The translations under genes were made by a program, and so were the position numbers. From contig NZ_JADYWL010000002.1 of NCBI RefSeq assembly GCF_015864825.1, positions 62,001-126,000 of the forward strand: DNA of 64,000 nt, written 5' to 3'. Below are positions 1 to 64,000 of the stretch, piece after piece; the stretch's first letter is position 1, and every line of letters begins with the position of its first letter. A model generated the notes under the pieces. The model was not told the DNA's origin. It ran no database searches and saw only the letters and a program-made list of their open reading frames with translations. Origin of the DNA: Psychrobacter sp. NZS113 (GTDB lineage: Bacteria; Pseudomonadota; Gammaproteobacteria; Pseudomonadales; Moraxellaceae).

Positions 1-563
1 AGGCTAGCAGTACCTTAGCGTGCCCTGAGTTTTGGCAGCAGTTTATGGCCTCTATGCAATCATTATCACAGCCAAACTCTCAAGAGCGTGTCATGCATAC
101 AGCGTTTACGGTCGATAATGTACAGAATCAATTACGTTTTATTGTGACGCAATCTGCGCCTGAGACAGACTCAAATAACACTGCTATAAATCGTCAAGTA
201 TCTGATGATGAAAGGCTTAGTGCACAACTGATTATGGCTGTTTATGTTGCCCCAACGCAAAAGCTATTACCAAGTGTACGCTGGCTCGATAGCTGCTTTA
301 CGGATACTAGCCAAATACCTGTCAATCAACGATATAAATGGTTGCTAGCGGGGCGGCCTGCTAGCGGTTATGTCGATCCAGGTCCTTTGGTGTGCTCTTG
401 TATGTCAGTTGGAAAAAACACCATCCTCAACGCTATCACGCAGCATAGTTGTACTAGTGCGACGGCAGTGGGTAAGCAGTGCCGAGCAGGTACTAATTGT
501 GGCTCTTGCGTTGGGCAAATCAACGCATTAATCGCAGAATGTGCCCCCTTGGAACAAGCTTAG
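1..563 (+). CDS. nasA: Assimilatory nitrate reductase, C-terminal part (partial)
   Basis: The reading frame is open from the window's left edge, so this is the 3' end of a longer gene. The last ~70 residues form a BFD-like [2Fe-2S] domain: CSCM, then a spaced Cys, then CRAGTNCGSC. This domain closes the long form of the assimilatory nitrate reductase catalytic subunit (NasA/NarB), a cytoplasmic molybdopterin enzyme reducing nitrate to nitrite. The molybdopterin domains lie outside the window. The following siroheme methyltransferase gene fits, since siroheme is needed by the partner nitrite reductase. A NirB-type nitrite reductase also carries a BFD domain and is the main alternative, but the C-terminal position and the context favour NasA. 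Confidence 0.75.
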   Translation, partial: ASSTLACPEFWQQFMASMQSLSQPNSQERVMHTAFTVDNVQNQLRFIVTQSAPETDSNNTAINRQVSDDERLSAQLIMAVYVAPTQKLLPSVRWLDSCFTDTSQIPVNQRYKWLLAGRPASGYVDPGPLVCSCMSVGKNTILNAITQHSCTSATAVGKQCRAGTNCGSCVGQINALIAECAPLEQA

Positions 564-720
564 ACAGTAGTGTGGCACGTCGCTTGCAACCTTTTATAGG
601 CAACTACTGGTTGAGTGTGGTGTTATGAACAATAAGCCATTTTAGAGTAGGGGTTTATTCAAAACTTTGCTTTTAGTTGCCCATTTTGCTGTATTCACGC
701 TGTTATCAGGAGTCATCACC

Positions 721-1632
721 ATGACCAATATATCTGCCGCTACCTCAACGCATGAGACCTATCAGCTAATGGGTCAACACTGCGCAGAAAACGTGCAAAC
801 TTGCACCAAAAGAGGCACCGTGCATCTTATAGGCGCAGGATCTGGTGACCCTGAGTTATTAACCTTAAAAGCATGGCGAGTGATGCAGCGTGCAGAGGTA
901 GTGTTGTATGACAGTCTGGTGTCTGAAGATGTTTTAGATATGTGCGCGACCACTGCTGAAAAAATATTCGTTGGTAAGCGCCGCGCCAACCATGCATTGC
1001 CACAAGAGAGTATTAACGAGCTACTGGTCAAACACGCGCTGGCAGGTAAAATAGTGGTTCGTCTAAAAGGTGGCGACCCCTTTATTTTTGGACGCGGTGG
1101 TGAAGAGCTACAGGAGGTGGTGCGTCATGGCATTCATTTTGAGTCTATTCCAGGTATCACTGCCGCAAGTGCCGCTGCTAGCCGTGCAGGAATTCCACTA
1201 ACGCACCGTGACCATGCTCAGTCGGTCAAGTTTGTCACTGCTTGCAAAAAAAATGGCGCGCCTAATAATGATTATAGTGAGCTAATGGACAGCAGCCAGA
1301 CAGTTGTGTTTTACATGGGTTTGCACCGTTTGCATGAGATGACACAAGGGTTGATAGCAAGTGGACGCGACAGCGAAACGCCTTTTGCCGTTATTAGCCA
1401 TGCCAGTATGCCAACGCAGCAGGTACTTATCGGTACATTAAGTGATATCGCTGATCAGCAAGCTGAGGCAAAACTGCCAACACCTGCACTTTTAATCATG
1501 GGTGATGTGGTCGCTTTATATCATGAGTTTGCAGGCTACAACCTTGGCAATCTGGATAAAGCGTCATTTATAGACGTAAACGAAGTCATAGACAGTGAAG
1601 TTTTAGCACCCAGTCTTGAGAGTGTTGTATAA
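721..1632 (+). CDS. cobA: Uroporphyrinogen-III C-methyltransferase
   Basis: SAM-dependent methylation of uroporphyrinogen III to precorrin-2, the first committed step to siroheme. The protein of ~303 residues has the family signatures VHLIGAGSGDPELLTLKA near the N-terminus, VRLKGGDPFIFGRGGEE in the middle, and GITAASAAASRAGIPLTHR. It lacks the CysG dehydrogenase/ferrochelatase half, so it is the single-domain type. The frame is open from a TTG at 667, but ATG 721 is preceded by CAGGAG at a good distance and is preferred; this leaves an unusually long leader before the VHLIGAG start of the domain. It follows the nitrate reductase gene by ~160 bp and probably belongs to the same assimilation operon. 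Confidence 0.9.
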   Translation: MTNISAATSTHETYQLMGQHCAENVQTCTKRGTVHLIGAGSGDPELLTLKAWRVMQRAEVVLYDSLVSEDVLDMCATTAEKIFVGKRRANHALPQESINELLVKHALAGKIVVRLKGGDPFIFGRGGEELQEVVRHGIHFESIPGITAASAAASRAGIPLTHRDHAQSVKFVTACKKNGAPNNDYSELMDSSQTVVFYMGLHRLHEMTQGLIASGRDSETPFAVISHASMPTQQVLIGTLSDIADQQAEAKLPTPALLIMGDVVALYHEFAGYNLGNLDKASFIDVNEVIDSEVLAPSLESVV

Positions 1633-1710
1633 GTTGAAGAACGTCTAATAAAACAATCCTAAAAGTGTCTACAGCTAATCATCTCATACTGGGTTAAAAC
1701 GGGCAGAAAG

Positions 1711-2793
1711 CTAAAACCAGAATTTAACCCCCGCAGTCAAACTACTGCTATCAACCGATTCATCTTCCTGACGTCGTTGACCACGAGCCTTGCCAAGCGC
1801 TGTCTCATAACTAACACCCACATAAGGGGCTAGCTGGCGACTGAACGTCTCATAAGTCAGCCTAACCTCAGCTTCCATCTCATTAAAGCCCTTGGTAATA
1901 CCATTATCATGGTCATCTTTACTAAAGGCAGTCAATCCCATCTCCGGTATGACCACCCAATGCTGATCCAAACGCCATTCGTACTCTGCACCCAAATCAA
2001 GACGAAGTTGACCATCGGTATATAAGTAGGCTCTCGCATCTGTTTCGATGAAATACGGCGCGGTGCCGACAATACCTGCCATCACTGCAGCGTTATCGTT
2101 TTCAGTATCGTAAGCGACACCAGCTTCACCATTCCAAAAAATGCTCAGTGGTTTCCAATAAGCAAGGGAGCTCAAGCTATCTATTTCTTTATCATCTTTA
2201 GTCTGAGCACTACCTTCGGTACGTAGTCTTATACGATTGCTATCAGTACCATACCAACCCGTCGCCTCAAAGTTGATTTGGTCTTCATCAAACTGATAGC
2301 CCAAGTCGTCTACTGACACTCCCCATAATGGCATGCTGCCCATCATCATTGGCTTACCATACTGCCCGTAGGGAACCCCATTTGAGTAGTCTGGACTACG
2401 AGCATCAGCTGGTGGCTGCCCGCCTTGCATACCAGACATGTCCATACTGCCATGATCCATATCAGACATATCGCCTGACATGTCCATGCCGCTATGATCC
2501 ATACCAGACATATCACCTGACATATCCATGCCGCTATGATCCATACCTGACATATCCATACTGCCATGATCCATGCCAGACATGTCGCCTGACATATCCA
2601 TGCCGCTGTGATCCATATCAGACATGTCGCCTGACATATCCATGCCACTGTGGTCCATATCAGACATATCGCCCGACATATCCATACCGCTGTGATCCAT
2701 ATCAGACATCTCAGCAGCAGTGGCAAAAGAGGATGTGAGCAAGACTAGCGATGACAAACCAATGAATGGCAGATTTTTCTTAGATATTTTCAT
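1711..2793 (-). CDS. copB: Copper resistance outer-membrane protein CopB
   Basis: A ~360-residue periplasmic/outer-membrane protein with a signal peptide ending at SSFATAA. Residues ~28-122 are a tandem Met/His/Asp-rich array built on a 14-residue unit (MSDMDHSGMDMSGD and variants), a likely Cu(I)/Cu(II) sponge. The C-terminal ~220 residues match the CopB/PcoB beta-barrel domain (YGTDSNRIRLRTEG, GAEYEWRLDQHWVVIPEMG, ending ...LTAGVKFWF with a terminal Phe typical of outer-membrane proteins). The start at 2793 is chosen because GAGG lies 8 nt upstream; an in-frame ATG at 2805 overlaps that ribosome site. It is the last gene of the copper operon, 25 bp behind copA. Confidence 0.9.
   Translation of the reverse strand: MKISKKNLPFIGLSSLVLLTSSFATAAEMSDMDHSGMDMSGDMSDMDHSGMDMSGDMSDMDHSGMDMSGDMSGMDHGSMDMSGMDHSGMDMSGDMSGMDHSGMDMSGDMSDMDHGSMDMSGMQGGQPPADARSPDYSNGVPYGQYGKPMMMGSMPLWGVSVDDLGYQFDEDQINFEATGWYGTDSNRIRLRTEGSAQTKDDKEIDSLSSLAYWKPLSIFWNGEAGVAYDTENDNAAVMAGIVGTAPYFIETDARAYLYTDGQLRLDLGAEYEWRLDQHWVVIPEMGLTAFSKDDHDNGITKGFNEMEAEVRLTYETFSRQLAPYVGVSYETALGKARGQRRQEDESVDSSSLTAGVKFWF
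2428..2712 (-). repeat. In-frame 42-bp tandem repeats encoding Met/His metal-binding units
   Basis: Inside copB, roughly seven copies of a 42-bp unit encode M-S-x-M-D-H-S-G-M-D-M-S-G-D, with shorter variants (MDHGSMDMSG). The near-identity of the units at DNA level suggests copy number can change by slippage or recombination, which would alter metal-binding capacity without breaking the frame. Confidence 0.9.
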
Positions 2794-2818
2794 AATAAGC
2801 CTCATATTTGAAGGTTTG

Positions 2819-4519
2819 TTAAACGACGGCAACTTCTCGGAACATACCAGCTTCCATGTGATAAAGCAGATGGCAATGCCACGCCCATCGTCCAAATTCA
2901 CCCGTCACATCAAAGCTAATCTTTTGCGCAGGCTGCACCACAATTGTATGTTTACGTACCTGAAAGTCTCCAGATGGCGTGCGCAAATCACTCCACATTC
3001 CATGCAAGTGCATCGGATGATTCATCATAGTGTCATTGACTAAGGTAATACGTACGCGCTCGTTTGGCTTAATATTGACAGGCGTTGCATCCTTAAACAT
3101 GACACCATCTAGAGCCCAAATATAGCGCTCCATGTTACCCGTTAAATGTAGCTCGATCTCTCGGGTAGGCTTACGCTGCTCTGCAAATATGGCCTCATCG
3201 ACAGAGCGCAGCTGACTATAATTCAGCACCTCTCGATTGATATTGCGCAGATTAATACCGGGATCATCGAGGTTCATACGTGGACTGTCGACACGCATAT
3301 CAGATTTAAAGTCATACTCAGTCTTAGCATGCTTTGCTTTGTGGCCTTTGTCACCCATCGCACCCATCATATCGGCCATGGTTAGCCATTCGATTTTATC
3401 CATAGCAGGTATTGCAGCACGTGCGCCTTTTTTGGTAGCAAGCGTTGCTGCAACATAACCTGAACGGTCTATGTTTTGGGCAAATATCGTATGCGCATCT
3501 TTGGTCGGGGTGACGATGACATCATAAGTCTCAGCAACGCCAATACGGAAATCATCAATATCGACGGGTGCGACATCATTGCCATCCGTTGAGACGACGG
3601 TCATCTTCAGACCTGGTATACGCACATCAAATATCGTCTGTGCTGAGCCATTGATAAAGCGTAGTTTGACGGGCTGTCCCGCTTTCACTAGTTGTGTCCA
3701 ATTGGCTGCTGTGGTCTTACCATTCATCAGATAAGTAAAGGTTTTTTCACCAGACAAATCCGTGAAATCTGTCGGCATCATGCGCATCTGATTCCACATT
3801 TTGCGCTTGTCGTGAGCGGCTTCTAGATCTGTTGCTGCAATATCGGCCAGCAGCTTTTTGAAGTCTGGTAGATGATAATTGTCAAAGTCTGCACGCTGCT
3901 TTAAAAGCTTCAAGAGATTATGCGGATCGCGGTGCGTCCAATCACTCAGCACGATTACATGGTCTTCTTCGATAGGATGACGTTCGCGACCTTTAGGCTC
4001 AATAACGATAGCGCCGAGCATACCAGTTTGTTCTTGGAACCCGCTGTGTGAGTGATACCAATAAGTGCCTGATTGCACCAGTTTGAATGTATAGGTAAAG
4101 GTGCTGTTCGCAGGAATACCATCAAAGCTAATACCTGGCACACCGTCCATCTCAAATGGAACGAGCAAACCATGCCAATGGATAGAGGTTGATTCATCCA
4201 TCTGATTATGAACACGTATCACCACGGTATCGCCTTCACGCATCTTTAGCGTTGGTGCTGGCAGCGAGTCATTGATGAGTGTCGCCATGCTCTTTTTACC
4301 GTTCACAATAGCGGACTGTTTACTGACGTATAAATCAAACTCTGTACCGGTTAGAATGGGTACGATATGGTCAGATTTATCACTGTTGACGGCTACATTT
4401 TGCTGCCCTTTACCGAGCGCACTATTGGCAATAGACGGCAGCGTGGACAGCATGGATGCCCCTAATAGAGTAGAGGACCCTGTCAAAAAACGCCTGCGGT
4501 TAAGCATACTCTTGTTCAT
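2819..4519 (-). CDS. copA: Multicopper oxidase, copper resistance protein CopA
   Basis: A 566-residue periplasmic multicopper oxidase (PcoA/CopA type) that oxidises and sequesters copper. A twin-arginine signal (NRRRFLTG followed by a hydrophobic stretch) marks Tat export with copper inserted. Copper ligands are visible in order: HWHG (~118), HSHSG (~155), HPMHLHGM (~501-508) and HCHLLYHMEAGM (548 to near the C-terminus). A Met/His-poor middle contains MADMMGAMGDKGHKAKHAK, a possible extra metal site, shorter than the Met-rich insert of many CopA proteins. It is followed closely by copB and preceded by a DUF411 gene, a normal arrangement for environmental gammaproteobacterial copper operons. 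Confidence 0.95.
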   Translation of the reverse strand: MNKSMLNRRRFLTGSSTLLGASMLSTLPSIANSALGKGQQNVAVNSDKSDHIVPILTGTEFDLYVSKQSAIVNGKKSMATLINDSLPAPTLKMREGDTVVIRVHNQMDESTSIHWHGLLVPFEMDGVPGISFDGIPANSTFTYTFKLVQSGTYWYHSHSGFQEQTGMLGAIVIEPKGRERHPIEEDHVIVLSDWTHRDPHNLLKLLKQRADFDNYHLPDFKKLLADIAATDLEAAHDKRKMWNQMRMMPTDFTDLSGEKTFTYLMNGKTTAANWTQLVKAGQPVKLRFINGSAQTIFDVRIPGLKMTVVSTDGNDVAPVDIDDFRIGVAETYDVIVTPTKDAHTIFAQNIDRSGYVAATLATKKGARAAIPAMDKIEWLTMADMMGAMGDKGHKAKHAKTEYDFKSDMRVDSPRMNLDDPGINLRNINREVLNYSQLRSVDEAIFAEQRKPTREIELHLTGNMERYIWALDGVMFKDATPVNIKPNERVRITLVNDTMMNHPMHLHGMWSDLRTPSGDFQVRKHTIVVQPAQKISFDVTGEFGRWAWHCHLLYHMEAGMFREVAVV

Positions 4520-4617
4520 AATAATTTACCTAACTTAATCCATGAAATAGGAGTTGAGTCTATATAACTGTTGGCTCATTAATAGAACAGAATGAGCTAT
4601 GTAAAGTGTTAATCAAA

Positions 4618-5265
4618 CTATAATTGCTGCTGCGGTGTGTCAATAGTTGCATAAATAGCTGTTGAGCCATCTTTGTTAAGCTGCATCACTTTATATGGCA
4701 TAAACTTATCCTGATATTCCATACCAGGGCTACCGACTGGCATGCCAGGTACGGCAAGACCGATCGCATCACTTGGCGGGTTTTTTAGGAACTGCGCCAT
4801 ATATTTGGCAGGGACATGGCCTTCAAAAACGTAGCCATCAGTAGTGACGGCGGTATGACAAGAGCGCATTTGCTGCGGTACGCTGTAGCGCTCTTTAAAC
4901 AGGGACAAATCTTCAACATTTTGTGCGGTTGCGTTTAGGCCATGACCTTCGGCATAACCGACCCATTCTTTACAGCAGCCACAATTGGCATCTTTATAGA
5001 CAGTAGCTGACACATTTCGCAAAATAGTTGATTGGGTATCTGAATGAGCACTGATAGGTATTATTTCGGCTTGTGGTTGCTCTCCTGGCTCAGTTTTTTG
5101 CGTAGCGGTAGTTGGCTCAGTCGCTGGTGTTGAGTCAGTAGCAGCGGCGTTAGGTTGATTACAAGCGGCAATCGCTAGCGATAATGGCAAGACCACGAAC
5201 GCTGAGAGCACACGGCCAGATAACAGGTTGTGTTCACTAGAAAATATATTAGTATAGCGTCTCAT
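4618..5265 (-). CDS. DUF411 copper-associated lipoprotein
   Basis: A ~215-residue protein whose C-terminal ~125 residues match the DUF411 metal-associated family: YKDANCGCCKEW, then SCHTAVTTDGYVFEGHVPA, then GLAVPGMPVGSPGME. The conserved Cys residues and Met-rich loop suggest copper binding or delivery in the periplasm. The start at 5265 has AGGAGTGG upstream. The N-terminus carries a hydrophobic segment ending in the lipobox L-A-I-A-A-C (Cys35), followed by a Thr/Glu/Pro-rich linker, so an outer-membrane lipoprotein is likely. It lies between the cytochrome c gene and copA in the leftward copper operon. The exact biochemical role of DUF411 is not established. Confidence 0.85.
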   Translation of the reverse strand: MRRYTNIFSSEHNLLSGRVLSAFVVLPLSLAIAACNQPNAAATDSTPATEPTTATQKTEPGEQPQAEIIPISAHSDTQSTILRNVSATVYKDANCGCCKEWVGYAEGHGLNATAQNVEDLSLFKERYSVPQQMRSCHTAVTTDGYVFEGHVPAKYMAQFLKNPPSDAIGLAVPGMPVGSPGMEYQDKFMPYKVMQLNKDGSTAIYATIDTPQQQL

Positions 5266-5404
5266 AAAACCACTCCTAAGCGTCTGTCTGACGATCAAAT
5301 TTATAAAAATTAAAGCCGTAACACTGACCAAAGTAGTACTGGTAAGGCTTAAAACGCAAATTGCAAAAAGCAGCACCATTGAGCACTGCATCTCTTACGA
5401 AAAA

Positions 5405-5998
5405 TCAATGTTGCATTCCGGATCCATCACCTGACATATCCATCTCACCATCAAATGACATGCCCAACATATCATCGTCTATCCTAGTCGTTAACATGGT
5501 GTACTGGGCTTCATTTAATTCAGGTAACGATCTGATAAAAGCGACCATTGCCCACATTCTATCATCATCGTGCGAAGCGCCCCATGCTGGCATACCTGAT
5601 GCCATAATACCGTGTTTAATGGCCCAAAAAGCTTGCTGAGCACCGGCATCGGTCTTATAGCGTTCAACCAATTCAGTATTGGTAAAATTGGGCGGCTTAG
5701 GATATAAACTTGCACTAAAATCAGTGTTTTCTACCCCAGGAGATAAGTGACAGCCTGCACACATATCTTTGTAATCGGCACCGCCCGAGCTGATCATGTC
5801 TGTCTTTTCTAAGTTTGGAACCGTAATGTCCTTACTAGCATTTGCTATTGAACGTGTACGTGCCGTTTCTAAAAAATTGTAAACCAGCGGACTATGGGCT
5901 TGATCAGCGCCGATATTTATCACACCACTGGTCACCACAATAAAAATGCCCACAATAGCGATAAAGACAGTAAACAGTATTCCTAGTAAAAACTTCAT
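5405..5998 (-). CDS. Membrane-anchored class I cytochrome c
   Basis: A 197-residue protein with an N-terminal membrane anchor (residues 1-25) and one c-type haem site, CAGCH at ~80-84. A plausible axial Met lies in ASGMPAWGASHDDD at ~130-140. The C-terminal tail is Met/Asp-rich (DDDMLGMSFDGEMDMSGDGSGMQH), echoing the CopB repeats and suggesting copper contact. It faces the periplasm and may pass electrons to or from the CopA oxidase or sense copper redox state; that role is inferred from position only. A good AGGA ribosome site precedes the ATG. Monohaem cytochromes of this sort recur in Psychrobacter/Acinetobacter copper islands. Confidence 0.85.
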   Translation of the reverse strand: MKFLLGILFTVFIAIVGIFIVVTSGVINIGADQAHSPLVYNFLETARTRSIANASKDITVPNLEKTDMISSGGADYKDMCAGCHLSPGVENTDFSASLYPKPPNFTNTELVERYKTDAGAQQAFWAIKHGIMASGMPAWGASHDDDRMWAMVAFIRSLPELNEAQYTMLTTRIDDDMLGMSFDGEMDMSGDGSGMQH

Positions 5999-6102
5999 AG
6001 GTTTGTCCTAAAAATCCATTTTATTAATACCTAACTACGGCTCGACAAAACCATCTAACAATAATATTAAATTTCTACGATCCACTTCTATTAGATCAAT
6101 GT

Positions 6103-6363
6103 TTAAGAGTCACTTTTACTAGCAACACAGTGTTTTTTATACATAGCTTTCATTTTTTCCATATTGGCCATCATTGCTTTCATTGATGGATCGTTCATAT
6201 CCATCTTGCTATGATCCATTTTTTCCATCATTTGCATGTGCTTTTCCATTTTTTCACAATTCATTTGATCTTTTTCAGCATGCATTTTTGGATCATGTGC
6301 CATAGCAGAGGTTGAAACAACTAAGGCAACAGCTGTTGCTACGATTGATTTAGATAACCACAT
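6103..6363 (-). CDS. Small secreted Met/His-rich copper-binding protein
   Basis: An 86-residue protein with a clear Sec signal peptide (MWLSKSIVATAVALVVSTSAMA). The mature part is dominated by Met, Lys, His and Asp (KMEKHMQMMEKMDHSKMDMND) with two Cys residues. It resembles periplasmic copper-buffering peptides such as CopK/CopM-like proteins, but I do not recognise a named family. The start at 6363 has AAGGA upstream; the open frame extends further but lacks a ribosome site. It is the first gene of the leftward copper operon, ~100 bp downstream of a perfect CopR-type box, so it is probably the most strongly copper-induced product. Confidence 0.75.
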   Translation of the reverse strand: MWLSKSIVATAVALVVSTSAMAHDPKMHAEKDQMNCEKMEKHMQMMEKMDHSKMDMNDPSMKAMMANMEKMKAMYKKHCVASKSDS

Positions 6364-6462
6364 AATTAATCCTTTTTTGGTTTGATAATAGTATCGATAG
6401 TTGAAATTATTGAATCTGTTTAAAGTATAAATAAAAGTTTCTGACAGGAGCATGACTGCAAA

Positions 6463-6478
6463 ATGACAATATTGTCAT
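6463..6478 (-). promoter_or_regulatory. CopR/CusR copper box
   Basis: ATGACAATATTGTCAT is a perfect 16-bp palindrome. It matches the known box of the CusR/CopR/PcoR response regulators (ATGACAA-N2-TTGTCAT). It lies 100 bp upstream of the first gene of the leftward copper operon, with a TATACT-like -10 between box and gene (around 6423-6428). This implies control by a CopRS two-component system, which is not encoded in the window. Confidence 0.8.
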
Positions 6479-6763
6479 CTTGCAGATTTTGAGCAATGCT
6501 AAAAGAGTAGTGGGCTTGGTAGACTTATAACTTGAAAAAGAATTTGTCATGACCAAAAAGAGATAGAGTGACAGCGTTAAATCAAATTAGAAGCATTCAT
6601 GCAGTTATTGGGTGATAAGGTCAGTCTGAGTGTGGTTGTTTAGTATTCGGGTTAGAAATAGCGACGAATACGTTATCCAACTGGTAGAACCAAGCGATTG
6701 GAAGTAAACTATTTGATGGCGTTGCTAGAGCGAAACAGGCTGGCGCACTCCATTACATCTTTA

Positions 6764-6857
6764 TATAGTCGGTTCAATATAATTTGGATACAAGGAAGCC
6801 GAGGGAAAGTACTACAATTAGTAGACTAAGCGAGACTGACACCGTATCCAATTTATA
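6764..6857 (+). repeat. Dispersed ~93-bp repeat, copy 1
   Basis: Shares the core GATACAAGGAAGCCGAG and the flanking pattern with copies at 28531-28623 and 50924-51016 (both in the opposite orientation). In copies 1 and 3 the element continues into TTATAGAGGATTG, which also occurs alone near 18944. It occupies most of the right half of the 550-bp gap between the copper box and the carboxypeptidase gene; in the rest of that gap (6479-6763) I see no gene. Confidence 0.6.
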
Positions 6858-6914
6858 GAGGATTGACTACATGCTTTTTAAGGCACAACTATAATGATTT
6901 ATTAAGGAAAGACT

Positions 6915-8042
6915 ATGCATATCACGGCTAATTTTGATGCAGGTAATATTGATATTATTAATTTAGACGATAAAAAAGACATTCAATTAGCGATTCGTCC
7001 AGACGTTGGCAAAGAGTTTTTTCAGTGGTTTAACTTTCGTCTATCCGGTCAGATAGGCGAGCAGTACGTTCTCAATATTATGAATGCCGGTGAGGCCTCT
7101 TATCTGGAAGGATGGGAGGATTACCAAGCAGTTGCGTCTTATGACCGTCAGGAATGGTTTCGTCTGCCAACCTCTTATACAGATGGCAAATTAACCATCG
7201 TGGCAGAGCTGGAGTGCGAAACCATTCAAATTGCTTATTTTGCGCCCTACAGCTATGAGCGTCACCAAGATTTATTGGCGGCAGTACAAATGCATCCATT
7301 GGTAACGCTAGAGCATTTAGGCGAAACCCTTGATAAGCGCGACTTGACGCTAGTTAAAATTGGTGATGGGGCTGCTAACAAGCGCAATATATGGATTACC
7401 GCTCGTCAGCACCCTGGTGAAACGATGGCTGAATGGTTGGTCGAGGGTTTATTGTATGGCTTGTTAGACAGTGATAATGCGACAGGCAAACAGTTACTAG
7501 ACAAAGCAAACTTCTACATCGTTCCTAATATGAATCCCGACGGTAGCGTGCGCGGACACCTGCGTACTAACGCGGTAGGAACCAATTTAAACCGTGAATG
7601 GGAAAGCCCAAGCTTAGAGAAAAGCCCTGAAGTATTTCATGTGATTAATAAAATGAAAGAAACCGGCGTTGATCTCTTTTATGACGTGCATGGCGATGAA
7701 GCACTGCCGTATGTATTCCTTGCAGGCTCTCAAGGTACACCCAGTTATAGTGACCGTCTCGCACATTTACGTGATAAATTTTCAGACGTATTAAAGTTAG
7801 CCAGTGCTGACTTTCAGTCTGAGGTTGGCTATGAGATTGATGCACCGAGTGCTGCCAATATGACGGTTGCAACCAATTGGGTTGCTGAGCATTTTGATTG
7901 CCTTGCTAATACGTTAGAGATGCCATTCAAAGACAATGACAATCTGCCTGATGAGGAGATGGGTTGGTCACCAGAGCGCTCTGCTAAATTAGGTGAAGCG
8001 TCATTAGTAGCTATGCTTGCCGTGGTGGATGATTTGCGTTAG
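6915..8042 (+). CDS. M14-family zinc carboxypeptidase (cytosolic type)
   Basis: A 375-residue metallopeptidase without signal peptide. The N-terminal ~115 residues form the beta-sandwich domain of cytosolic M14 carboxypeptidases (AGTPBP/CCP-like). The catalytic part shows zinc ligands His166 and Glu169 in RQHPGETMAEW and His259 in YDVHGDE, the substrate Arg in NLNREW, and the catalytic Glu335 in NTLEMPFK. Length and motifs agree with the bacterial enzymes close to eukaryotic deglutamylases; natural substrates in bacteria are not known. AAGGAAAG precedes the ATG. It is monocistronic, closed by the hairpin terminator at 8088-8126. Confidence 0.85.
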   Translation: MHITANFDAGNIDIINLDDKKDIQLAIRPDVGKEFFQWFNFRLSGQIGEQYVLNIMNAGEASYLEGWEDYQAVASYDRQEWFRLPTSYTDGKLTIVAELECETIQIAYFAPYSYERHQDLLAAVQMHPLVTLEHLGETLDKRDLTLVKIGDGAANKRNIWITARQHPGETMAEWLVEGLLYGLLDSDNATGKQLLDKANFYIVPNMNPDGSVRGHLRTNAVGTNLNREWESPSLEKSPEVFHVINKMKETGVDLFYDVHGDEALPYVFLAGSQGTPSYSDRLAHLRDKFSDVLKLASADFQSEVGYEIDAPSAANMTVATNWVAEHFDCLANTLEMPFKDNDNLPDEEMGWSPERSAKLGEASLVAMLAVVDDLR

Positions 8043-8087
8043 TTTTATTCCAGTAAGAGAAAATTCCAACGTTTTTTTTATCAGTGT

Positions 8088-8126
8088 AATGCCATTAACA
8101 TCACAACGATATTAATGGCATTTTTA
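8088..8126 (+). terminator. Rho-independent terminator after the carboxypeptidase gene
   Basis: An 11-bp perfect stem (AATGCCATTAA pairing with TTAATGGCATT) is followed by a T run, 46 bp past the stop codon. Confidence 0.8.
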
Positions 8127-8186
8127 GGTTTGAGATAACACGAAATTGCGCTTATGGACCGTTTGATAATGCTCAAATTAAAGACA

Positions 8187-8212
8187 GCCAATACGATGAA
8201 AAATGTATTGGC
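8187..8212 (-). terminator. Hairpin downstream of the leftward oxidoreductase unit
   Basis: GCCAATAC pairs perfectly with GTATTGGC around a 10-nt loop. Read leftward it is followed by TGTCTTTAATTT, a weak T tract, so it may end transcription of the ADH-like gene and the nitroreductase remnant. Confidence 0.5.
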
Positions 8213-8243
8213 TTATAGTATTTAGGCTTACTTTTATGAATGG

Positions 8244-8435
8244 TTAAGCCTTAATGAAAATAGCCTCTTCACTCAAGCGTGACTTGGATATTTTTGGATT
8301 AAAGTCATCCTCATGATGGTAGTCAAATGAGATGACGACCATCGTAGAATAGCCTTTGCTACGCAGGTCAAACTCGTCATCAATTGCTTTTAAATCTATC
8401 CCTTCTATCGGCACGATATCAATACTTAACAGACC
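8244..8435 (-). pseudogene. Nitroreductase (NfsB-like) C-terminal remnant
   Basis: The ~60-codon frame encodes DIVPIEGIDLKAIDDEF, then GYSTMVVISF, then HHEDDFNPKISKSRL. This lines up with the C-terminus of NfsB-type NAD(P)H nitroreductases (VPIEGFD..., KGYTSLVVV..., VEDFNATLPKSRLP in E. coli, from memory). The normal protein is ~215 residues, so the N-terminal ~70%, including the FMN-binding start, is gone. The remnant's left part overlaps the 3' end of the neighbouring ADH-like gene in another frame, so the deletion joined it directly to that gene. No ribosome site is seen before the first Met, so it is probably not expressed as a functional protein. Confidence 0.7.
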
Positions 8436-9477
8436 AGCCTTCAAGTACGATTTTACCGTGGGCTTCTCTGTTTTCTAGCATTTGATGAGCGCGGCGCAAG
8501 TTGCTAGCAGTGATGGCACCTAGCTCGTGAGCCACGGTGGTTTTTAGCTGATCGTTATCAATTAACGTGGCCACTTCATTCAACAGATGATTTTGCTCTA
8601 TCATGTCAGGCGTGGTAAACATTGAGCGGGTATACATAAATTCCCAATGTAGACTTATACTTTTTAATTTTAGAGCATTCACATTCAAGGCTTCAGGATC
8701 GTCAATCAAACCTAATTTGCCTTGAGGTTTTAAGCATTTGATAATTTCATCAAAATGTTCTTCGGTGTTGTTAAGGCTCACCACATAATCGACTTCAGTA
8801 ATGCCTGTATTTTTTAGCTCATCTGACAATGGATTGTGATGATTAACCACGTAATCTGCACCTAGCGTTTTTAACCACTTGACGCTCTCATCTCGTGATG
8901 CTGTGCCAATAATGACGGCTTGTGTTCTGGTTTTTAGCAACTGAGTCATGATTGAACCCACACCACCGGCTGCGCCAACCACCAAAATAGTTGGGCGACT
9001 CTCTGTTTGCTGTGCTGAGTTTTCATTAGCATCTTCGCTAGTTGCAACGGGCACTTGCAAGCGATCAAACAACATCTCCCACGCTGTGATGGTGGTTAAG
9101 GGTAGGGCGGCGGCTTCAGAAAATGACAGAGACTCAGGCATATGCCCAACAATACGCTCATCAACCAATTGATACTCGGCATTGCTGCCTGAGCGGGTCA
9201 AATCGCCGGCGTAATAGACGCGGTCACCTACCGAAAACAAGCTAACATCCTCGCCAACGGCAGTGACCACACCCGCAGCATCCCAGCCAATAATGGCAAA
9301 TTCACCCTCTGCTGCAGGTCTTGCTTCACGGATTTTATAATCCACAGGATTGACTGAGATGGCTTTTACTTCGACCAAAACGTCACGGCCTGATGCCACT
9401 GGTGTGTCTATCGTGATGTCTTGTAATGCCATCTCATTATTGATGGGTAAGTTGTCTTGATATCCGATTGCTTTCAT
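8419..9477 (-). CDS. Zinc-type alcohol dehydrogenase / quinone oxidoreductase family protein
   Basis: A ~352-residue MDR-superfamily NADPH-dependent oxidoreductase. The N-terminal GroES-like domain has VEVKAISVNPVDYKIRE and GWDAAGVVTAVG; the Rossmann motif is VVGAAGGVGSIMTQLLK at about residue 168, and GADYVVNHH follows. Catalytic-zinc Cys residues are absent, which puts it with quinone oxidoreductase-like (ZADH/QorB-type) members. Two in-frame ATGs (9483 and 9477) sit behind AGGACT; the second has the better spacing. An SDR gene lies immediately upstream on the same strand (gap ~40 bp), so the two form an operon likely controlled by the divergent LysR protein. Confidence 0.85.
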   Translation of the reverse strand: MKAIGYQDNLPINNEMALQDITIDTPVASGRDVLVEVKAISVNPVDYKIREARPAAEGEFAIIGWDAAGVVTAVGEDVSLFSVGDRVYYAGDLTRSGSNAEYQLVDERIVGHMPESLSFSEAAALPLTTITAWEMLFDRLQVPVATSEDANENSAQQTESRPTILVVGAAGGVGSIMTQLLKTRTQAVIIGTASRDESVKWLKTLGADYVVNHHNPLSDELKNTGITEVDYVVSLNNTEEHFDEIIKCLKPQGKLGLIDDPEALNVNALKLKSISLHWEFMYTRSMFTTPDMIEQNHLLNEVATLIDNDQLKTTVAHELGAITASNLRRAHQMLENREAHGKIVLEGWSVKY

Positions 9478-9521
9478 AGTCATAGTCCTAAATTTATGTG
9501 TCTGTGGGTATGGAAGAAGCG

Positions 9522-10421
9522 TTATAGTGCAGGCGATAATACCTGTTGGGTGTGTTGTATCAGCGTATTAAGAGCCGTTTCGTTCAAGGCATCGCTATGC
9601 GGTGTGCCAAACGCACCTCTCTTATCACCATGCTCGCCATCTTTAATGTCATTATCAAAATACTGGCCAGTTTGGGTGGTAAACGCATCGTCCGCTGCCA
9701 AGGCGACCAAAATATTGGCCCCTTTATCTGCTGGAGACCAATACTGTCCGTAAGCTTCACTGACCATGCGAGTATTAAGCAATGAGCCGGGGTTGACGGC
9801 AATCACGTTGATGTTATCGCTCGCTACCTGATCGGCCAGTGCCATGCTCCACATGGTCAATGCCAGTTTGCTCTGTGCATAAGCGTCTTTATCGCTCAGC
9901 TTTGTATCTCCTGCCATGGCAGCTAGTGAAACGGTTTGCTGCGCCGCCGAGCTTAGATTAATAATGCGAGCAGGCATGCTGTCGCTAGGTATATTGTTAG
10001 AGTCTTTAACGTCTGATGCAGTCATTAACGGTAACAACGCTTGAGTCAATAGGTAAGGGGCAAAGTAGTTCACGACAAAGCGCATATCAAACCCTGCATC
10101 GGTCTGAGCGTTTGCTACTTTGAACACACCCGCATTATTAATCAGTACATCCAAATGTATTCCGGCAGCTGTAAACTTGCTTGTTACTGCATCAGCCATA
10201 TGCTGAACATCGGTTAATGACGCAAAATCAGCCACGAAGCCATCAACGTCTACTTGCTGATTGGTTTGGGTTGCAGCGATTTTTACTTCTGTAATCACAT
10301 CTGCCAGCTTATTGGCATCTCTACCATGCAGATAGATATTGTGACCCAGTTGTGCAAGTTTTATAGCGGCCAATTTACCAATACCATCGGTACTGCCTGT
10401 GATTAAAATAGACTTTTGCAT
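9522..10421 (-). CDS. Short-chain dehydrogenase/reductase
   Basis: A 299-residue classical SDR. The cofactor motif TGSTDGIG is at residues ~8-15, NNAG at ~91, the catalytic Ser lies in INLSSAAQ, and the Tyr/Lys pair is in YAQSK. An Arg/His after the second beta strand (LHGRDANKL) suggests NADP(H) preference. The substrate cannot be told. AAGGACAACAA precedes the ATG. It is translated just ahead of the MDR oxidoreductase gene and is divergent from a LysR gene with a LysR-type dyad between them, a common arrangement for reactive-electrophile or quinone stress genes. Confidence 0.9.
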   Translation of the reverse strand: MQKSILITGSTDGIGKLAAIKLAQLGHNIYLHGRDANKLADVITEVKIAATQTNQQVDVDGFVADFASLTDVQHMADAVTSKFTAAGIHLDVLINNAGVFKVANAQTDAGFDMRFVVNYFAPYLLTQALLPLMTASDVKDSNNIPSDSMPARIINLSSAAQQTVSLAAMAGDTKLSDKDAYAQSKLALTMWSMALADQVASDNINVIAVNPGSLLNTRMVSEAYGQYWSPADKGANILVALAADDAFTTQTGQYFDNDIKDGEHGDKRGAFGTPHSDALNETALNTLIQHTQQVLSPAL

Positions 10422-10526
10422 TTGTTGTCCTTATATATTTTAAGAATTCTTATCCATCTGCTGTTCTTAATGATGACTCATAGTAATGCGTTTGATTAAC
10501 GTTAAACAGTAGCCGTCAGCGAAAAC

Positions 10527-10549
10527 ACTTTCAATATATTTTTGAAAGT
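10527..10549. promoter_or_regulatory. LysR-type operator candidate between SDR and LysR genes
   Basis: ACTTTCAA-N7-TTGAAAGT is a perfect dyad with T-N11-A symmetry (TTCAA...TTGAA), the usual form of LysR-type binding sites. It sits in the 324-bp divergent gap, ~105 bp upstream of the SDR start and ~200 bp upstream of the LysR start. Nothing else was recognised in that gap. Confidence 0.5.
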
Positions 10550-10745
10550 CTGTATATAGTATGCGTGGCTGCTTGTTTTGTTGGGCCATCACAAATAGTC
10601 TTTGTTAAGGATATGATCGAATATCAAGCACGGACTAATATAAAGAAACAATTTCAATAATTTTTATATAATGATAAATGCACTAGTGTCAGCAACCCGT
10701 TGTTATCGCTAATTCAATTACAGCTAAGCTAACTAAGGCGACACG

Positions 10746-11660
10746 ATGAAAAATTTGCAGGATTTACGTATTTTTATTGAAACTGCTCGTTTAGGTAGCT
10801 TGTCTGCCTGTGCGCGCCACTTAGATCTGTCACCAGCAGTGGTGAGTGCAGCCGTAAAAAGATTGGAAGCCGAAATCGAAACGGTACTGTTTATTCGCTC
10901 AACTCGTAGACTGCGTCTGACCAGTAAAGGTGAGCAATATTTAACGCATTGCCGAGATGCCATGGCTATTTTGGACAACGCTTATGCAGGATTACATGAT
11001 AATGATGCCGAACTGACAGGCACGATTCGGTTGTCTGTATCGTCAGATTTGGGTCGAAATTTGGTGTTGCCATGGTTGGATGATTTTATGCACATGCATC
11101 CAAAAGTGACGGTGCAGCTACATATGTCAGACAGCTATGTCGATCTATATGGGCAACAGATTGATCTGGCATTGCGCTATGGTGCGCCCAAGGATTCATC
11201 GCTCGTGGCATTACCCATTGTGTTGAATAATCGTCCTATACTATGTGCCTCAAAGTCATATTTGGACAAGGTTGACAATGATATTGGCTTGCCAAAAATC
11301 CCTGAAGACTTAACTCAGCATAATTGCCTGTGTTTGGGACATGACGAAAAATATTTGAGTGAGTGGACTTTTGAAAAAGAAGGCAAGATCAAAAGTGTGG
11401 CCGTGGCTGGCAATCGGCGAAGTAAAGATGGTGATGTGGTAAGGCGCTGGGCCGTGGCAGGTCAGGGTATTGCACTGAAATCACAGTTAGATATAGCAGC
11501 AGACCTAAAAGCAGGCCGATTGGTTGAAGTAGCGTTGGACGGCTGGCAAGTGGCCAATTATCCGCTGTATTTGATTTGTCCAGAACGGCGACTGATAGAT
11601 CCGCTATTTAATGCGGTTAAAGAATATCTGATTGAGCGGGTAGAGGGAGTGTTGGCATAA
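10746..11660 (+). CDS. LysR-family transcriptional regulator
   Basis: A 304-residue regulator. The N-terminal winged helix-turn-helix reads FIETARLGSLSACARHLDLSPAVVSAAVKRLEAE with the usual LTSKGEQYL following. The C-terminal substrate-binding domain has IRLSVSSDLGRNLVLPWL and a typical LCLGH and VVRRWAVAGQGIALKSQL segment close to the AaeR/DsdC-like group that controls oxidoreductases. It is divergent from the SDR/MDR pair and is the likely regulator of that pair; the inducer is unknown. Confidence 0.9.
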   Translation: MKNLQDLRIFIETARLGSLSACARHLDLSPAVVSAAVKRLEAEIETVLFIRSTRRLRLTSKGEQYLTHCRDAMAILDNAYAGLHDNDAELTGTIRLSVSSDLGRNLVLPWLDDFMHMHPKVTVQLHMSDSYVDLYGQQIDLALRYGAPKDSSLVALPIVLNNRPILCASKSYLDKVDNDIGLPKIPEDLTQHNCLCLGHDEKYLSEWTFEKEGKIKSVAVAGNRRSKDGDVVRRWAVAGQGIALKSQLDIAADLKAGRLVEVALDGWQVANYPLYLICPERRLIDPLFNAVKEYLIERVEGVLA

Positions 11661-11820
11661 TTATCCTAATTCGTACAGCTAAGTCTCGTTAAATCCTGAT
11701 TTGAGTATGCCTTAATAAAACTGCACAGCAAATAAGATTTTTTGAAGGGATAGTTTTTCAAGTAGACTTTTATTAATCTGATAGCATAGGTCATAGCAAC
11801 TGATTTAAGAGAACGATAAT

Positions 11821-12123
11821 ATGAGTAGTATAGATGAAGATGATCTGAGTCTTAAGTTTGATATGTTTATAGACCATATTATAGCTAAAAGAAGTTCTCA
11901 GCCGATTCTGAGGGATATCTTTGGACATTCTAGTGGTGATTGGGTGAATTTTAGAAATTATATAAATGAAGATGCTTATAATAATGAATACAAAGGGCTA
12001 GATGTATATATTTGTTGGCTAAGCGATATCAACGCAACCAATGACCAATGGAGATTAATTGCTTTCTTCGAAAACAATCAATTGTATTCCCAAATATTAA
12101 CATTCAATATGAATACTCTTTAG
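11821..12123 (+). CDS. Hypothetical 100-residue acidic protein
   Basis: I do not recognise this protein. It is acidic, lacks a signal peptide and membrane segments, and has a Trp/Tyr-rich middle (GDWVNFRNYINEDAYNNEYKG, DVYICWLSD). Lower G+C than its neighbours and a stand-alone position fit an accessory gene, possibly an orphan immunity protein like those at 15.5 and 17.5 kb, but that is a guess from size and composition. No strong ribosome site: only GAGAACG near 11809. Confidence 0.5.
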   Translation: MSSIDEDDLSLKFDMFIDHIIAKRSSQPILRDIFGHSSGDWVNFRNYINEDAYNNEYKGLDVYICWLSDINATNDQWRLIAFFENNQLYSQILTFNMNTL

Positions 12124-12453
12124 TTTAGAGCTTAATAGAATTAGGCAGTTCATAAAGGCATGCTCTATTAGATCGCTTTAGTCATCTAAAGATCGATATT
12201 ATAAGCTGTACTGCAATGTTGGCAGAGTTAAGTAATTTGAGTGAAATTTATGAAGTAAACGTAGTCAAGATAAGTGGCATTTACCCTGAAGGTGCTTTAT
12301 TTTGAACTGATGAGCCACTTGTACTTGGTACAAGTGTAGAGCTACAGTATTTGGCGAAAGAATACATTTTTAAGGTATATCGGATATAGCTACGCCTGAC
12401 TATACCCGATATATTCTTTGGGCTATCTAGTTATTTTTAGAGCAAGTTACCAA
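12124..12453. other. 330-bp gap with two dyads and a short open frame
   Basis: No gene is supported. 12317-12335 is a perfect dyad (ACTTGTAC-TTG-GTACAAGT). A larger hairpin at about 12374-12413 (TATATCGG...CCGATATA) lies just past the P-type ATPase stop codon and may end that leftward transcript, though its T tract is weak. A start-less frame ending near 12304 encodes LSNLSEIYEVNVVKISGIYP; it could be a gene remnant, but I cannot assign it. Confidence 0.4.
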
Positions 12454-14619
12454 TCATCTAGCCCCTTTAAAGCGCAGTAAGCGTAACGCATTCAACGTGA
12501 CCAATACGGTTGCACCAGTATCAGCCAATACAGCGATCCATAGCCCAGTGATACCCAGTACAGTAGTGATCAGAAATATGGATTTTAGACCAAGTGCAAA
12601 CATCACATTTTGATGAATGTTGGACATGGTGGCACGTGACAGGGTAATGAGATGAGCGACGTCCGTGACGCGACTTTTTAATAGGGCGATATCGGCCGTT
12701 TCAATAGCGACATCTGTACCGCCGCCCATGGCGATGCCCACATCTGCGGTTGCTAGTGCTGGTGCATCGTTGATACCATCACCAATCATCGCTACTTTGC
12801 TATTACCTTTCATCTCATTCAACAAGCGTAGTTTGTCTTCGGGCAACAGCTCAGCTTCCCATTCTATCTCTAAATGACTAGCAAGTGCCTGAGCGGTCAG
12901 ACGGTTGTCCCCTGTAAGCATCACAGAGCGCACACCCATCGCTTTGAGCTGCGCCACTCCTGCCTGAGCATCATCTCGCAACTCGTCTCGTAGCGCAACC
13001 AACCCAAGCACTTCACGGCTCTGCTCATCGAACAGAACGGAGACCGTCTTACCTTCGTTTTGTAGTGCTTCAATTTGTGCATTTTGTTCTAGTGATATCG
13101 ATGTTTCAGTGGCAGCATAAACCGGTGATCCGATGGCTAACGGACGCCCAGCTACCGTTGCATGTACCGCTTTGCCCGCAGTAGCATAGGCATTTGAAGC
13201 TATCGGTATAGAGATATTAGCGGCTTTGGCATGATCAATGATCGCTTTTGCAAGTGGATGGCTAGAGGCGGACTCGACACTGGCAAACAGCGCCAACACC
13301 TCATTTTGACTTTCAGATTCTATATGCTCTTGTACTATGTGCACCTGTGCAAAGGCAATAACGTCGGTGACGCGAGGCTTGCCTTCAGTCAATGTACCCG
13401 TCTTATCAAAAGCGACGACATTCACGCGACCAATGGTTTCTAAAGCGCTACCACCCTTTATGAGTAAGCCGCGACGGGTACCGACAGCCAACCCTGACGC
13501 AATGGCGGCCGGAGTGGATAGGACGAGTGCGCAAGGACAGGCAATTAGCAACAGTGCAAAACCCCGATATAGCCAAGTCGCCCATTCTCCTCCCATCGCT
13601 AGCGGCGGTATGATAATAACCAGTGCAGCAATAGCCATCACCGCTGGGGTGTAGTAACGACTGAATTTTTCAATAAAGCGGGCAGTAGGGGCTTTAGAGG
13701 CTTGCGCTTGCTCTACCAGAGTAATAATGCGCGCAATGGTGTTGTCAGCAGCGGTCTTTTCTACGCGGACTTGCAGCGCTCCTTCCATGTTGATGGAGCC
13801 TGCGAATACTGCATCGCCTATCGCTTTGGCAACGGGTATGGATTCGCCAGTGATGGGCGAATCATCAAGACTAGAGTTACCTTGAACAATGACACCATCA
13901 GCAGACACCTTATCACCTGGGCGTACCAGTACCAAATCATTGACCTGCAATGAGACTGCAGGAACGTCACGCTGTCCACCTTGTGCATCAAGTAAAATCG
14001 CAGTCTTTGGAACCAATGATGCCAATGCTCTGATACCAGCACGGGCACGATCAGCCGCCACACTCTCTAACAATTCACCGACTGAAAATAAGAAGACAAC
14101 TGCCGCAGCTTCTTCAGCTTCACCAATGATAAGCGCACCAATTGCTGCGATAGACATCAGCATTTCAATTGAAAACGGGGTGCCTGTCATTGCCAAGGTC
14201 ATAGATTTTCGGACAAAGGGAAAAACGCCCACAATAACGGCAATAGCGAATGCCCACATTCCATAATCAGGAAAAATTAGTGCTAACGCGTAGGCGGCGC
14301 TCATCAGGATACCGAGACCAACCACTTGCTTGCCTTTTCGGGTTTGCCACCAACGCTGTTGCTGCGTATCTAATGGATTGTCACCAATGCTGTCTGCTGC
14401 GATTGCTTGATCAGTAGTGGCAGATATACCAAAACCAAGGCGCTTGATGGTTTTTTCAACATCACTGAACTGAGTCTCTGAATCAGAGACCAATGTTAGC
14501 TCTAACTTTTCAGTCGCAAAATTAAGTTGTATGTCAGAGACACCGGGCATACGTGCTAATGCAGTTTCAATCTTTCTGACGCAACTGGCACAGTCCATAC
14601 CTTCAATACGATATTGCAT
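12454..14619 (-). CDS. zntA: Zn/Cd/Pb-translocating P-type ATPase
   Basis: A 721-residue P1B-type ATPase that exports divalent soft metals across the inner membrane. There is one N-terminal heavy-metal domain with GMDCASC (Cys10/Cys13). Membrane helices surround CPCALVLSTPAAIASG, the CPC motif of the Zn/Cd/Pb class. The phosphorylation site is DKTGTLTEG, the SHPLAKA His-Pro locking motif follows, and the hinge is GDGINDAPALATADVGIAMG. The divergent CadR-type regulator with an overlapping MerR-family promoter supports Cd/Pb/Zn rather than copper. AGGACGAATTATT precedes the ATG. The gene could equally be named cadA. Confidence 0.93.
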   Translation of the reverse strand: MQYRIEGMDCASCVRKIETALARMPGVSDIQLNFATEKLELTLVSDSETQFSDVEKTIKRLGFGISATTDQAIAADSIGDNPLDTQQQRWWQTRKGKQVVGLGILMSAAYALALIFPDYGMWAFAIAVIVGVFPFVRKSMTLAMTGTPFSIEMLMSIAAIGALIIGEAEEAAAVVFLFSVGELLESVAADRARAGIRALASLVPKTAILLDAQGGQRDVPAVSLQVNDLVLVRPGDKVSADGVIVQGNSSLDDSPITGESIPVAKAIGDAVFAGSINMEGALQVRVEKTAADNTIARIITLVEQAQASKAPTARFIEKFSRYYTPAVMAIAALVIIIPPLAMGGEWATWLYRGFALLLIACPCALVLSTPAAIASGLAVGTRRGLLIKGGSALETIGRVNVVAFDKTGTLTEGKPRVTDVIAFAQVHIVQEHIESESQNEVLALFASVESASSHPLAKAIIDHAKAANISIPIASNAYATAGKAVHATVAGRPLAIGSPVYAATETSISLEQNAQIEALQNEGKTVSVLFDEQSREVLGLVALRDELRDDAQAGVAQLKAMGVRSVMLTGDNRLTAQALASHLEIEWEAELLPEDKLRLLNEMKGNSKVAMIGDGINDAPALATADVGIAMGGGTDVAIETADIALLKSRVTDVAHLITLSRATMSNIHQNVMFALGLKSIFLITTVLGITGLWIAVLADTGATVLVTLNALRLLRFKGAR

Positions 14620-14665
14620 AATAATTCGTCCTACTATAAGCGTTCTTTTGATAACGCTATTGTGA

Positions 14666-14689
14666 ACCCTCTAGTGGCTTCAGAGTCAA
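14666..14689 (-). promoter_or_regulatory. CadR operator and elongated-spacer promoter of the P-type ATPase gene
   Basis: On the + strand 14666-14686 reads ACCCT-CTAGTGGCTTC-AGAGT, very close to known CadR/MerR-family operators (ACCCTnTAGTnnCTACAGGGT). Read leftward, TTGACT (14684-14689) serves as -35 and CACAAT as -10 with a 19-bp spacer that contains the operator; the over-long spacer is the MerR-family hallmark. It lies ~47 bp upstream of the ATPase start. Confidence 0.85.
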
Positions 14690-14818
14690 GTCTGTTTTTA
14701 GGTAACTGTACAAACTTGATTTTCTCAGCATCAAACCTTATAGTTACTTTAATGTTTCGGGTTTTAAGATGACTTTGAAATAACTTCAAGAGAACTGTGA
14801 GATAACTTTGGAATAACT

Positions 14819-15232
14819 ATGCTAATAAAAATTGGAGAGCTCGCTAAGCGTACAGGTGCCACCGTGGAGACCATTCGCTATTACGAAAAAGAAAAACTAT
14901 TACCAGAGCCTTCCCGTAGTGAGGGGAATTATCGCTTATATCGTGAAAGCCATATTGAACGTCTACAGTTTATCCTGCACTGTCGCACACTCGATATGAC
15001 GTTGGATGAAGTACGCACCTTACTGCAGTATTGGGAGGAGCCTAATAGAGACTGCGGCGATGTCGATACCTTGTTAGATGAACATATTCATGCGGTGGAA
15101 GTACGTATAGAGGAATTAAAACAGTTAAAGCAGCATCTAAACGTCCTGCGGCAGAAATGCGTCAGTAGGGCGCCAGCGAAGTCATGTGGCATATTAAATG
15201 CGCTTGCCGACAACTCCTGCCATGATGAATAA
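14819..15232 (+). CDS. cadR: Cd(II)/Pb(II)-responsive MerR-family regulator
   Basis: A 137-residue MerR-family activator. The N-terminal HTH reads IGELAKRTGATVETIRYYEKEKLLPEP, the dimerisation helix follows, and three Cys residues (RDCGDVD, RQKCVS, AKSCG) sit at the spacing of CadR/PbrR metal sites, with His/Cys residues in the tail (SCHDE). It is divergent from the P-type ATPase and probably activates it by untwisting the 19-bp-spacer promoter. ZntR is the alternative; the Cys pattern and the YWEEPNRDCGDVDTLLDEHI segment favour CadR. Confidence 0.88.
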   Translation: MLIKIGELAKRTGATVETIRYYEKEKLLPEPSRSEGNYRLYRESHIERLQFILHCRTLDMTLDEVRTLLQYWEEPNRDCGDVDTLLDEHIHAVEVRIEELKQLKQHLNVLRQKCVSRAPAKSCGILNALADNSCHDE

Positions 15233-15561
15233 TATGAATAACAGTTGTTAATGCCAGAGATATTTCCAAATAACGATATGGATTTGTATAGGCAGGAGAT
15301 GGATTGTTATGCTGTTTAATGTTGTCAGAGCATACCTGATTGGGCGGTTAGAGGGAGTATCCGTAGTCTATTTTAAGTGGTTTGATTATATCGGTCTGTT
15401 TTGAGTGGTCTGTTAATAGGTCTTTGGGGCTTTTAAGGTAGTTCCTTTGGGGTATACCCTAATTAAGTTTCTTAAAATAAAGTCATCAACATCCAAGCGT
15501 ATTCATAATATAACTAGAAACGAATACATACGATGAAAATATGAAAAACAGGAGACTAATA
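15233..15561. other. Intergenic region, no gene seen
   Basis: A 329-bp gap between cadR and the orphan gene. It holds no supported ORF, strong hairpin or recognised repeat. The G+C falls toward the right-hand gene. Confidence 0.5.
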
Positions 15562-15966
15562 ATGACTGTTAGAAAATATAGTGAATGCAAAGATATTTTT
15601 TGGGATGAGAAATCCTTTAACTACTCTTTAGAGGAATTGTGTATTTGGGATATTGAAAAATATTGGAGTCTAGAATATTTTTTAATTAAATTGTGTGCAA
15701 GCTTACAAGGTAACGAGGTATTGTACAGAAAGTTCGCGGCAGATTTATACTATCTTGGTCATAGTATAAATAACTTGATAACAAACCAAATACATCCTTC
15801 AGAATGTTACATATTAGAGAAATTTAACGAAGACGAGGCATGCGAGTGTCGTGACCGTTTTAATCATATTATGAGAATACTCTGGGGACGAATTCCCTTT
15901 GACTTTCATGACTATATGATAACTAGTAACCCACTTATTCAAAAAGAATTGAACTTAAATAAGTGA
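15562..15966 (+). CDS. Small protein, possible Imm41-like immunity protein (orphan)
   Basis: A 134-residue cytoplasmic protein. The start at 15562 is chosen for AGGAG 7 nt upstream. Seen: EKYWSLEYFLIKLC near the N-terminus, a helical middle (YLGHSINNLI), ECRDRFNHIMRILWGRIPF and a C-terminal NPLI. From memory the order YWxLE...L...RxRF...G..P....NPL resembles the Imm41 family of polymorphic-toxin immunity proteins, but I could not test this. Codon use is AT-richer than the neighbours. No toxin gene is adjacent, so if the assignment holds it is an orphan immunity gene. Confidence 0.45.
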   Translation: MTVRKYSECKDIFWDEKSFNYSLEELCIWDIEKYWSLEYFLIKLCASLQGNEVLYRKFAADLYYLGHSINNLITNQIHPSECYILEKFNEDEACECRDRFNHIMRILWGRIPFDFHDYMITSNPLIQKELNLNK

Positions 15967-16130
15967 GATTTATCATTAGACCTCTTTCAAAAGTACCAGT
16001 TATTTTACGGAGTTACGAAACTACCTTCGATATTGAGCTATGTTCATAACACCGTAAAAAATAATCTAGGAATTTTAATAAGACAGCTTAGTGATAATGA
16101 CCTACCTATCAGTTTAACAGTTGTGCGCTC

Positions 16131-16180
16131 ATTAAAGTCGTATCCAATACGGTTAGTTTGATGCCTGTATAGCGCATCGA
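16131..16180 (+). repeat. 50-bp direct repeat, left copy
   Basis: Aligns without gaps to 17833-17882 with 37 of 50 identical positions by hand count, including TGTATAGCGCA. It lies in the 356-bp gap (15967-16322) upstream of the Sel1-repeat gene; no gene is seen in that gap. Confidence 0.55.
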
Positions 16181-16322
16181 ACATACTCTCATGACAAACG
16201 TTATAGCGAATAAAAATACATTAAAAAAATTACTCAATATTTTTTTTGCTTAGAGAGTCGCTCTTTTGAAACTTTAAGATAATATACTTACTCAACACTT
16301 TTTCTACCAGTGAATCAAATAT

Positions 16323-17309
16323 ATGATTTTCAAAAAAACCAAATTAGTTGCCCTCTTTTTTTCTACTGCTTTATTACCTCTTACGCTTACGAGCTGTCAG
16401 AAAGTGCAAAGTGAAGCCAAAAACGAAGCCTCTGAGGGGCAAATAGTTATTGAGGAAATAGAGGCAGAAACTAAAGCTGAAGGCGTACAGAGCTTAGCCG
16501 AACAGGGCGATGCAGAGGCACAATTCGATTTGGGTTGGATGTATGATGTAGGAGAGGGCGTTCATAAAGACTATGTCAAAGCTGCGCAGTGGTATACAAA
16601 ATCGGCTAATCAAGGGTTTCCTGAGGCGCAGTATAATCTTGGTGTGATGTATCGTGAAGGCGATGGAGTTCCTCAAAATTATGCTGAAGCGATCAAGTGG
16701 TATACGAAGGCAGCCAATCAAGGCTTTCCTGAAGCGGAGTATAACCTTGGTCTGATGTACACCCAAGGCAATGGCGTAGGTCGAGACCTTTCACAAGCCC
16801 TTAAGTGGTATACAAAATCTGCTAATCAAGGATATGTCATTGCACAAAATGATTTAGCCGCAATGTATTACGAAGGCGATGGTATAGAGCAAGACTTGTC
16901 GCAATCACTTAAGTGGTATACAGAAGCAGCTGATCAAGAATATGCTCCTGCACAAGCTAATTTAGGTGCAATATATTATCAGGGTAATGGCGTGATACAA
17001 GATTTTTCACAGGCTCTAAAATGGTTTGGAAAAGCAGCTGATCAAGAAAATGCTAATGCACAATATAACCTTGGTGTGATGTACACCCAAGGCAATGGCG
17101 TAGGTCGAGACTTCTCTCAAGCCTTTAAGTGGTATACAAAAGCCGCTAACCAGGGATATGCTCCTGCTCAAAACAATCTTGGTGCGATGTATCGCGATGG
17201 TGTAGGTGCTAATCAAGATAATGCTCAAGCAAAGAACTGGTTTGGTAAAGCTTGTGAAAATGGGCAACAAGAAGGCTGTAATAACTATAGGAAACTAAAT
17301 AAAAATTAA
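16323..17309 (+). CDS. Sel1-repeat (SLR) lipoprotein
   Basis: A 328-residue protein with a lipoprotein signal: a hydrophobic segment then L-T-S-C at residues 22-25. After a Glu-rich linker, about seven 36-residue Sel1-like repeats follow from residue ~57 (A-x-Y-N-L-G-x-M-Y-x-x-G-x-G-V-x-x-D/N-x-x-x-A-x-K-W-Y pattern), forming an alpha/alpha superhelix for protein contacts in the periplasm. A Cys pair near the C-terminus (KACENGQQEGC) probably makes a disulphide. Repeats 3 and 6 (MYTQGNGVGRD) are nearly identical at DNA level, pointing to recent internal duplication. Partner and function are unknown. Confidence 0.88.
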   Translation: MIFKKTKLVALFFSTALLPLTLTSCQKVQSEAKNEASEGQIVIEEIEAETKAEGVQSLAEQGDAEAQFDLGWMYDVGEGVHKDYVKAAQWYTKSANQGFPEAQYNLGVMYREGDGVPQNYAEAIKWYTKAANQGFPEAEYNLGLMYTQGNGVGRDLSQALKWYTKSANQGYVIAQNDLAAMYYEGDGIEQDLSQSLKWYTEAADQEYAPAQANLGAIYYQGNGVIQDFSQALKWFGKAADQENANAQYNLGVMYTQGNGVGRDFSQAFKWYTKAANQGYAPAQNNLGAMYRDGVGANQDNAQAKNWFGKACENGQQEGCNNYRKLNKN

Positions 17310-17483
17310 GTCAGTTTAACCTCAAAAAATCAATGTTATGTACACTGTGAAGTACACTACCATAATCTAAGTGACCAAAACCGCTAGTACCATTACCCTA
17401 CAGCCAAACATTCAAGTCCTCACTAGGGTACCGAACTAGTTAAAGCACCTGATTGGTTCGCCATAGGCATACCTTAAATTAAC

Positions 17484-17771
17484 TCACAGCTGTAGGGATA
17501 TTTCGTAGTTAGAACCTAGTTCAAACTGTAATCTATCTCTCAAAACATAACCCTCTTCAATAAACTCTTTTTCTTCAGAACTATTTAAAAACCCAGAATC
17601 TACAGGATTTTCTTTTAAATATGTCGATTCGTACTTGTTTGCCCAATGACTTAAATCACTATTCAATTTCCGACTTATTTTTAAACCATCTGGATCAATA
17701 TTATTTAACTCATTATCTATGTATCCCCATAATGGGAAACATTCATACTCAGGCATCAATTTTATTTCCAC
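17484..17771 (-). CDS. Small acidic protein, possible orphan immunity protein
   Basis: A ~95-residue acidic protein. AGGAG lies 9 nt before GTG 17771, which I prefer to the TTG at 17777. Seen: EIKLMPEYECFPLW at the start, NIDPDGLKIS, LSHWANKYESTY, SGFLNSSEEKEFIEEG and a C-terminal LRDRLQFELGSNYEI. From memory this order (LMP-Y-C-PLW, IDP, L..WA..Y, SGF, F...G..L...L..ELG..Y.I) resembles a widespread family of small proteins found near polymorphic toxins. No toxin gene is adjacent. The assignment is tentative; existence of the gene is more certain than its role. Confidence 0.5.
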   Translation of the reverse strand: MEIKLMPEYECFPLWGYIDNELNNIDPDGLKISRKLNSDLSHWANKYESTYLKENPVDSGFLNSSEEKEFIEEGYVLRDRLQFELGSNYEISLQL

Positions 17772-17832
17772 TGTCAAATACTCCTATTTGCTAGATATTG
17801 GTTTAGTCACCGATGCCAGAAATTTCGTATTT

Positions 17833-17882
17833 GTTAAATTGATATCTAATACTAGCAGTTCGATGTTTGTATAGCGCACCGA
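17833..17882 (+). repeat. 50-bp direct repeat, right copy
   Basis: Partner of 16131-16180, same orientation, about 1.7 kb away. The two copies bracket the Sel1-repeat gene and the small acidic gene. Most differences are transitions. Confidence 0.55.
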
Positions 17883-17979
17883 TTGTATTCCTATAATGAT
17901 GTTAAATAACAACCTTTTTACAGTCTAAAATAGGCGGTGAAAAATTGCAAAAAACCACCTATTTTTCCCATAACGAGTT

Positions 17980-18894
17980 TTACGTTTGATGGCGTTTTGC
18001 CATATATTTGCCCAGTAAAGGCAAACAAAATGCTGGTAATTGAAAAGCACCCAGTAACGGTAAAAACATCGTACCCATAAAAGGTGCCGTTATGGTGTAA
18101 GCAAGTAATACATTGCGTCCACCACACACCAGCGCAGCGACAATGGCATTTTCATAGCCAAAACGCCGATATATTATATAAGCGGTAAAATAAAACACCA
18201 ATGCCAATACAGAGCTTAGTGCCAGTAATGACAACGCTTGCCACGGATTATGATCAAAGGTGGTACGAAATCCTGCCATCAGCCCTAGTGGAAACAACAT
18301 CAGCAGTAAAATATTAAACTGCCCAATTTTGGGATAATAACGTGACAAAATAGCAGGTGAAACGAACCGGCGCACCCCCACAGCTAGCACCATTGGCATA
18401 ACAATATAAACCAACAAGCGATTGACATAAGTACCAACGTCTACATGCGCATTTTTATCGCCTAATAGCCATAATACGCCTAATAATGTACATGGCATAA
18501 TGAGCGTAGCAGCGATGGTTTTTGCCGTTGCCAGTTGTGCATCAAACCCCACCGCATTGACCAATGCGCCACTACCAAATAACGGGGCAGTGGCACCAAG
18601 ACCTGCAATCGCCAACAGCCAATCGCCACGCAAACCAAGCGCGTAAGCAATCAATATTAAAACTAGACTCATGCCGCCGCTTTGTAATAAGGCAAAAACC
18701 CACACATAGCTTGTCGCTATACGCTTTAACAGCGCATATTGGTCGATGCCTAGCAAAGTAAAAAACATCAAGAAGAACAGCATTTGGGGTAAATATACCA
18801 ATACCGCATTGGATACGTTTGGAAAAACAAATCCCGCAATTGCACAAACTGGCATAATCAATGTGCTATGACGCGCAATAAAACGAAGAAGCAT
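17980..18894 (-). CDS. BASS-superfamily permease (bile acid:Na+ symporter-like)
   Basis: A 304-residue inner-membrane protein with about ten predicted helices and no signal peptide. The arrangement, the SGALVNAVGFD segment in one half and AALVCGGRNVLLAYTI in the other match the BASS/SBF fold, where such Gly/Asn-rich broken helices bind sodium and an organic anion. The sequence is divergent from characterised PanS or ASBT proteins, so the substrate is open. AGGAAAGCTC precedes the ATG. Apparently monocistronic. Confidence 0.7.
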   Translation of the reverse strand: MLLRFIARHSTLIMPVCAIAGFVFPNVSNAVLVYLPQMLFFLMFFTLLGIDQYALLKRIATSYVWVFALLQSGGMSLVLILIAYALGLRGDWLLAIAGLGATAPLFGSGALVNAVGFDAQLATAKTIAATLIMPCTLLGVLWLLGDKNAHVDVGTYVNRLLVYIVMPMVLAVGVRRFVSPAILSRYYPKIGQFNILLLMLFPLGLMAGFRTTFDHNPWQALSLLALSSVLALVFYFTAYIIYRRFGYENAIVAALVCGGRNVLLAYTITAPFMGTMFLPLLGAFQLPAFCLPLLGKYMAKRHQT

Positions 18895-18943
18895 GAGCTT
18901 TCCTAATAAAAATATTCGTAAAAAGCGGGTATTACTTCTCTTT

Positions 18944-18962
18944 TTTATAGAGGATTGACTAT
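18944..18962 (+). repeat. Solo end fragment of the dispersed repeat
   Basis: TTATAGAGGATTGACTA is identical to the right flank of repeat copy 1 (about 6854-6870); copy 3 read in the same sense has TTATAGAGGATTGGCT. Confidence 0.35.
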
Positions 18963-19004
18963 AGCTCAGCTTTTTATACTGGGTAAATAACTACTTCTAG
19001 GGCT

Positions 19005-19721
19005 TTATACCGATGCTAATGCCTGCTTACAAGCTTCAGCTAAATACGTATCGACCGTATCCTGTTTGAGCAGCCATTTTAGATACCCAGCACCATCCGA
19101 ATGGGTAACTAAATCTGCAATGGCTTCACCCTTAAACTTACCAAAACTTAAATGCGTGGGTATGCGTGCCATTTGACTAAAGGTATATAGGCTCTCTACG
19201 TCATTGATGATATGACCTTGGCTATTCGCTAAGTCGATTAGGCTACCAAGCACTAGTTGAGTGAAGTAAATATCATAAATAGCAGCGTGTGCATGCTTTG
19301 CTTGAGCGCGCGCTACATCTCTATGGAAATGATAGAGCAGTGATACCAGTTTATGACTCTCAAGAGTGGGAAGGAGATGATTGGACATTGCGTTGGTACA
19401 GATTAATTTAGGGGTATGGGTCACGCCTGCATTTTTTAGAACGCCCATATCATAATCAATATTATGACCTATTAAATATTCAACACTACTGGGCAATCTA
19501 AAGTCGGTATGAGGTGGCTCATTCACGACATCTTCTTCACATATATGGGATACAGCCATAGACCCTAAACTGATTTCTTTTAGAGGATTAAAGCGCTTAG
19601 ATCTTGGTTCCTGTAGGACCTCTACTTTACCATTATTTATATCAATAATAGAGTAGGCAGCTTCAGTCATGTGAGGTTCAACAAGACCTGTGGTTTCGGT
19701 GTCGAGTATATATGTGGTCAT
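19005..19721 (-). CDS. ExoX-like 3'-5' exonuclease (DEDDh)
   Basis: A 238-residue DnaQ-fold exonuclease. Motif I is LDTETTG at residues 6-12, motif II is GHNIDYDMGVL, and motif III is HAHAAIYDIYF with the His and Asp of the DEDDh class. The C-terminal domain (HLSFGKFKGEAIADL...GYLKWLLKQ) is the DUF3820-type domain that follows the nuclease in E. coli exonuclease X. Expected role: degradation of single-stranded or nicked DNA in mismatch and UV repair. No operon partner. Confidence 0.85.
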   Translation of the reverse strand: MTTYILDTETTGLVEPHMTEAAYSIIDINNGKVEVLQEPRSKRFNPLKEISLGSMAVSHICEEDVVNEPPHTDFRLPSSVEYLIGHNIDYDMGVLKNAGVTHTPKLICTNAMSNHLLPTLESHKLVSLLYHFHRDVARAQAKHAHAAIYDIYFTQLVLGSLIDLANSQGHIINDVESLYTFSQMARIPTHLSFGKFKGEAIADLVTHSDGAGYLKWLLKQDTVDTYLAEACKQALASV

Positions 19722-19974
19722 AGTGTCCGTTTATAGTTTGGTGCTAGATGTGAGTGGTAAAGGCGTAAAATCTTTGATAGTGATAATAACAGCTAAGAGA
19801 ATTGCTATTAATTAACAAGCTACGATATTAATGGCTAACAGCGATAATTGATTAGCTTGCTTGCTGCATAAATAATCGCTAACTATACCAGTCTTAGCGG
19901 TTCTAATACATACGAGATTATTAATAAAGAGGCGTCTGCCTGCGCAAAGACAACCGTAAAGATGGCTGATCTGA

Positions 19975-20007
19975 AAAAATACCCATACTGAAACTAACCA
20001 GTATGGG
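19975..20007 (-). terminator. Rho-independent terminator after the flavin monooxygenase gene
   Basis: ACCCATACTG pairs with CAGTATGGG around an 8-nt loop. Read leftward it is followed by TATTTTTTC. It lies ~50 bp past the stop codon of the gene at 20058. The rest of the 336-bp gap (19722-20057) shows no gene. Confidence 0.8.
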
Positions 20008-20057
20008 CATACTACTTACTTTTGTTATAAGTTGGACTGACTCTAGCAACGTTCAAC

Positions 20058-21872
20058 TTACTCTAAGTGATGCACTTCTTGTAGTCCATACACAGGTGTC
20101 TCTAAACCTTCCATTCGGGCTTTAATTTGTAGTGACAAATATTGAGAGTAATGTCGAGACTGATGCAGGTTACCACCATGGAACCATAATGCTTCTTGCT
20201 GTGTCGGTTTCCACATGTTTCTTAACTCACCTTCCCAAGGGCCTGAATCTTTAGCAGTATCTGAGCCCATTCCCCAACACTTACCAACTTTATCTGCTAC
20301 TTCTTGGGAGATTATTTTTGCAGCCCAGCCGTTCATAGAACCAAACCCAGTGGCATACACAATCAAATCAGCCTCTAGCTCTGTACCGTCAGTTAGTACG
20401 ACCGATTTGGGTTTGATATGATCAATACTTACATTGGGTTTCAGCTTTATTTTACCTTCCGCGACAAGCTCAGAGGCACCTACATCGATATAGTAACCAG
20501 AACCTCGACGTAAGTATTTCATAAATAGGCCAGTATGATCTTCACCAAAGTCGAGCATAAAGCCTGCATCGGTTAGTCTCTTATAAAAATCAGCGTCTAT
20601 CTCTGCTACTTTGCGGTATACAGGCTCATGAAATTCCGGCATGATTTTGAAAGGAATAGAGCCAAAAGTCAGATCTGCTTTATAGGTGGTTATCCCATTT
20701 TCAACGGCTTCTTCTGAATACAAACCACCTAACACTTCATCCATCAGCGTATTGGATTTGATAATATGCGTTGATGAGCGCTGTATCATAGTGACGTCTG
20801 CGCCATTTTCCCATAGGGCAGCACAAATATCATGCGCCGAGTTGTTAGCACCTAAGACAACACACTTTTTATCTCGATATGCTTCACCACCTGGATGCTG
20901 GCTAGAATGATGTTGCTCTCCAGCAAAATCTTTCGCCCCTTTAATTTCAGGAATGTTTGGTAATCCGGACATACCTGTGGCTAAAACCAATTGTTTGGGA
21001 TGTAATACTAAACGTTCACCCGCTCTATCAAGCTCTACATTCCATTGCTGTAATTCCTCATCAAAGGCCGCACTGACACATTCAGTTGATCCCCAATAGT
21101 TTAATTCCATAATTTTAGTGTACATCTCTAACCAATCACCCACCTTGTCTTTTGGCGTAAATACAGGCCAGTTGTCAGGGAAAGGAAGATACGGCATGTG
21201 GTCGTACCATACAGGGTCGTGCAAACATAATGATTTGTAACGGTTGCGCCATGTGTCACCAGGTCTCGGCTGTTTATCAATGACAATAGTAGGAACTTCT
21301 AGTTGTCGTAAGCGAGCTCCTAGACCGATACCACCTTGTCCACCACCAATAACCAAGCAATAAGGTTGCTCGCTATAACCAAGGTTTTTTTCTTCAAGCT
21401 CACGCTTTTCCTGCCACGTTAAACGATTAGGATCTGCACCGTGTTCAGCCCCTTTTGAGCGTAGTTTTTTGCGCTTTTCAGGGAAGTCTGTGAGCTCAGT
21501 CATCGTGGTCAGTAATGTCCAAGCTTTGCCGTTACGCAGTCGTAAATGTCCATAGCCTTTTGATACTTTGGTCTTAAAAGAGATCCAAGCTTCTATTACG
21601 CCATCGTTTTCTACCGCATCTCCATCAAGCTGCCAGTCGTATGGCTCAGTGGTTTCTAACGTATGCGAAAGCATTTCTTTGATTTCATCTTGTCCTTCTA
21701 GCGTTTTGATATTCCAAGTAAAAGAAACTAAGTCACGCCAGTAGCCTTCTTTTTCAAAGTATTCAGCAGCTTTGTCGATGTTTTTGGTATGTAGGGTTTG
21801 ATCGAAACCTTGTAGCCAATTAGTGACTTGTTGGCTTGCGGATAACGTGTGGTCTGTTTTTTGAGCAGTCAT
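20058..21872 (-). CDS. NTF2-domain flavin-containing monooxygenase
   Basis: A 604-residue FAD/NADPH enzyme. The N-terminal ~130 residues form an NTF2/SnoaL-like domain (AAEYFEKEGYWRDLVSF). The FAD Rossmann motif is CLVIGGGQGGIGLGARL at ~175, the FMO/Baeyer-Villiger fingerprint region is FAGEQHHSSQHPGG, and the NADPH motif is CVVLGANNSAHD. The C-terminal ATGFGSMNGW motif is also present. Start 21872 has AGAGGA upstream. The fused NTF2 domain resembles fungal and bacterial FMOs acting on hydrophobic ketones or amines; substrate unknown. Two dyads upstream suggest local repression. Confidence 0.88.
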   Translation of the reverse strand: MTAQKTDHTLSASQQVTNWLQGFDQTLHTKNIDKAAEYFEKEGYWRDLVSFTWNIKTLEGQDEIKEMLSHTLETTEPYDWQLDGDAVENDGVIEAWISFKTKVSKGYGHLRLRNGKAWTLLTTMTELTDFPEKRKKLRSKGAEHGADPNRLTWQEKRELEEKNLGYSEQPYCLVIGGGQGGIGLGARLRQLEVPTIVIDKQPRPGDTWRNRYKSLCLHDPVWYDHMPYLPFPDNWPVFTPKDKVGDWLEMYTKIMELNYWGSTECVSAAFDEELQQWNVELDRAGERLVLHPKQLVLATGMSGLPNIPEIKGAKDFAGEQHHSSQHPGGEAYRDKKCVVLGANNSAHDICAALWENGADVTMIQRSSTHIIKSNTLMDEVLGGLYSEEAVENGITTYKADLTFGSIPFKIMPEFHEPVYRKVAEIDADFYKRLTDAGFMLDFGEDHTGLFMKYLRRGSGYYIDVGASELVAEGKIKLKPNVSIDHIKPKSVVLTDGTELEADLIVYATGFGSMNGWAAKIISQEVADKVGKCWGMGSDTAKDSGPWEGELRNMWKPTQQEALWFHGGNLHQSRHYSQYLSLQIKARMEGLETPVYGLQEVHHLE

Positions 21873-22043
21873 AAAATTCCTCTCCCTGGTTATGTTTATC
21901 ACTCTACCGCCGAACTCCATGTGCAGCAGTAAAAACTCAAAAAATACCAAATAGCATGCTTTACGAAGTGAATTAAAAGTCTAACTGATTGATATCATTG
22001 AGTGTTATTTCAATCAAGAAAATTACTATACTTGAGAAAAAGC

Positions 22044-22095
22044 ATAGTCTGTAAAGACAGCGTCTCTTTAGAAGAGTTATAGTCCGTAGAGACTA
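22044..22095. promoter_or_regulatory. Pair of operator-like dyads upstream of the flavin monooxygenase
   Basis: 22044-22058 (ATAGTCTGTAAAGAC) and 22079-22093 (ATAGTCCGTAGAGAC) match at 13 of 15 positions, and each has internal dyad symmetry (GTCT..AGAC; AGTC..GACT). Spacing is 35 bp. They lie ~170-220 bp upstream of the monooxygenase start and may bind its regulator. Confidence 0.45.
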
Positions 22096-22899
22096 TATCT
22101 GTTATAAACAGATGTTGTCAATTACGGTGTATGGTTGTTCTCTAAAATACCCTAAAATAATGTACTTGCCGACCGAAAGAAGGGTATTGTTTGAATCTTA
22201 TAATAGGTTAGGGCCTTTATGTCGTATGGGATCAGCGATAGTAAAACCTTATAAGAGAGCTCCTGCTTTTGAAAGTCATTTGGTGTATATGCCTGTTTTA
22301 TAATGCCATCGTATTCATTCAGCGTACTAACAAGCGTGTAGGTTAGGTAGAGATTATGAGACCCATAAAAATAAGGTTTAATTTGGACAAAGCTACAATA
22401 CAAATTCTTGTGTTGTGGCTTTTTTTACCTTTTCCAAATCAAAAAATATTTCAAGCTTTATAGCGGCTAAAAGTACATTTCAGAACGGTTAAGGTCACTG
22501 AAAGCACCCCATGATACCTATGTGCGATAGCTTGGAGATGGTCACTTCCCCTCACATAACCTCATTTAGTACACATTTGTATTTTTCGATGTAATTTCTA
22601 ATAAGATTATTAACTACGTATAAAATTTACAAATATTGACTCTATGGGTATTAGCTGTGCTTATAGGTGGTATTAATTTATAACGTTTGACTGTGACTTT
22701 TCAGCAACATATATTAGATAAGCGTTAACAAAGACTATGAATATCTGATTTTATCCAACCATAGTCGAACTTTTTGAGTATTTACATTAGATTTTTTAAT
22801 GTTTTTTGAGATTTCTAAGTGTTATTAATTGTTTTGATATTTCACTAGCCTGCATATCGACTAGGAAACAAGCTTTTTAGAAACAAAGGAGTGTACAGA
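22096..22899. other. ~800-bp AT-rich gap, no supported gene
   Basis: No recognisable gene. A 63-codon rightward frame (22112-22303) has no ribosome site or family likeness. A terminator-like hairpin follows it at 22389-22426. The remainder up to the deacylase gene is AT-rich and probably holds that cluster's promoter, which I could not place. Confidence 0.5.
22389..22426 (+). terminator. Rho-independent terminator-like hairpin
   Basis: A 15-bp stem with two G-T pairs (AAAGCTACAATACAA with TTGTGTTGTGGCTTT), a 4-nt loop and a run of seven T. No convincing gene lies immediately upstream on this strand, so it may mark a lost gene. Confidence 0.65.
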
Positions 22900-23934
22900 A
22901 TGAGAGTTTATAGTCACGAAAAACAAATGCTGCATCATCCACAAAGTTATTTTTCTCGCGGGAAGATGCGCCAGCCACAAGAAAAACCAGAACGCTTATT
23001 AGAGCTTTTAAAAGCGCCTGAAAATCTGGGTCTAAAAGTAACAACTGCTAGAGATATCGGGATAGAACCAATACTTGCCATACATGACCTTGACTACGTG
23101 AGGTTTTTAAAACACAGCTATGATGAATGGATGGCAGTAGAGGAGGATATGGGAGAAGAGGTTCAGACCACCGTCTATATGCCCAATAACAATTTTGGCC
23201 TTGGCATCTTAGCAAAAGCGGCTAAATATCAGGCAGATGGTAGTGCTCCTATCGGCAAACATTCATGGACGTCTATCTATTGGTCAGCACAAACGGCACT
23301 CAACGCTGCTGACGCCTTATTAAATGATGATGGTGGTCAAAATAACATTCAAGTATGTCTCACCAGACCTGCAGGACATCACGCTCGCAAAAATGCTGCA
23401 GGTGGTTTTTGTTATCTAAATAATGCGGCAATTATTGCTCAACACTTACGTCAGAAGTTTCAAAAAATCGCCATTATAGATACTGATATGCATCATGGGC
23501 AGGGTATCCAAGAAATATTCTATGACCGTAACGATGTGCTATATACCTCTGTACACGGCAGTCCTATCAATTTTTATCCTGTAGTCGCCGGTCATGAACA
23601 CGAGAGAGGCGAGGGAGATGGTTATGGTTATAACGTCAATTTTCCAATGTCACACGGCATAGACGAATCAGAATTCTTTCATTTTGTAGATAAAGCAATA
23701 GAAACCGTCAAGCTGTTTAATCCAGATGTGATCGTCCACGTCTTAGGTTTTGATGTTTATAAGGATGATCCACAAGCGAAGTGCGAAGTCAGTACTCAAG
23801 GCTTTAAAACTTTGGCACAAAAGCTTAAGGCATTAGAAAAGCCAGTAATTGTATTGGTTGAAGGAGGATATTGCATAGAAAAGCTCAATGAAAACTTACA
23901 AGCTTTTTTGTCTGGATTTATGTCAGATGCATAA
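22900..23934 (+). CDS. HDAC-family deacylase / acetylpolyamine amidohydrolase
   Basis: A 344-residue zinc amidohydrolase of the histone-deacetylase superfamily. Seen: the His pair in RPAGHHARK, the zinc Asp/His in DTDMHHGQG, the third ligand in GFDVYKDDPQAK, and EGGY near the C-terminus. The N-terminal MRVYSHEKQMLHHP and the L1-type insertion are typical of bacterial acetylpolyamine amidohydrolases, which hydrolyse N-acetyl or other N-acyl amines. ATG 22900 has AAGGAG 8 nt upstream and is preferred to GTG 22891. It heads a five-gene catabolic cluster and would release the free amine or amino acid for the flavoenzyme downstream. Confidence 0.88.
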   Translation: MRVYSHEKQMLHHPQSYFSRGKMRQPQEKPERLLELLKAPENLGLKVTTARDIGIEPILAIHDLDYVRFLKHSYDEWMAVEEDMGEEVQTTVYMPNNNFGLGILAKAAKYQADGSAPIGKHSWTSIYWSAQTALNAADALLNDDGGQNNIQVCLTRPAGHHARKNAAGGFCYLNNAAIIAQHLRQKFQKIAIIDTDMHHGQGIQEIFYDRNDVLYTSVHGSPINFYPVVAGHEHERGEGDGYGYNVNFPMSHGIDESEFFHFVDKAIETVKLFNPDVIVHVLGFDVYKDDPQAKCEVSTQGFKTLAQKLKALEKPVIVLVEGGYCIEKLNENLQAFLSGFMSDA

Positions 23935-24017
23935 GTAATGAATACTTAATTGTTATTCATTTAAAGGGCTTATTAAGGCAGTTGCTTGGTTAACTCACAA
24001 CAACAGGGATTTTTAAT

Positions 24018-25109
24018 ATGAGTGTTTCAATTATAAAAGCGATCAGCTATGCAGGCGTGTATGTCGGAGCGGTCATCGGTGCAGGGTATGCAAGTGGACA
24101 AGAGGTACTACAGTTTTTTGCAGGCTACGGTTTTATCGGAATGTTGGGTGCTTTTATTACGATGATCATGTTGGCGTGGTACGGTACCGTATTTATGGAG
24201 TTAGGTTATCAACTTAAAACAAATAGTCACCGTGTGGTTCTCAATTATTTATGTGGCAAGAAAGTAGGGTTTTTCGCTGATTATATCCTTTTATTCTTTA
24301 TGTTTGGCGTGATCAGTATTATGTTTTCAGGCGGTGGCGCGGCTATACATCAATACTGGGGTATGCCCTCTATCGCTGGCAAGATACTGATTGCCGTAAT
24401 GACATTATTAACGGTAATATTTGGCTTTACATCCTCTGTTAGAGCCTTAGGAATTATATCTCCATTAATGATTTTGGCAGTGGTGATCATTTCTATCATT
24501 ACCTTTACGAGCTATTCCGATCAGCTGGCTACCGTAGACGCTAGTATTCAAACACTTCAACCGGTCACAGCAACTTCATTTTGGTGGACGTCTGCAATAG
24601 TTTATGTCTCATATAACGTCATTCCAGGAGTATCTACTTTCGCCTCTATTGGTAATAAAGAATCTAACTTAAAAACGGTAAGAATGGCGGGCATCATTGG
24701 TGGCATGACTCTGGGTGTTTGTCTGCTTTTCATTATTATGGCTCTCCTATCTGACCTTGAAAATGTGATGAGCTACGAGCTGCCATTTTTAGAAATAGCG
24801 CGCGGTATTGGTCCAACTACTGGATTCCTATTTAGCATTGTGCTTGTGGTTGCTGTATTCACAACAGCGGTTTCTAACCTTTATGGCTTCGTTATTCGGT
24901 TCTTTGACTCAGATACGGAAACGTCGAAATTTCGTATTTTGACGGTTGTCATCGTGGTGCTGTCTTTACTGGCTTCGCTTTTCCCATTCAGTACGTTAGT
25001 AGGCACATTGTATCCAGCTTTAGGTATTCTTGGAATGTATGTGTTGATCTGTGCTTTGTATAAAACGTTCAAGGGTCAGATATTTATGGCTGAACGACCA
25101 AAGTTATAA
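24018..25109 (+). CDS. YkvI-family LeuT-fold transporter
   Basis: A 363-residue inner-membrane protein with about ten helices. The first helix reads GAVIGAGYASGQEVLQFFAGYG, the unwound Gly-rich helix typical of the YkvI branch of LeuT-fold amino-acid transporters. Substrates of this branch are uncharacterised. Its position between a deacylase and an amino-acid-type flavoenzyme suggests it imports the pathway substrate, either the acylated compound or an amino acid. Confidence 0.75.
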   Translation: MSVSIIKAISYAGVYVGAVIGAGYASGQEVLQFFAGYGFIGMLGAFITMIMLAWYGTVFMELGYQLKTNSHRVVLNYLCGKKVGFFADYILLFFMFGVISIMFSGGGAAIHQYWGMPSIAGKILIAVMTLLTVIFGFTSSVRALGIISPLMILAVVIISIITFTSYSDQLATVDASIQTLQPVTATSFWWTSAIVYVSYNVIPGVSTFASIGNKESNLKTVRMAGIIGGMTLGVCLLFIIMALLSDLENVMSYELPFLEIARGIGPTTGFLFSIVLVVAVFTTAVSNLYGFVIRFFDSDTETSKFRILTVVIVVLSLLASLFPFSTLVGTLYPALGILGMYVLICALYKTFKGQIFMAERPKL

Positions 25110-25132
25110 CAAAGAGAGCGAAGGGGTATCTT

Positions 25133-26383
25133 ATGCGCTACAAAGTGATCGTTATTGGTGCTGGTATGGTAGGTACGTCTATCGCTTGGCATTTGCAAAA
25201 AAATGATTCGCAGGTTCTTTTATTAGATAAGAAGCCACCAGGGTCAGAGACGTCGTATGGTAATGCAGGATTAATACAACGAGAAGCCATTCATGTACAT
25301 CCATTTCCTAGGCATCTTGCTGAACTAATCAGAGTGTTGCCGAATCAGAATACCGATATACGCTACCGCTTGCCTGCTGTCCTTCGCTACCATCAGGCTT
25401 TGTTAAAGTACTGGCAGTTTTCTGACCCTTCTTCTGTCCAAAAAATAGAAAAAGAGTGGAAGACTCTCATTGAGCATTGCACGAGCGAACATCAAGAAAT
25501 GATTACAGCAGCTGGCGCTGAAGATCTCATAAGACGTGATGGTTGGATTGAGATGCATCGAGATGAGGATATGTTCAGAAAAGCGATTCGTGGGGCTGAA
25601 CATGCACAGCAACAAGGTGTCGAGCACAACGTTTTATCTATAGCACAACTGGAAGCGTTGGAGCCTAACGGTAATTTTGATAGCTTTATCGGCGCCATTC
25701 ACTGGTGCAACTCTTGGCAGGTGTCTAATCCAGGGGCATTAGTACAAGCCTACGCAAAAAGCTTTGAAGAAATGAGCGGATCAATAGGTGAGTGCACTGT
25801 CAAAGAAATATTGCCTGAGAGCAATGGCTGGCAAGTAATTACCGACCAAGAGACTTTTTATAGTGATGATTTGGTTGTTGCGGCAGGTCCTTGGTCTAAT
25901 CAGTTAATAAAACCTTTGGGATATGATTTACCTTTATTTCCAATGCGTGGTTATCATCAACATTTTAAAACGACAGAAGAAAACAAGATTTACCATAGCT
26001 TAGTTGATATTGAAAAAGGCTTCGTTATGGGAGGGATGCAACAGGGTATTCGTATTACGACTGGTGCTGAAATGACTACTATGGAGGCACCAAAGAACCT
26101 CGGGCAATTAGAAGCTGTATTGCATTTCGCTAAAGCTATTTTACCATTAGATCAACCAGTCGAAACAGAGCCGTGGGCAGGCTCTCGACCGTGTATGCCT
26201 GATATGAAACCAGTCATAGGAGCCGCAGGCAAACATAATAATTTATGGTTCGCCTTTGGACATGGTCATCAGGGCTTTACCTTAGGACCTATCACTGGGC
26301 GCATTATAGAAGAGTTATTACATAACAAACCTATAGTCGTAGATATCAAACCCTTTAAGGCCCAGCGATTTTCTAATATTTAA
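25133..26383 (+). CDS. D-amino-acid-dehydrogenase-like FAD oxidoreductase
   Basis: A 416-residue DAO-family flavoenzyme. The FAD motif is VIVIGAGMVGTSIAWHLQ with E/D after the second strand (LLLDKKPPGSETSYGNAGLI), as in DadA. The C-terminal part has EPWAGSRPCMPDMKPVIG and GHGHQGFTLGPITGRII. It should oxidise a primary or secondary amine of an amino acid to the imine and pass electrons to the respiratory chain. AAGGGG precedes the ATG. The RidA gene 50 bp downstream fits imine production. Glycine/sarcosine-type oxidases are alternatives. Confidence 0.85.
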   Translation: MRYKVIVIGAGMVGTSIAWHLQKNDSQVLLLDKKPPGSETSYGNAGLIQREAIHVHPFPRHLAELIRVLPNQNTDIRYRLPAVLRYHQALLKYWQFSDPSSVQKIEKEWKTLIEHCTSEHQEMITAAGAEDLIRRDGWIEMHRDEDMFRKAIRGAEHAQQQGVEHNVLSIAQLEALEPNGNFDSFIGAIHWCNSWQVSNPGALVQAYAKSFEEMSGSIGECTVKEILPESNGWQVITDQETFYSDDLVVAAGPWSNQLIKPLGYDLPLFPMRGYHQHFKTTEENKIYHSLVDIEKGFVMGGMQQGIRITTGAEMTTMEAPKNLGQLEAVLHFAKAILPLDQPVETEPWAGSRPCMPDMKPVIGAAGKHNNLWFAFGHGHQGFTLGPITGRIIEELLHNKPIVVDIKPFKAQRFSNI

Positions 26384-26431
26384 TAAATACTTCTTAATCA
26401 TTTTATTTTAAAAGCATAAGGATTCATAAAA

Positions 26432-26770
26432 ATGCAAAAAATTAATAGTAATCAACGTATGAGCCAAATCGTTACTCATAATCAGACGGTATATTTATCT
26501 GGTCAAGTTGGCGCCATCGATGAAGATGTGGCTGCTCAAACGTTAACCTGTTTGAATAAGGTTCAAAGCTTACTAGAAGAGGTCGGCAGTGATAAATCAA
26601 AAATACTGACAGCAACGGTGTGGTTAAAAAGTATGTCAGACTTTGCCGCGATGAACGATATATGGGATAAGTGGTTTGAAGGTGCTCAGCCGCCTGCTCG
26701 AGCCTGTGGTGAGTCAGTGCTGGCACATCCTGATTTATTGGTAGAGATTACCGTTATCGCAGCTCAGTAA
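26432..26770 (+). CDS. RidA-family imine/enamine deaminase
   Basis: A 112-residue RidA/YjgF protein. The conserved Arg in PPARACGES and the C-terminal LVEITVIA with Glu form the hydrolase pocket, and VYLSGQVG is the usual N-terminal strand. It should hydrolyse the 2-imino acid made by the preceding flavoenzyme to the 2-oxo acid and ammonia. AAGGA precedes the ATG. A second RidA homologue (RutC) occurs at 54 kb in the pyrimidine cluster. Confidence 0.9.
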   Translation: MQKINSNQRMSQIVTHNQTVYLSGQVGAIDEDVAAQTLTCLNKVQSLLEEVGSDKSKILTATVWLKSMSDFAAMNDIWDKWFEGAQPPARACGESVLAHPDLLVEITVIAAQ

Positions 26771-26831
26771 GTCACTCCGATTAGGGTAAGACATACATAT
26801 TTGTATTAAGTAAAATACTAAGGAAATAATA

Positions 26832-28499
26832 ATGAGCAACATAATACATGGTGGTCAAGCGATCGTAGATAGTCTTCAGCTACATGGGGTTAGTCGCGCC
26901 TATGTTGTTCCTGGTGAGAGTTATCTATCAGTATTAGATGGATTGTATAATGCCGACATCCAGACCGTCGTCTGTCGACATGAAGCTGCTTGTACCTATA
27001 TGGCAGATGCTCATGGTAAATTTACAGGTCAACCGGGCATTGCTATGGTTACCCGTGGACCAGGTGCGGCACAAGCTTATACTGGTATTCATACAGCATG
27101 GCAGGATGGCGTACCGCTTATCTTGTTCGTTGGACTCATTCCTGTTTCCGATAGAAATCGAGAGTCGTTCCAAGAGTTTGACCCTAATCAGTGGTTCTCT
27201 AGTCAATGTAAGCGGGTGTTGATATTGGACGAAGTATCAAGAGCATCCGAGATTGTCGCAAAAGCATTTCATGCAGCGTTAGAGGGAAGACCTGGTCCTG
27301 TCGTTGTGGGACTCCCTGAAGACATCATTCAGCAGGAGTTCCATGGGCAATTGCACCCAGTGATACCCGTTGCCAAAGGTGCTGTAGGTGCTGATGATCT
27401 TGATGCAATAGTAAGCGCTTTATCAACTGCTGAAAAGCCATTGATCTTTGCAGGCGGACAAAACTGGACGACAGAAACGGCGCTACAGTTAACAAAGTTT
27501 GCTGAAGACAACTGCATTCCTGTTATTCATGACTGGCGTGCCTCAGATAGAGTGTCTTTTGACTCTCCTGCCCATGCAGGTTACCTAGGTTATGGGCGTT
27601 CTGACGAGTGTGCAGCTCTTATTGAGATGGCTGATGTGCTGCTCACGATAGGTACTGTCTTAGGTGATGTTGCTAGTGATGGCTATAAGTTAAGGCAGTC
27701 CTTTGATCGGCCCAATTATATTGTCAATCTAGATACCAGTTTGCGTGGTCATAGTGGATCAGTGACTGAGCATATCGTTGCTAGTCCTGTCAGTTTCGTT
27801 AAATCCATTAGTCAATCATCGCTGGCGAGCTCGGAATCTCGTGAGACTTGGTTTAATTATTGTCATGAACAACAAAGAAAAGACTGTACCTTTCCAGAAA
27901 GACCGCCAGAGACTAAAAGTGCTGTCGATAGCTCAACTGACCAAACTTACGCCAGTATGACTCAAGTCATTCAGGCGATTACCGAACAGTTACCTACAGA
28001 TGCCGTCTACAGTTTCGGCGCTGGTAATCACTGCTTATGGGCGCAGCGCTATTTACCTACTCATACCTTTCCGAGCCAACTTAGTACTAGAAATGGCGCC
28101 ATGGGCTATAGCTTGCCGGCCGGTATTGTAGCTGCATTAGAGTCACCAGAACGCCTTTCGATTGTGGTGACTGGTGATGGTGAATTCATGATGAATGAGG
28201 CGGAATTATCAACATCCATCCGCTATGATGCGCCTGTTTTAATTGTTTTGATGGACAATCAACAGTTTGGTACTATCCGTCAGCATCAAGAAGCGCATTA
28301 TCCTGATCGCGTATCTGGTACGCAGCTACAGAATCCTGACTTTGCAGCACTTGCCAATGCCTTTGGCGCTCATGGTATAAAAATATCTAAAAATGATGAT
28401 ATCAAAGCAAATGTGAGCAAAGCGCTAAAAATCGTTATGGACGAGCGTAAAACAGTCTTGTTACATGTAATAACTGACCCTAGTGAGTTGACGCCTTAA
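26832..28499 (+). CDS. Thiamine-diphosphate-dependent enzyme (acetolactate synthase/2-oxoacid decarboxylase family)
   Basis: A 555-residue ThDP enzyme with three domains. The catalytic Glu is Glu51 in CRHEAACTYMADAHGK. A central domain follows, and the ThDP/Mg motif GDGEFMMNEAELS ends in VLMDNQQFGTIR. The FAD-binding pattern of true acetolactate synthase is weak, so a 2-oxoacid decarboxylase, carboligase or acyltransferase is as likely. It would act on the 2-oxo acid made by the flavoenzyme/RidA pair. GGAAATAATA precedes the ATG. It is the last structural gene before a terminator at 28727. Confidence 0.85.
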   Translation: MSNIIHGGQAIVDSLQLHGVSRAYVVPGESYLSVLDGLYNADIQTVVCRHEAACTYMADAHGKFTGQPGIAMVTRGPGAAQAYTGIHTAWQDGVPLILFVGLIPVSDRNRESFQEFDPNQWFSSQCKRVLILDEVSRASEIVAKAFHAALEGRPGPVVVGLPEDIIQQEFHGQLHPVIPVAKGAVGADDLDAIVSALSTAEKPLIFAGGQNWTTETALQLTKFAEDNCIPVIHDWRASDRVSFDSPAHAGYLGYGRSDECAALIEMADVLLTIGTVLGDVASDGYKLRQSFDRPNYIVNLDTSLRGHSGSVTEHIVASPVSFVKSISQSSLASSESRETWFNYCHEQQRKDCTFPERPPETKSAVDSSTDQTYASMTQVIQAITEQLPTDAVYSFGAGNHCLWAQRYLPTHTFPSQLSTRNGAMGYSLPAGIVAALESPERLSIVVTGDGEFMMNEAELSTSIRYDAPVLIVLMDNQQFGTIRQHQEAHYPDRVSGTQLQNPDFAALANAFGAHGIKISKNDDIKANVSKALKIVMDERKTVLLHVITDPSELTP

Positions 28500-28530
28500 G
28501 CTCTAACTATTTTTAGTATAGTCAAACCCA

Positions 28531-28623
28531 TATAAATCGGCTACATCGTCATCTTCGCTAAGCATACTAATGTATAACTTGCACTCGGTTTCCTTGTATC
28601 GAAATTATTTGAATTCAACTATA
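28531..28623 (-). repeat. Dispersed ~93-bp repeat, copy 2
   Basis: On the reverse strand it carries the core GATACAAGGAAACCGAG and the flanking pattern of copy 1 at 6764-6857. It lies in the 313-bp gap after the ThDP enzyme gene. Confidence 0.6.
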
Positions 28624-28726
28624 GGTTACAAGTCAACTAGTATAATGGCTAGAGAACGTTATAAGTGATGGTTCGTACGAACACGTTATTCTTGTTTATA
28701 TTTTATGATAAGCTAAAACTGTAGCA

Positions 28727-28764
28727 AAAAACCTGCCAAGGCTTGTAGAGCTTGGCAGGTTTTA
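28727..28764 (+). terminator. Rho-independent terminator between ThDP enzyme and LysR genes
   Basis: ACCTGCCAAG pairs perfectly with CTTGGCAGGT, flanked by A and T runs. It separates the catabolic genes from the LysR gene, so the regulator has its own promoter. Confidence 0.85.
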
Positions 28765-28812
28765 TAGTGTTTATTAAACGATAGTAACTAGCATATAAGT
28801 ATTGAGGCTACC

Positions 28813-29736
28813 ATGATAAATCAAAAACTTGCAGATAGTTTGAACTGGACATTACTTCATGTACTCATCGTTATATGTGAAGAAGGAAGCATCAGTGCTG
28901 CTGCTGATCGTCTAAATATAACCCAGTCTGCGGTTAGTCAAAACCTGAAAAAGCTTGAAGAACAACTTGAAAGCCAGCTTATCATTCGTAACACGAAACC
29001 CTTGGAGCTTACTCCTATTGGTCGCTATTGCCTTCAGGTTGCTCAGATAATATTTGCAGAGATTACCTCTATCGAAGCGATGCAAGGTAGTAACTCGCAT
29101 CTCTTAGAAGGGGTCATAAAACTATTGGTGGTCAGTCGAATACACAATCCAAAATATAACGATTTTTTAGTGTATTTTAAAAAGAAGTATCCAAATATCA
29201 CGTTAGATTTAACTGTGAAAACAAGCATGGATATTTTAGATGATTTGAATAAGAAAACACCTGCTATTGGCATTTGTTTAGCGAAGACTATACCTGATAC
29301 TCTCACTAAGACACTATTATTTAATCAACGTTACTATCTATATTGTGGTTACCACCATCCTCTGTTTTCAGTAGATGAGATAGAGTTTAGTAGCTTACTA
29401 AAAGAAGATTTTATTGCTTTTAATAGTGAAGATATTGGCGATGTGCTTTCACCAATCACGGTATTTAAAGAGAGTCATGATTTAACAGGACGTATTAGTG
29501 GCTATACTAATAACTTAGATGAAGCGGTGCGTTTGATCTACACAGGTCATGGCATAGGTGCCTTGCCAGATCAGTTTATAGCGGCCACCCATCTAGAGTC
29601 TAAGCTTAGACGCATGCCACCCAAAGAAGGTATTTCAGATATTCCTGTATACATTCTTTGGCACAAACATCGTAACCTATCAGCCATTGAGTCAAAATTT
29701 ATTGAAGAAATTATCGATTTTGACATATCTTTCTAA
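28813..29736 (+). CDS. LysR-family transcriptional regulator
   Basis: A 307-residue LysR protein. The HTH reads VICEEGSISAAADRLNITQSAVSQNLKKLEEQL, followed by RNTKPLELTPIGRYCL. The effector domain is ordinary in length. It is codirectional with, and downstream of, the deacylase/flavoenzyme/ThDP cluster and is its most likely regulator, although LysR genes are more often divergent. GAGG lies before the ATG. Confidence 0.88.
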   Translation: MINQKLADSLNWTLLHVLIVICEEGSISAAADRLNITQSAVSQNLKKLEEQLESQLIIRNTKPLELTPIGRYCLQVAQIIFAEITSIEAMQGSNSHLLEGVIKLLVVSRIHNPKYNDFLVYFKKKYPNITLDLTVKTSMDILDDLNKKTPAIGICLAKTIPDTLTKTLLFNQRYYLYCGYHHPLFSVDEIEFSSLLKEDFIAFNSEDIGDVLSPITVFKESHDLTGRISGYTNNLDEAVRLIYTGHGIGALPDQFIAATHLESKLRRMPPKEGISDIPVYILWHKHRNLSAIESKFIEEIIDFDISF

Positions 29737-30183
29737 TGAACTTCCAATTTTAGGATCATATTAGAAACCGAATGTTTTATAACATTACCTATGGAAAGTA
29801 TAAGTTAAATTATAGTTGTTCAAACTATATAAATGCTGACGTATATAATGGTTCTGAGGTGTCTGTTTTAAAGTTGTTTTGGGTAAGCTTATATATTATT
29901 GATACTCTCAATGTCGAGACAACGTTATGTGATTTCCCTTATAAATTATATAACATATCAACATTTACTTTCTTGATACTATAACAGCCGAGCACTTACG
30001 TATTACGCGCCATATATTAGAAAATAGTCAAGCAAATGGCAAAAAATTATTAGAAGGCTGGCCTGTATAAAGCGTCAAATAATCGCTTCAATTTACAAGT
30101 CTGATTTAATATTTTGAGCGGATACGTTGAAATTGCTTAAATTTATTTGAAATAATTATAATATCTAAACAGAGGAAGAATTT
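29737..30183. other. 447-bp AT-rich gap with a possible short gene remnant
   Basis: The 70-codon frame at 29772 has no ribosome site or recognisable motif. A start-less frame ending at about 30069 encodes TAEHLRITRHILENSQANGK and stops soon after; it has protein-like composition and could be the tail of a deleted gene, but I cannot name the family. Confidence 0.3.
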
Positions 30184-30489
30184 ATGAACACACAAGAGAA
30201 TAAACCACTCACCATCGTTGCCACTATTAAAGCTAAGCCTGAGCATGTCGAGCAAGTAAAATTAGAACTTCTCAAGCTAACTGAAGCCTCACAAACTGAT
30301 CAAGGTTGTATCCAATATGACCTACATCAAGACAACGCAAATAGTAATGGCTTTATCGTTTATGAGATTTGGGAAGACAATGAGCAGTTACAGCAGCATG
30401 TAGAAAGCCCGCATTTTCAAAACTATGTAACAGTGACCGATGGAATGATCGATGAATTTGTTATAAACGAGATGACTATTATTTCGTAA
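30184..30489 (+). CDS. Antibiotic-biosynthesis-monooxygenase (ABM) domain protein
   Basis: A 101-residue dimeric alpha-beta barrel protein. Seen: LTIVATIKAKPEHVEQVKLE, CIQYDLHQD, FIVYEIWEDNEQLQQHVESPHF, all typical of YgiN-like quinol monooxygenases, which act without cofactor on quinols or remove reactive aromatics. AGAGGAAG precedes the ATG. Stand-alone gene, closed by a strong terminator. Confidence 0.88.
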   Translation: MNTQENKPLTIVATIKAKPEHVEQVKLELLKLTEASQTDQGCIQYDLHQDNANSNGFIVYEIWEDNEQLQQHVESPHFQNYVTVTDGMIDEFVINEMTIIS

Positions 30490-30543
30490 ATTTTAATTTA
30501 AACTGCAATTTCAAAATTTTCAACTAGATAAACGTGTGAGACT

Positions 30544-30589
30544 AAAAAGTCTTTTAAGCTATGATTTATATGGCTTGAAAGACTTTTTT
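30544..30589 (+). terminator. Rho-independent terminator after the ABM gene
   Basis: A 16-bp stem with one G-T pair (AAAAAGTCTTTTAAGC with GCTTGAAAGACTTTTT), followed by a T-rich tract. Confidence 0.85.
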
Positions 30590-30598
30590 GTTTTAAGG

Positions 30599-30739
30599 AT
30601 GAATATCATTATCGGCTATTACATCTGGTGGTTGGCTTGGATAGTGCTTAAAGCGTTAGGTGTGGATGGAGTCAAAAATAGAGCTGCGATTAATGTAGAA
30701 AAAAGAGCCACTCAGTCAGAGTTAGCAAAATATGGTTGA
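30599..30739 (+). CDS. Possible small membrane protein
   Basis: A 46-residue frame, one hydrophobic helix (MNIIIGYYIWWLAWIVLKAL) then a basic tail. AAGG directly abuts the ATG, so the ribosome site spacing is poor, and the frame begins right after a terminator. Not recognised; it could be spurious. Confidence 0.25.
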   Translation: MNIIIGYYIWWLAWIVLKALGVDGVKNRAAINVEKRATQSELAKYG

Positions 30740-30834
30740 ATAAAATTTCTCTGGTTCCTGCACCACACAACAGGTATAAATTAACAAAAGTAAAAAGAGC
30801 ACAGGTCAAAATTGGCTATCGCTATTATTACTTA

Positions 30835-31719
30835 CTATAGGTTTCTCAACTGCTCAATCAACCAACGATGTATACCACTATCACTGGTACGTGGATGCCA
30901 TGCCGCGATGACTTTAAAAGTAGGTGGCAACGCTTCAACCTCAAGCTCTTTGACCTTACTGTTCGGCAATAACCGTGAAGGATAAAATGCAATCATATCG
31001 GTCGTATGCAAAATATCTGGTACGGCTGAAAAGCTAGGAACTGACATCACAATATTTCGTTTTAGACCTTTTTCTGTAAACCATTGATCATGAGAGCCGC
31101 GTAGATTAGCACGCGAGGGTGATACCACTAGCTGAGGATGCGCAGCCACTTGTGCCAGTGTTAATGGTTCTGTTGGAAGTTTATTTTCACAACCCGTCAC
31201 GCATAAATGTTGCTCTTCAAACAGAGTGACATACGATAAATTATCTGGGATGAATTCGGGAAAGGTGATCAGTAAATCAAGCTCTCCTGCTGCTATCAGC
31301 TGATTGATATTGTCCGAGGCAAAATCACGGACGATCAGCTTCAGATCAGGTGCGTCGCGTCGCGTAATATTAAACAATTGCGGTAATAACGCCTGCGTCG
31401 CATAGTCAGTCGCACTAATCGTAAATACGCCTTTGTATGTGTGCGGCATAAAAACCTCTGGCTCTAACAAATCCTCCAACTGTTTTAGGATATCGTCAAG
31501 GGATTGCTCCATCGATAGCGCCTTTGGCGTTGCCACCATGCTATTGCCTTGACGAATAAACAGGCGATCATCAAACACCTCACGTAACTTACGCAGCTGC
31601 TCACTGATGGCTTGTTGGGTCAGCCCCATTTTACGTGCGACTTGCGAGAGGTTTTTTAGATCAAGCAGCGCCTGTAATACTCTAAGTTGCTTAATATCGA
31701 GCCGATTCATTCCATTCAT
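30835..31719 (-). CDS. LysR-family transcriptional regulator
   Basis: A ~294-residue LysR protein. The HTH is QALLDLKNLSQVARKMGLTQQAISEQLRKLREVF, resembling the NodD/LeuO-like subgroup, with a standard effector domain (FTISATDYATQALLPQL). The start is uncertain: in-frame ATGs occur at 31752, 31719 and 31710, none with a strong ribosome site; homology to other LysR proteins supports 31719 or 31710. It is divergent from an Old Yellow Enzyme gene and probably controls it. Confidence 0.87.
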   Translation of the reverse strand: MNGMNRLDIKQLRVLQALLDLKNLSQVARKMGLTQQAISEQLRKLREVFDDRLFIRQGNSMVATPKALSMEQSLDDILKQLEDLLEPEVFMPHTYKGVFTISATDYATQALLPQLFNITRRDAPDLKLIVRDFASDNINQLIAAGELDLLITFPEFIPDNLSYVTLFEEQHLCVTGCENKLPTEPLTLAQVAAHPQLVVSPSRANLRGSHDQWFTEKGLKRNIVMSVPSFSAVPDILHTTDMIAFYPSRLLPNSKVKELEVEALPPTFKVIAAWHPRTSDSGIHRWLIEQLRNL

Positions 31720-31746
31720 AATGCATACCATTAATAGTTGTATCTT

Positions 31747-31765
31747 AAACAATAAGTGGTTGTTT
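31747..31765. promoter_or_regulatory. LysR-type dyad between LysR and alkene reductase genes
   Basis: AAACAA-N7-TTGTTT is a perfect dyad in the 173-bp divergent gap, ~130 bp upstream of the reductase start and ~30 bp upstream of the regulator, a usual location for a LysR site. Confidence 0.45.
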
Positions 31766-31892
31766 CTAATTGTACCCTCAAAACGCTATGCTGACTAACA
31801 TTGCTTAAGTAATCATTAGATTGGTTATTAATCATCAAAACAGGCCAAACACCTTTAATAACAAGCCATCAGCTGCTTTAAAAGAGACACTT

Positions 31893-33032
31893 ATGACACC
31901 AACCATTCTAAATACAAATACACTATTTTCCTCTGTAGAACTTGGGCCTTATACACTCAAAAACCGTATCGTAATGCCACCGTTGACACGCTCTCGTAGC
32001 ACGCAACCTGACAATATCTCTAATGACTTAATGGCCAGCTATTATGCACAGCGTGCTACAGCAGGCTTTATGGTGACTGAAGGTACGCAGATTGAACCAA
32101 GAGGCCAAGGCTATGCTTGGACACCGGGTATCCATTCACCAGCCCAAGTTGAAGGTTGGAAAAAAGTCACGCATGCAGTACATGACAAAGGCGGTATTAT
32201 TTTTGCTCAGCTTTGGCACGTGGGCCGTGTGTCGCACACCAGCTTACAACCTAACGGTGCTCAGCCGGTAGGACCGTCTGATATTACCGCTGATAACGTC
32301 AAAGTATTTATTGAAACAGGTCCAGGCGAAGGTGCTTTGGCCGATCCAAGTGAGCCACGTGCACTCAGTACCGATGAAGTTGGTGAGCTAGTAAATATGT
32401 ATGCGGCAGCTGCACGCAATGCGCTAGAAGCAGGGTTTGATGGGGTAGAGCTGCATTGTGCCAATGGTTATTTGGTCAATCAGTTTATTTCTGAGCATAG
32501 CAACACCCGTGATGACCAATATGGTGGGTCATTGACCAATCGTCTGCGCTTCTTAAAAGAGATCGTCGCTGCTGTCAGTGATGTGGTCGGTGCTGATCGT
32601 TTGGGCGTGCGTTTTGCGCCACTATTTGCCAGTACCACTGAGACACGTGTGTACTTGGGTTTGGTAGAGTCAGATCCTCATCATACGTATGTCGAAGCGG
32701 TCAAAGTACTGGAACAAGCGGGCATTGCTTACTTGTCTATTGCTGAAGCTGATTGGGACAATGCGCCTGATTTGCCAGACACTTTTTATCAAGCGGTCAG
32801 AGAAGAATTTTCAGGTCGTATTATTTATGCCGGCAAGTATACGGTACAAAAAGCCGTGAATATTTTAGAAAAAGGCTACGGTGATTTATTTGCGTTTGGT
32901 CGCCCTTTTATTGCCAATCCAGATTTGCCAGAGCGTATCGCCAATAACTGGCCATTGAATGAGGCAGACCCTGCCACTATGTATGGTGGTACTGATGTTG
33001 GCTACAGTGATTATCCTTACTATCAAGAATAG
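31893..33032 (+). CDS. nemA: Old Yellow Enzyme-family alkene reductase
   Basis: A 379-residue FMN enzyme that reduces activated alkenes, nitro compounds or N-ethylmaleimide with NAD(P)H. Seen: LKNRIVMPPLTRSRS at the N-terminus, FAQLWHVGRVSH, GFDGVELHCANGYLVNQFIS with the substrate His/Asn (HCAN), NTRDDQYGGSLTNRLRFL, and FAFGRPFIANPDLPERI. Start 31893 has AAGAGA upstream; the frame is open 24 codons further but without a ribosome site. Divergent LysR regulator; closed by a terminator. Confidence 0.92.
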   Translation: MTPTILNTNTLFSSVELGPYTLKNRIVMPPLTRSRSTQPDNISNDLMASYYAQRATAGFMVTEGTQIEPRGQGYAWTPGIHSPAQVEGWKKVTHAVHDKGGIIFAQLWHVGRVSHTSLQPNGAQPVGPSDITADNVKVFIETGPGEGALADPSEPRALSTDEVGELVNMYAAAARNALEAGFDGVELHCANGYLVNQFISEHSNTRDDQYGGSLTNRLRFLKEIVAAVSDVVGADRLGVRFAPLFASTTETRVYLGLVESDPHHTYVEAVKVLEQAGIAYLSIAEADWDNAPDLPDTFYQAVREEFSGRIIYAGKYTVQKAVNILEKGYGDLFAFGRPFIANPDLPERIANNWPLNEADPATMYGGTDVGYSDYPYYQE

Positions 33033-33055
33033 CCAAGCACATAAAAGTGAACAAG

Positions 33056-33087
33056 ATAAGGCCATTAATACTAATGGCCTTATTTTT
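33056..33087 (+). terminator. Rho-independent terminator after the alkene reductase gene
   Basis: ATAAGGCCATTA pairs perfectly with TAATGGCCTTAT, followed by TTTTG, 24 bp past the stop codon. Confidence 0.85.
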
Positions 33088-33199
33088 GTTTATAAATTTG
33101 GGACTTGTAGGATATTCCCAAACAGTCAACCATCAAGCGACAATTACTGTTTTTGTCGCGTAAAGATTCTTTTATTATTTTATCAATAGGTAGTAGGCA

Positions 33200-33421
33200 A
33201 TGAATCAGAATACTAAAGACAGACTGATACGTATATTGGTAGGGTATGTTGGACTTTATCCAACGCTACTGATCGCATTGACGTTATTGAAACCTATGAC
33301 TCAGGGTTTGAGCCTACCAGTGGTAGTATTAATCGAAACCATCATACTTGTGCCCTTGACACAGCTGGTGTCATTTCCGCTAGCAGGCAAGCTGATTGAT
33401 ATGCTAAGAAGAGAGAAATAA
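33200..33421 (+). CDS. Small two-helix membrane protein
   Basis: A 73-residue protein with two hydrophobic helices (LVGYVGLYPTLLIALTLL and VVVLIETIILVPLTQLVSFPLAG) and a basic C-terminus (DMLRREK). The second half resembles DUF2798-type small membrane proteins, but this is uncertain. A ribosome-site-like AGTAGG precedes the ATG and a terminator follows, supporting a real gene. Confidence 0.6.
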   Translation: MNQNTKDRLIRILVGYVGLYPTLLIALTLLKPMTQGLSLPVVVLIETIILVPLTQLVSFPLAGKLIDMLRREK

Positions 33422-33545
33422 TCGTTTTTTGCATAGCGCATTTACCGCAATACTTGTGTTTACCAAGCTGATTCCTAACGAACCTCTAACGAACTCCAAA
33501 GCTTGGTTATACAGGTTTGACTGTAAGGTTATTCTTCTACATATT

Positions 33546-33578
33546 AAAAAAGACCTTCAATTGCTTGAAGGTCTTTTT
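33546..33578 (+). terminator. Rho-independent terminator
   Basis: AAAAAGACCTTCAA pairs with TTGAAGGTCTTTTT around a 4-nt loop; it ends the small membrane-protein transcript. Confidence 0.85.
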
Positions 33579-33659
33579 GGTTTTATAAGTAATGTGAGCT
33601 TTCTAAGCATTTAACATAAAAGTCATGCTAACAAATTCTTATGAATAAAGAGCGGTTTT

Positions 33660-34556
33660 TCATTTCAAAAAGTCAGGTTGCATAAAGGCAGGGTTTGGAT
33701 AAGTATAAAATCCTTCTCCAGTTGCCGCACCCATTTTATTTTGATCAATCATCTGCTCTTTCAGATATTTAGCGGCCTTTAATCTTGCAGGGTTTTGAGT
33801 CGTTTCAGCGGCTAGCTTAGTGATGTTGTAGGCCGTGTTTATACCGATGGTATCCAAGATGCCAAATGGTCCTACAGGCGCACCAGTCACTATCATCCAT
33901 GTCTTATCAATTGTATGCGGGTCTGCAACCTCTTTGGCTAATAATTGCAGTCCTGCGTCTATAAAGGGCGCTAATAAACTGTTCATTATGTAGCCGGGTT
34001 GTTCTTTGTACAGCGGCATTGCAACCATACCAATGGCAGTAGCAAAGGCAACAACGTCATTAAACACCTTAGGATCTGTGCCAGGATGTCCCATAATTTC
34101 AGCGACATTATGCATCCAAATCTTATTGGCAAAATGTAGGGCTAAAAATTGAGCAGGTCGTCCCGTTGATTCCGCAAACTGGCTAGGGAGTAGGGTTGAG
34201 GTATTGGTGGCAAATATGGTTTTCTCTGGCGCTAGTTTGGCAAGCTTTTCATAAAATTCGATTTTAATGTCAGTAATTTCGGGAATAGCCTCAATCATTA
34301 GGTCAGCGTCTTTGACCGCTTCTGCTAAGTCTGAGGTGTAGCTGAGATTATCAAAAGCGTTGTCCAACTGCTCTTGAGTTGCTCTCAAATCCTTTCGAAA
34401 AGCTTTGCACATCAATTGAAACTTTGACTTTGCTTTTTCTAATACCTCATCATTGATGTCATAGACACTGACATTAAAACCATGAAATGCGGCTTGAAAA
34501 GCAATTTGATAGCCTAGGATGCCGCTTCCAGCGACTGTTACATTTTTATACGTCAT
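33660..34556 (-). CDS. 3-hydroxyacyl-CoA dehydrogenase (short, NAD-binding type)
   Basis: A 298-residue 3HCDH-family enzyme. The NAD motif VAGSGILGYQIAFQAAFHG has Ser in place of the more usual second Gly-flanking residue, then VSVYDINDEVLEKAK, LMIEAIPEITDIK, FATNTSTLLPS and the catalytic His/Glu pair in LALHFANKIWMHNVAEIMGH. The C-terminal domain has GPFGILDTIG and GEGFYTYPNP. It oxidises a 3-hydroxyacyl-CoA to the 3-oxoacyl-CoA. AGGAAATTAATACA precedes the ATG. It lies 570 bp beyond the DMSP cluster on the same strand; a role there is not shown. Confidence 0.85.
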   Translation of the reverse strand: MTYKNVTVAGSGILGYQIAFQAAFHGFNVSVYDINDEVLEKAKSKFQLMCKAFRKDLRATQEQLDNAFDNLSYTSDLAEAVKDADLMIEAIPEITDIKIEFYEKLAKLAPEKTIFATNTSTLLPSQFAESTGRPAQFLALHFANKIWMHNVAEIMGHPGTDPKVFNDVVAFATAIGMVAMPLYKEQPGYIMNSLLAPFIDAGLQLLAKEVADPHTIDKTWMIVTGAPVGPFGILDTIGINTAYNITKLAAETTQNPARLKAAKYLKEQMIDQNKMGAATGEGFYTYPNPAFMQPDFLK

Positions 34557-35128
34557 TGTATTAATTTCCTAAAAGTAGTGGATATAAGTCGCTAGATAAA
34601 TGTCTAGAACTTATAGACCTATTATTAGATTGTTTTACCTCATTATTCAACCTTCATTTTTATAAAAATATTAAAGAGAACCCAAAAATATCGGTATGCA
34701 AGTATCAGATAAGTTCATACCACTTGACTTATTATTTTGTTAAATAATTCAATGACTTGCTATTAGTACTTATAGGTTTACACCTGATTATTGTACGATG
34801 ATTGAAAGCTGTTTTGATATCATAATAGCCTTTTAATGACTACTGATGTCAAAGTATTATCGACGAGGTTGTGACAGAAAGGAAAGTATATGCAGTGAGT
34901 TATATATTAGTGGTTTTCTATCAAGACAATATGGAGATGGAAGTAGGTGGTAGTGCTACTAGGTAATGACAAGTAATCAATAATAAATCGCCCTAGAATT
35001 GTCGTACTCTCTCAGAATATTGAGTTTCCAACAATCTCAGGGCGGTTCACTCGCTATCATTTAGCGTTGCGCTTGCTGTATCTTCTTGGTGCGTGTAATT
35101 AGCATGTTTCTAAGTACGTATATCTAAA
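34557..35128. other. 572-bp gap, one imperfect hairpin
   Basis: No gene is supported. Apart from the hairpin at 34989-35044 I see no repeat or operator. It probably holds the promoter of the 3HCDH gene. Confidence 0.4.
34989..35044 (-). terminator. Possible terminator hairpin after the BCCT transporter gene
   Basis: CGCCCTAGAATTGT pairs with ACAATCTCAGGGCG at 11 of 14 positions around a 28-nt loop. Read leftward it is followed by ATTTATTATTG. It lies ~85 bp past the transporter stop codon. Confidence 0.4.
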
Positions 35129-36775
35129 TTATGGTTCGTCAACCGGATCTATCGTCTCTAGCCTAGCCGGACTGGTATCATAAAGAATGGCTTTTACCAG
35201 CGATATTCCCATGAGTACCATCACAAAACTAAAGGGCAGGGCACCAATAACCATCGCCGTTTTAATCGCACCTAGTCCTCCGCTTATCAGCAGTACGCCA
35301 ACAACCAAGGCCAGTATGATGCCCCAAAATATAATATGTGGGCGGCCTTTTGGACCCTCGTTACCACCTGAATTGATGGTATTGATAACTAAAATTGCCG
35401 AATCTAACGTCGTGACTAAGTAGGTCAGTAGTAAGACCAGAACTAAAATTGCCATTACCCAAGCAAAACCTGGGGACAACATCACATCAAGCATTGCCAA
35501 TAATTGAGATTCTTGACCCACGCTTGAGATGGCATCAGTGCCATCTAGTGTTAAGTCAATTGCGGTACCGCCTACCATTGAAAACCAAATAAAACACATC
35601 AGAGCAGGTAGGATAACGGTGCCGAATAGATAAGTACGGATGCTACGACCACGTGAGATGCGGGCAAAGAAAACACCAACAAAGGGACCAAAAGCAATCC
35701 ACCATGCCCAATAAAACACTGACCAGTCTTTTTGCCATGTAGAAAGTGTATCACCGACTACCGTACCATCTGGCTGCCAAACCGTAAATAGCAGCTCAGG
35801 AAGTGCGACGACATAGTCAAACACCCCTAAGAAGAAAGATTGTAAACCAAAGAATGTCGAACCGAATATTAAGAAAAAGGCAAACAGAACCAGACTCAAT
35901 CCCATGTTGATGTTAGACAGCCATTTCACCCCTTTACCTAGCCCAGAAAGCGCAGATAGGGTTGCTATACCAACGATAACGACCAGTGCAACGATAATGG
36001 CTGCCGTTGATGACGTGCCATCAGCATTCATCAACCATTCGCCCAAACCAACACGGTACATACTAGAAACGAATTGCTCAACCCCAAACCCTAATGTTTG
36101 GGCTACGCCCAAGATAGTGGCAATAACGGCAACGATGTCAATGGTATTACCGAGCTTACCTGATAGCTTTTGGCCGAATAATGGCGCAAGACCTGAACGA
36201 ATGGTTAGCGGTAATTTGCGTCGAAACGAAAAATAGGCCATCGATAATCCGACTAAAGAATAGCAAATCCATGCGCTGAATCCCCAATGTAGAAAGGCCC
36301 ATTTATAGGCATAGCGTACATTGTCGGCACCAGAGGCTGTTGCCAACCCTTGAATGACTTCAGGGTTATTGGCAAAATGATACATCGGCTCTGCGGTCGC
36401 AAAAGTCAACATACCAACACCGATACCTGCGCCAAAAATCATCGAAAACCATGAAAAGTTGGAGAACTCAGGTTTGTCCCCTGTGTCCCCTAAAATCAAC
36501 CTCCCATAGCGCGGCACAACGGCCAGAATCAATGCCAAAATCAAAAAGAAGGCGACACATAAGATATACCATGTCGAAAAGTGATTGAGTAAGAAAGTAT
36601 TGAGCGACCCTAATATCGTCGTTGAATTATCAGGAAAGATGACAGCCCAAACAATGAGCAGACCCAGTAAGATTTTAGCGGTAATCGTAACGTCTTTATT
36701 AAACCCTTCATAAAAGCCTTTTGTGGCTACTTTAATCGGCAATTTGGTTAAAGGTTTTCTGCTGCTGTTTTTCAT
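35129..36775 (-). CDS. dddT: BCCT-family transporter, probable DMSP uptake protein DddT
   Basis: A 548-residue betaine/choline/carnitine-type transporter with twelve predicted helices. The signature GAGIGVGMLTFATAEPMYHF carries the Gly-rich sodium-coupling motif, and WKWAF-type helix 8 residues appear as YWAWWIAFGPFVGVFFARISRGRSIR. AAAGGATTAGAT precedes the ATG. It is downstream of the DddD homologue on the same strand, the position of dddT in known DMSP clusters, so DMSP (possibly also glycine betaine) is the expected substrate. BCCT specificity cannot be read from sequence alone. Confidence 0.85.
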   Translation of the reverse strand: MKNSSRKPLTKLPIKVATKGFYEGFNKDVTITAKILLGLLIVWAVIFPDNSTTILGSLNTFLLNHFSTWYILCVAFFLILALILAVVPRYGRLILGDTGDKPEFSNFSWFSMIFGAGIGVGMLTFATAEPMYHFANNPEVIQGLATASGADNVRYAYKWAFLHWGFSAWICYSLVGLSMAYFSFRRKLPLTIRSGLAPLFGQKLSGKLGNTIDIVAVIATILGVAQTLGFGVEQFVSSMYRVGLGEWLMNADGTSSTAAIIVALVVIVGIATLSALSGLGKGVKWLSNINMGLSLVLFAFFLIFGSTFFGLQSFFLGVFDYVVALPELLFTVWQPDGTVVGDTLSTWQKDWSVFYWAWWIAFGPFVGVFFARISRGRSIRTYLFGTVILPALMCFIWFSMVGGTAIDLTLDGTDAISSVGQESQLLAMLDVMLSPGFAWVMAILVLVLLLTYLVTTLDSAILVINTINSGGNEGPKGRPHIIFWGIILALVVGVLLISGGLGAIKTAMVIGALPFSFVMVLMGISLVKAILYDTSPARLETIDPVDEP

Positions 36776-36935
36776 ATCTAATCCTTTAGATGGTTTTTTT
36801 CTTGTTTAAATGAGCATCAAGCTGCACCGTCCTTTGAGCAGCTTAATTCCTATCATTTAGGGTGTGTCATCAGCCAGATACCAACCAACTTGCATCATGG
36901 TTAGCAGGGTACTCCAACTGATGACACTGCCTCAT

Positions 36936-39443
36936 TTAACTTGGTAAAAACTCTTGACTCCAACTATCACTCAAATCGCCACTGGCAATACTGGCATCAA
37001 TGTCTGTCTCGCTATAGCCAAGTTCTAACATGATCTGACGGGTAGATTGTCCAAATTTTTCAGGTCGAGGCAGTGCGTATATAACGCTATTCGACGGACG
37101 AATAGCATAAGGATCAAGCTGAGTCACTGTATGGCCACTTGGATGATCTTCATAAATTGAGAAAGAATAACTACCATTGTCAGTACCTGGTGTGCCATCT
37201 GCTGTGCGGCTGTATTCAGCACGTAATGCATTGATATCCGCACAGACGACAGCCGCAATATCGGCAGCTTGCAGACGTTCTACCCAGTCATGAGCAGGCG
37301 CTTTTTGAAAAATATTAGACAAGAATGCCGCACGTTCAGTTTTATCCAGCTCACTGAAACCTTGTAAGTCTTCAACGTTTTCGAAGTTTTTTACATCAAT
37401 TTCATACGCGTTTAATAACAAGTAGTTCCCTGAAGAGGTATAGTAAAAGCGTGTCAACTCATCATTACCGTTGGTTTCTCGACCTGATGGCTCATTGAAT
37501 AACCCGCGTTTTTCAAAGTCATAGCAATAAGGTATTTGTAGTAGTGCGCTATTGGCGACCAATGAAGTACGACCACGTCCAATGCGGCCTGTACGATATT
37601 TTTGATAGAGCGCCACACCAATACTCATGGCACCGCCAAAGCCGCACATGACATCAATGGTACCAACGTGTGCATGTTCTTCAGGAGTATCCATAGCACC
37701 GCCGCAACGCAACATGATGCCGGTAGATGCTTGTACCACATCGTCATAGCCTATGAAGTCACTACTCGGACCCTTACGGACACCACTAAAACAATCAAGC
37801 TTACAGAATATAGCGTCAGGATTTAAGGCTTTTAAGCCTTCAGTATCCAAGCCCATTTTTTTGATTTGTGTGTCTGTTGCATTCCAAACAATAACGTCAA
37901 CGGAACGAACCAACTTCTCGAACACTTCTCGTCCTGTGCCTTTGCTAATATCAGCAAGTATGGAACGTTTGCCGACCATTTGAGACATACCATAAATGAC
38001 AGTATTCCAGCTGTCATATAATGGAGAAGCAGAATCAAGCTTGATAACTTCTGCACCAAAACGCGCCAAATAACAGGCCGAATGCGGGCCTGCAATGACG
38101 TTGCAAAGATCAAGTACTTTAATACCGTCTAACCAACCGCTTTTTTCATCAACATTATTGATTGAAGGCAACTTGGTTTTGATTGCCTTTAATTTTTTCA
38201 ATGCACCTTCAAAGTCGATAGGCAGCGGTGCTTTTGGTTGTAACATCAACTCGCCACATTCTTCTAACCATACAATTGGTCCTGGCTGAATCATCTTGCC
38301 ATAAGTGGGATCATCAACTTCAATCATGAGTCCTGTTGTTTCTGCATGATCATCATGAATCCACTCTTGTAGCCAACGCTGCGGTGCACCAGGTATGCCG
38401 CGTTTCCCAAAAATCTTCTGCCACTCTTTTGATGTACGTAATAAAAACGCCACTTTCATTTTTTCGGCAATACGATCTGCCCAATGTTTTGGCATGGGAT
38501 AAACCCCAAGCGATGTATCTGATGTCCACTGACTAGAAGGCAAATAAGTATCGTCCTCCTCAGTCAATCCTTCCTCAAGTAATTCGTCGTATAACCCCAA
38601 TACTTGTAAACAACGCTTGGCGTGATGTTTATGGCTAGGGCATACCACGTAAAACATACGGCCATCTTTACACATATAACTGCGGTAAAAAGGATCTAGC
38701 AGTTCTTGCAACGCTTCGTAGTCCATATTCATGGGAATACCTTCAACGCGGCGACGTTGAATCTCAACTTCGCGTTGGGTCAAATAGCGTTTAGGTAGGT
38801 TTTCGATATCGATTGAGTTGTAACAAAGACCTTCCATCACAGCCGCAGCAAGTGGAACTTCAATAGCATCGCCAAGTCCTGTGTTTTCACGTGCTTGTAG
38901 TGCAAAAACAACGGAAGAGCCTGCCAGCATGGCGCCATACGCAGAGGGTAGTGGTAGGGGTGAGAACGATGGGTTAATGCCCATGAGCACACGGTTTAAA
39001 CCCATGTCGGTAAACACGCCCGAGCTCGCTGCCACAATGCTTTCATAGGCGCGTAACTCACGGCGATTTTCGTCATTCGATGCAAATCCAGGGATGGACA
39101 GTGTGATCAGCTGTGGCCGCTCTTTTCGTAGCGCGACCAGATCTAATCCCATTTCTGCCATTTTGCCAGGGCGAAAGCCTTCGATAACGATGTCACTTTC
39201 TAAAATTAATTGCCTAGCTTGCGCCAAGCCTTCATCCGTCTTAAGATCGAGTGTTAACATCAATTTATTGCGATTCAATACCGCATTGGCTGGACTGTGC
39301 CACTTTGGGCCTGATGGCGGATCTATATGAACCACGGTTGCGCCTAAGTCGCCAAGCATCATACCGACAGCGGGACCGGCAATATATTGACCAAAGTCGA
39401 TGACTTTGACACCCAGTAATGGCAATTCAAAAGTTTCTCGCAT
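36936..39443 (-). CDS. dddD: DMSP CoA-transferase/lyase DddD (fused class III CoA transferase)
   Basis: An 835-residue protein made of two CaiB/BaiF domains: residues ~1-425 (GVKVIDFGQYIAGPAVGMMLGDLGA) and ~437-835 (GIKVLDLCNVIAGPHSACYLARFGA). The second domain keeps the catalytic Asp (GTIDVMCG, residue ~597). The matching place in the first domain (PSAYGAMLAG) has none, the known asymmetry of DddD (Asp602 in Marinomonas, from memory). DddD converts DMSP plus acetyl-CoA to 3-hydroxypropionyl-CoA, dimethyl sulfide and acetate in the cytoplasm. Neighbours encode a BCCT transporter, MmsA-type and iron-containing dehydrogenases, as in published dddTBC clusters. AAGGATAGATAACT precedes the ATG. 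Confidence 0.9.
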   Translation of the reverse strand: MRETFELPLLGVKVIDFGQYIAGPAVGMMLGDLGATVVHIDPPSGPKWHSPANAVLNRNKLMLTLDLKTDEGLAQARQLILESDIVIEGFRPGKMAEMGLDLVALRKERPQLITLSIPGFASNDENRRELRAYESIVAASSGVFTDMGLNRVLMGINPSFSPLPLPSAYGAMLAGSSVVFALQARENTGLGDAIEVPLAAAVMEGLCYNSIDIENLPKRYLTQREVEIQRRRVEGIPMNMDYEALQELLDPFYRSYMCKDGRMFYVVCPSHKHHAKRCLQVLGLYDELLEEGLTEEDDTYLPSSQWTSDTSLGVYPMPKHWADRIAEKMKVAFLLRTSKEWQKIFGKRGIPGAPQRWLQEWIHDDHAETTGLMIEVDDPTYGKMIQPGPIVWLEECGELMLQPKAPLPIDFEGALKKLKAIKTKLPSINNVDEKSGWLDGIKVLDLCNVIAGPHSACYLARFGAEVIKLDSASPLYDSWNTVIYGMSQMVGKRSILADISKGTGREVFEKLVRSVDVIVWNATDTQIKKMGLDTEGLKALNPDAIFCKLDCFSGVRKGPSSDFIGYDDVVQASTGIMLRCGGAMDTPEEHAHVGTIDVMCGFGGAMSIGVALYQKYRTGRIGRGRTSLVANSALLQIPYCYDFEKRGLFNEPSGRETNGNDELTRFYYTSSGNYLLLNAYEIDVKNFENVEDLQGFSELDKTERAAFLSNIFQKAPAHDWVERLQAADIAAVVCADINALRAEYSRTADGTPGTDNGSYSFSIYEDHPSGHTVTQLDPYAIRPSNSVIYALPRPEKFGQSTRQIMLELGYSETDIDASIASGDLSDSWSQEFLPS

Positions 39444-39568
39444 AGTTATCTATCCTTAGAATTTTATGGTACGACTATGAAAAATTAGAATTCAGTCAGA
39501 GCACTTGCCAGTCGTCCAATAATGGAGAGAGTCAGAAGCAAGCAGCATTTTTTGAATACAAACGACTG

Positions 39569-39604
39569 CTTTTAAGCGCACTGATTATGCAGTGCGCTTA
39601 AAAG
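39569..39604 (-). terminator. Perfect hairpin between dddC and dddD
   Basis: A 15-bp perfect inverted repeat (CTTTTAAGCGCACTG...) around a 6-nt loop lies between the dddC stop and dddD start. The T run is inside the stem, so it may attenuate rather than stop readthrough. Next to it, GGCTTTATAATGTAG and GCCTTTATAATGTAG occur as a tandem pair at about 39609-39640. Confidence 0.55.
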
Positions 39605-39677
39605 GTAAGGGCTTTATAATGTAGCGCCTTTATAATGTAGTGTTCTTAAAGGCTAGCGCCTTGAAAGGGCGGTGCTA

Positions 39678-41168
39678 TTAGGTTGGCATAGAGAACTGTT
39701 TTTCTTCTCTCAATGCCGCACTAGGCCAGCGCTGCGTAATGGTCTTACGACGAGTGAAGAATCTCACGCCGTCTGGTCCGTACATGGCCAAGTCACCAAA
39801 TAATGAACGCTTCCAGCCACCAAAGCTTTGAGACGCGACAGGTACGGGTAGTGGAATATTGACACCAACCATACCGACTTGAATGTTGTCAATAAAGTAA
39901 CGCGCCGCTTCTCCATCTCTCGTATAAATACAGGTGCCGTTACCATATTCGTGATCGTTTATGAGTTGTACGGCCTCGGCCATGGTCTGCACACGCATCA
40001 CCTGTAACACGGGACCGAAAATCTCTGCCTCGTAGCTGTGCATCTCTTTAGTGACATGATCAATCAGAGTAGGACCTACGAAAAATCCATTTTCATTGCC
40101 TTCTGGTGCAGCATCAGAACCATCGATGATGAGCTCAGCACCTTGCTCGGCAGCACTTTTGATGTAATCTAAAATTTTAGATTTGTGTGCTGCTGTAATG
40201 ACAGGGCCAAAGTCGTTGCTCTTATCTGAATGAAGGCCCAGTTTTAGCTCTTTAATAGCAGGCTGTAGGGCCGCAATCATCTTGTCAGCCGTTTCATCAC
40301 CGACGGCCACGGCAACAGACAGCGCCATGCAACGCTCGCCTGATGAGCCAAAAGCAGCACCCAATAGTGAGGTTACGACGTTGTCTAAGTCTGCATCTGG
40401 CATGACAATCGCATGGTTTTTTGCACCGCCTAATGCTTGGCAACGTTTGCCTTGAGCGGCAGCTGTGGTATAGATGTATTCAGCGATAGGGGTTGAGCCC
40501 ACAAAGCTAACAGCTTTAACATCTGGATGATGCAAAATAGCATCGACGGCTTCTTTGCCACCATTTACGACATTGATGACACCATCCGGTAGGCCTGCTT
40601 GCTGTAAAAGCTGTGCGATGAAAAGTGTGGCACTTGGGTCACGCTCAGACGGTTTTAATACAAAGGTATTGCCGCAAACGATGGCCATCGGGAACATCCA
40701 CAGTGGCACCATCACAGGGAAGTTGAAGGGTGTGATACCAGCGACGACACCTAGTGGATGAAACTCACTCCAAGAGTCTATATCGGTACTCACATTGCGA
40801 CTGTGCTCGCCTTTGAGCAGTTCAGGTGCGCCGCATGCATATTCGACGTTTTCAATACCGCGCTGTAGCTCGCCTGCTGCATCGTGAACAATTTTTCCGT
40901 GTTCTTCGCCGACCAATCTGCATATTTCATCAGCATTTTGCTCTAACAGCTCTTTAAATTTGAACATGACACGCGCGCGTTTTAGTGGCGAGGTTTTGCT
41001 CCATGCGGGAAAAGCCGCTTTAGCCGCAGCGACTGCTTCGCCGATTGTTTTTTCACCACCCAAAGCGACTTGCTTGCTGACATCACCGGTTGATGGGTTG
41101 TAAACATCTTGAGTTTGGCTGTCATTATTTGACAAGCTGCCGTTGATAAAATGTCCGATCGTTTGCAT
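39678..41168 (-). CDS. dddC: CoA-acylating (methyl)malonate-semialdehyde dehydrogenase, DddC
   Basis: A 496-residue aldehyde dehydrogenase of the MmsA type. Seen: [49 protein letters not shown] and catalytic Cys in GSSGERCMALS. It should oxidise malonate semialdehyde to acetyl-CoA, CO2 and NADH, finishing DMSP-derived 3-hydroxypropionate. Start 41168 has AAAGGA upstream. It sits between dddD and the iron-dependent dehydrogenase. A second MmsA paralogue of similar length is at 56893-58392 in the pyrimidine cluster. Confidence 0.88.
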   Translation of the reverse strand: MQTIGHFINGSLSNNDSQTQDVYNPSTGDVSKQVALGGEKTIGEAVAAAKAAFPAWSKTSPLKRARVMFKFKELLEQNADEICRLVGEEHGKIVHDAAGELQRGIENVEYACGAPELLKGEHSRNVSTDIDSWSEFHPLGVVAGITPFNFPVMVPLWMFPMAIVCGNTFVLKPSERDPSATLFIAQLLQQAGLPDGVINVVNGGKEAVDAILHHPDVKAVSFVGSTPIAEYIYTTAAAQGKRCQALGGAKNHAIVMPDADLDNVVTSLLGAAFGSSGERCMALSVAVAVGDETADKMIAALQPAIKELKLGLHSDKSNDFGPVITAAHKSKILDYIKSAAEQGAELIIDGSDAAPEGNENGFFVGPTLIDHVTKEMHSYEAEIFGPVLQVMRVQTMAEAVQLINDHEYGNGTCIYTRDGEAARYFIDNIQVGMVGVNIPLPVPVASQSFGGWKRSLFGDLAMYGPDGVRFFTRRKTITQRWPSAALREEKQFSMPT

Positions 41169-41227
41169 AAGTTTAATTCCTTTAAACATGTGAATAATTA
41201 GTGGGTTAATAGTAAATGAGGGCTGTT

Positions 41228-42418
41228 TTAACTGACTGAACTCTCAGCAACAGTGTTGTCATTCCATAGCAAGGTATAAAGTTGAACCATTTCTTCTAGC
41301 GTAGGTATTCGAGGGTTGTTGGTGGGTGAACCTGATGCAAATGCTTGCTCACACATTGTATTTATTAGCGCATCAAAATCTGCTTTTTGTACACCAAACT
41401 GTGCCAATGTGGGCACGTGAAGCTCATCATTTAAGCTTTTTAGATAATTGACCAAACTGACGTTGGCCTGATCATCTGTCTCGCTGTGGTCCGCTATTCC
41501 TAATGCACGTGCGCAGTCTGCATAACGGTCGGGGGCACTAGAGATGCCGAATTCTGTAATAGTTGGCAATAGCATCGCGTTTGATAGGCCATGTGGCACA
41601 TGAAAAAAGGCACCAATCGGACGACTCATACCATGTACCAGCGCAACCGAAGAATTACAGAACGCAATACCTGCTAAGGTAGAGCCCAGCATCATTGCCT
41701 CACGGGCGGTTTCATCTTTGCCGTCGTGATAAGCGGTTTGGATATTGGGTCCAATTAAGCGTAAGGCTGCGAGCGCCTGTTGGTCGCTATAGGCATTACG
41801 TTTAGGGCTGATATACGCTTCAATAGCATGGGTCATCGCATCGATCCCCGTATCCGCGGTAGTACGAGGCGGTACGCTGAGCGTGAGGCTATAATCGATA
41901 ATGGCTGCGACGGGCATAAATCCCATACCCACGCACAATAGCTTTTCATTATTAGCCTCATCGGTAATGATGGTAAAGCGTGTCACTTCTGATCCTGTGC
42001 CTGCCGTCGTCGGTATGGCAATAATAGGCAAACCTGCTTCATCCACTTGACGAGGAAACTTATAATCGCGAATCACGCCGCCAAATTTTCCTAGAATCGC
42101 AATGGCCTTTGCACTATCGATAGGGCTTCCGCCACCTAAGGCAATCAAACCATCGTAATCTTGTGCTTTTACTTGAGACACGCCGGCCTCAATAGAGCTT
42201 TCAGTAGGCTCTGGCACCGTATCTGAAAATACATCGGCATTGATTTGTGCTGCTTTCAAAATGGTTTGTATGTTATCGACATAGCCGAGTTTAACCATCA
42301 TCTCGTCAGTGATAATAAGGGGTTTTTTCACCCCTAAGCTGGCCAATATTGTTGGCAGATTTTGGCAGGCATCGCGTCCAATTTCCATCGTTCTTGGGAG
42401 CAGGATACTGTGTGACAT
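41228..42418 (-). CDS. dddB: Iron-containing alcohol dehydrogenase, DddB
   Basis: A 396-residue group III (iron-dependent) alcohol dehydrogenase. Seen: GGGSPIDSAKAIAIL for NAD, TTAGTGSEVTRF, DTGIDAMTHAIEAYIS and the iron ligands in ALVHGMSRPIGAFFHVPHGLSNAMLLP. In DMSP clusters DddB-type enzymes oxidise 3-hydroxypropionate to malonate semialdehyde, the substrate of the next gene product. AAGGATGAG precedes the ATG. It is the first gene of the leftward unit and divergent from an IclR regulator across a long dyad. Confidence 0.87.
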   Translation of the reverse strand: MSHSILLPRTMEIGRDACQNLPTILASLGVKKPLIITDEMMVKLGYVDNIQTILKAAQINADVFSDTVPEPTESSIEAGVSQVKAQDYDGLIALGGGSPIDSAKAIAILGKFGGVIRDYKFPRQVDEAGLPIIAIPTTAGTGSEVTRFTIITDEANNEKLLCVGMGFMPVAAIIDYSLTLSVPPRTTADTGIDAMTHAIEAYISPKRNAYSDQQALAALRLIGPNIQTAYHDGKDETAREAMMLGSTLAGIAFCNSSVALVHGMSRPIGAFFHVPHGLSNAMLLPTITEFGISSAPDRYADCARALGIADHSETDDQANVSLVNYLKSLNDELHVPTLAQFGVQKADFDALINTMCEQAFASGSPTNNPRIPTLEEMVQLYTLLWNDNTVAESSVS

Positions 42419-42519
42419 AGTGACTCATCCTTGAATTAATGACTTCAGATATGAGCGTAGTAGGCAGCTCAATCGTCGTACGGACTATTCACAAAAGTGT
42501 ATAGCACTTAGATATAAAA

Positions 42520-42554
42520 TTCACATAACGATAAATATCTTATCGATATGTGAA
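42520..42554. promoter_or_regulatory. Large operator dyad between dddB and the IclR gene
   Basis: TTCACATAACGATAA and TTATCGATATGTGAA are inverted repeats with one mismatch in 15, separated by 5 bp. A further half-site TTATCGTTAT (42601-42610) overlaps the TATAAT -10 (42608-42613) of the IclR gene. The layout suggests one regulator controlling dddB and itself. Confidence 0.7.
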
Positions 42555-42659
42555 AGGTAACAGAATGTTTTTGTAATAGCAAGACGCAAAAACGTAAATT
42601 TTATCGTTATAATAAATAAATTTATTTGCTGCGAGTCAGCTAGAGGTTTAAACCAAACA

Positions 42660-43430
42660 ATGAGTAATACTAAAAAGAAGGGCTCAAGCGTTGAGCGTGT
42701 CTTACAGATAGTAGAGGTGCTTGCCAGCTCGCAACGGCCAATGAGTGTTAGCGATTTAGCAGAAACATTAGAAGTTCCGGTGCCAAGCATGTATCGGCTA
42801 TTGGATCAATTGCAGGGTCTTGGGTTTGTGCAGTTAGATTTGCCAGGAAAGGTAACCTGTGGAAAACGCACGTATAAGCTTGCCATGAACTTGTTGCAAA
42901 ACAGTGATTTCAAAAATGAAAGATTGGCCATACTGAATGAGTTGTCAGCGCAAATAGGGGAGACGGTGGGTATTTCGATTTTACAAGACTTAGATGTGGT
43001 TTATATCGATCGCGTTATGTCGGATTGGCCGCTACAAATATTTTTACCTTCTGGCACTCACGTACCTGTTTGGGCCAGTGCTAGTGGTAAATTATTATTA
43101 TCACAGCTATCAGATGAGAAATGTACACGCATCGTTGAAAAAATGTCGTTACACGCATTAACGACCAAAACTCAGACCGATAAAAAGCAACTGATGCAAA
43201 CGATTAGTGCAACGCGTGAGACGGGAGTAGGCGTGGATAATGAGGAGTTTATTCCAGGCATGGTAGCGTGTGCGGTCATGATTCCTAATGGAGATCAACA
43301 GGTATTTGCGACGGTGTTTACCCATGGGCCGACCGTGAGAAAAAGTCTAGAAGAGCTGCTCAGCTATGTGCCTCTTATGCAAGAGGCGGCAAATGAGCTG
43401 TCCGCTATTTTTAATCAAAACTATGAATAG
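42660..43430 (+). CDS. IclR-family regulator of the DMSP cluster
   Basis: A 256-residue IclR protein. The N-terminal winged HTH reads VLQIVEVLASSQRPMSVSDLAETLEVPVPSMYRLLDQL, and the C-terminal effector domain has VGISILQDLDVVYIDRV, LPVWASASGKLLLS-type residues and GVGVDNEEFIPGMVACAVMI. It is divergent from dddB, so DMSP, 3-hydroxypropionate or acrylate are candidate effectors. A weak AGAGG lies 13 nt before the ATG. Confidence 0.88.
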   Translation: MSNTKKKGSSVERVLQIVEVLASSQRPMSVSDLAETLEVPVPSMYRLLDQLQGLGFVQLDLPGKVTCGKRTYKLAMNLLQNSDFKNERLAILNELSAQIGETVGISILQDLDVVYIDRVMSDWPLQIFLPSGTHVPVWASASGKLLLSQLSDEKCTRIVEKMSLHALTTKTQTDKKQLMQTISATRETGVGVDNEEFIPGMVACAVMIPNGDQQVFATVFTHGPTVRKSLEELLSYVPLMQEAANELSAIFNQNYE

Positions 43431-43780
43431 GTGAGTGGTCGATAAAACAGGGCAGTGGACTACTAGCAGTAGATAGCTATTGACTGGACCATCCAACTTA
43501 GTATCTTTGTGAAGATTGTGTTGTATTTAACTGAGACCTCACCACGATTTTGGTACTTAAGAATAGTCACTCTCCGGCTACTTACGTTTCAGTAACCTGT
43601 TCTGTAAATACTACTTAACACGCCACTACAATAAACCTTTCCCCAAAATCTTAATACTTTTTCCATGGTGTTTATCGCAGCGTATTCCTTTCGAACGTGC
43701 CTTGGTTATCCGCTTTACAGAGTGGCTCAGGCAAATCATTCCTGATTAATTATGCTCATTTTAATCGTAAATATTGTAAG
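43431..43780. other. 350-bp gap between convergent IclR genes
   Basis: No gene, strong hairpin or recognised repeat was found. The leftward strand shows a short open stretch around 43620-43740 that I could not assign. Confidence 0.4.
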
Positions 43781-44542
43781 TCAGACAATCCTAGCTGATA
43801 ACTGCCTCGCTGCCTGAACCATGTTCTTTGAGTAATTACGCGCATCTTGTGGATTTAAGGTTTTACCGACAATTCCGGCACTAATCGCCGCGACGGCTTC
43901 ATTACGTAGATTAAGAATAGGAGTAGCGATACTGCTGACTTGACTGCCAACCTCATCATGAGTGACGGCATACCCCAATCTTCTAGTCCGTTCTAAATCC
44001 TCTTGTATTTGTTCCATACTCTCTTGAAGAGAGGGATTCAACTTCAGCTCTGCTTGGAAGTAACTTTCTTGAAATTCAAGTGATCGCATTGCCAGAATTG
44101 TTTTACCTGATGCTGAGAGGTGCAATGGCATCGTCTGACCCACATAAATATTGAAAGCACCACTGAGTGACGACTCAACTTTGGAAACAACGACTACTTT
44201 ATTACCAATAGGAACACAGAGACAGATTGATTTATGAATTTCATTCTTCAAAATTTCAGCAATAGGATAAAAAAATGGAATAATGTTCTGTTTATTATAG
44301 ATAGTAGACGCGATTTGGAATATTTTCGAACCAATGCAGTAGGACTTATTACGGCTTGGATCTAGAGCGACCATCTGATGTTCAAGCATTGTATTAATTA
44401 TACGATGACCACTCGCAACGGCAATACCGGTTTCTCTACAAATTTCGGAAAGTGTTAAAGGATAAGCTGTAGATGCCAACAAATCCAAAATCATCATTGT
44501 GCTATCTACTGCAGGTGCTTTAGATTTTTCTTTATTCTGCAT
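43781..44542 (-). CDS. IclR-family transcriptional regulator
   Basis: A 253-residue IclR protein. The HTH reads MMILDLLASTAYPLTLSEICRETGIAVASGHRIINTML, and the effector domain has LHLSASGKTILAMRS and GYAVTHDEVGSQVSSIATPILN. It is divergent, across 690 bp, from the aldehyde dehydrogenase/MFS/enolase/GMC cluster and is its likely regulator. AGGATAGTAAAAAA precedes the ATG. Confidence 0.88.
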   Translation of the reverse strand: MQNKEKSKAPAVDSTMMILDLLASTAYPLTLSEICRETGIAVASGHRIINTMLEHQMVALDPSRNKSYCIGSKIFQIASTIYNKQNIIPFFYPIAEILKNEIHKSICLCVPIGNKVVVVSKVESSLSGAFNIYVGQTMPLHLSASGKTILAMRSLEFQESYFQAELKLNPSLQESMEQIQEDLERTRRLGYAVTHDEVGSQVSSIATPILNLRNEAVAAISAGIVGKTLNPQDARNYSKNMVQAARQLSARIV

Positions 44543-45107
44543 TTTTTTACTATCCTATTTTTTATATATAAAAAAATAACTGTATTTACTAAATATTTCT
44601 GTATTTGTTAAGTATGCAATTAATATGCCTTTCCTCATAAAGCTACTTTCAAATAACGCACTATTCAAGTATTGGATATAAGCGTTTTCCTTGCACTCAA
44701 GACTGCTCTATATCACTAAACCTAGCAGGATATAGAAGCAATTACTAACACTTACCATGCAATTTATATAACTATAAAAGAAAGATGTCTGTGTCTACAA
44801 GCCATTTATATCCGCATATAAAATCGAATGATTCTTTTCGATATCAAATGAATACTTACTGTCTAACATCTAAACATTTATTAGTTCAAGGGAGTACTTA
44901 CTCGCTCACTTTTGTGAACTATCTTGTATTTTATTCAGGAATATAAGTAACAACCTACGATCGTATAGATTTTGTTAGCGCCTGACTATACAAGATAGAC
45001 AGCCATAAGTCACGAGTGCTACGCGATAAACCCAACGTTGATATTTTTTACTTTCTGTTTTGATTGTGCGAAATAAAACACTTAAATATGCATTTGTAAA
45101 TGTAAGG

Positions 45108-45131
45108 AATATTTCTATATATGGAAATATT
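45108..45131. promoter_or_regulatory. IclR-type dyad upstream of the aldehyde dehydrogenase promoter
   Basis: AATATTTC-N8-GAAATATT is a perfect dyad resembling IclR-family sites. It lies 22 bp upstream of the -35 at 45153, a position suited to activation. The rest of the 687-bp gap (44543-45229) is very AT-rich, includes a T6(AT)3A6 palindrome near 44558 beside the regulator start, and holds no gene. Confidence 0.5.
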
Positions 45132-45152
45132 ATTCTAAATATAAAAAAGTGT

Positions 45153-45181
45153 TTGACAACTTATCTAAGCCAATCTAGGAT
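45153..45181 (+). promoter_or_regulatory. Sigma-70 promoter of the sugar-acid-type cluster
   Basis: TTGACA (45153-45158), a 17-bp spacer and TAGGAT (45176-45181). The -10 lies in the first of two tandem 21-bp units (45175-45195, 45196-45216; CTAGGATATCTCCAACGACA and CTAGGATGTCTCCGACGACA), so the -10 is duplicated in the leader. Confidence 0.7.
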
Positions 45182-45229
45182 ATCTCCAACGACAGCTAGG
45201 ATGTCTCCGACGACAAAAGGATTATAGTC

Positions 45230-46654
45230 ATGAAAATGGAACAAAACTTCATAAACAATGAATTCGTTCATTCAGCAAACCTCTCTACAATCTCTGTTTA
45301 CAATCCCACCAATGAAGAACTCATCGCACATGTTCCTTCAGCTACTTCAGAAGAAGCCATTCATGCTGTAGCAGTTGCGGCAGAGGCTCAAAAATCTTGG
45401 CGAAAACTCACCAGCATTGAACGTGCAGGTTATTTGCATAAGTTAGCCGATGCCTTGTTGCAACATAAGCATCTTATCGGAACTGCTTTGGCTGAGGAAT
45501 CAGGTAAAAGCCTTGAAGATGCGACCAATGAAGCCGTATATGCATCCGATATTACTCGCTACCATGCAGAATGGGCCCGCCGTATTGAAGGTGAAATCAT
45601 CCCTAGCGATTCACCGTCAGAGAACCTACTACTGCAGAGAGAACCAATAGGGGTAGTCAGCTGCCTCATCCCATTCAACTATCCTGTTTACACCTTACTT
45701 CGTAAGATCGCTCCGGCATTGATAACTGGAAATACGGTTGTTGTTCGTCCAAGTAATAATACGCCTTGCTCAGCATTCGCTATTGCTAGAGCCGTACAGG
45801 AAGCAGGGATTCCCAAAGGCGTTGTCAACATCTTAACAATGGACCATGCCACTGCAGAGATCTTATGCACACACCCAAAAGTTGGCATGATTACATTAAC
45901 AGGTAGTGTTGGTGCAGGACGCAAGGTACTTGAGTATTCACAAGTTAACATTGCTAAGTCGTCTCTGGAACTCGGAGGCAAAACCCCTGCCATCGTAGAA
46001 CCTGATGCAGATCTTGAAAAAGCAGCAATGGATATCGTCGCCTCCAAAACAACCAATTGCGGTCAGCTATGTACAGCGGTTGAGCGTGTCTATGTGCACG
46101 AAGATATTTATGAGAAATTCGTGGCCTTACTGCGAAAGCATATGAGCGCACAACAATTTGGTGATCGCTCAACAAACCCTAAATTTATGGGGCCGTTGGT
46201 TAACGATAATGCTCGTCTAAATATTCATCAGATGGTAGAGCGTGCGATTGATGATGGTGCCACATTAGAAGTTGGTGGCTATATCCCTGAAGGTCTTGGT
46301 CATTTTTATCCACCCACTCTTCTGACTAATTGCCGCCAAGACATGGAGATTGTGCAAGAAGAAATATTCGGCCCAGTTTTACCTGTATTGAAATATAGCA
46401 ATGCTGATGAAGCGCTTGCTTTAGCAAACGACCATCAGTTCGGTCTTGCATCCGTTGTTTATACCGAAAAATATCGCACAGCAATGAAGATTGCTAACAA
46501 TATTGAAGCTGGTGAAATATATATCAACCGCACCCCATCTGATCCTTATCAAGGCTTCCATGCAGGCTGGAAACGTTCTGGCTTAGGCGGTGATGATGGA
46601 AAACACGGCATGCTTCAATATACCCAAACACGCCTCGTAGTTCTCAACTACTAA
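45230..46654 (+). CDS. NAD(P)-dependent aldehyde dehydrogenase (AldA-like)
   Basis: A 474-residue aldehyde dehydrogenase. Seen: VSCLIPFNYPVYTLLRKIAPALITGNTV, TLTGSVGAGRKV, the catalytic Glu in LELGGKTPAIV and the Cys in NCGQLCTAVER, and [10 protein letters not shown]. It is closest in style to lactaldehyde/glycolaldehyde dehydrogenase AldA. AAAGGA lies 8 nt before the first of two close ATGs. It heads a four-gene operon with an MFS carrier, an enolase-superfamily enzyme and a GMC oxidoreductase, suggesting oxidation of a hydroxy-aldehyde or aldose to an acid. Confidence 0.88.
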   Translation: MKMEQNFINNEFVHSANLSTISVYNPTNEELIAHVPSATSEEAIHAVAVAAEAQKSWRKLTSIERAGYLHKLADALLQHKHLIGTALAEESGKSLEDATNEAVYASDITRYHAEWARRIEGEIIPSDSPSENLLLQREPIGVVSCLIPFNYPVYTLLRKIAPALITGNTVVVRPSNNTPCSAFAIARAVQEAGIPKGVVNILTMDHATAEILCTHPKVGMITLTGSVGAGRKVLEYSQVNIAKSSLELGGKTPAIVEPDADLEKAAMDIVASKTTNCGQLCTAVERVYVHEDIYEKFVALLRKHMSAQQFGDRSTNPKFMGPLVNDNARLNIHQMVERAIDDGATLEVGGYIPEGLGHFYPPTLLTNCRQDMEIVQEEIFGPVLPVLKYSNADEALALANDHQFGLASVVYTEKYRTAMKIANNIEAGEIYINRTPSDPYQGFHAGWKRSGLGGDDGKHGMLQYTQTRLVVLNY

Positions 46655-46706
46655 TTTATTATCAGCTAAATTTTAGCCATAACTGTTTGGCGAGGTAATA
46701 AAAATT

Positions 46707-47999
46707 ATGAATACTCTTACTCCACAACCTTTATATATAGTTAAAAACCCAAACTCTAATTTCAAGCGTTACTTTCAGTTCTCTCTATTACTACTAGCAG
46801 CTGGTGCGATTTATCCTTTACTTTATCTGCGCCAAAACTTTGAAACGTCAATTTTGGAAGCATTTCAGATTACTACCAGTGATCTGGGTAATTACTACTC
46901 CATGCTAGGAACCATGTTTCTTATTTGCTACGTCCCTAGTGGTTGGTTGGCAGACAAGGTCTCGCCGCGGCTACTCATTGCTTTCTCTATGGCGTTGACA
47001 GGTGGTTTAGGATTATGGTTTGCCGCTATCCCTTCCAAGGAGTTTCTACCATATATCTTTATGGCTTGGGGAATCGGTGCTGGTCTGACTTTTTGGGCAT
47101 CTATGCTTAAAGGCGTCAAGATGCTGGCTCGCCCAGATGAGCAGGGTCGGTTTTTCGGTATCCTAGATGGCGGACGCGGCTTGGTTGAAGCTATTTTGGC
47201 AACTATTGCAATCGCTATTTTTTCTTATGCCGTTGATTCTCAAGGCCAAAGTACTACTGTTGCTTTGAAACAAGTTATCTACATGTATTCTTTTATATGT
47301 ATTGTCACAGCGATACTGACTTTCATATTTGTACGTACTGACAAAGTACTCGAGAAAGCTACCAGTAAAAGTGGTAGTGGTAATCTGCTTGTAGATTTAA
47401 AGACACTCGCCTCTATTCCTGAATTATGGATGGTCGCTGCCGTTATTTTTTGTGGCTATCAGTTGTTTTGGGCAACGTATTCTTTTTCTGCATTTATGCA
47501 AGAGGGTTATGAAATTACAGCCGTCACCGCAGGATTTATCACAGTGGCTAAGCTTTGGATGCGACCCATTGGTGGTATTGGTGCAGGGTTTCTTGGTGAT
47601 AAATACGGTAAAGAAAATATCTTGGCAGTAGCGTTAATAGGTGCTTCTCTAGGTTTGATAGGCATGATTGCATTCCCTCAGTTGAGCTCGATTTACATGT
47701 TACTGGCTATCGTACTATTTATAGGAGTCTTGACTTACGCCATTCGTGGCTTGTATTGGGCAATACTCGATGACTGTAATATTCCACTGCATGTAACAGG
47801 TCTAGCGATTGGTGTGATCTCCCTTGTGGCCTATACACCAGATATATTCCTACCACAAATCTATAGTTTTATCGCTGATCGCTATGAAGGTATTGCTATC
47901 TATAACCTCTACTTTGGTTATATCGCCGGTATGGGATTACTCGGTACGGCTGCCATCCTTAAACTAAAAAAAATGACTTATAAGAAAAAGTCTCTATAA
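46707..47999 (+). CDS. MFS transporter
   Basis: A 430-residue major-facilitator protein with twelve predicted helices. After helix 2 it has GWLADKVSPRLLIAFSMAL, the conserved loop, and after helix 8 GFLGDKYGKENILAVAL. It probably imports the cluster's substrate, a sugar acid or polyol-like compound; the sequence does not say which. GAGGT precedes the ATG, 52 bp after the aldehyde dehydrogenase. Confidence 0.85.
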   Translation: MNTLTPQPLYIVKNPNSNFKRYFQFSLLLLAAGAIYPLLYLRQNFETSILEAFQITTSDLGNYYSMLGTMFLICYVPSGWLADKVSPRLLIAFSMALTGGLGLWFAAIPSKEFLPYIFMAWGIGAGLTFWASMLKGVKMLARPDEQGRFFGILDGGRGLVEAILATIAIAIFSYAVDSQGQSTTVALKQVIYMYSFICIVTAILTFIFVRTDKVLEKATSKSGSGNLLVDLKTLASIPELWMVAAVIFCGYQLFWATYSFSAFMQEGYEITAVTAGFITVAKLWMRPIGGIGAGFLGDKYGKENILAVALIGASLGLIGMIAFPQLSSIYMLLAIVLFIGVLTYAIRGLYWAILDDCNIPLHVTGLAIGVISLVAYTPDIFLPQIYSFIADRYEGIAIYNLYFGYIAGMGLLGTAAILKLKKMTYKKKSL

Positions 48000-48053
48000 C
48001 GAAATCTATAGTATTTCAATTAAAAAAATAATGTCTACTCAAAAGGATTTGTC

Positions 48054-49289
48054 ATGAAAGTTGTCTCTTGCGAAACACATATAGTTGCTACGCCCCCTCC
48101 ACATGTCGGTGGCATGTACTGGATTTTCGTCACCCTAAAAACTGCTTGCGGTATAGAAGGTATTGGTGAAGTATATGCTGCATCATTTCACCCATCCGTT
48201 ATGAAGTCAGCGATTGAAGATGTCTTTGACCGCTATCTTAAAGGGTATGACCCGCATCATGTAGAACGTTTCTTCCGGGAAGCTTATTCCAGTGGCTTTA
48301 CACAACGACCAGACTTAACCATGATGGGCGTAATAAGTGGCCTTGAAATGGCTTGTTGGGACATTATTGGTAAAGCAGCAAACAAACCAGTATACGAGCT
48401 AATCGGAGGTAAGATTCACGATAAATTGCGTTCATATACTTATCTTTACCCTAAAAATAAAGCTGGAGAGTACGATTACGATAACGTAGATCTAGCAGTT
48501 GAATGCGCTATTAAAGATATGGAAAGCGGCTTTACAGCTTTAAAGTTTGATCCTGCGGGACCATATAGCGCTTATTCTGGTCATCAAATCTCATTAGAAG
48601 CGCTAGAAAAATCCGCTGTTTTTTGCCAACGAATTAGAGATGCTGTTGGTAATAACTGCGACCTTCTCTTTGGTACTCATGGGCAGATGAGTCCTGCCTC
48701 AGCAATAAGACTGGCCAAAAGACTCGAACCTTTTGATCCATTATGGTTTGAAGAGCCAGTACCTCCGGGCCAGTCAGAGGCGATGGCACGTGTCGCTAGC
48801 AAGACAAGCATTCCAGTGGCTACTGGCGAACGCCTGACAACCAAGTATGAGTTTCACGATGTGCTTAAACATGGTGCGGCCTCTATCCTACAGATGAATC
48901 TTGGACGAGTCGGCGGCATCCTTGAAGCCAAAAAAATAGCCTCCATTGCAGAAGCCTATTATGCCCAGATAGCACCCCATCTATATAACGGTCCGGTGGG
49001 CGCTGCAGCAAGCATTCAGTTAGCAACCGCCACCCCAAACTTTTTGATTCAAGAAAGTATTATGACGTGGGGAGGGTTTCATGCTGAAGTCCTACAAGAA
49101 AAAATCGAATGGAAAGATGGTTATATCATTCCTTCTGATAAACCAGGATTAGGCATTGAACTAAATATGGAAGTGGTGAAAGCCTGCTCTCCATATACAG
49201 GTAAAAAACTTCATTTATCGATGGATCCAAAGCCTTACGACTACAAAGAACAATCCTGCACCAATTGGAAAACTAAGGTGGGGATCTAA
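48054..49289 (+). CDS. Enolase-superfamily enzyme (mandelate racemase/muconate lactonizing type)
   Basis: A 411-residue protein with capping domain and TIM barrel. Seen: [18 protein letters not shown] with the barrel Lys, the metal-ligand Glu residues in [10 protein letters not shown] and IPVATGERL, and [13 protein letters not shown] and [13 protein letters not shown] with the catalytic His. The first metal position reads LLFGTHGQ, with Gly where an Asp is usual (DxHG/DxN). The family includes sugar-acid dehydratases and cycloisomerases such as 3,6-anhydrogalactonate cycloisomerase; the exact reaction is open. AAAAGGA precedes the ATG; the GMC gene starts 2 bp after its stop. Confidence 0.85.
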
Positions 49290-49291
49290 AT

Positions 49292-50908
49292 ATGGAATAT
49301 GATTTCATCATTGTTGGTACAGGTTCTGCAGGATGTATATTAGCAGATCGTCTGAGTGAGTCTGGCCAGTACTCTGTGCTAATTCTCGAAGCAGGAGGTA
49401 AAGACAATAGTCCTTGGATTAAACTACCGCTTGGTTTTGGCAAAACTTACTACAACCCACAATACAACTACATGTACTACAGTGAACCGGAAACGGCTCT
49501 AGCTAACCGAAAAATTTACGCGCCAAGAGGTAAGGTTCAGGGCGGTTCAGGATCCATTAATGCCATGATTTACGTGCGAGGGCAGGCGGCAGATTTCAAC
49601 GATTGGGCAGCAGCAGGAAATGAAGGCTGGTCTTATGAAGATGTACTACCTTACTTCAAAAAAATAGAACAACACCCTGCAGGCGATACCAAATACCGCT
49701 CATCTAAAGGGAAAATTGCTATTACTCCAATGAAAGATGGTGCACACAGTCTTTGTAATCACTATTTAAAAGGCGCTGAAGAAGTTGGCTATAAAATCAA
49801 TGATGATTTTAATGGTGAGCATTTTGAAGGTGCTGGTATTTACGAGATTAATGCCCGTAAAGGACAACGAGATTCGAGCAATACGGCCTATCTAAAGCCT
49901 GCATTAAAACGTGCCAATCTTCATATTCAACATAATACCGTCGCAGAAAAGATATTATTTGATGAGCATAAAAATGCGTACGGCTTAGTAATTCGTCAAA
50001 ACAACCAGATTGAAACGGTGACGGCGAAACGTGAAATTATTATCTCAGCAGGTGCGGTGGACTCGCCAAAACTGTTGCAATTATCAGGTATTGCAGATCA
50101 CTCATTACTGGCTAAGCATAACATTCAGATGGTTCACAATGCTCCGGCTGTTGGTCAAAACCTACAGGACCACTTATGTGTTAGTTACTATTACAGGGCC
50201 AATATAAAAACCCTGAACGATGACCTTGGTTCTATGTTTGGTCAGGCTAAAGCAGGTCTCAAATACCTAGTCAACCGAGGCGGTCCACTTGCAATGAGTG
50301 TAAATCAAGGAGGTGGATTTTTCAAAGGAACCTCTGATGAAGATCTGCCAAATATTCAACTGTACTTCAACCCGATGTCTTATCGCATACCTAACGATCC
50401 GAAAGCGACTTTAGAGCCAGAACCTTATTCAGGGTTTTTAGTAGCGTTCAATCCCTGCCGACCAACGAGTAAGGGAGTTATAGAGTTAGCGTCTGCTGAT
50501 CCTTTAGACCCTGCTTTGATAAAGCCTAACTACTTGTCGACTGAGAAAGATATAAAGGAAGTCATTCAGGGTAATAAGCTAATTCGTGAGCTAATGAATG
50601 CGCCAGCTCTTAAAGCCATCACGGTTGAAGAAGTATCCCCAGCCAACCAAGTCACTGACGAAGCAAGCATGCTGCAGTTTTTTAGAGAAAACGCGGGCTC
50701 TATTTATCATCTTTGCGGTTCATGCGCCATGGGTCCCGACCCTAAGACGGCAGTGGTAGATAGTCGATTGCGTGTTTATGGTGTGACAGGCCTACGAGTC
50801 ATTGATGCCTCTATCTTTCCTAATATAACGTCAGGAAATCTCAATGCACCAGTAATGATGGTCGCAGAAAAAGGAGCTGATATGGTACTGCAAGATCATA
50901 TCAATTAA
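49292..50908 (+). CDS. GMC-family FAD oxidoreductase
   Basis: A 538-residue glucose-methanol-choline oxidoreductase. The FAD motif is [17 protein letters not shown], with GMC signature 1 in [17 protein letters not shown] and signature 2 in [13 protein letters not shown]. The active-site His is in [12 protein letters not shown] and the second residue is Asn in [18 protein letters not shown], as in choline oxidase/dehydrogenase. It oxidises a primary alcohol to an aldehyde using a respiratory acceptor or oxygen. Translationally coupled to the enolase-family gene, so it belongs to the same pathway, perhaps feeding the aldehyde dehydrogenase. Confidence 0.88.
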
Positions 50909-50923
50909 CGATAGCCAATCCTC

Positions 50924-51016
50924 TATAAAAGAGTGACAGCGTTAGCCTCGCTTGAAGTATCACAGTTACATCTGCACTCGGTTGCCTTGTCTCTCTTTTA
51001 AACTGAATTAACTATA
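50924..51016 (-). repeat. Dispersed ~93-bp repeat, copy 3
   Basis: On the reverse strand it shows GACAAGGCAACCGAGTGCAG, matching the core of copies 1 and 2, and continues into TTATAGAGGATTGGCT. It lies directly after the GMC gene stop. Confidence 0.6.
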
Positions 51017-51034
51017 TACAATAACTAGATGATA

Positions 51035-51079
51035 AAAAGGCTGCTAACACTATATAAAATATAGTGTTAGCAGCCTTTT
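51035..51079 (+). terminator. Strong Rho-independent terminator after the GMC gene
   Basis: A 21-bp perfect stem (51035-51055 with 51059-51079) around a 3-nt loop, beginning AAAAGGCTGCTAACAC and ending in TTTT. It closes the four-gene operon. Confidence 0.9.
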
Positions 51080-51089
51080 ACTGTTACCG

Positions 51090-51225
51090 GTGTTGAATTG
51101 TGTACCTAAATACAAGTGTGCGATTGATATGGCCAATCATCTAAGAGCGCGACACAATTTGACAGATAGTATCAATGTCGGTATCGGTATCAAAAATCTG
51201 TTTGACAATCAAAAGAGAAGGGAAG
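51090..51225 (+). pseudogene. TonB-dependent receptor C-terminal remnant
   Basis: A short frame encodes DMANHLRARHNLTDSINVGI followed by GIKNLFDNQKRREE. The pattern DM...Y/H...L-T-D-S-I-N-V-x-I-G-I-K-N-L-F-D is characteristic of the last barrel strands of TonB-dependent outer-membrane receptors. The expected terminal strand is replaced by unrelated hydrophobic sequence (a frameshift is possible near 51225, where another frame reads HVGFSHTFSY). Without a ribosome site or upstream receptor sequence it is a gene remnant left between the GMC terminator and rutR. Confidence 0.5.
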
Positions 51226-51348
51226 AATGCAGCATGTGGGTTTCAGCCATACTTTTTCTTATGCTAAAACTCCTTATATATACCTTGTAAGGAACTCTAT
51301 TGTGAGCTGTATTCTTTTAAGTTGTAGTTATACTCAACTAATATCAAA

Positions 51349-52002
51349 TTATACAATCAAACTATCTACTAGAAGTTGAATGCTAGTGTCTAACGCATTA
51401 TTAGCGAATTTCTTATTTTTTAAACTATGATTACAAACCGCTTCCGTTTGTGTAGAAAAATCAGAATAGTGCTGAGTGACGGCCCAAATATGAAAAATTA
51501 AATGAATGGCAGAAACGGACTTAATCTTGTTATCTGCAATCCATTCGTCAATCACTGCCACTTTTTCTCGAACCAAGGACTTCAAAGGTCCTTTTAATAC
51601 GGCCATCAAGTGAGGGGCGCCTTGCATAATCTCTAATGCATACAGTCTTGATGCTGCAGGCGATTTCTTTGAAACTTTATATTTCTCTTCAATGTAGTTT
51701 ATAAGGGCCTTTCTTGGATCTTGGTTGACATTCATCTCGTTCAAAGGTGATAGCCACTTGCTAAGCACCCTTTCTAAAACGGCAACATACAGAACCTCTT
51801 TACTGTCGAAGTAGTAGAATATATTCGATTTAGATATATGAGCTTCTTCAGCGATTTTTTCCATTCGCGCCCCATTTAATCCTTCTTGAGAGAACACAAT
51901 CAATGCAGCATTGATGATGTGTTCTTTCTTCTTCAATATCTTTGAACTCGTTTCTATCTCTTCTTTTAGCACGTATTCTCTCAATGTATGGTTCCTGATC
52001 AT
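51349..52002 (-). CDS. rutR: TetR-family regulator RutR
   Basis: A 217-residue TetR protein. The HTH reads VFSQEGLNGARMEKIAEEAHISKSNIFYYFDSKEVLYVAV. The ligand domain has SRLYALEIMQGAPHLMAVLKGPL and HLIFHIWAVTQHYSDFSTQ, signatures of RutR, which binds uracil/thymine and releases the rut promoter. It is divergent from rutA. The ribosome site is poor. A dyad just upstream (CATGTAAA-N6-TTTACATG, 52008-52029) may serve autoregulation. Confidence 0.9.
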   Translation of the reverse strand: MIRNHTLREYVLKEEIETSSKILKKKEHIINAALIVFSQEGLNGARMEKIAEEAHISKSNIFYYFDSKEVLYVAVLERVLSKWLSPLNEMNVNQDPRKALINYIEEKYKVSKKSPAASRLYALEIMQGAPHLMAVLKGPLKSLVREKVAVIDEWIADNKIKSVSAIHLIFHIWAVTQHYSDFSTQTEAVCNHSLKNKKFANNALDTSIQLLVDSLIV

Positions 52003-52211
52003 AAAGTCATGTAAACCTAATTTTACATGATAATTAAGTCAATTTAGAAAAAGGTTAAATCAACCGAGTGCATATACCCACTGGTTGGTCAAAACAGACA
52101 TGTCGGCAGCATTTAATCACGCAGCTGTATCGAGTTTATAAGGTATTTGACTATAACGATTTGGTATCAAAAAACCCCTCTTTTTTACTCATTCAACATC
52201 ATTTTTATCAA

Positions 52212-52290
52212 TATGCACTATTAAAAACTTTCTGCACTATTTTACAACATTCTGCACTATTTTATAACATCCGCACTATTTTCATGCATG
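52212..52290 (+). promoter_or_regulatory. Four tandem ~20-bp elements with NtrC-like half-sites
   Basis: TGCACTATT (last copy CGCACTATT) recurs at 52214, 52233, 52253 and 52272, spaced 19-20 bp; the two central units (52231-52250, 52251-52270) are nearly identical (TCTGCACTATTTTACAACAT, TCTGCACTATTTTATAACAT). TGCACTA-type motifs are halves of NtrC enhancer sites. They lie ~100-180 bp upstream of the predicted sigma-54 start, on the same face of the helix. Confidence 0.6.
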
Positions 52291-52294
52291 TTTT

Positions 52295-52310
52295 TAAACC
52301 ATATGGTCTA
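52295..52310. promoter_or_regulatory. RutR-like operator
   Basis: TAAACCATATGGTCTA matches the E. coli RutR box TTGACCA-N2-TGGTCAA (from memory) at 11 of 14 defined positions. It lies between the tandem elements and the sigma-54 promoter, 140 bp upstream of rutA. Confidence 0.6.
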
Positions 52311-52363
52311 AAAATTTTTGCATATAAAAACGGTAAGTATTTGATAAATAACAATTAATTAAT

Positions 52364-52381
52364 TTGGCATAAATTATGCTA
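52364..52381 (+). promoter_or_regulatory. Sigma-54 (-24/-12) promoter of the rut operon
   Basis: TTGGCATAAATTATGCTA contains GG and GC exactly 10 nt apart, as required for sigma-54, and matches TTGGCA of the -24 element fully; the -12 element is ATGCT instead of TTGCW. The predicted start is near 52391, ~60 bp before rutA. Confidence 0.7.
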
Positions 52382-52449
52382 CGTAAAAAACATGAAATAA
52401 TCTTTATTTCTTTTATAGCTCTTTCTTCCTCAAACTTATAGGTGAAATT

Positions 52450-53553
52450 ATGGAAATAGGTATTTTTTGTCCGATTGGCAACAATGGCTGGTTAATTTCA
52501 AAAAACGCGCCGCAGTACAAGCCAACATTTGAGCTTAATAAGCAAATTGTGCAACGTGCTGAGCACTATGGTTTCGATTTTGCGCTCTCGATGATTAAGC
52601 TACGCGGCTTTGGCGGGGAGACGGAGTTTTGGGATTATAACCTTGAAAGCTTCACTTTGATGGCAGGATTGGCTGCGGTCACGTCCAAGATAAAAATCTA
52701 TGCCACATCGGCGACGTTGGTCATGCCACCTGCAATCGTAGCAAGAATGGCATCGACGCTTGATAGTATCTCAAACGGACGTTTTGGATTGAATGTCGTG
52801 ACTGGCTGGCAAGAAGCAGAATATGGACAAATGGGAATGTGGCCAGGCGATGATTATTTTGGTAAGCGCTATGACTACCTATCTGAGTATGTCCAGATTT
52901 TAAGAGATTTGTGGGCGACAGGCCAATCTGATTTGAAGGGTGAGTTCTTCCAGATGGATGACTGTCAAGTGAAGCCCATTCCAAAAGCAGATATGAAGAT
53001 TATCTGTGCGGGTCAATCAGATACAGGGTTAGCATTTTCTGCAAAACATGCTGATTACAACTTTGTCTTTGGTAAAGGTCTAAACACACCTACCGCTTAT
53101 GCCGGTATCAATGACCGCTTAAAGGTACACACGGATAAGACGGGCCGTAATGTTCCGACCTATGTTCTCTTTATGGTCATTGCAGATGAGACCGATGAAA
53201 AAGCCCAAGCAAAATGGCAATCATACAATGAAGGTGCGGATTTTGAAGCCATTGATTGGTTGCAGTCACAAGGCGGTAAGGACAAAACATCGGGCAAAGA
53301 TACCAATATTCGCCATATGGCCTCAAGCGTTTCACCAGTCAATATTAATATGGGTACGCTGGTCGGCTCCTTTGAAAATGTCGCCAGCATGTTAGACGAA
53401 GTTGGTGAGATACAAGGTACTGATGGCGTCTTACTTACTTTTGATGACTTCGTGCAAGGTGTTGAAGATTTTGGCAGTAAGATTCAGCCCCTTATGAAGA
53501 GCCGTATCAATGTCGATACCCCAGTTGCCAGTCAAGCTGTCAGCGAAGCCTAA
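52450..53553 (+). CDS. rutA: Pyrimidine monooxygenase RutA
   Basis: A 367-residue flavin-dependent luciferase-family enzyme. Seen: [20 protein letters not shown] at the N-terminus, [30 protein letters not shown] and [21 protein letters not shown], all RutA hallmarks. It uses FMN reduced by RutF to open the uracil/thymine ring, giving ureidoacrylate peracid. AGGTGAAATT precedes the ATG. First gene of the rightward operon. Confidence 0.97.
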
Positions 53554-53567
53554 TAAAAGGAGTGGAT

Positions 53568-54287
53568 ATGAATTCGGTTAATACAATTTGTGCAGACTTT
53601 ACCAAGGAATCTTCTCCCGTTTTAGAGTCGTTGCCTGAACCTATCAAGCTAGATCCCTCCCAGACGGCATTGATCGTAGTAGATATGCAAAATGCTTATG
53701 CCAGTCAAGGCGGTTATCTAGATTTGGCTGGGTTTGATGTCACAACGACCAAACCCGTCATCGATAAAATTAAGCAAGCCGTGGATATTGCGCACCAAGC
53801 TGGCATACAAGTTATCTATTTTAGAAATGGCTGGGACAATAAATATGTGGAGGCTGGTGGTAGTGGGTCGCCCAACTATCACAAATCAAACGCATTAAAA
53901 ACCATGCGTAAGAATCCTGAAATTGAAGGAACGTTATTAGCAAAAGGGGGCTGGGATTACGAGTTGGTCGACGAGCTTAGCCCTGCGCCTCAAGACATCG
54001 TTATAGACAAACCTCGATATAGCGGCTTTGCGAACACCAACTTTGATAGTGTATTGCGATCACGGGGTATACGTAATCTATTGCTCACTGGTATCGCGAC
54101 TAACGTCTGTGTTGAATCTACGCTTCGAGATGGATTTTTTCTTGAGTATTTTGGGGTGTTATTAGATGACGCTTGTTATCAGGCAGGACCAGTAGAGGCT
54201 CATGAGGCCACACTATATAACGTAAAAACCTTTTTTGGTTGGGTCTCTGATGTTGCAAGCATGCAGCAGTGTTTTACAGATAGCTAA
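53568..54287 (+). CDS. rutB: Ureidoacrylate amidohydrolase RutB
   Basis: A ~239-residue isochorismatase-family hydrolase that splits ureidoacrylate (peracid) to carbamate and aminoacrylate (peracid). The catalytic triad is visible: Asp in [14 protein letters not shown], Lys in [12 protein letters not shown] and Cys in [21 protein letters not shown] 53562 and ATG 53568 are both possible; AAGGAG favours the ATG. It starts 14 bp after rutA. Confidence 0.95.
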
Positions 54288-54362
54288 CGTTTTAATTAGC
54301 CAGTTTTTAGCAACCTAAACCATGCTTTTCATACTTAACCTAACCGCAATAGGAATGTAGAT

Positions 54363-54746
54363 ATGTCTAAACAAGTGATTATCCCTGAAGGTACCAGCAA
54401 GCCATTAGCCCCTTATGTACCCGCTACCAAGGCCGATAACATCGTTTATGTCTCCGGTACTTTGCCTTTCGATGAAAACAACGATGTCGTACATGTGGGC
54501 GATGCCGCTGCCCAAACTCGCCATGTATTAACGACGATCAAAAACGTGATTCAAACTGCTGGCGGCGATATGGATGACGTGACATTTAATTCAATCTTTG
54601 TAAAAGATTGGGCAGATTATGACGCGGTCAATCAAATCTATGCAGAATTTTTCCCCAATGAAAAGCCAGCAAGATTTTGTATCCAATGCGGGTTGGTAAA
54701 ACCAGACGCTTTAGTTGAAATCGCGTCCATAGCGCACATTGGATAA
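54363..54746 (+). CDS. rutC: Aminoacrylate peracid reductase/deaminase RutC (RidA family)
   Basis: A 127-residue RidA homologue. [26 protein letters not shown] has the RutC-typical Cys and Arg, with [15 protein letters not shown] at the N-terminus. It handles aminoacrylate (peracid) in the pathway. It is 75 bp after rutB, in the same orientation. Confidence 0.93.
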
Positions 54747-54878
54747 AGACCTGTTTGAAAATGACTGCAGTTAGTGAATTTAAAGTTACCTGACATGGAA
54801 TCCCCTAGCATTGAACTGTAGTAGGGCGCTTTAGTTAACTACACATGTGGCGGAATATTGTTTAAAAGGAAATGACAG

Positions 54879-55460
54879 ATGAATACAGTAATTAAAGAAA
54901 GCCAAGTAACGCAATCCTCATTAATGAAACATAAATCTAAAGAATCATTCACCTCTACGGCAGCAAACTTAACTGACATGCAGCAATCTTTTAGAGATGC
55001 GATGAGTAATTTGGCTGCCGCCGTCAACATTATCACCACTGAGGGTCCGGCAGGGCGGGCAGGATTTACCGCCTCTGCTGTGTGTAGTGTCACTGACTCA
55101 CCACCAACCTTATTAGTGTGCTTAAACAGAAGCGCTTCTGTCTATCATTATTTTAAAGAAAACATGGTGCTATGCGTCAACACACTTGCTCTTGAACATA
55201 AAGATCTAAGCGGTGTGTTCGGGGGTAAAAAATCTCTGGAAGAAAGGTTTGAACAAGGCAGTTGGTCTACGCTGTCGACAGGCTCGCCTGTACTAGAAGA
55301 TGCCAGTATCTCTTTTGATTGTAAGATCAAACTCATTAGCTCGGTGGGAACTCACGATATTCTTATTTGTGAAGTATTGGATATCAAACACAAGCCTGAT
55401 TGTGAAAGTCTCATCTATTTCAATCGAGACTACCATCAATTAAGTAAGTGCACGAACTAA
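54879..55460 (+). CDS. rutF: FMN reductase RutF
   Basis: A 193-residue flavin-reductase-domain protein ([40 protein letters not shown], then FCVN-like [15 protein letters not shown]). It supplies reduced FMN to RutA. An N-terminal extension of ~30 residues precedes the domain. AAAAGGAAATGACAG precedes the ATG. Gene order here is A-B-C-F-G, with D and E placed at the end, unlike E. coli. Confidence 0.93.
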
Positions 55461-55493
55461 GTATCATCCCTCTACTTTTTAAGGATATTGAAA

Positions 55494-56852
55494 ATGGATA
55501 AATGGTTTGTTAAATGGCGTCCCTATACTGGAAACCTAGAAACGACGCCGGTAGGTATCAATGAGTATCTACCCATGGGTAAAAGTGTGGTGTTAGGCGC
55601 ACAGCACTCATTCGCAATGTTCGGTGCGACAATCTTAGCCCCATTATTAATGGGATTCGATCCTAGCTTAACCATGCTGATTACTGGTATAGGTACGATA
55701 CTTTTCTTTCTGATTACTGGCGGTCACGTACCAAGTTATTTAGGCTCAAGCTTTGCCTTTATCGGGGCAGTAGCAGCAGTAACAGGCTATAGCGGCACTG
55801 GTATCAATCCAAATATTGGCATTGCGCTTGGGGGCACACTGGTCTGCGGGGTCTTATACGCATTGATGGGTCTGCTGGTGATGAAGACAGGTGCAGGGTG
55901 GATTGAGAATTTGATGCCACCTGTGGTCACTGGGTCCATTGTGATGATTATCGGGTTGAACTTAGCGCCTGTCACCATACAGAGCGTCATCGGCAGTAGC
56001 TTTGATTCTTGGATGGCGTTGGTCACCGTGTTGTGTATCTGTTCAGTCGCCGTATTCACCAAAGGTATGGTCAGACGCTTGCTACTGTTAATAGGACTAG
56101 TCGCTGCATATTTTATTTATTTCCTATTAACGAATGTAATGGGTATGGGCAAGCCTATCGATTTTAGTCCAATTGCGAATGCTGCCTGGTTCGGTCTGCC
56201 AACACTATATTCTCCTGTCTTTGAGACCAGTGCCATATTAGTCATCGCACCCGTCTTTATCATCTTGATCGCTGAAAACCTTGGGCATTTCAAAGCAGTA
56301 GAGGCCATGACTGGCAAAAGTATCTCGCCTTATATGGGTAGAGCGTTCTTTGCTGATGGCCTTTGTACCACGCTTTCGGCTTCGGTAGGCGGCACTGGTA
56401 TGACGACCTATGCAGAAAACATCGGCGTCATGGCAGCGACTAAAATTTACTCTACAGTCGTCTTTGTCATAGCAGGTGTCTTCGCCATTCTATTGGGCTT
56501 ATCCCCTAAGTTTGGCACCTTGATCAGTACCATTCCTGTTGCCATTTTGACAGGTGCTTCCATCGTTGTCTTCGGTTTGATTACGATCGCCGGCGCACGT
56601 ATTTGGATGAATGCAAAAATTGATTTTAGTAAGAATGGCAATATGTTGGTAGCCGCCGTTCCAGTCATCCTAGGCACTGGCAATTATTCACTAAACATTG
56701 CTGGCTTTGATTTAGGTGGTATCGGTACCGCTACTTTTTTAGCCATTCTTATGAATCTCGTTTTTAATTTTAAAAACAAACAAAAAGAAATGAGCGTGAC
56801 CACTGATAAAGAAGTCGTTACATCAGAGCCGCTCTTGAAGCTCAATACATAA
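55494..56852 (+). CDS. rutG: Pyrimidine permease RutG (NCS2 family)
   Basis: A 452-residue NCS2 nucleobase transporter with fourteen expected helices. Seen: [37 protein letters not shown], the substrate Glu in [16 protein letters not shown], and [22 protein letters not shown]. It imports uracil or thymine. AAGGA lies 8 nt before ATG 55494 (an in-frame TTG at 55488 is less likely). Confidence 0.94.
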
Positions 56853-56892
56853 ATTTAAACACCTATTTGATATTACCTTAAGGAATCGTGTC

Positions 56893-58392
56893 ATGACTGC
56901 AGAACTACGCAACGTACAACAATTGATAAACGGCGAATTTACTGAATCGACTACCACAGAATGGATTGATATCACCAATCCAGCCACTCAAGAAGTTATC
57001 GCCAAGGTACCACAATCAACACCTGAGGAAATTGATCAAGCCATCAAAATGGCCGCTGAGGCTTTTAAGAGCTGGCGTATCACACCCATCAGCAAAAGAG
57101 CGCGTGTGTTTCTAAAGTATCAACAACTGATACGTGAACATATGGATGAACTGGCGGCGCTACTGACGGAAGAACAAGGTAAGACACTGGCAGATGCTAG
57201 AGGCGATGTGTTTAGAGGTCTTGAGGTCGTAGAACACGCATCAGGTATCGGTAACTTGCAACAAGGGGGCTACATTGAAAACGTCGCTAGTAGTGTTGAT
57301 ATGTATACCGTTCAGCAGCCAATAGGTGTCTGTGCAGGTATTACCCCCTTTAACTTTCCTGCCATGATACCCCTATGGATGTTTCCAATGGCCATCGCCA
57401 CAGGCAACACATTCATCTTAAAACCCTCTGAACAAAATCCAATCGTTACCATGAGATTGGTCGAGTTGGCCCTTGAAGCAGGTATACCAAAAGGGGTGTT
57501 AAGTGTCGTTCATGGTGGTAAAGATACAGTGGATGCGCTGTGCGACCACCCTGACATAAAAGCGATATCTTTCGTTGGTTCAACAGCAGTTGGTAAGCAC
57601 GTATATGACCGTGCAGGTCAGGCTGGCAAACGTGTGCAATGTATGATGGGTGCGAAAAACCATGCCGTTATCATGCCTGATGCCAATAAAGAACAAAGTC
57701 TGAATCAGTTGGCAGGTGCAGCATTTGGTGCAGCAGGTCAGCGATGCATGGCACTGTCTGTCGTGGTGTTGGTTGGGGAATCTAAACAGTGGGTTGATGA
57801 AATTGTAGAAAAATCAGCACAGCTAGTCGTTGCCGCTGGCAAGGATGACAAAGACTTAGGTCCGCTAATATCTAAGCAAGCCAAAGCCCGTGTCGAGCGC
57901 TTAATCCAAGCTGGTATAGATGAAGGTGCGCATCTAAGACTAGATGGGCGCGGTTGTCAGGTAGAAGGTTATGAAGAGGGTAACTTTGTTGGTCCAACCA
58001 TCTTAGATCATGTAACCACTGATATGAGCTGCTATACCGAAGAGATCTTTGGTCCTGTCCTATGCATTATGTATGCCGACACGCTTGAGGAAGCCATTGA
58101 GATTATCAATACCAATCCAAATGGTAATGGCACTGCCATTTTTACCCAGTCTGGCGCCCATGCACACAAGTTCCAACAAGATATCGATGTTGGACAAGTT
58201 GGTATTAACTTGCCAATTCCAGTACCGCTACCGATGTTTTCGTTTACAGGGTCTAGAGCCAGTAAGCTCGGTGACTTAGGTCCTTATGGTAAGCAAGCGG
58301 TACAGTTTTATACACAGACTAAAACGGTGATATCACGTTGGTTTGATGAAGATGCTAGTGAAGGCGTAAATACTACTATCTCTATGAAGTAG
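56893..58392 (+). CDS. mmsA: CoA-acylating (methyl)malonate-semialdehyde dehydrogenase (MmsA-type)
   Basis: A 499-residue paralogue of the DddC protein at 39678. Seen: [55 protein letters not shown] and the catalytic Cys in [10 protein letters not shown]. In this operon it should convert malonate semialdehyde (from uracil) or methylmalonate semialdehyde (from thymine) to acetyl- or propionyl-CoA, an alternative to reduction by RutE. AAGGA precedes the ATG, 41 bp after rutG. Confidence 0.92.
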
Positions 58393-58393
58393 C

Positions 58394-58407
58394 GATACGG
58401 CCGTATC
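58394..58407. repeat. Perfect 14-bp palindrome after the MmsA gene
   Basis: GATACGGCCGTATC begins directly after the stop codon. It could be a protein site or a small hairpin. Confidence 0.5.
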
Positions 58408-58418
58408 AAACGTAGGAC

Positions 58419-58462
58419 GTTATGTAGAGCGTGTGATTAATTGACAACAGGCTCTACATAAC
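58419..58462 (+). promoter_or_regulatory. Long-stem hairpin in the ribB leader
   Basis: GTTATGTAGAGC (58419-58430) pairs perfectly with GCTCTACATAAC (58451-58462) around a 20-nt loop, 40 bp before the ribB start. No T run follows, so it is not a standard terminator, and it lacks the multi-helix layout of an FMN riboswitch. It may be an RNA-processing or attenuation element. Confidence 0.5.
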
Positions 58463-58501
58463 AACATACAAAAGCAAATATAAATGCAAATGGTGGATTT
58501 T

Positions 58502-59203
58502 ATGAATATCAATACAATACCAGAAATCATTGAAGATATTAAAGCAGGCAAGATGGTCATAATCATGGATGATGAGGATCGGGAAAATGAAGGTGACCTG
58601 ATTATGGCAGCCAGTTTGGCCAAACCTGATGATATTAACTTTATGATCACACATGCCAGAGGTTTGGTTTGTTTGACCTTGACCTCCGAGCGTTGCAAAA
58701 AATTAAAACTACCTCTCATGTGCAAAGACAACCAAGCACCTTACAGTACAAATTTCACCGTTTCCATTGATGCAGCAGAAGGGGTAAGTACCGGAATATC
58801 AACGGCAGACAGAGCTCAGACCATTAGAACTGCCGTGTCCCAAGACGTTACCTTTGATGATGTTGTAACCCCAGGGCATATTTTTCCATTAGTGGCTAAA
58901 GAAGGTGGTGTTCTAGAACGCGCTGGACATACTGAGGCAGGTTGTGACCTAACGAGACTGGCTGGTTTAGAACCTGCTGCGGTTATTGTAGAAATCATCA
59001 ACCAAGATGGTGAAATGGCTCGTAGAAATGATCTGATGAAATTCGCCGATACTCATAATCTAAAGGTCGGCACCATAGACGCGTTAATTAAATATATTAA
59101 ATCTCAAGAGACCGTTGAAAATATAGATAAAATCGAAAATTTCGAAGAAACCGTAACGTATGAATATGATGAAAGCGATGAGCGTACCGTTGAATTGATT
59201 TAG
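58502..59203 (+). CDS. ribB: 3,4-dihydroxy-2-butanone-4-phosphate synthase RibB
   Basis: A ~233-residue single-domain DHBP synthase making the four-carbon unit of riboflavin from ribulose-5-phosphate. Seen: IIMDDEDRENEGDLIMAA with the catalytic acidic residues, GVSTGISTADRAQTI, and GHTEAGCDLTRLAGL. There is no GTP cyclohydrolase II half. An acidic C-terminal tail (YEYDESDERTVELI) is extra. Three in-frame ATGs exist (58484, 58490, 58502); homology favours 58502, though its ribosome site is weak. Its place inside the rut operon suggests it raises flavin supply for RutA, RutF and RutE. Confidence 0.92.
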   Translation: MNINTIPEIIEDIKAGKMVIIMDDEDRENEGDLIMAASLAKPDDINFMITHARGLVCLTLTSERCKKLKLPLMCKDNQAPYSTNFTVSIDAAEGVSTGISTADRAQTIRTAVSQDVTFDDVVTPGHIFPLVAKEGGVLERAGHTEAGCDLTRLAGLEPAAVIVEIINQDGEMARRNDLMKFADTHNLKVGTIDALIKYIKSQETVENIDKIENFEETVTYEYDESDERTVELI

Positions 59204-59284
59204 TAAATTTAATTTAACTTGATTTTATAAGCTATTAGATACTTTTACCGCAATTTGAAATTTACTAAAATTGGATGAAACCCT

Positions 59285-60061
59285 ATGTTAGTTAAAAAAT
59301 ATCCTTGTAAGAACGACACGACAGAAACGATCGTATTTAGTTCAGGTTTAGGCGGGCATGCTGATTTTTGGTTACCTCAAATTGAGTGTTTTACCGAGCA
59401 TTATAATGTGATTTGCTATGAACAAGAGGGGGTATCGCCTGATAGCGATCTCTTACCCGATGACTACTCCATGCAAGATTTAGCGGATCAATTAATTGAA
59501 ATATTAAAACAAGAAGGGCTGTCTAATTATCATTTCGTCGGTCACGCGCTTGGCGGATTTATCGGTATGGAAGTCGCTTATAAAGCGCCAGAGTTGTTAG
59601 ATAAACTGGTCATCTTAAATGGGTGGGAAAGCCTCGATCCTCACACTATTAAATGTTTTAGCATGCGACAAAGCTTGATAGAAAATACAGGTATAGAAGC
59701 CTTTGTACGCGCCCAAGCGATATTTTTGTACCCACCTATATGGATATCAGACAACATAGAAGCACTCACGCAAAAAGAAGATAAAGCAATTGCTAACTTT
59801 GCTCCTGTTAAGAACGTCTTAACGAGATTAAAAGCCTTGCAGTCTTATCAACCTCTAATAAATGCTAAGCATATCAAAAACAAAACGTTGGTTTTAAGCA
59901 ATCTTGATGATGTGTTGGTGCCATGGCAACGCGGACTGGCTTTAGCCGATAATATGCAAAACGCCCAATTTGAGTTAATGCTGACGGGTGGACATGGCAG
60001 TACAATCACAGAGACCTGCTCAACCAATAGCAAAATCCTTCAATTCTTATCTAAAATTTAA
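59285..60061 (+). CDS. rutD: Aminoacrylate hydrolase RutD
   Basis: A 258-residue alpha/beta-hydrolase-fold protein. The nucleophile elbow reads VGHALGGFIGMEVA, with Ala in place of the usual Ser (GxSxG); E. coli RutD has the same GHALG, so this is a family trait and not a mutation. LNGWESLDPHTIKCFSMRQ and AQAIFLYPPIWI are further RutD segments. It speeds hydrolysis of aminoacrylate to malonate semialdehyde and ammonia. Confidence 0.92.
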   Translation: MLVKKYPCKNDTTETIVFSSGLGGHADFWLPQIECFTEHYNVICYEQEGVSPDSDLLPDDYSMQDLADQLIEILKQEGLSNYHFVGHALGGFIGMEVAYKAPELLDKLVILNGWESLDPHTIKCFSMRQSLIENTGIEAFVRAQAIFLYPPIWISDNIEALTQKEDKAIANFAPVKNVLTRLKALQSYQPLINAKHIKNKTLVLSNLDDVLVPWQRGLALADNMQNAQFELMLTGGHGSTITETCSTNSKILQFLSKI

Positions 60062-60079
60062 TATCAATTAGGACGTACT

Positions 60080-60676
60080 ATGACTGATTCCCTATCGTTA
60101 TCTCCAAAAGATCTAGATCAACTGTTTGGTAAGGCCAGATCCTTCAACGCTTGGCAAAAAAAAGACGTGCCAGATACACTAATTGAAGAGATCTATCATT
60201 TAGTTAAAATGGCGCCTACCTCGGCCAATTGTTCACCTGCACGTTTTGTATTTCTCCGATCTGATGACGCTAAAGCGCGCTTAGAGCCAGCACTGTCATC
60301 AGGTAATATCGAAAAAACAATGACTGCACCTATCACAGTGATTGTTGCTCATGATAATGAATTCTATGAGCAACTTCCTAAATTATTTCCACATACGGAT
60401 GCCAGATCATGGTTTAACTCTAGCCCTGAACTCATACAAAAAACGGCGTTTAGAAACAGTTCTATGCAAGCGGCGTATCTAATCTTGGCTTGTAGAGCCT
60501 TGGGTTTAGATACTGGCCCTATGTCTGGATTTAATAATGAATTGGTGGATAATACCTTTCTTAAAGATAGCAAATGGACTTCAAACTTACTCATTAATAT
60601 AGGTTATGGTCAAGAAGATCAATTGTATAGCCGTCTCCCAAGGTTAGACTTTGATGAGGCTTGTCAGATCTTATAA
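60080..60676 (+). CDS. rutE: Malonic semialdehyde reductase RutE
   Basis: A 198-residue nitroreductase-family FMN protein. Seen: [41 protein letters not shown] and [15 protein letters not shown], characteristic of RutE/YdfG-partner reductases. It reduces malonate semialdehyde to 3-hydroxypropionate with NAD(P)H. It is the last gene of the operon. The product could be re-oxidised by DddB from the DMSP cluster. Confidence 0.93.
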
Positions 60677-60910
60677 GAAAGAATCTATTCATCTACTGAA
60701 CTGTTTGATTTCGGGATTAATAGACTGAATTGATGACACGTGAAGGATTAGCTGTTTTTGGCTCTATCATATTCAGATGCCAATGCTAAGAATAAGCTAT
60801 GGGCTTAATGGCCTTTTATGCCAAGCTGTATTTTGCGGAAGTGTTGAAAGTCCATTTCGTAGACATGTCTACGGTTACTTCACTGTAATGGCGAACGGCA
60901 CAATAAAAAC

Positions 60911-60951
60911 GCTGCATCGAACAGTAATATAGCATTTCTGTTCGATGCAGC
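60911..60951 (-). terminator. Rho-independent terminator after the alpha/beta hydrolase gene
   Basis: GCTGCATCGAACAG pairs perfectly with CTGTTCGATGCAGC; read leftward it is followed by GTTTTTATT. It may also stop the convergent rut transcript. The remaining 60677-60910 shows no gene. Confidence 0.85.
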
Positions 60952-60983
60952 GCTGTGTTATGTGTCTCCGTACCACTCGTGTT

Positions 60984-61805
60984 CTAGCTTAGAAACTGAT
61001 TGATATGCTCACCAATTTCATCAGGCTTCTCATCAATCAACCAATGAGCGACATCTTCAATCCAAACAAGCTCTGCATTTGGAATCGCTTCTGCCAGCTT
61101 TGGTGCATATTCCGGCTTCTGGAAAGGGTCTTTATCACCCCACATGATGAACGTCTGATGCGGAAGGTTGCTAAGTTCGTCAGTAATGGCCTGAGTATAT
61201 TCTTTATTCAACCGTCTGAGATTGCGAAAAAAGGCATGCTTGCCATCTTCAGTTGACCAAGGTTCGAGATACATCTTAATAAGCTCATCTGTCATGACGC
61301 TCTTATCATATACACCTTTTGGTAGGAAGCCTCGCATCATACTTAAAAAGTCCTCTAGACTCATCTCCGACTCAGCATCAGGTTCCTGTAGCGGCTCAAA
61401 ATCTGGGATAGGCCATGAATCAAAGCAGATGCTATCTATCAAAACAAGCTTTCGAACTTTTTCTGGATAATTGACAGCTATCAACTGAGCAACACCTCCA
61501 CCAATGTCATGCCCAACAATATCTGCTTGCCGTGCACCTAAGACATCCATGAGCTTCACAATCATGTTGCTTTGCGCATTAATGGATACATCTGCACTTT
61601 TTGGTTTTTCAGATTTCCCATAATTGAGAAGGTCGGGGGCGATGACCCGATGTGTTTTTGCAAGTTGTGGAATAATATTTCGCCACATGAGGCTATTGGT
61701 TGGAATCCCGTGCAGCAGGATTATTGGACTGCCTGAACCCTGTTCCAAAAATGCAATCTTATGCCCATCAATGTAAGTATAGTTTTCTGTTATTTGAGTG
61801 CTCAT
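60984..61805 (-). CDS. Alpha/beta hydrolase (haloalkane dehalogenase/epoxide hydrolase-like)
   Basis: A 273-residue alpha/beta-fold hydrolase with an Asp nucleophile elbow: VGHDIGGGVAQLIA. The oxyanion HGIPTNSLMWRN, cap region with PWSTEDGKHAFFRNLRRL and C-terminal WIEDVAHWLIDEKPDEI with the catalytic His are present. An Asp nucleophile points to dehalogenase or epoxide hydrolase chemistry rather than esterase. AGGAGGATGCT precedes the ATG. Substrate unknown; monocistronic. Confidence 0.85.
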   Translation of the reverse strand: MSTQITENYTYIDGHKIAFLEQGSGSPIILLHGIPTNSLMWRNIIPQLAKTHRVIAPDLLNYGKSEKPKSADVSINAQSNMIVKLMDVLGARQADIVGHDIGGGVAQLIAVNYPEKVRKLVLIDSICFDSWPIPDFEPLQEPDAESEMSLEDFLSMMRGFLPKGVYDKSVMTDELIKMYLEPWSTEDGKHAFFRNLRRLNKEYTQAITDELSNLPHQTFIMWGDKDPFQKPEYAPKLAEAIPNAELVWIEDVAHWLIDEKPDEIGEHINQFLS

Positions 61806-62309
61806 AGCATCCTCCTAAAGATGAATGTTAATAATCGTGAAATCATTCTATGAAAAAGAGAGACAGATTTTTTTAGCTAAGATAAGCCAATAACTGCCCC
61901 AACGTTACAATAGTAATGTGAAGGAATTCTTCAGGAAGTATGCGGTCTCAGTGATCAACGACAACACAGCTATCAAAGATAGCACCAACTGTGTACGAAC
62001 CTTTATTTATAAGAAGCTTAGTCTCATCACACTATTTCTTCTTCTCGCTTAGTCAAAAGTCTAATGCAATGGTTTTACTGAAATAACGCGACTGTACCAA
62101 AGACTGTTGTACTGAAGGTCGTACTGAAGTTAGATAAACCAACCTGACGAAAGTGATATTAATCATACATTAATAACAAAAGCATTATGGCTTCAGCCGT
62201 TATAGGTTTGTAGCTCAACCGTTATTAATCGTTAACTACCGTGCAATAGGTAATAAAAAATCTTATTAGCTATAGAACATCAGCTGCTGAAAAGGAAGGA
62301 CAAAAAGTA
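61806..62309. other. 504-bp AT-rich gap at the edge of the toxin module
   Basis: No supported gene. A short frame ending near 62052 encodes SVINDNTAIKDSTNCVRTFI but has no ribosome site or known likeness. The composition becomes AT-rich toward the toxin-like gene, suggesting a boundary of acquired DNA. Confidence 0.4.
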
Positions 62310-62648
62310 GTGAATACTGTTATTAATAATCAAACAGTTGATATAGCTAAAGATGTACAGGATATTAAGAATGGTTTAGGAACGCCAGTTAGCGATTTAA
62401 AAATTGAAGTCAATGGTAGAACATATACAAGACATGGAGATGGAGGCAATCAGTTGATTCCAGTCAGCTCTAATAATGCTAATGAGATTTTTACGTTGAG
62501 CAGAGGAGAGTATCACAACTTAAAACAAATTATGAGAGACAAAGAAAACATAGATAAAAATCGATCTAATATGTCTAGAAGCGATGCTTTTAACCCTAAT
62601 GATTCTAAAGAAGCTGTAGGAATTTACAATCTAACTAACTTGAGATAA
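62310..62648 (+). CDS. Possible CdiA-CT-type toxin domain (orphan)
   Basis: A 112-residue AT-rich gene starting with GTG behind AGGAAGGA. It opens NTVINNQTVDIAKDVQDIKNGLG, where VINN may be a worn VENN-type boundary motif, then VNGRTYTRHGDGGNQLIPVSS and FTLSRGEYHNLKQIMRD. I do not recognise the catalytic family; Arg/His/Asp in RTYTRHGDG are candidate nuclease residues. It ends 2 bp before a second small gene, and a hemagglutinin-repeat segment follows, so a displaced CdiA C-terminal toxin is the best reading. The frame is open ~20 codons upstream, supporting excision from a longer protein. Confidence 0.5.
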   Translation: MNTVINNQTVDIAKDVQDIKNGLGTPVSDLKIEVNGRTYTRHGDGGNQLIPVSSNNANEIFTLSRGEYHNLKQIMRDKENIDKNRSNMSRSDAFNPNDSKEAVGIYNLTNLR

Positions 62649-62650
62649 AT

Positions 62651-63118
62651 ATGAAATATTTAAATATTGATTTTGAAAAAGAAGTCAACTTTGAGGAGCT
62701 TATTAAATTATTTTTAGATAAGTTTAATGATTTGAAAGTTGCTATAGTAATTAATTCTGAATTATTTTCAAACCTCGAAGGAGATGATGAAAAAGCTAGT
62801 ATTTTTTGGAATATTTCGGATATTGATATATACAAAGATATAAAGATTCGCTCAAGTATTGATTTTTCTAAAAATATAGATCTGTCAAGATCTGAATTTT
62901 TACTATGGCTTCATATGATTTCTATCAATTTAGATTCAAAAATATATGTTCAAATTGATATTCCTGATATTCCTGATAATCCTATTGGTTTTTTTGTTGC
63001 ATGGCGCATAGATGGTAAATCTAGAAGTTTAGTTCTAGAAGCCGAAGAAGTTTTTGAAGATACTGAGTTTGCTTACTGTGAACCTATAATTGATATGACT
63101 AAATACTTAGATGTTTAG
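62651..63118 (+). CDS. Possible CdiI-type immunity protein (orphan)
   Basis: A 155-residue, acidic, very AT-rich gene directly after the toxin-like gene (2-bp gap). Seen: two similar halves of mixed alpha/beta, WNISDIDIYKDIKI, LLWLHMISINLDSKIYVQIDIPDIPDNPIGF and EPIIDMTKYLDV. No family is recognised, but size, acidity, coupling to the upstream gene and the terminator shared by the pair are typical of an immunity gene. Confidence 0.55.
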   Translation: MKYLNIDFEKEVNFEELIKLFLDKFNDLKVAIVINSELFSNLEGDDEKASIFWNISDIDIYKDIKIRSSIDFSKNIDLSRSEFLLWLHMISINLDSKIYVQIDIPDIPDNPIGFFVAWRIDGKSRSLVLEAEEVFEDTEFAYCEPIIDMTKYLDV

Positions 63119-63181
63119 AATTAGAAGATAGCCGTTCATTGATATTTTTAGACACTTGAAAAAATAAACTCAGGCTAATCA

Positions 63182-63216
63182 AAGGCTACGATTCATAAAG
63201 AATCGTAGCCTTTTCT
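63182..63216 (+). terminator. Rho-independent terminator of the toxin/immunity pair
   Basis: AAGGCTACGATTC pairs perfectly with GAATCGTAGCCTT around a 5-nt loop, followed by TTC. The hemagglutinin-like segment begins immediately after it. Confidence 0.85.
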
Positions 63217-64000
63217 ATGCCAACAGCCAAATCAACGTGGGCGGCACCACAACCCTTGACATCGGCAATGACCTGACTATCAAAGGCGGCGTGATTAACA
63301 CGAATAGAGCGCAAGGTACTATTGGTGGTAACGTCAACATCGAATCGCTACAAGACACCGCTACTTATGACAGCGACCAAAAGAACATGGGCTTTAGTGC
63401 AGATCTTGATCTTGCCAAAGGTACAGGTTCTAGCCTATCGGTCAATGCTGACTCTAAGATCGTCAATGAACAATCTGGTATTTTCTCCAACGAAGCCGAC
63501 CTTGTCGCTGAAGGCAAAGGCACCTTCAAAGGTGGTATGTTTGTCACCTCAAAAGAAGCTCAAACCAATGACAAAAGCAACATCGTCTTTAAACAAGGTG
63601 TTAGCTCACAAGATATTAAAAATACCACGAGTTATGAAGGTGAGGCATTATCAATTGGTCTAAGCATTGGTAATACCACCGGTAAACCACAAGCCACCAT
63701 GAACGGCATTGGCTACGGCACAGATAGTGACAGTGATAGCAGTATCACCAAAGGTGGTGTCAGTGGCTACAATGATCCACAAGGCATACTCACCACTGAG
63801 AACCGTGAAGCACTTGGCGGTAAGCTTGAGAGTGTGTTTGATGCCAACCAAGTGAATGAGGAGCTTGGGGCGCAGACGCAGATTACACAAGCCTTTGATC
63901 AAGAGCGTCGTAACGTCAAGACTGAAATTAATAAGAAAGAGCAGAAACTGCGTGATGAAGCGGAAGAAGCATTTAACAATGGAAATTTTGATCTAGCAGA
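63217..64000 (+). pseudogene. Start-less CdiA/filamentous-hemagglutinin segment (runs off window)
   Basis: An open frame to the window end encodes YANSQINVGGTTTLDIGNDL, TIKGGVINTN, GGNVNIESLQDTATYDSDQK and a SADLDLAKGTGSSLSVNADS block, the hemagglutinin-repeat pattern of two-partner-secreted adhesins/CdiA, then a charged helical region (QAFDQERRNVKTEINKKEQK). It has no start codon or ribosome site at its left edge, where it abuts a terminator, so it is a 5'-truncated copy of a large exoprotein gene. In CDI loci such fragments precede displaced toxin modules; the next toxin would lie to the right of the window. Its higher G+C contrasts with the toxin/immunity pair. Confidence 0.75.

Follow-up and report, generated by a model that had tools for sequence, protein, structure and literature searches.

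A predicted nitrogen-responsive, RutR-gated sigma-54 promoter with three same-facing NtrC boxes upstream of the Psychrobacter rut operon

The region upstream of rutA in Psychrobacter sp. NZS113 raises the question of how this bacterium controls its rut operon, and of which activator would use a series of short repeated units lying there. Positions given below refer to the analyzed stretch of 64 kb (the window). A spacer of 447 bp (52003–52449) separates rutA (52450–53553, plus strand; TIGR03612, 689.3 bits against a cut-off of 498.3) from a divergent TetR-family gene (51349–52002, minus strand) that is termed rutR-like: its best model is that of RutR (TIGR03613, E 6.7e-65), and its product remains under the cut-off of this model (218.7 against 368 bits) and under a further cut-off (207 against 230). 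The NCBIfam names assigned on the plus strand of the operon are rutA, rutB, rutC, rutF, a RutG-like permease (RutG is the best match with 704.8 bits, under the cut-off of 758.65), a CoA-acylating methylmalonate-semialdehyde dehydrogenase, a RibB-type DHBP synthase and rutD, after which a gene for a RutE-type malonic semialdehyde reductase is found (60080–60676, plus strand). The RibB-type gene (58484–59203), encoding a 3,4-dihydroxy-2-butanone-4-phosphate synthase that provides a riboflavin precursor, is flanked within the operon by the mmsA-like gene and rutD, an order also seen in all five of the other Psychrobacter genomes checked. RutA and RutF belong to flavin-dependent families, and local flavin supply is thus a possible reason for the presence of this gene.

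Analysis of the spacer reveals a succession of recognizable elements. Nearest to rutA, the plus-strand sequence TTGGCATAAATTATGCT (52364–52380) forms a predicted sigma-54 −24/−12 promoter with GG at 52366–52367, ten intervening bases and GC at 52378–52379, which would place the transcription start at about 52391. The strict pattern has no second match in the window, but shuffling the whole window also produced a match in 17 of 100 cases; when the intergenic region alone was shuffled, the pattern appeared in 4 of 5000. The palindrome TTTTTAAACCAT/ATGGTCTAAAAA with the core AACCATATGGTC (52291–52314, centred at about −87), the arms of which are 92% complementary, is a predicted RutR operator. 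No other place in the window matches the E. coli-like pattern exactly, a single one doing so with 1–2 mismatches, and among 5000 shuffled versions of the intergenic region the core appeared once. The sequence TAAGTATTTGATA (52334–52346), which reads WATCAANNNNTTR on the minus strand, corresponds to the IHF consensus, with one such site in the intergenic region against a mean of 0.11 in 2000 shuffles; this putative IHF site, identified by sequence match, lies between the enhancer and the promoter. The initial annotation had described tandem units of about 20 bp, a RutR-like box and the GG-N10-GC element, and all of them are found where it had placed them; the IHF match was absent from it and completes the layout.

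The units themselves begin with TGCAC or CGCAC and occur as TGCACTATT at 52214, 52233 and 52253 and as CGCACTATT at 52272, in steps of 19, 20 and 19 bp. The word GCACTATT is present in seven copies in the 64-kb window, four of them in this array. It is the clustering, and not the window-wide number, that exceeds chance: the total of seven is only mildly above expectation (shuffle mean 3.29; at least seven copies in 4 of 100 shuffles), whereas three or more copies never arose when the intergenic region (52003–52449) was dinucleotide-shuffled 5000 times. Judged from their sequence, the units correspond better to NtrC boxes of 17 bp in which the left half is strong and the right half degenerate (TGCAC-N7-TAACA, and CGCAC-N7-ATGCA in the proximal unit). 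The consensus of the E. coli NtrC box is TGCACCAnnnTGGTGCA (PMC8743547, section 20), and the Psychrobacter rut units (TGCAC-N7-right half) share its 17-bp size and its spacing; because their right halves are degenerate, they are not full consensus palindromes.

This reading is supported by a motif derived from a different gene. A palindromic 17-bp position weight matrix was built solely from Psychrobacter glnA promoters and then scanned over the window. The glnA gene was present in 40 of 40 genomes and 30 loci were used; after removal of one locus without a frame (L170) and of the 4 among 29 upstream sequences that had no sigma-54 match, 25 promoters with 72 sites remained for training. The best match in the whole window is the middle unit, TGCAC-TATTTTA-TAACA (52253–52269, plus strand; 14.7 bits), centred at about −129 from the predicted start; the second is the upstream unit, TGCAC-TATTTTA-CAACA (52233–52249, plus strand; 12.9 bits; about −149), and the fourth is the proximal unit, the almost palindromic CGCAC-TATTTTC-ATGCA (52272–52288, plus strand; 11.7 bits; about −110). 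All three are conserved and predicted to be NtrC boxes, and the match of rank 3, at position 821, has no relation to rut. When the columns of the motif were permuted (n = 300), no permuted motif had three of its top four matches in the rut intergenic region, one had two and ten had one. The most distal unit, TGCACTATTAAAAACTT (52214–52230, plus strand), consists of the strong half-site without a recognizable right half, scores −0.3 (rank 395) and is a doubtful NtrC site. Thus, the four units announced by the initial annotation do exist as four copies of the word, and three of them behave as boxes.

The same annotation had regarded the units as head-to-tail half-sites rather than palindromes. 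Taken literally, this would mean true single half-sites contacted by NtrC monomers, or by dimers through one half only, with TAACA serving as an AT-rich spacer. The strong halves indeed all face the same way, 19–20 bp apart, and near-palindromes of the type TGCAC-N7-GTGCA (at most one mismatch) show no enrichment genome-wide, with 55 occurrences against 56 in the control. Such a chance-level result fits asymmetric boxes, yet it tells against a simple palindrome model and can count against the NtrC reading. The matches found at the expected partner position, which are descriptions and not probabilities because the rows are related sequences, fall on both sides: in Psychrobacter rut the mean match to GTGCA is lower at the canonical gap of 7 (1.97) than at gaps 2 and 4 (2.06), whereas among 31 anchored 32-mers of Psychrobacter rut a terminal CA occupies precisely the partner position in 71%, the top value among the tested gaps (next 42%, at gap 14), and the canonical gap gives mean GTGCA matches of 3.15 of 5 for glnA (next best gap 1.45) and of 2.02 for Acinetobacter rut (next 1.62). 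Moreover, an alignment of the unit ends in 13 Psychrobacter sequences, with L046/L152 left out as near-identical to the window, shows the right half of the middle unit to be TAACA in 13 of 13, beside 3-bp linkers that vary. All 12 sequences that possess the upstream unit (L045 has two units only) show YAACA at its end, and the proximal unit ends in xTGCA, making it a near-palindrome, in 12 of 13, with ATACA in the remaining one. At the glnA sites, too, the right halves are in part full and in part degenerate. Lone half-sites are hence improbable in our view, and the asymmetric 17-bp NtrC box is retained as the more suitable description of three of the four units.

The rut operon is patchy in Psychrobacter, rutA having been found in 16 of the 105 genomes searched. 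The 28 rutA upstream sequences comprise 16 distinct ones; 14 complete sequences remained after L165, whose start was not located, and the truncated L155/L049 and L057 had been dropped. All 14 keep the RutR box, the strict IHF pattern and the sigma-54 element WTGGCAT-N6-TGCT, and all carry units in steps of 19–20 bp, four in 2 sequences, three in 11 and two in 1 (P. fozii), in agreement with the proposal that GG-N10-GC and the array should recur in Psychrobacter rut promoters. The fourth, distal unit is limited to the genome of the window and to the near-identical L046/L152. Spacing from the proximal unit through the RutR box and the IHF site to the sigma-54 element is nearly constant, and the sequences differ from one another beyond the upstream edge of the array. 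A RutR homologue is divergent from rutA in 11 of 13 loci, the other two loci being incomplete. This conservation also bears on the idea that rut is transcribed mostly from a sigma-70 promoter, the sigma-54 elements being relics. One sigma-70-like match does exist (52241–52270), but it falls within the array, in a region holding fewer such matches than its shuffles (1 versus a mean of 3.5), and the fact that all 14 Psychrobacter upstream sequences retain the sigma-54 element, together with pattern matches in 45 of 46 Acinetobacter loci, makes a relic very improbable.

We further screened the genome for proteins that could act on such a sigma-54 promoter. The Sigma54_activat family gives six matches. 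One of them (L039) is NtrC, exceeding both NCBIfam cut-offs (644.1 against 558.6 bits and 627 against 620 bits); its C-terminal part is similar to the NtrC DNA-binding domain of known structure (1ntc; E 2.1e-15), and by our reading a fragment of an NtrB-like kinase lies upstream of it. As translated, this NtrC (L039:796–2583) has 596 residues against 463–469 positions in the NCBIfam NtrC models, and a long linker joins its receiver and AAA+ domains. The second is RtcR (L041; 691.7 against 650 bits), and the third (L040) is a response regulator under the NtrC cut-off (368.8 against 558.6 bits) that we read as PilR-like from its kinase-response-regulator pair. The three further matches were set aside, their sequences being read as AAA+ proteins of the ClpA/ClpB/ComM type. 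The genome encodes one RpoN, and its recognizable sigma-54 activators thus appear to be NtrC, RtcR and the PilR-like protein only. Several features of an NtrC-dependent sigma-54 promoter are recognizable at the sequence level, namely the GG-N10-GC element, three predicted upstream boxes and the genes for NtrC and RpoN.

The initial annotation had also considered another enhancer-binding protein, and use of the array by the PilR-like protein, by RtcR or by an activator independent of sigma-54 has to be weighed. Pairs of GCACTATT at similar spacing exist elsewhere in the genus without visible sigma-54 context, and the word is for this reason not specific to NtrC. However, the motif that recovers the rut boxes was derived from glnA promoters, and the choice of activators in this genome is restricted to the three named above, so that this suggestion finds little support and its likelihood is very low. 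As to the distribution of the word, pairs of GCACTATT were found in 35 of 100 Psychrobacter genomes. Among the matches listed, 25 represent one 29-bp element, GCACTATTT.TGTAA...GCACTATT, which recurs in many Psychrobacter genomes and has a repeat step of 21 bp. In the three contexts inspected (L009, L012 and L016, about positions 1501–1529) it is intergenic and adjoins a gene read as mutM, not rut, and no sigma-54 element was obvious near it by eye; the genus-wide pairs were not counted in favour of the rut array. A separate intergenic repeat, GCACTATTAATTTTAT, occurs in tandem with a 16-bp period in genome G078 (L034:1501–1604).

Loose sigma-54 matches in the genome amount to 69 distinct ones, of which four only are preceded by at least 20 bits of NtrC sites: those of glnA, rut, codB and a 2OG-Fe(II) oxygenase gene, glnA not being independent because it is the training gene. 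None of about 3000 sampled background positions reached 20 bits. Upstream of codB, encoding a cytosine permease (L166, L167), the sigma-54 element is accompanied by two NtrC-like boxes 21 bp apart with their strong halves outermost; codB was found in 2 of 60 genomes searched, and comparison gained little there. The 2OG-Fe(II) oxygenase gene lies beside an integrase-like gene and combines a sigma-54 element with two NtrC-like boxes that face the same way at a distance of 22 bp (L228:1400–1516), which makes it a candidate further NtrC target with a head-to-tail pair.

Comparison with other bacteria shows the rut layout to be shared. In E. coli K-12, rutABCDEFG is preceded by the same order of elements, from NtrC-like sites through a RutR box to a sigma-54 promoter, with rutR divergent: two NtrC-like 17-mers lie 21 bp apart (−141 and −120), followed by the RutR box (−98) and the sigma-54 element CTGGCATCCGCTTTGCA. 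The two sites score low on the glnA motif, which comes from Psychrobacter (4.1 and 6.1 bits), and the IHF pattern has no match in the E. coli rut upstream region. Whereas E. coli has two NtrC-like sites, Psychrobacter has three or four units with all strong halves facing the same way. The sigma-54 site of E. coli rut figures in a ChIP-seq list (PMC4591121), and its expression is described as NtrC-dependent and RutR-repressed (PMC10891134). Among the 46 distinct Acinetobacter rut loci, in which the remaining sigma-54 element (L076) was recognized by eye, the IHF pattern is matched strictly in 18 and under relaxed conditions in 37, 30–32 bp ahead of the sigma-54 element; a RutR-like palindrome (at least 6 of 8 pairs) is present in 19, and a RutR homologue in the examined locus DNA in 13. 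When sites are counted from a glnA-motif score of 3 bits upward, 25 of the 46 show one at the position that corresponds to the middle box of Psychrobacter, its centre lying between −130 and −132. Only 13 possess two sites spaced by exactly 20 bp, often with strong halves outermost and facing each other, and other loci have single sites or different spacings; as a rule, Acinetobacter has one or two sites, as opposed to the array of Psychrobacter. Many Acinetobacter rut promoters are laid out, as far as their sequences tell, in a fashion related to that of Psychrobacter. The presence of sigma-54/NtrC control with a RutR box ahead of rut, as originally suggested, is well supported by these comparisons across Psychrobacter, Acinetobacter and E. 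coli. Comparative genomics had earlier predicted NtrC control for Moraxellaceae and regulons of RutR for Proteobacteria (PMC5343134); in the accessible part of that source, the account of the Moraxellaceae NtrC regulon mentions neither Psychrobacter nor rut together with NtrC. A literature search covering mostly papers free of subscription brought up no publication that deals with NtrC sites of Psychrobacter rut.

Taken together, it is highly probable that 52214–52380 constitutes the sigma-54 promoter of rut, responsive to nitrogen and gated by RutR, with NtrC on three boxes and a bend at the IHF site, and this control region most likely activates the genes for uracil breakdown in response to nitrogen scarcity. 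In that condition, dimers of phosphorylated NtrC would bind 52233–52249, 52253–52269 and 52272–52288, boxes predicted to lie on one face of the helix since they are 20 and 19 bp apart. IHF at 52334–52346 would bend the DNA and allow the assembled NtrC to reach sigma-54 RNA polymerase at 52364–52380, which would start transcription at about 52391. RutR, bound at 52291–52314 between enhancer and promoter, would block productive contact as long as pyrimidine is lacking, and its ligand, which in E. coli is uracil, would release it. The predicted control of rut is thus E. coli-like, with one modest twist: the three putative NtrC boxes, asymmetric and two helical turns apart, all face the same way. 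We propose, as a speculation that is rather unlikely to hold, that three same-facing boxes on a two-turn lattice pre-align three NtrC dimers, and that boxes so asymmetric, each of them weak on its own, give a sharp rut response only at high levels of phosphorylated NtrC. Three dimers make up one AAA+ hexamer; if the dimers are pre-aligned in this way, the active ring would assemble directly on the DNA, and the flipped strong halves in Acinetobacter would then point to selection on box position and not on orientation.

The analysis extends to Psychrobacter, at the level of single predicted sites, the wiring of pyrimidine catabolism known from E. coli, in which nitrogen status and pyrimidine are both required. 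Because the boxes of this lineage are often asymmetric, a palindrome search would miss them. Finally, the natural variety of these promoters, with two, three or four units and with strong halves same-facing or opposed, may serve as a test set for the roles of spacing and orientation in NtrC assembly.
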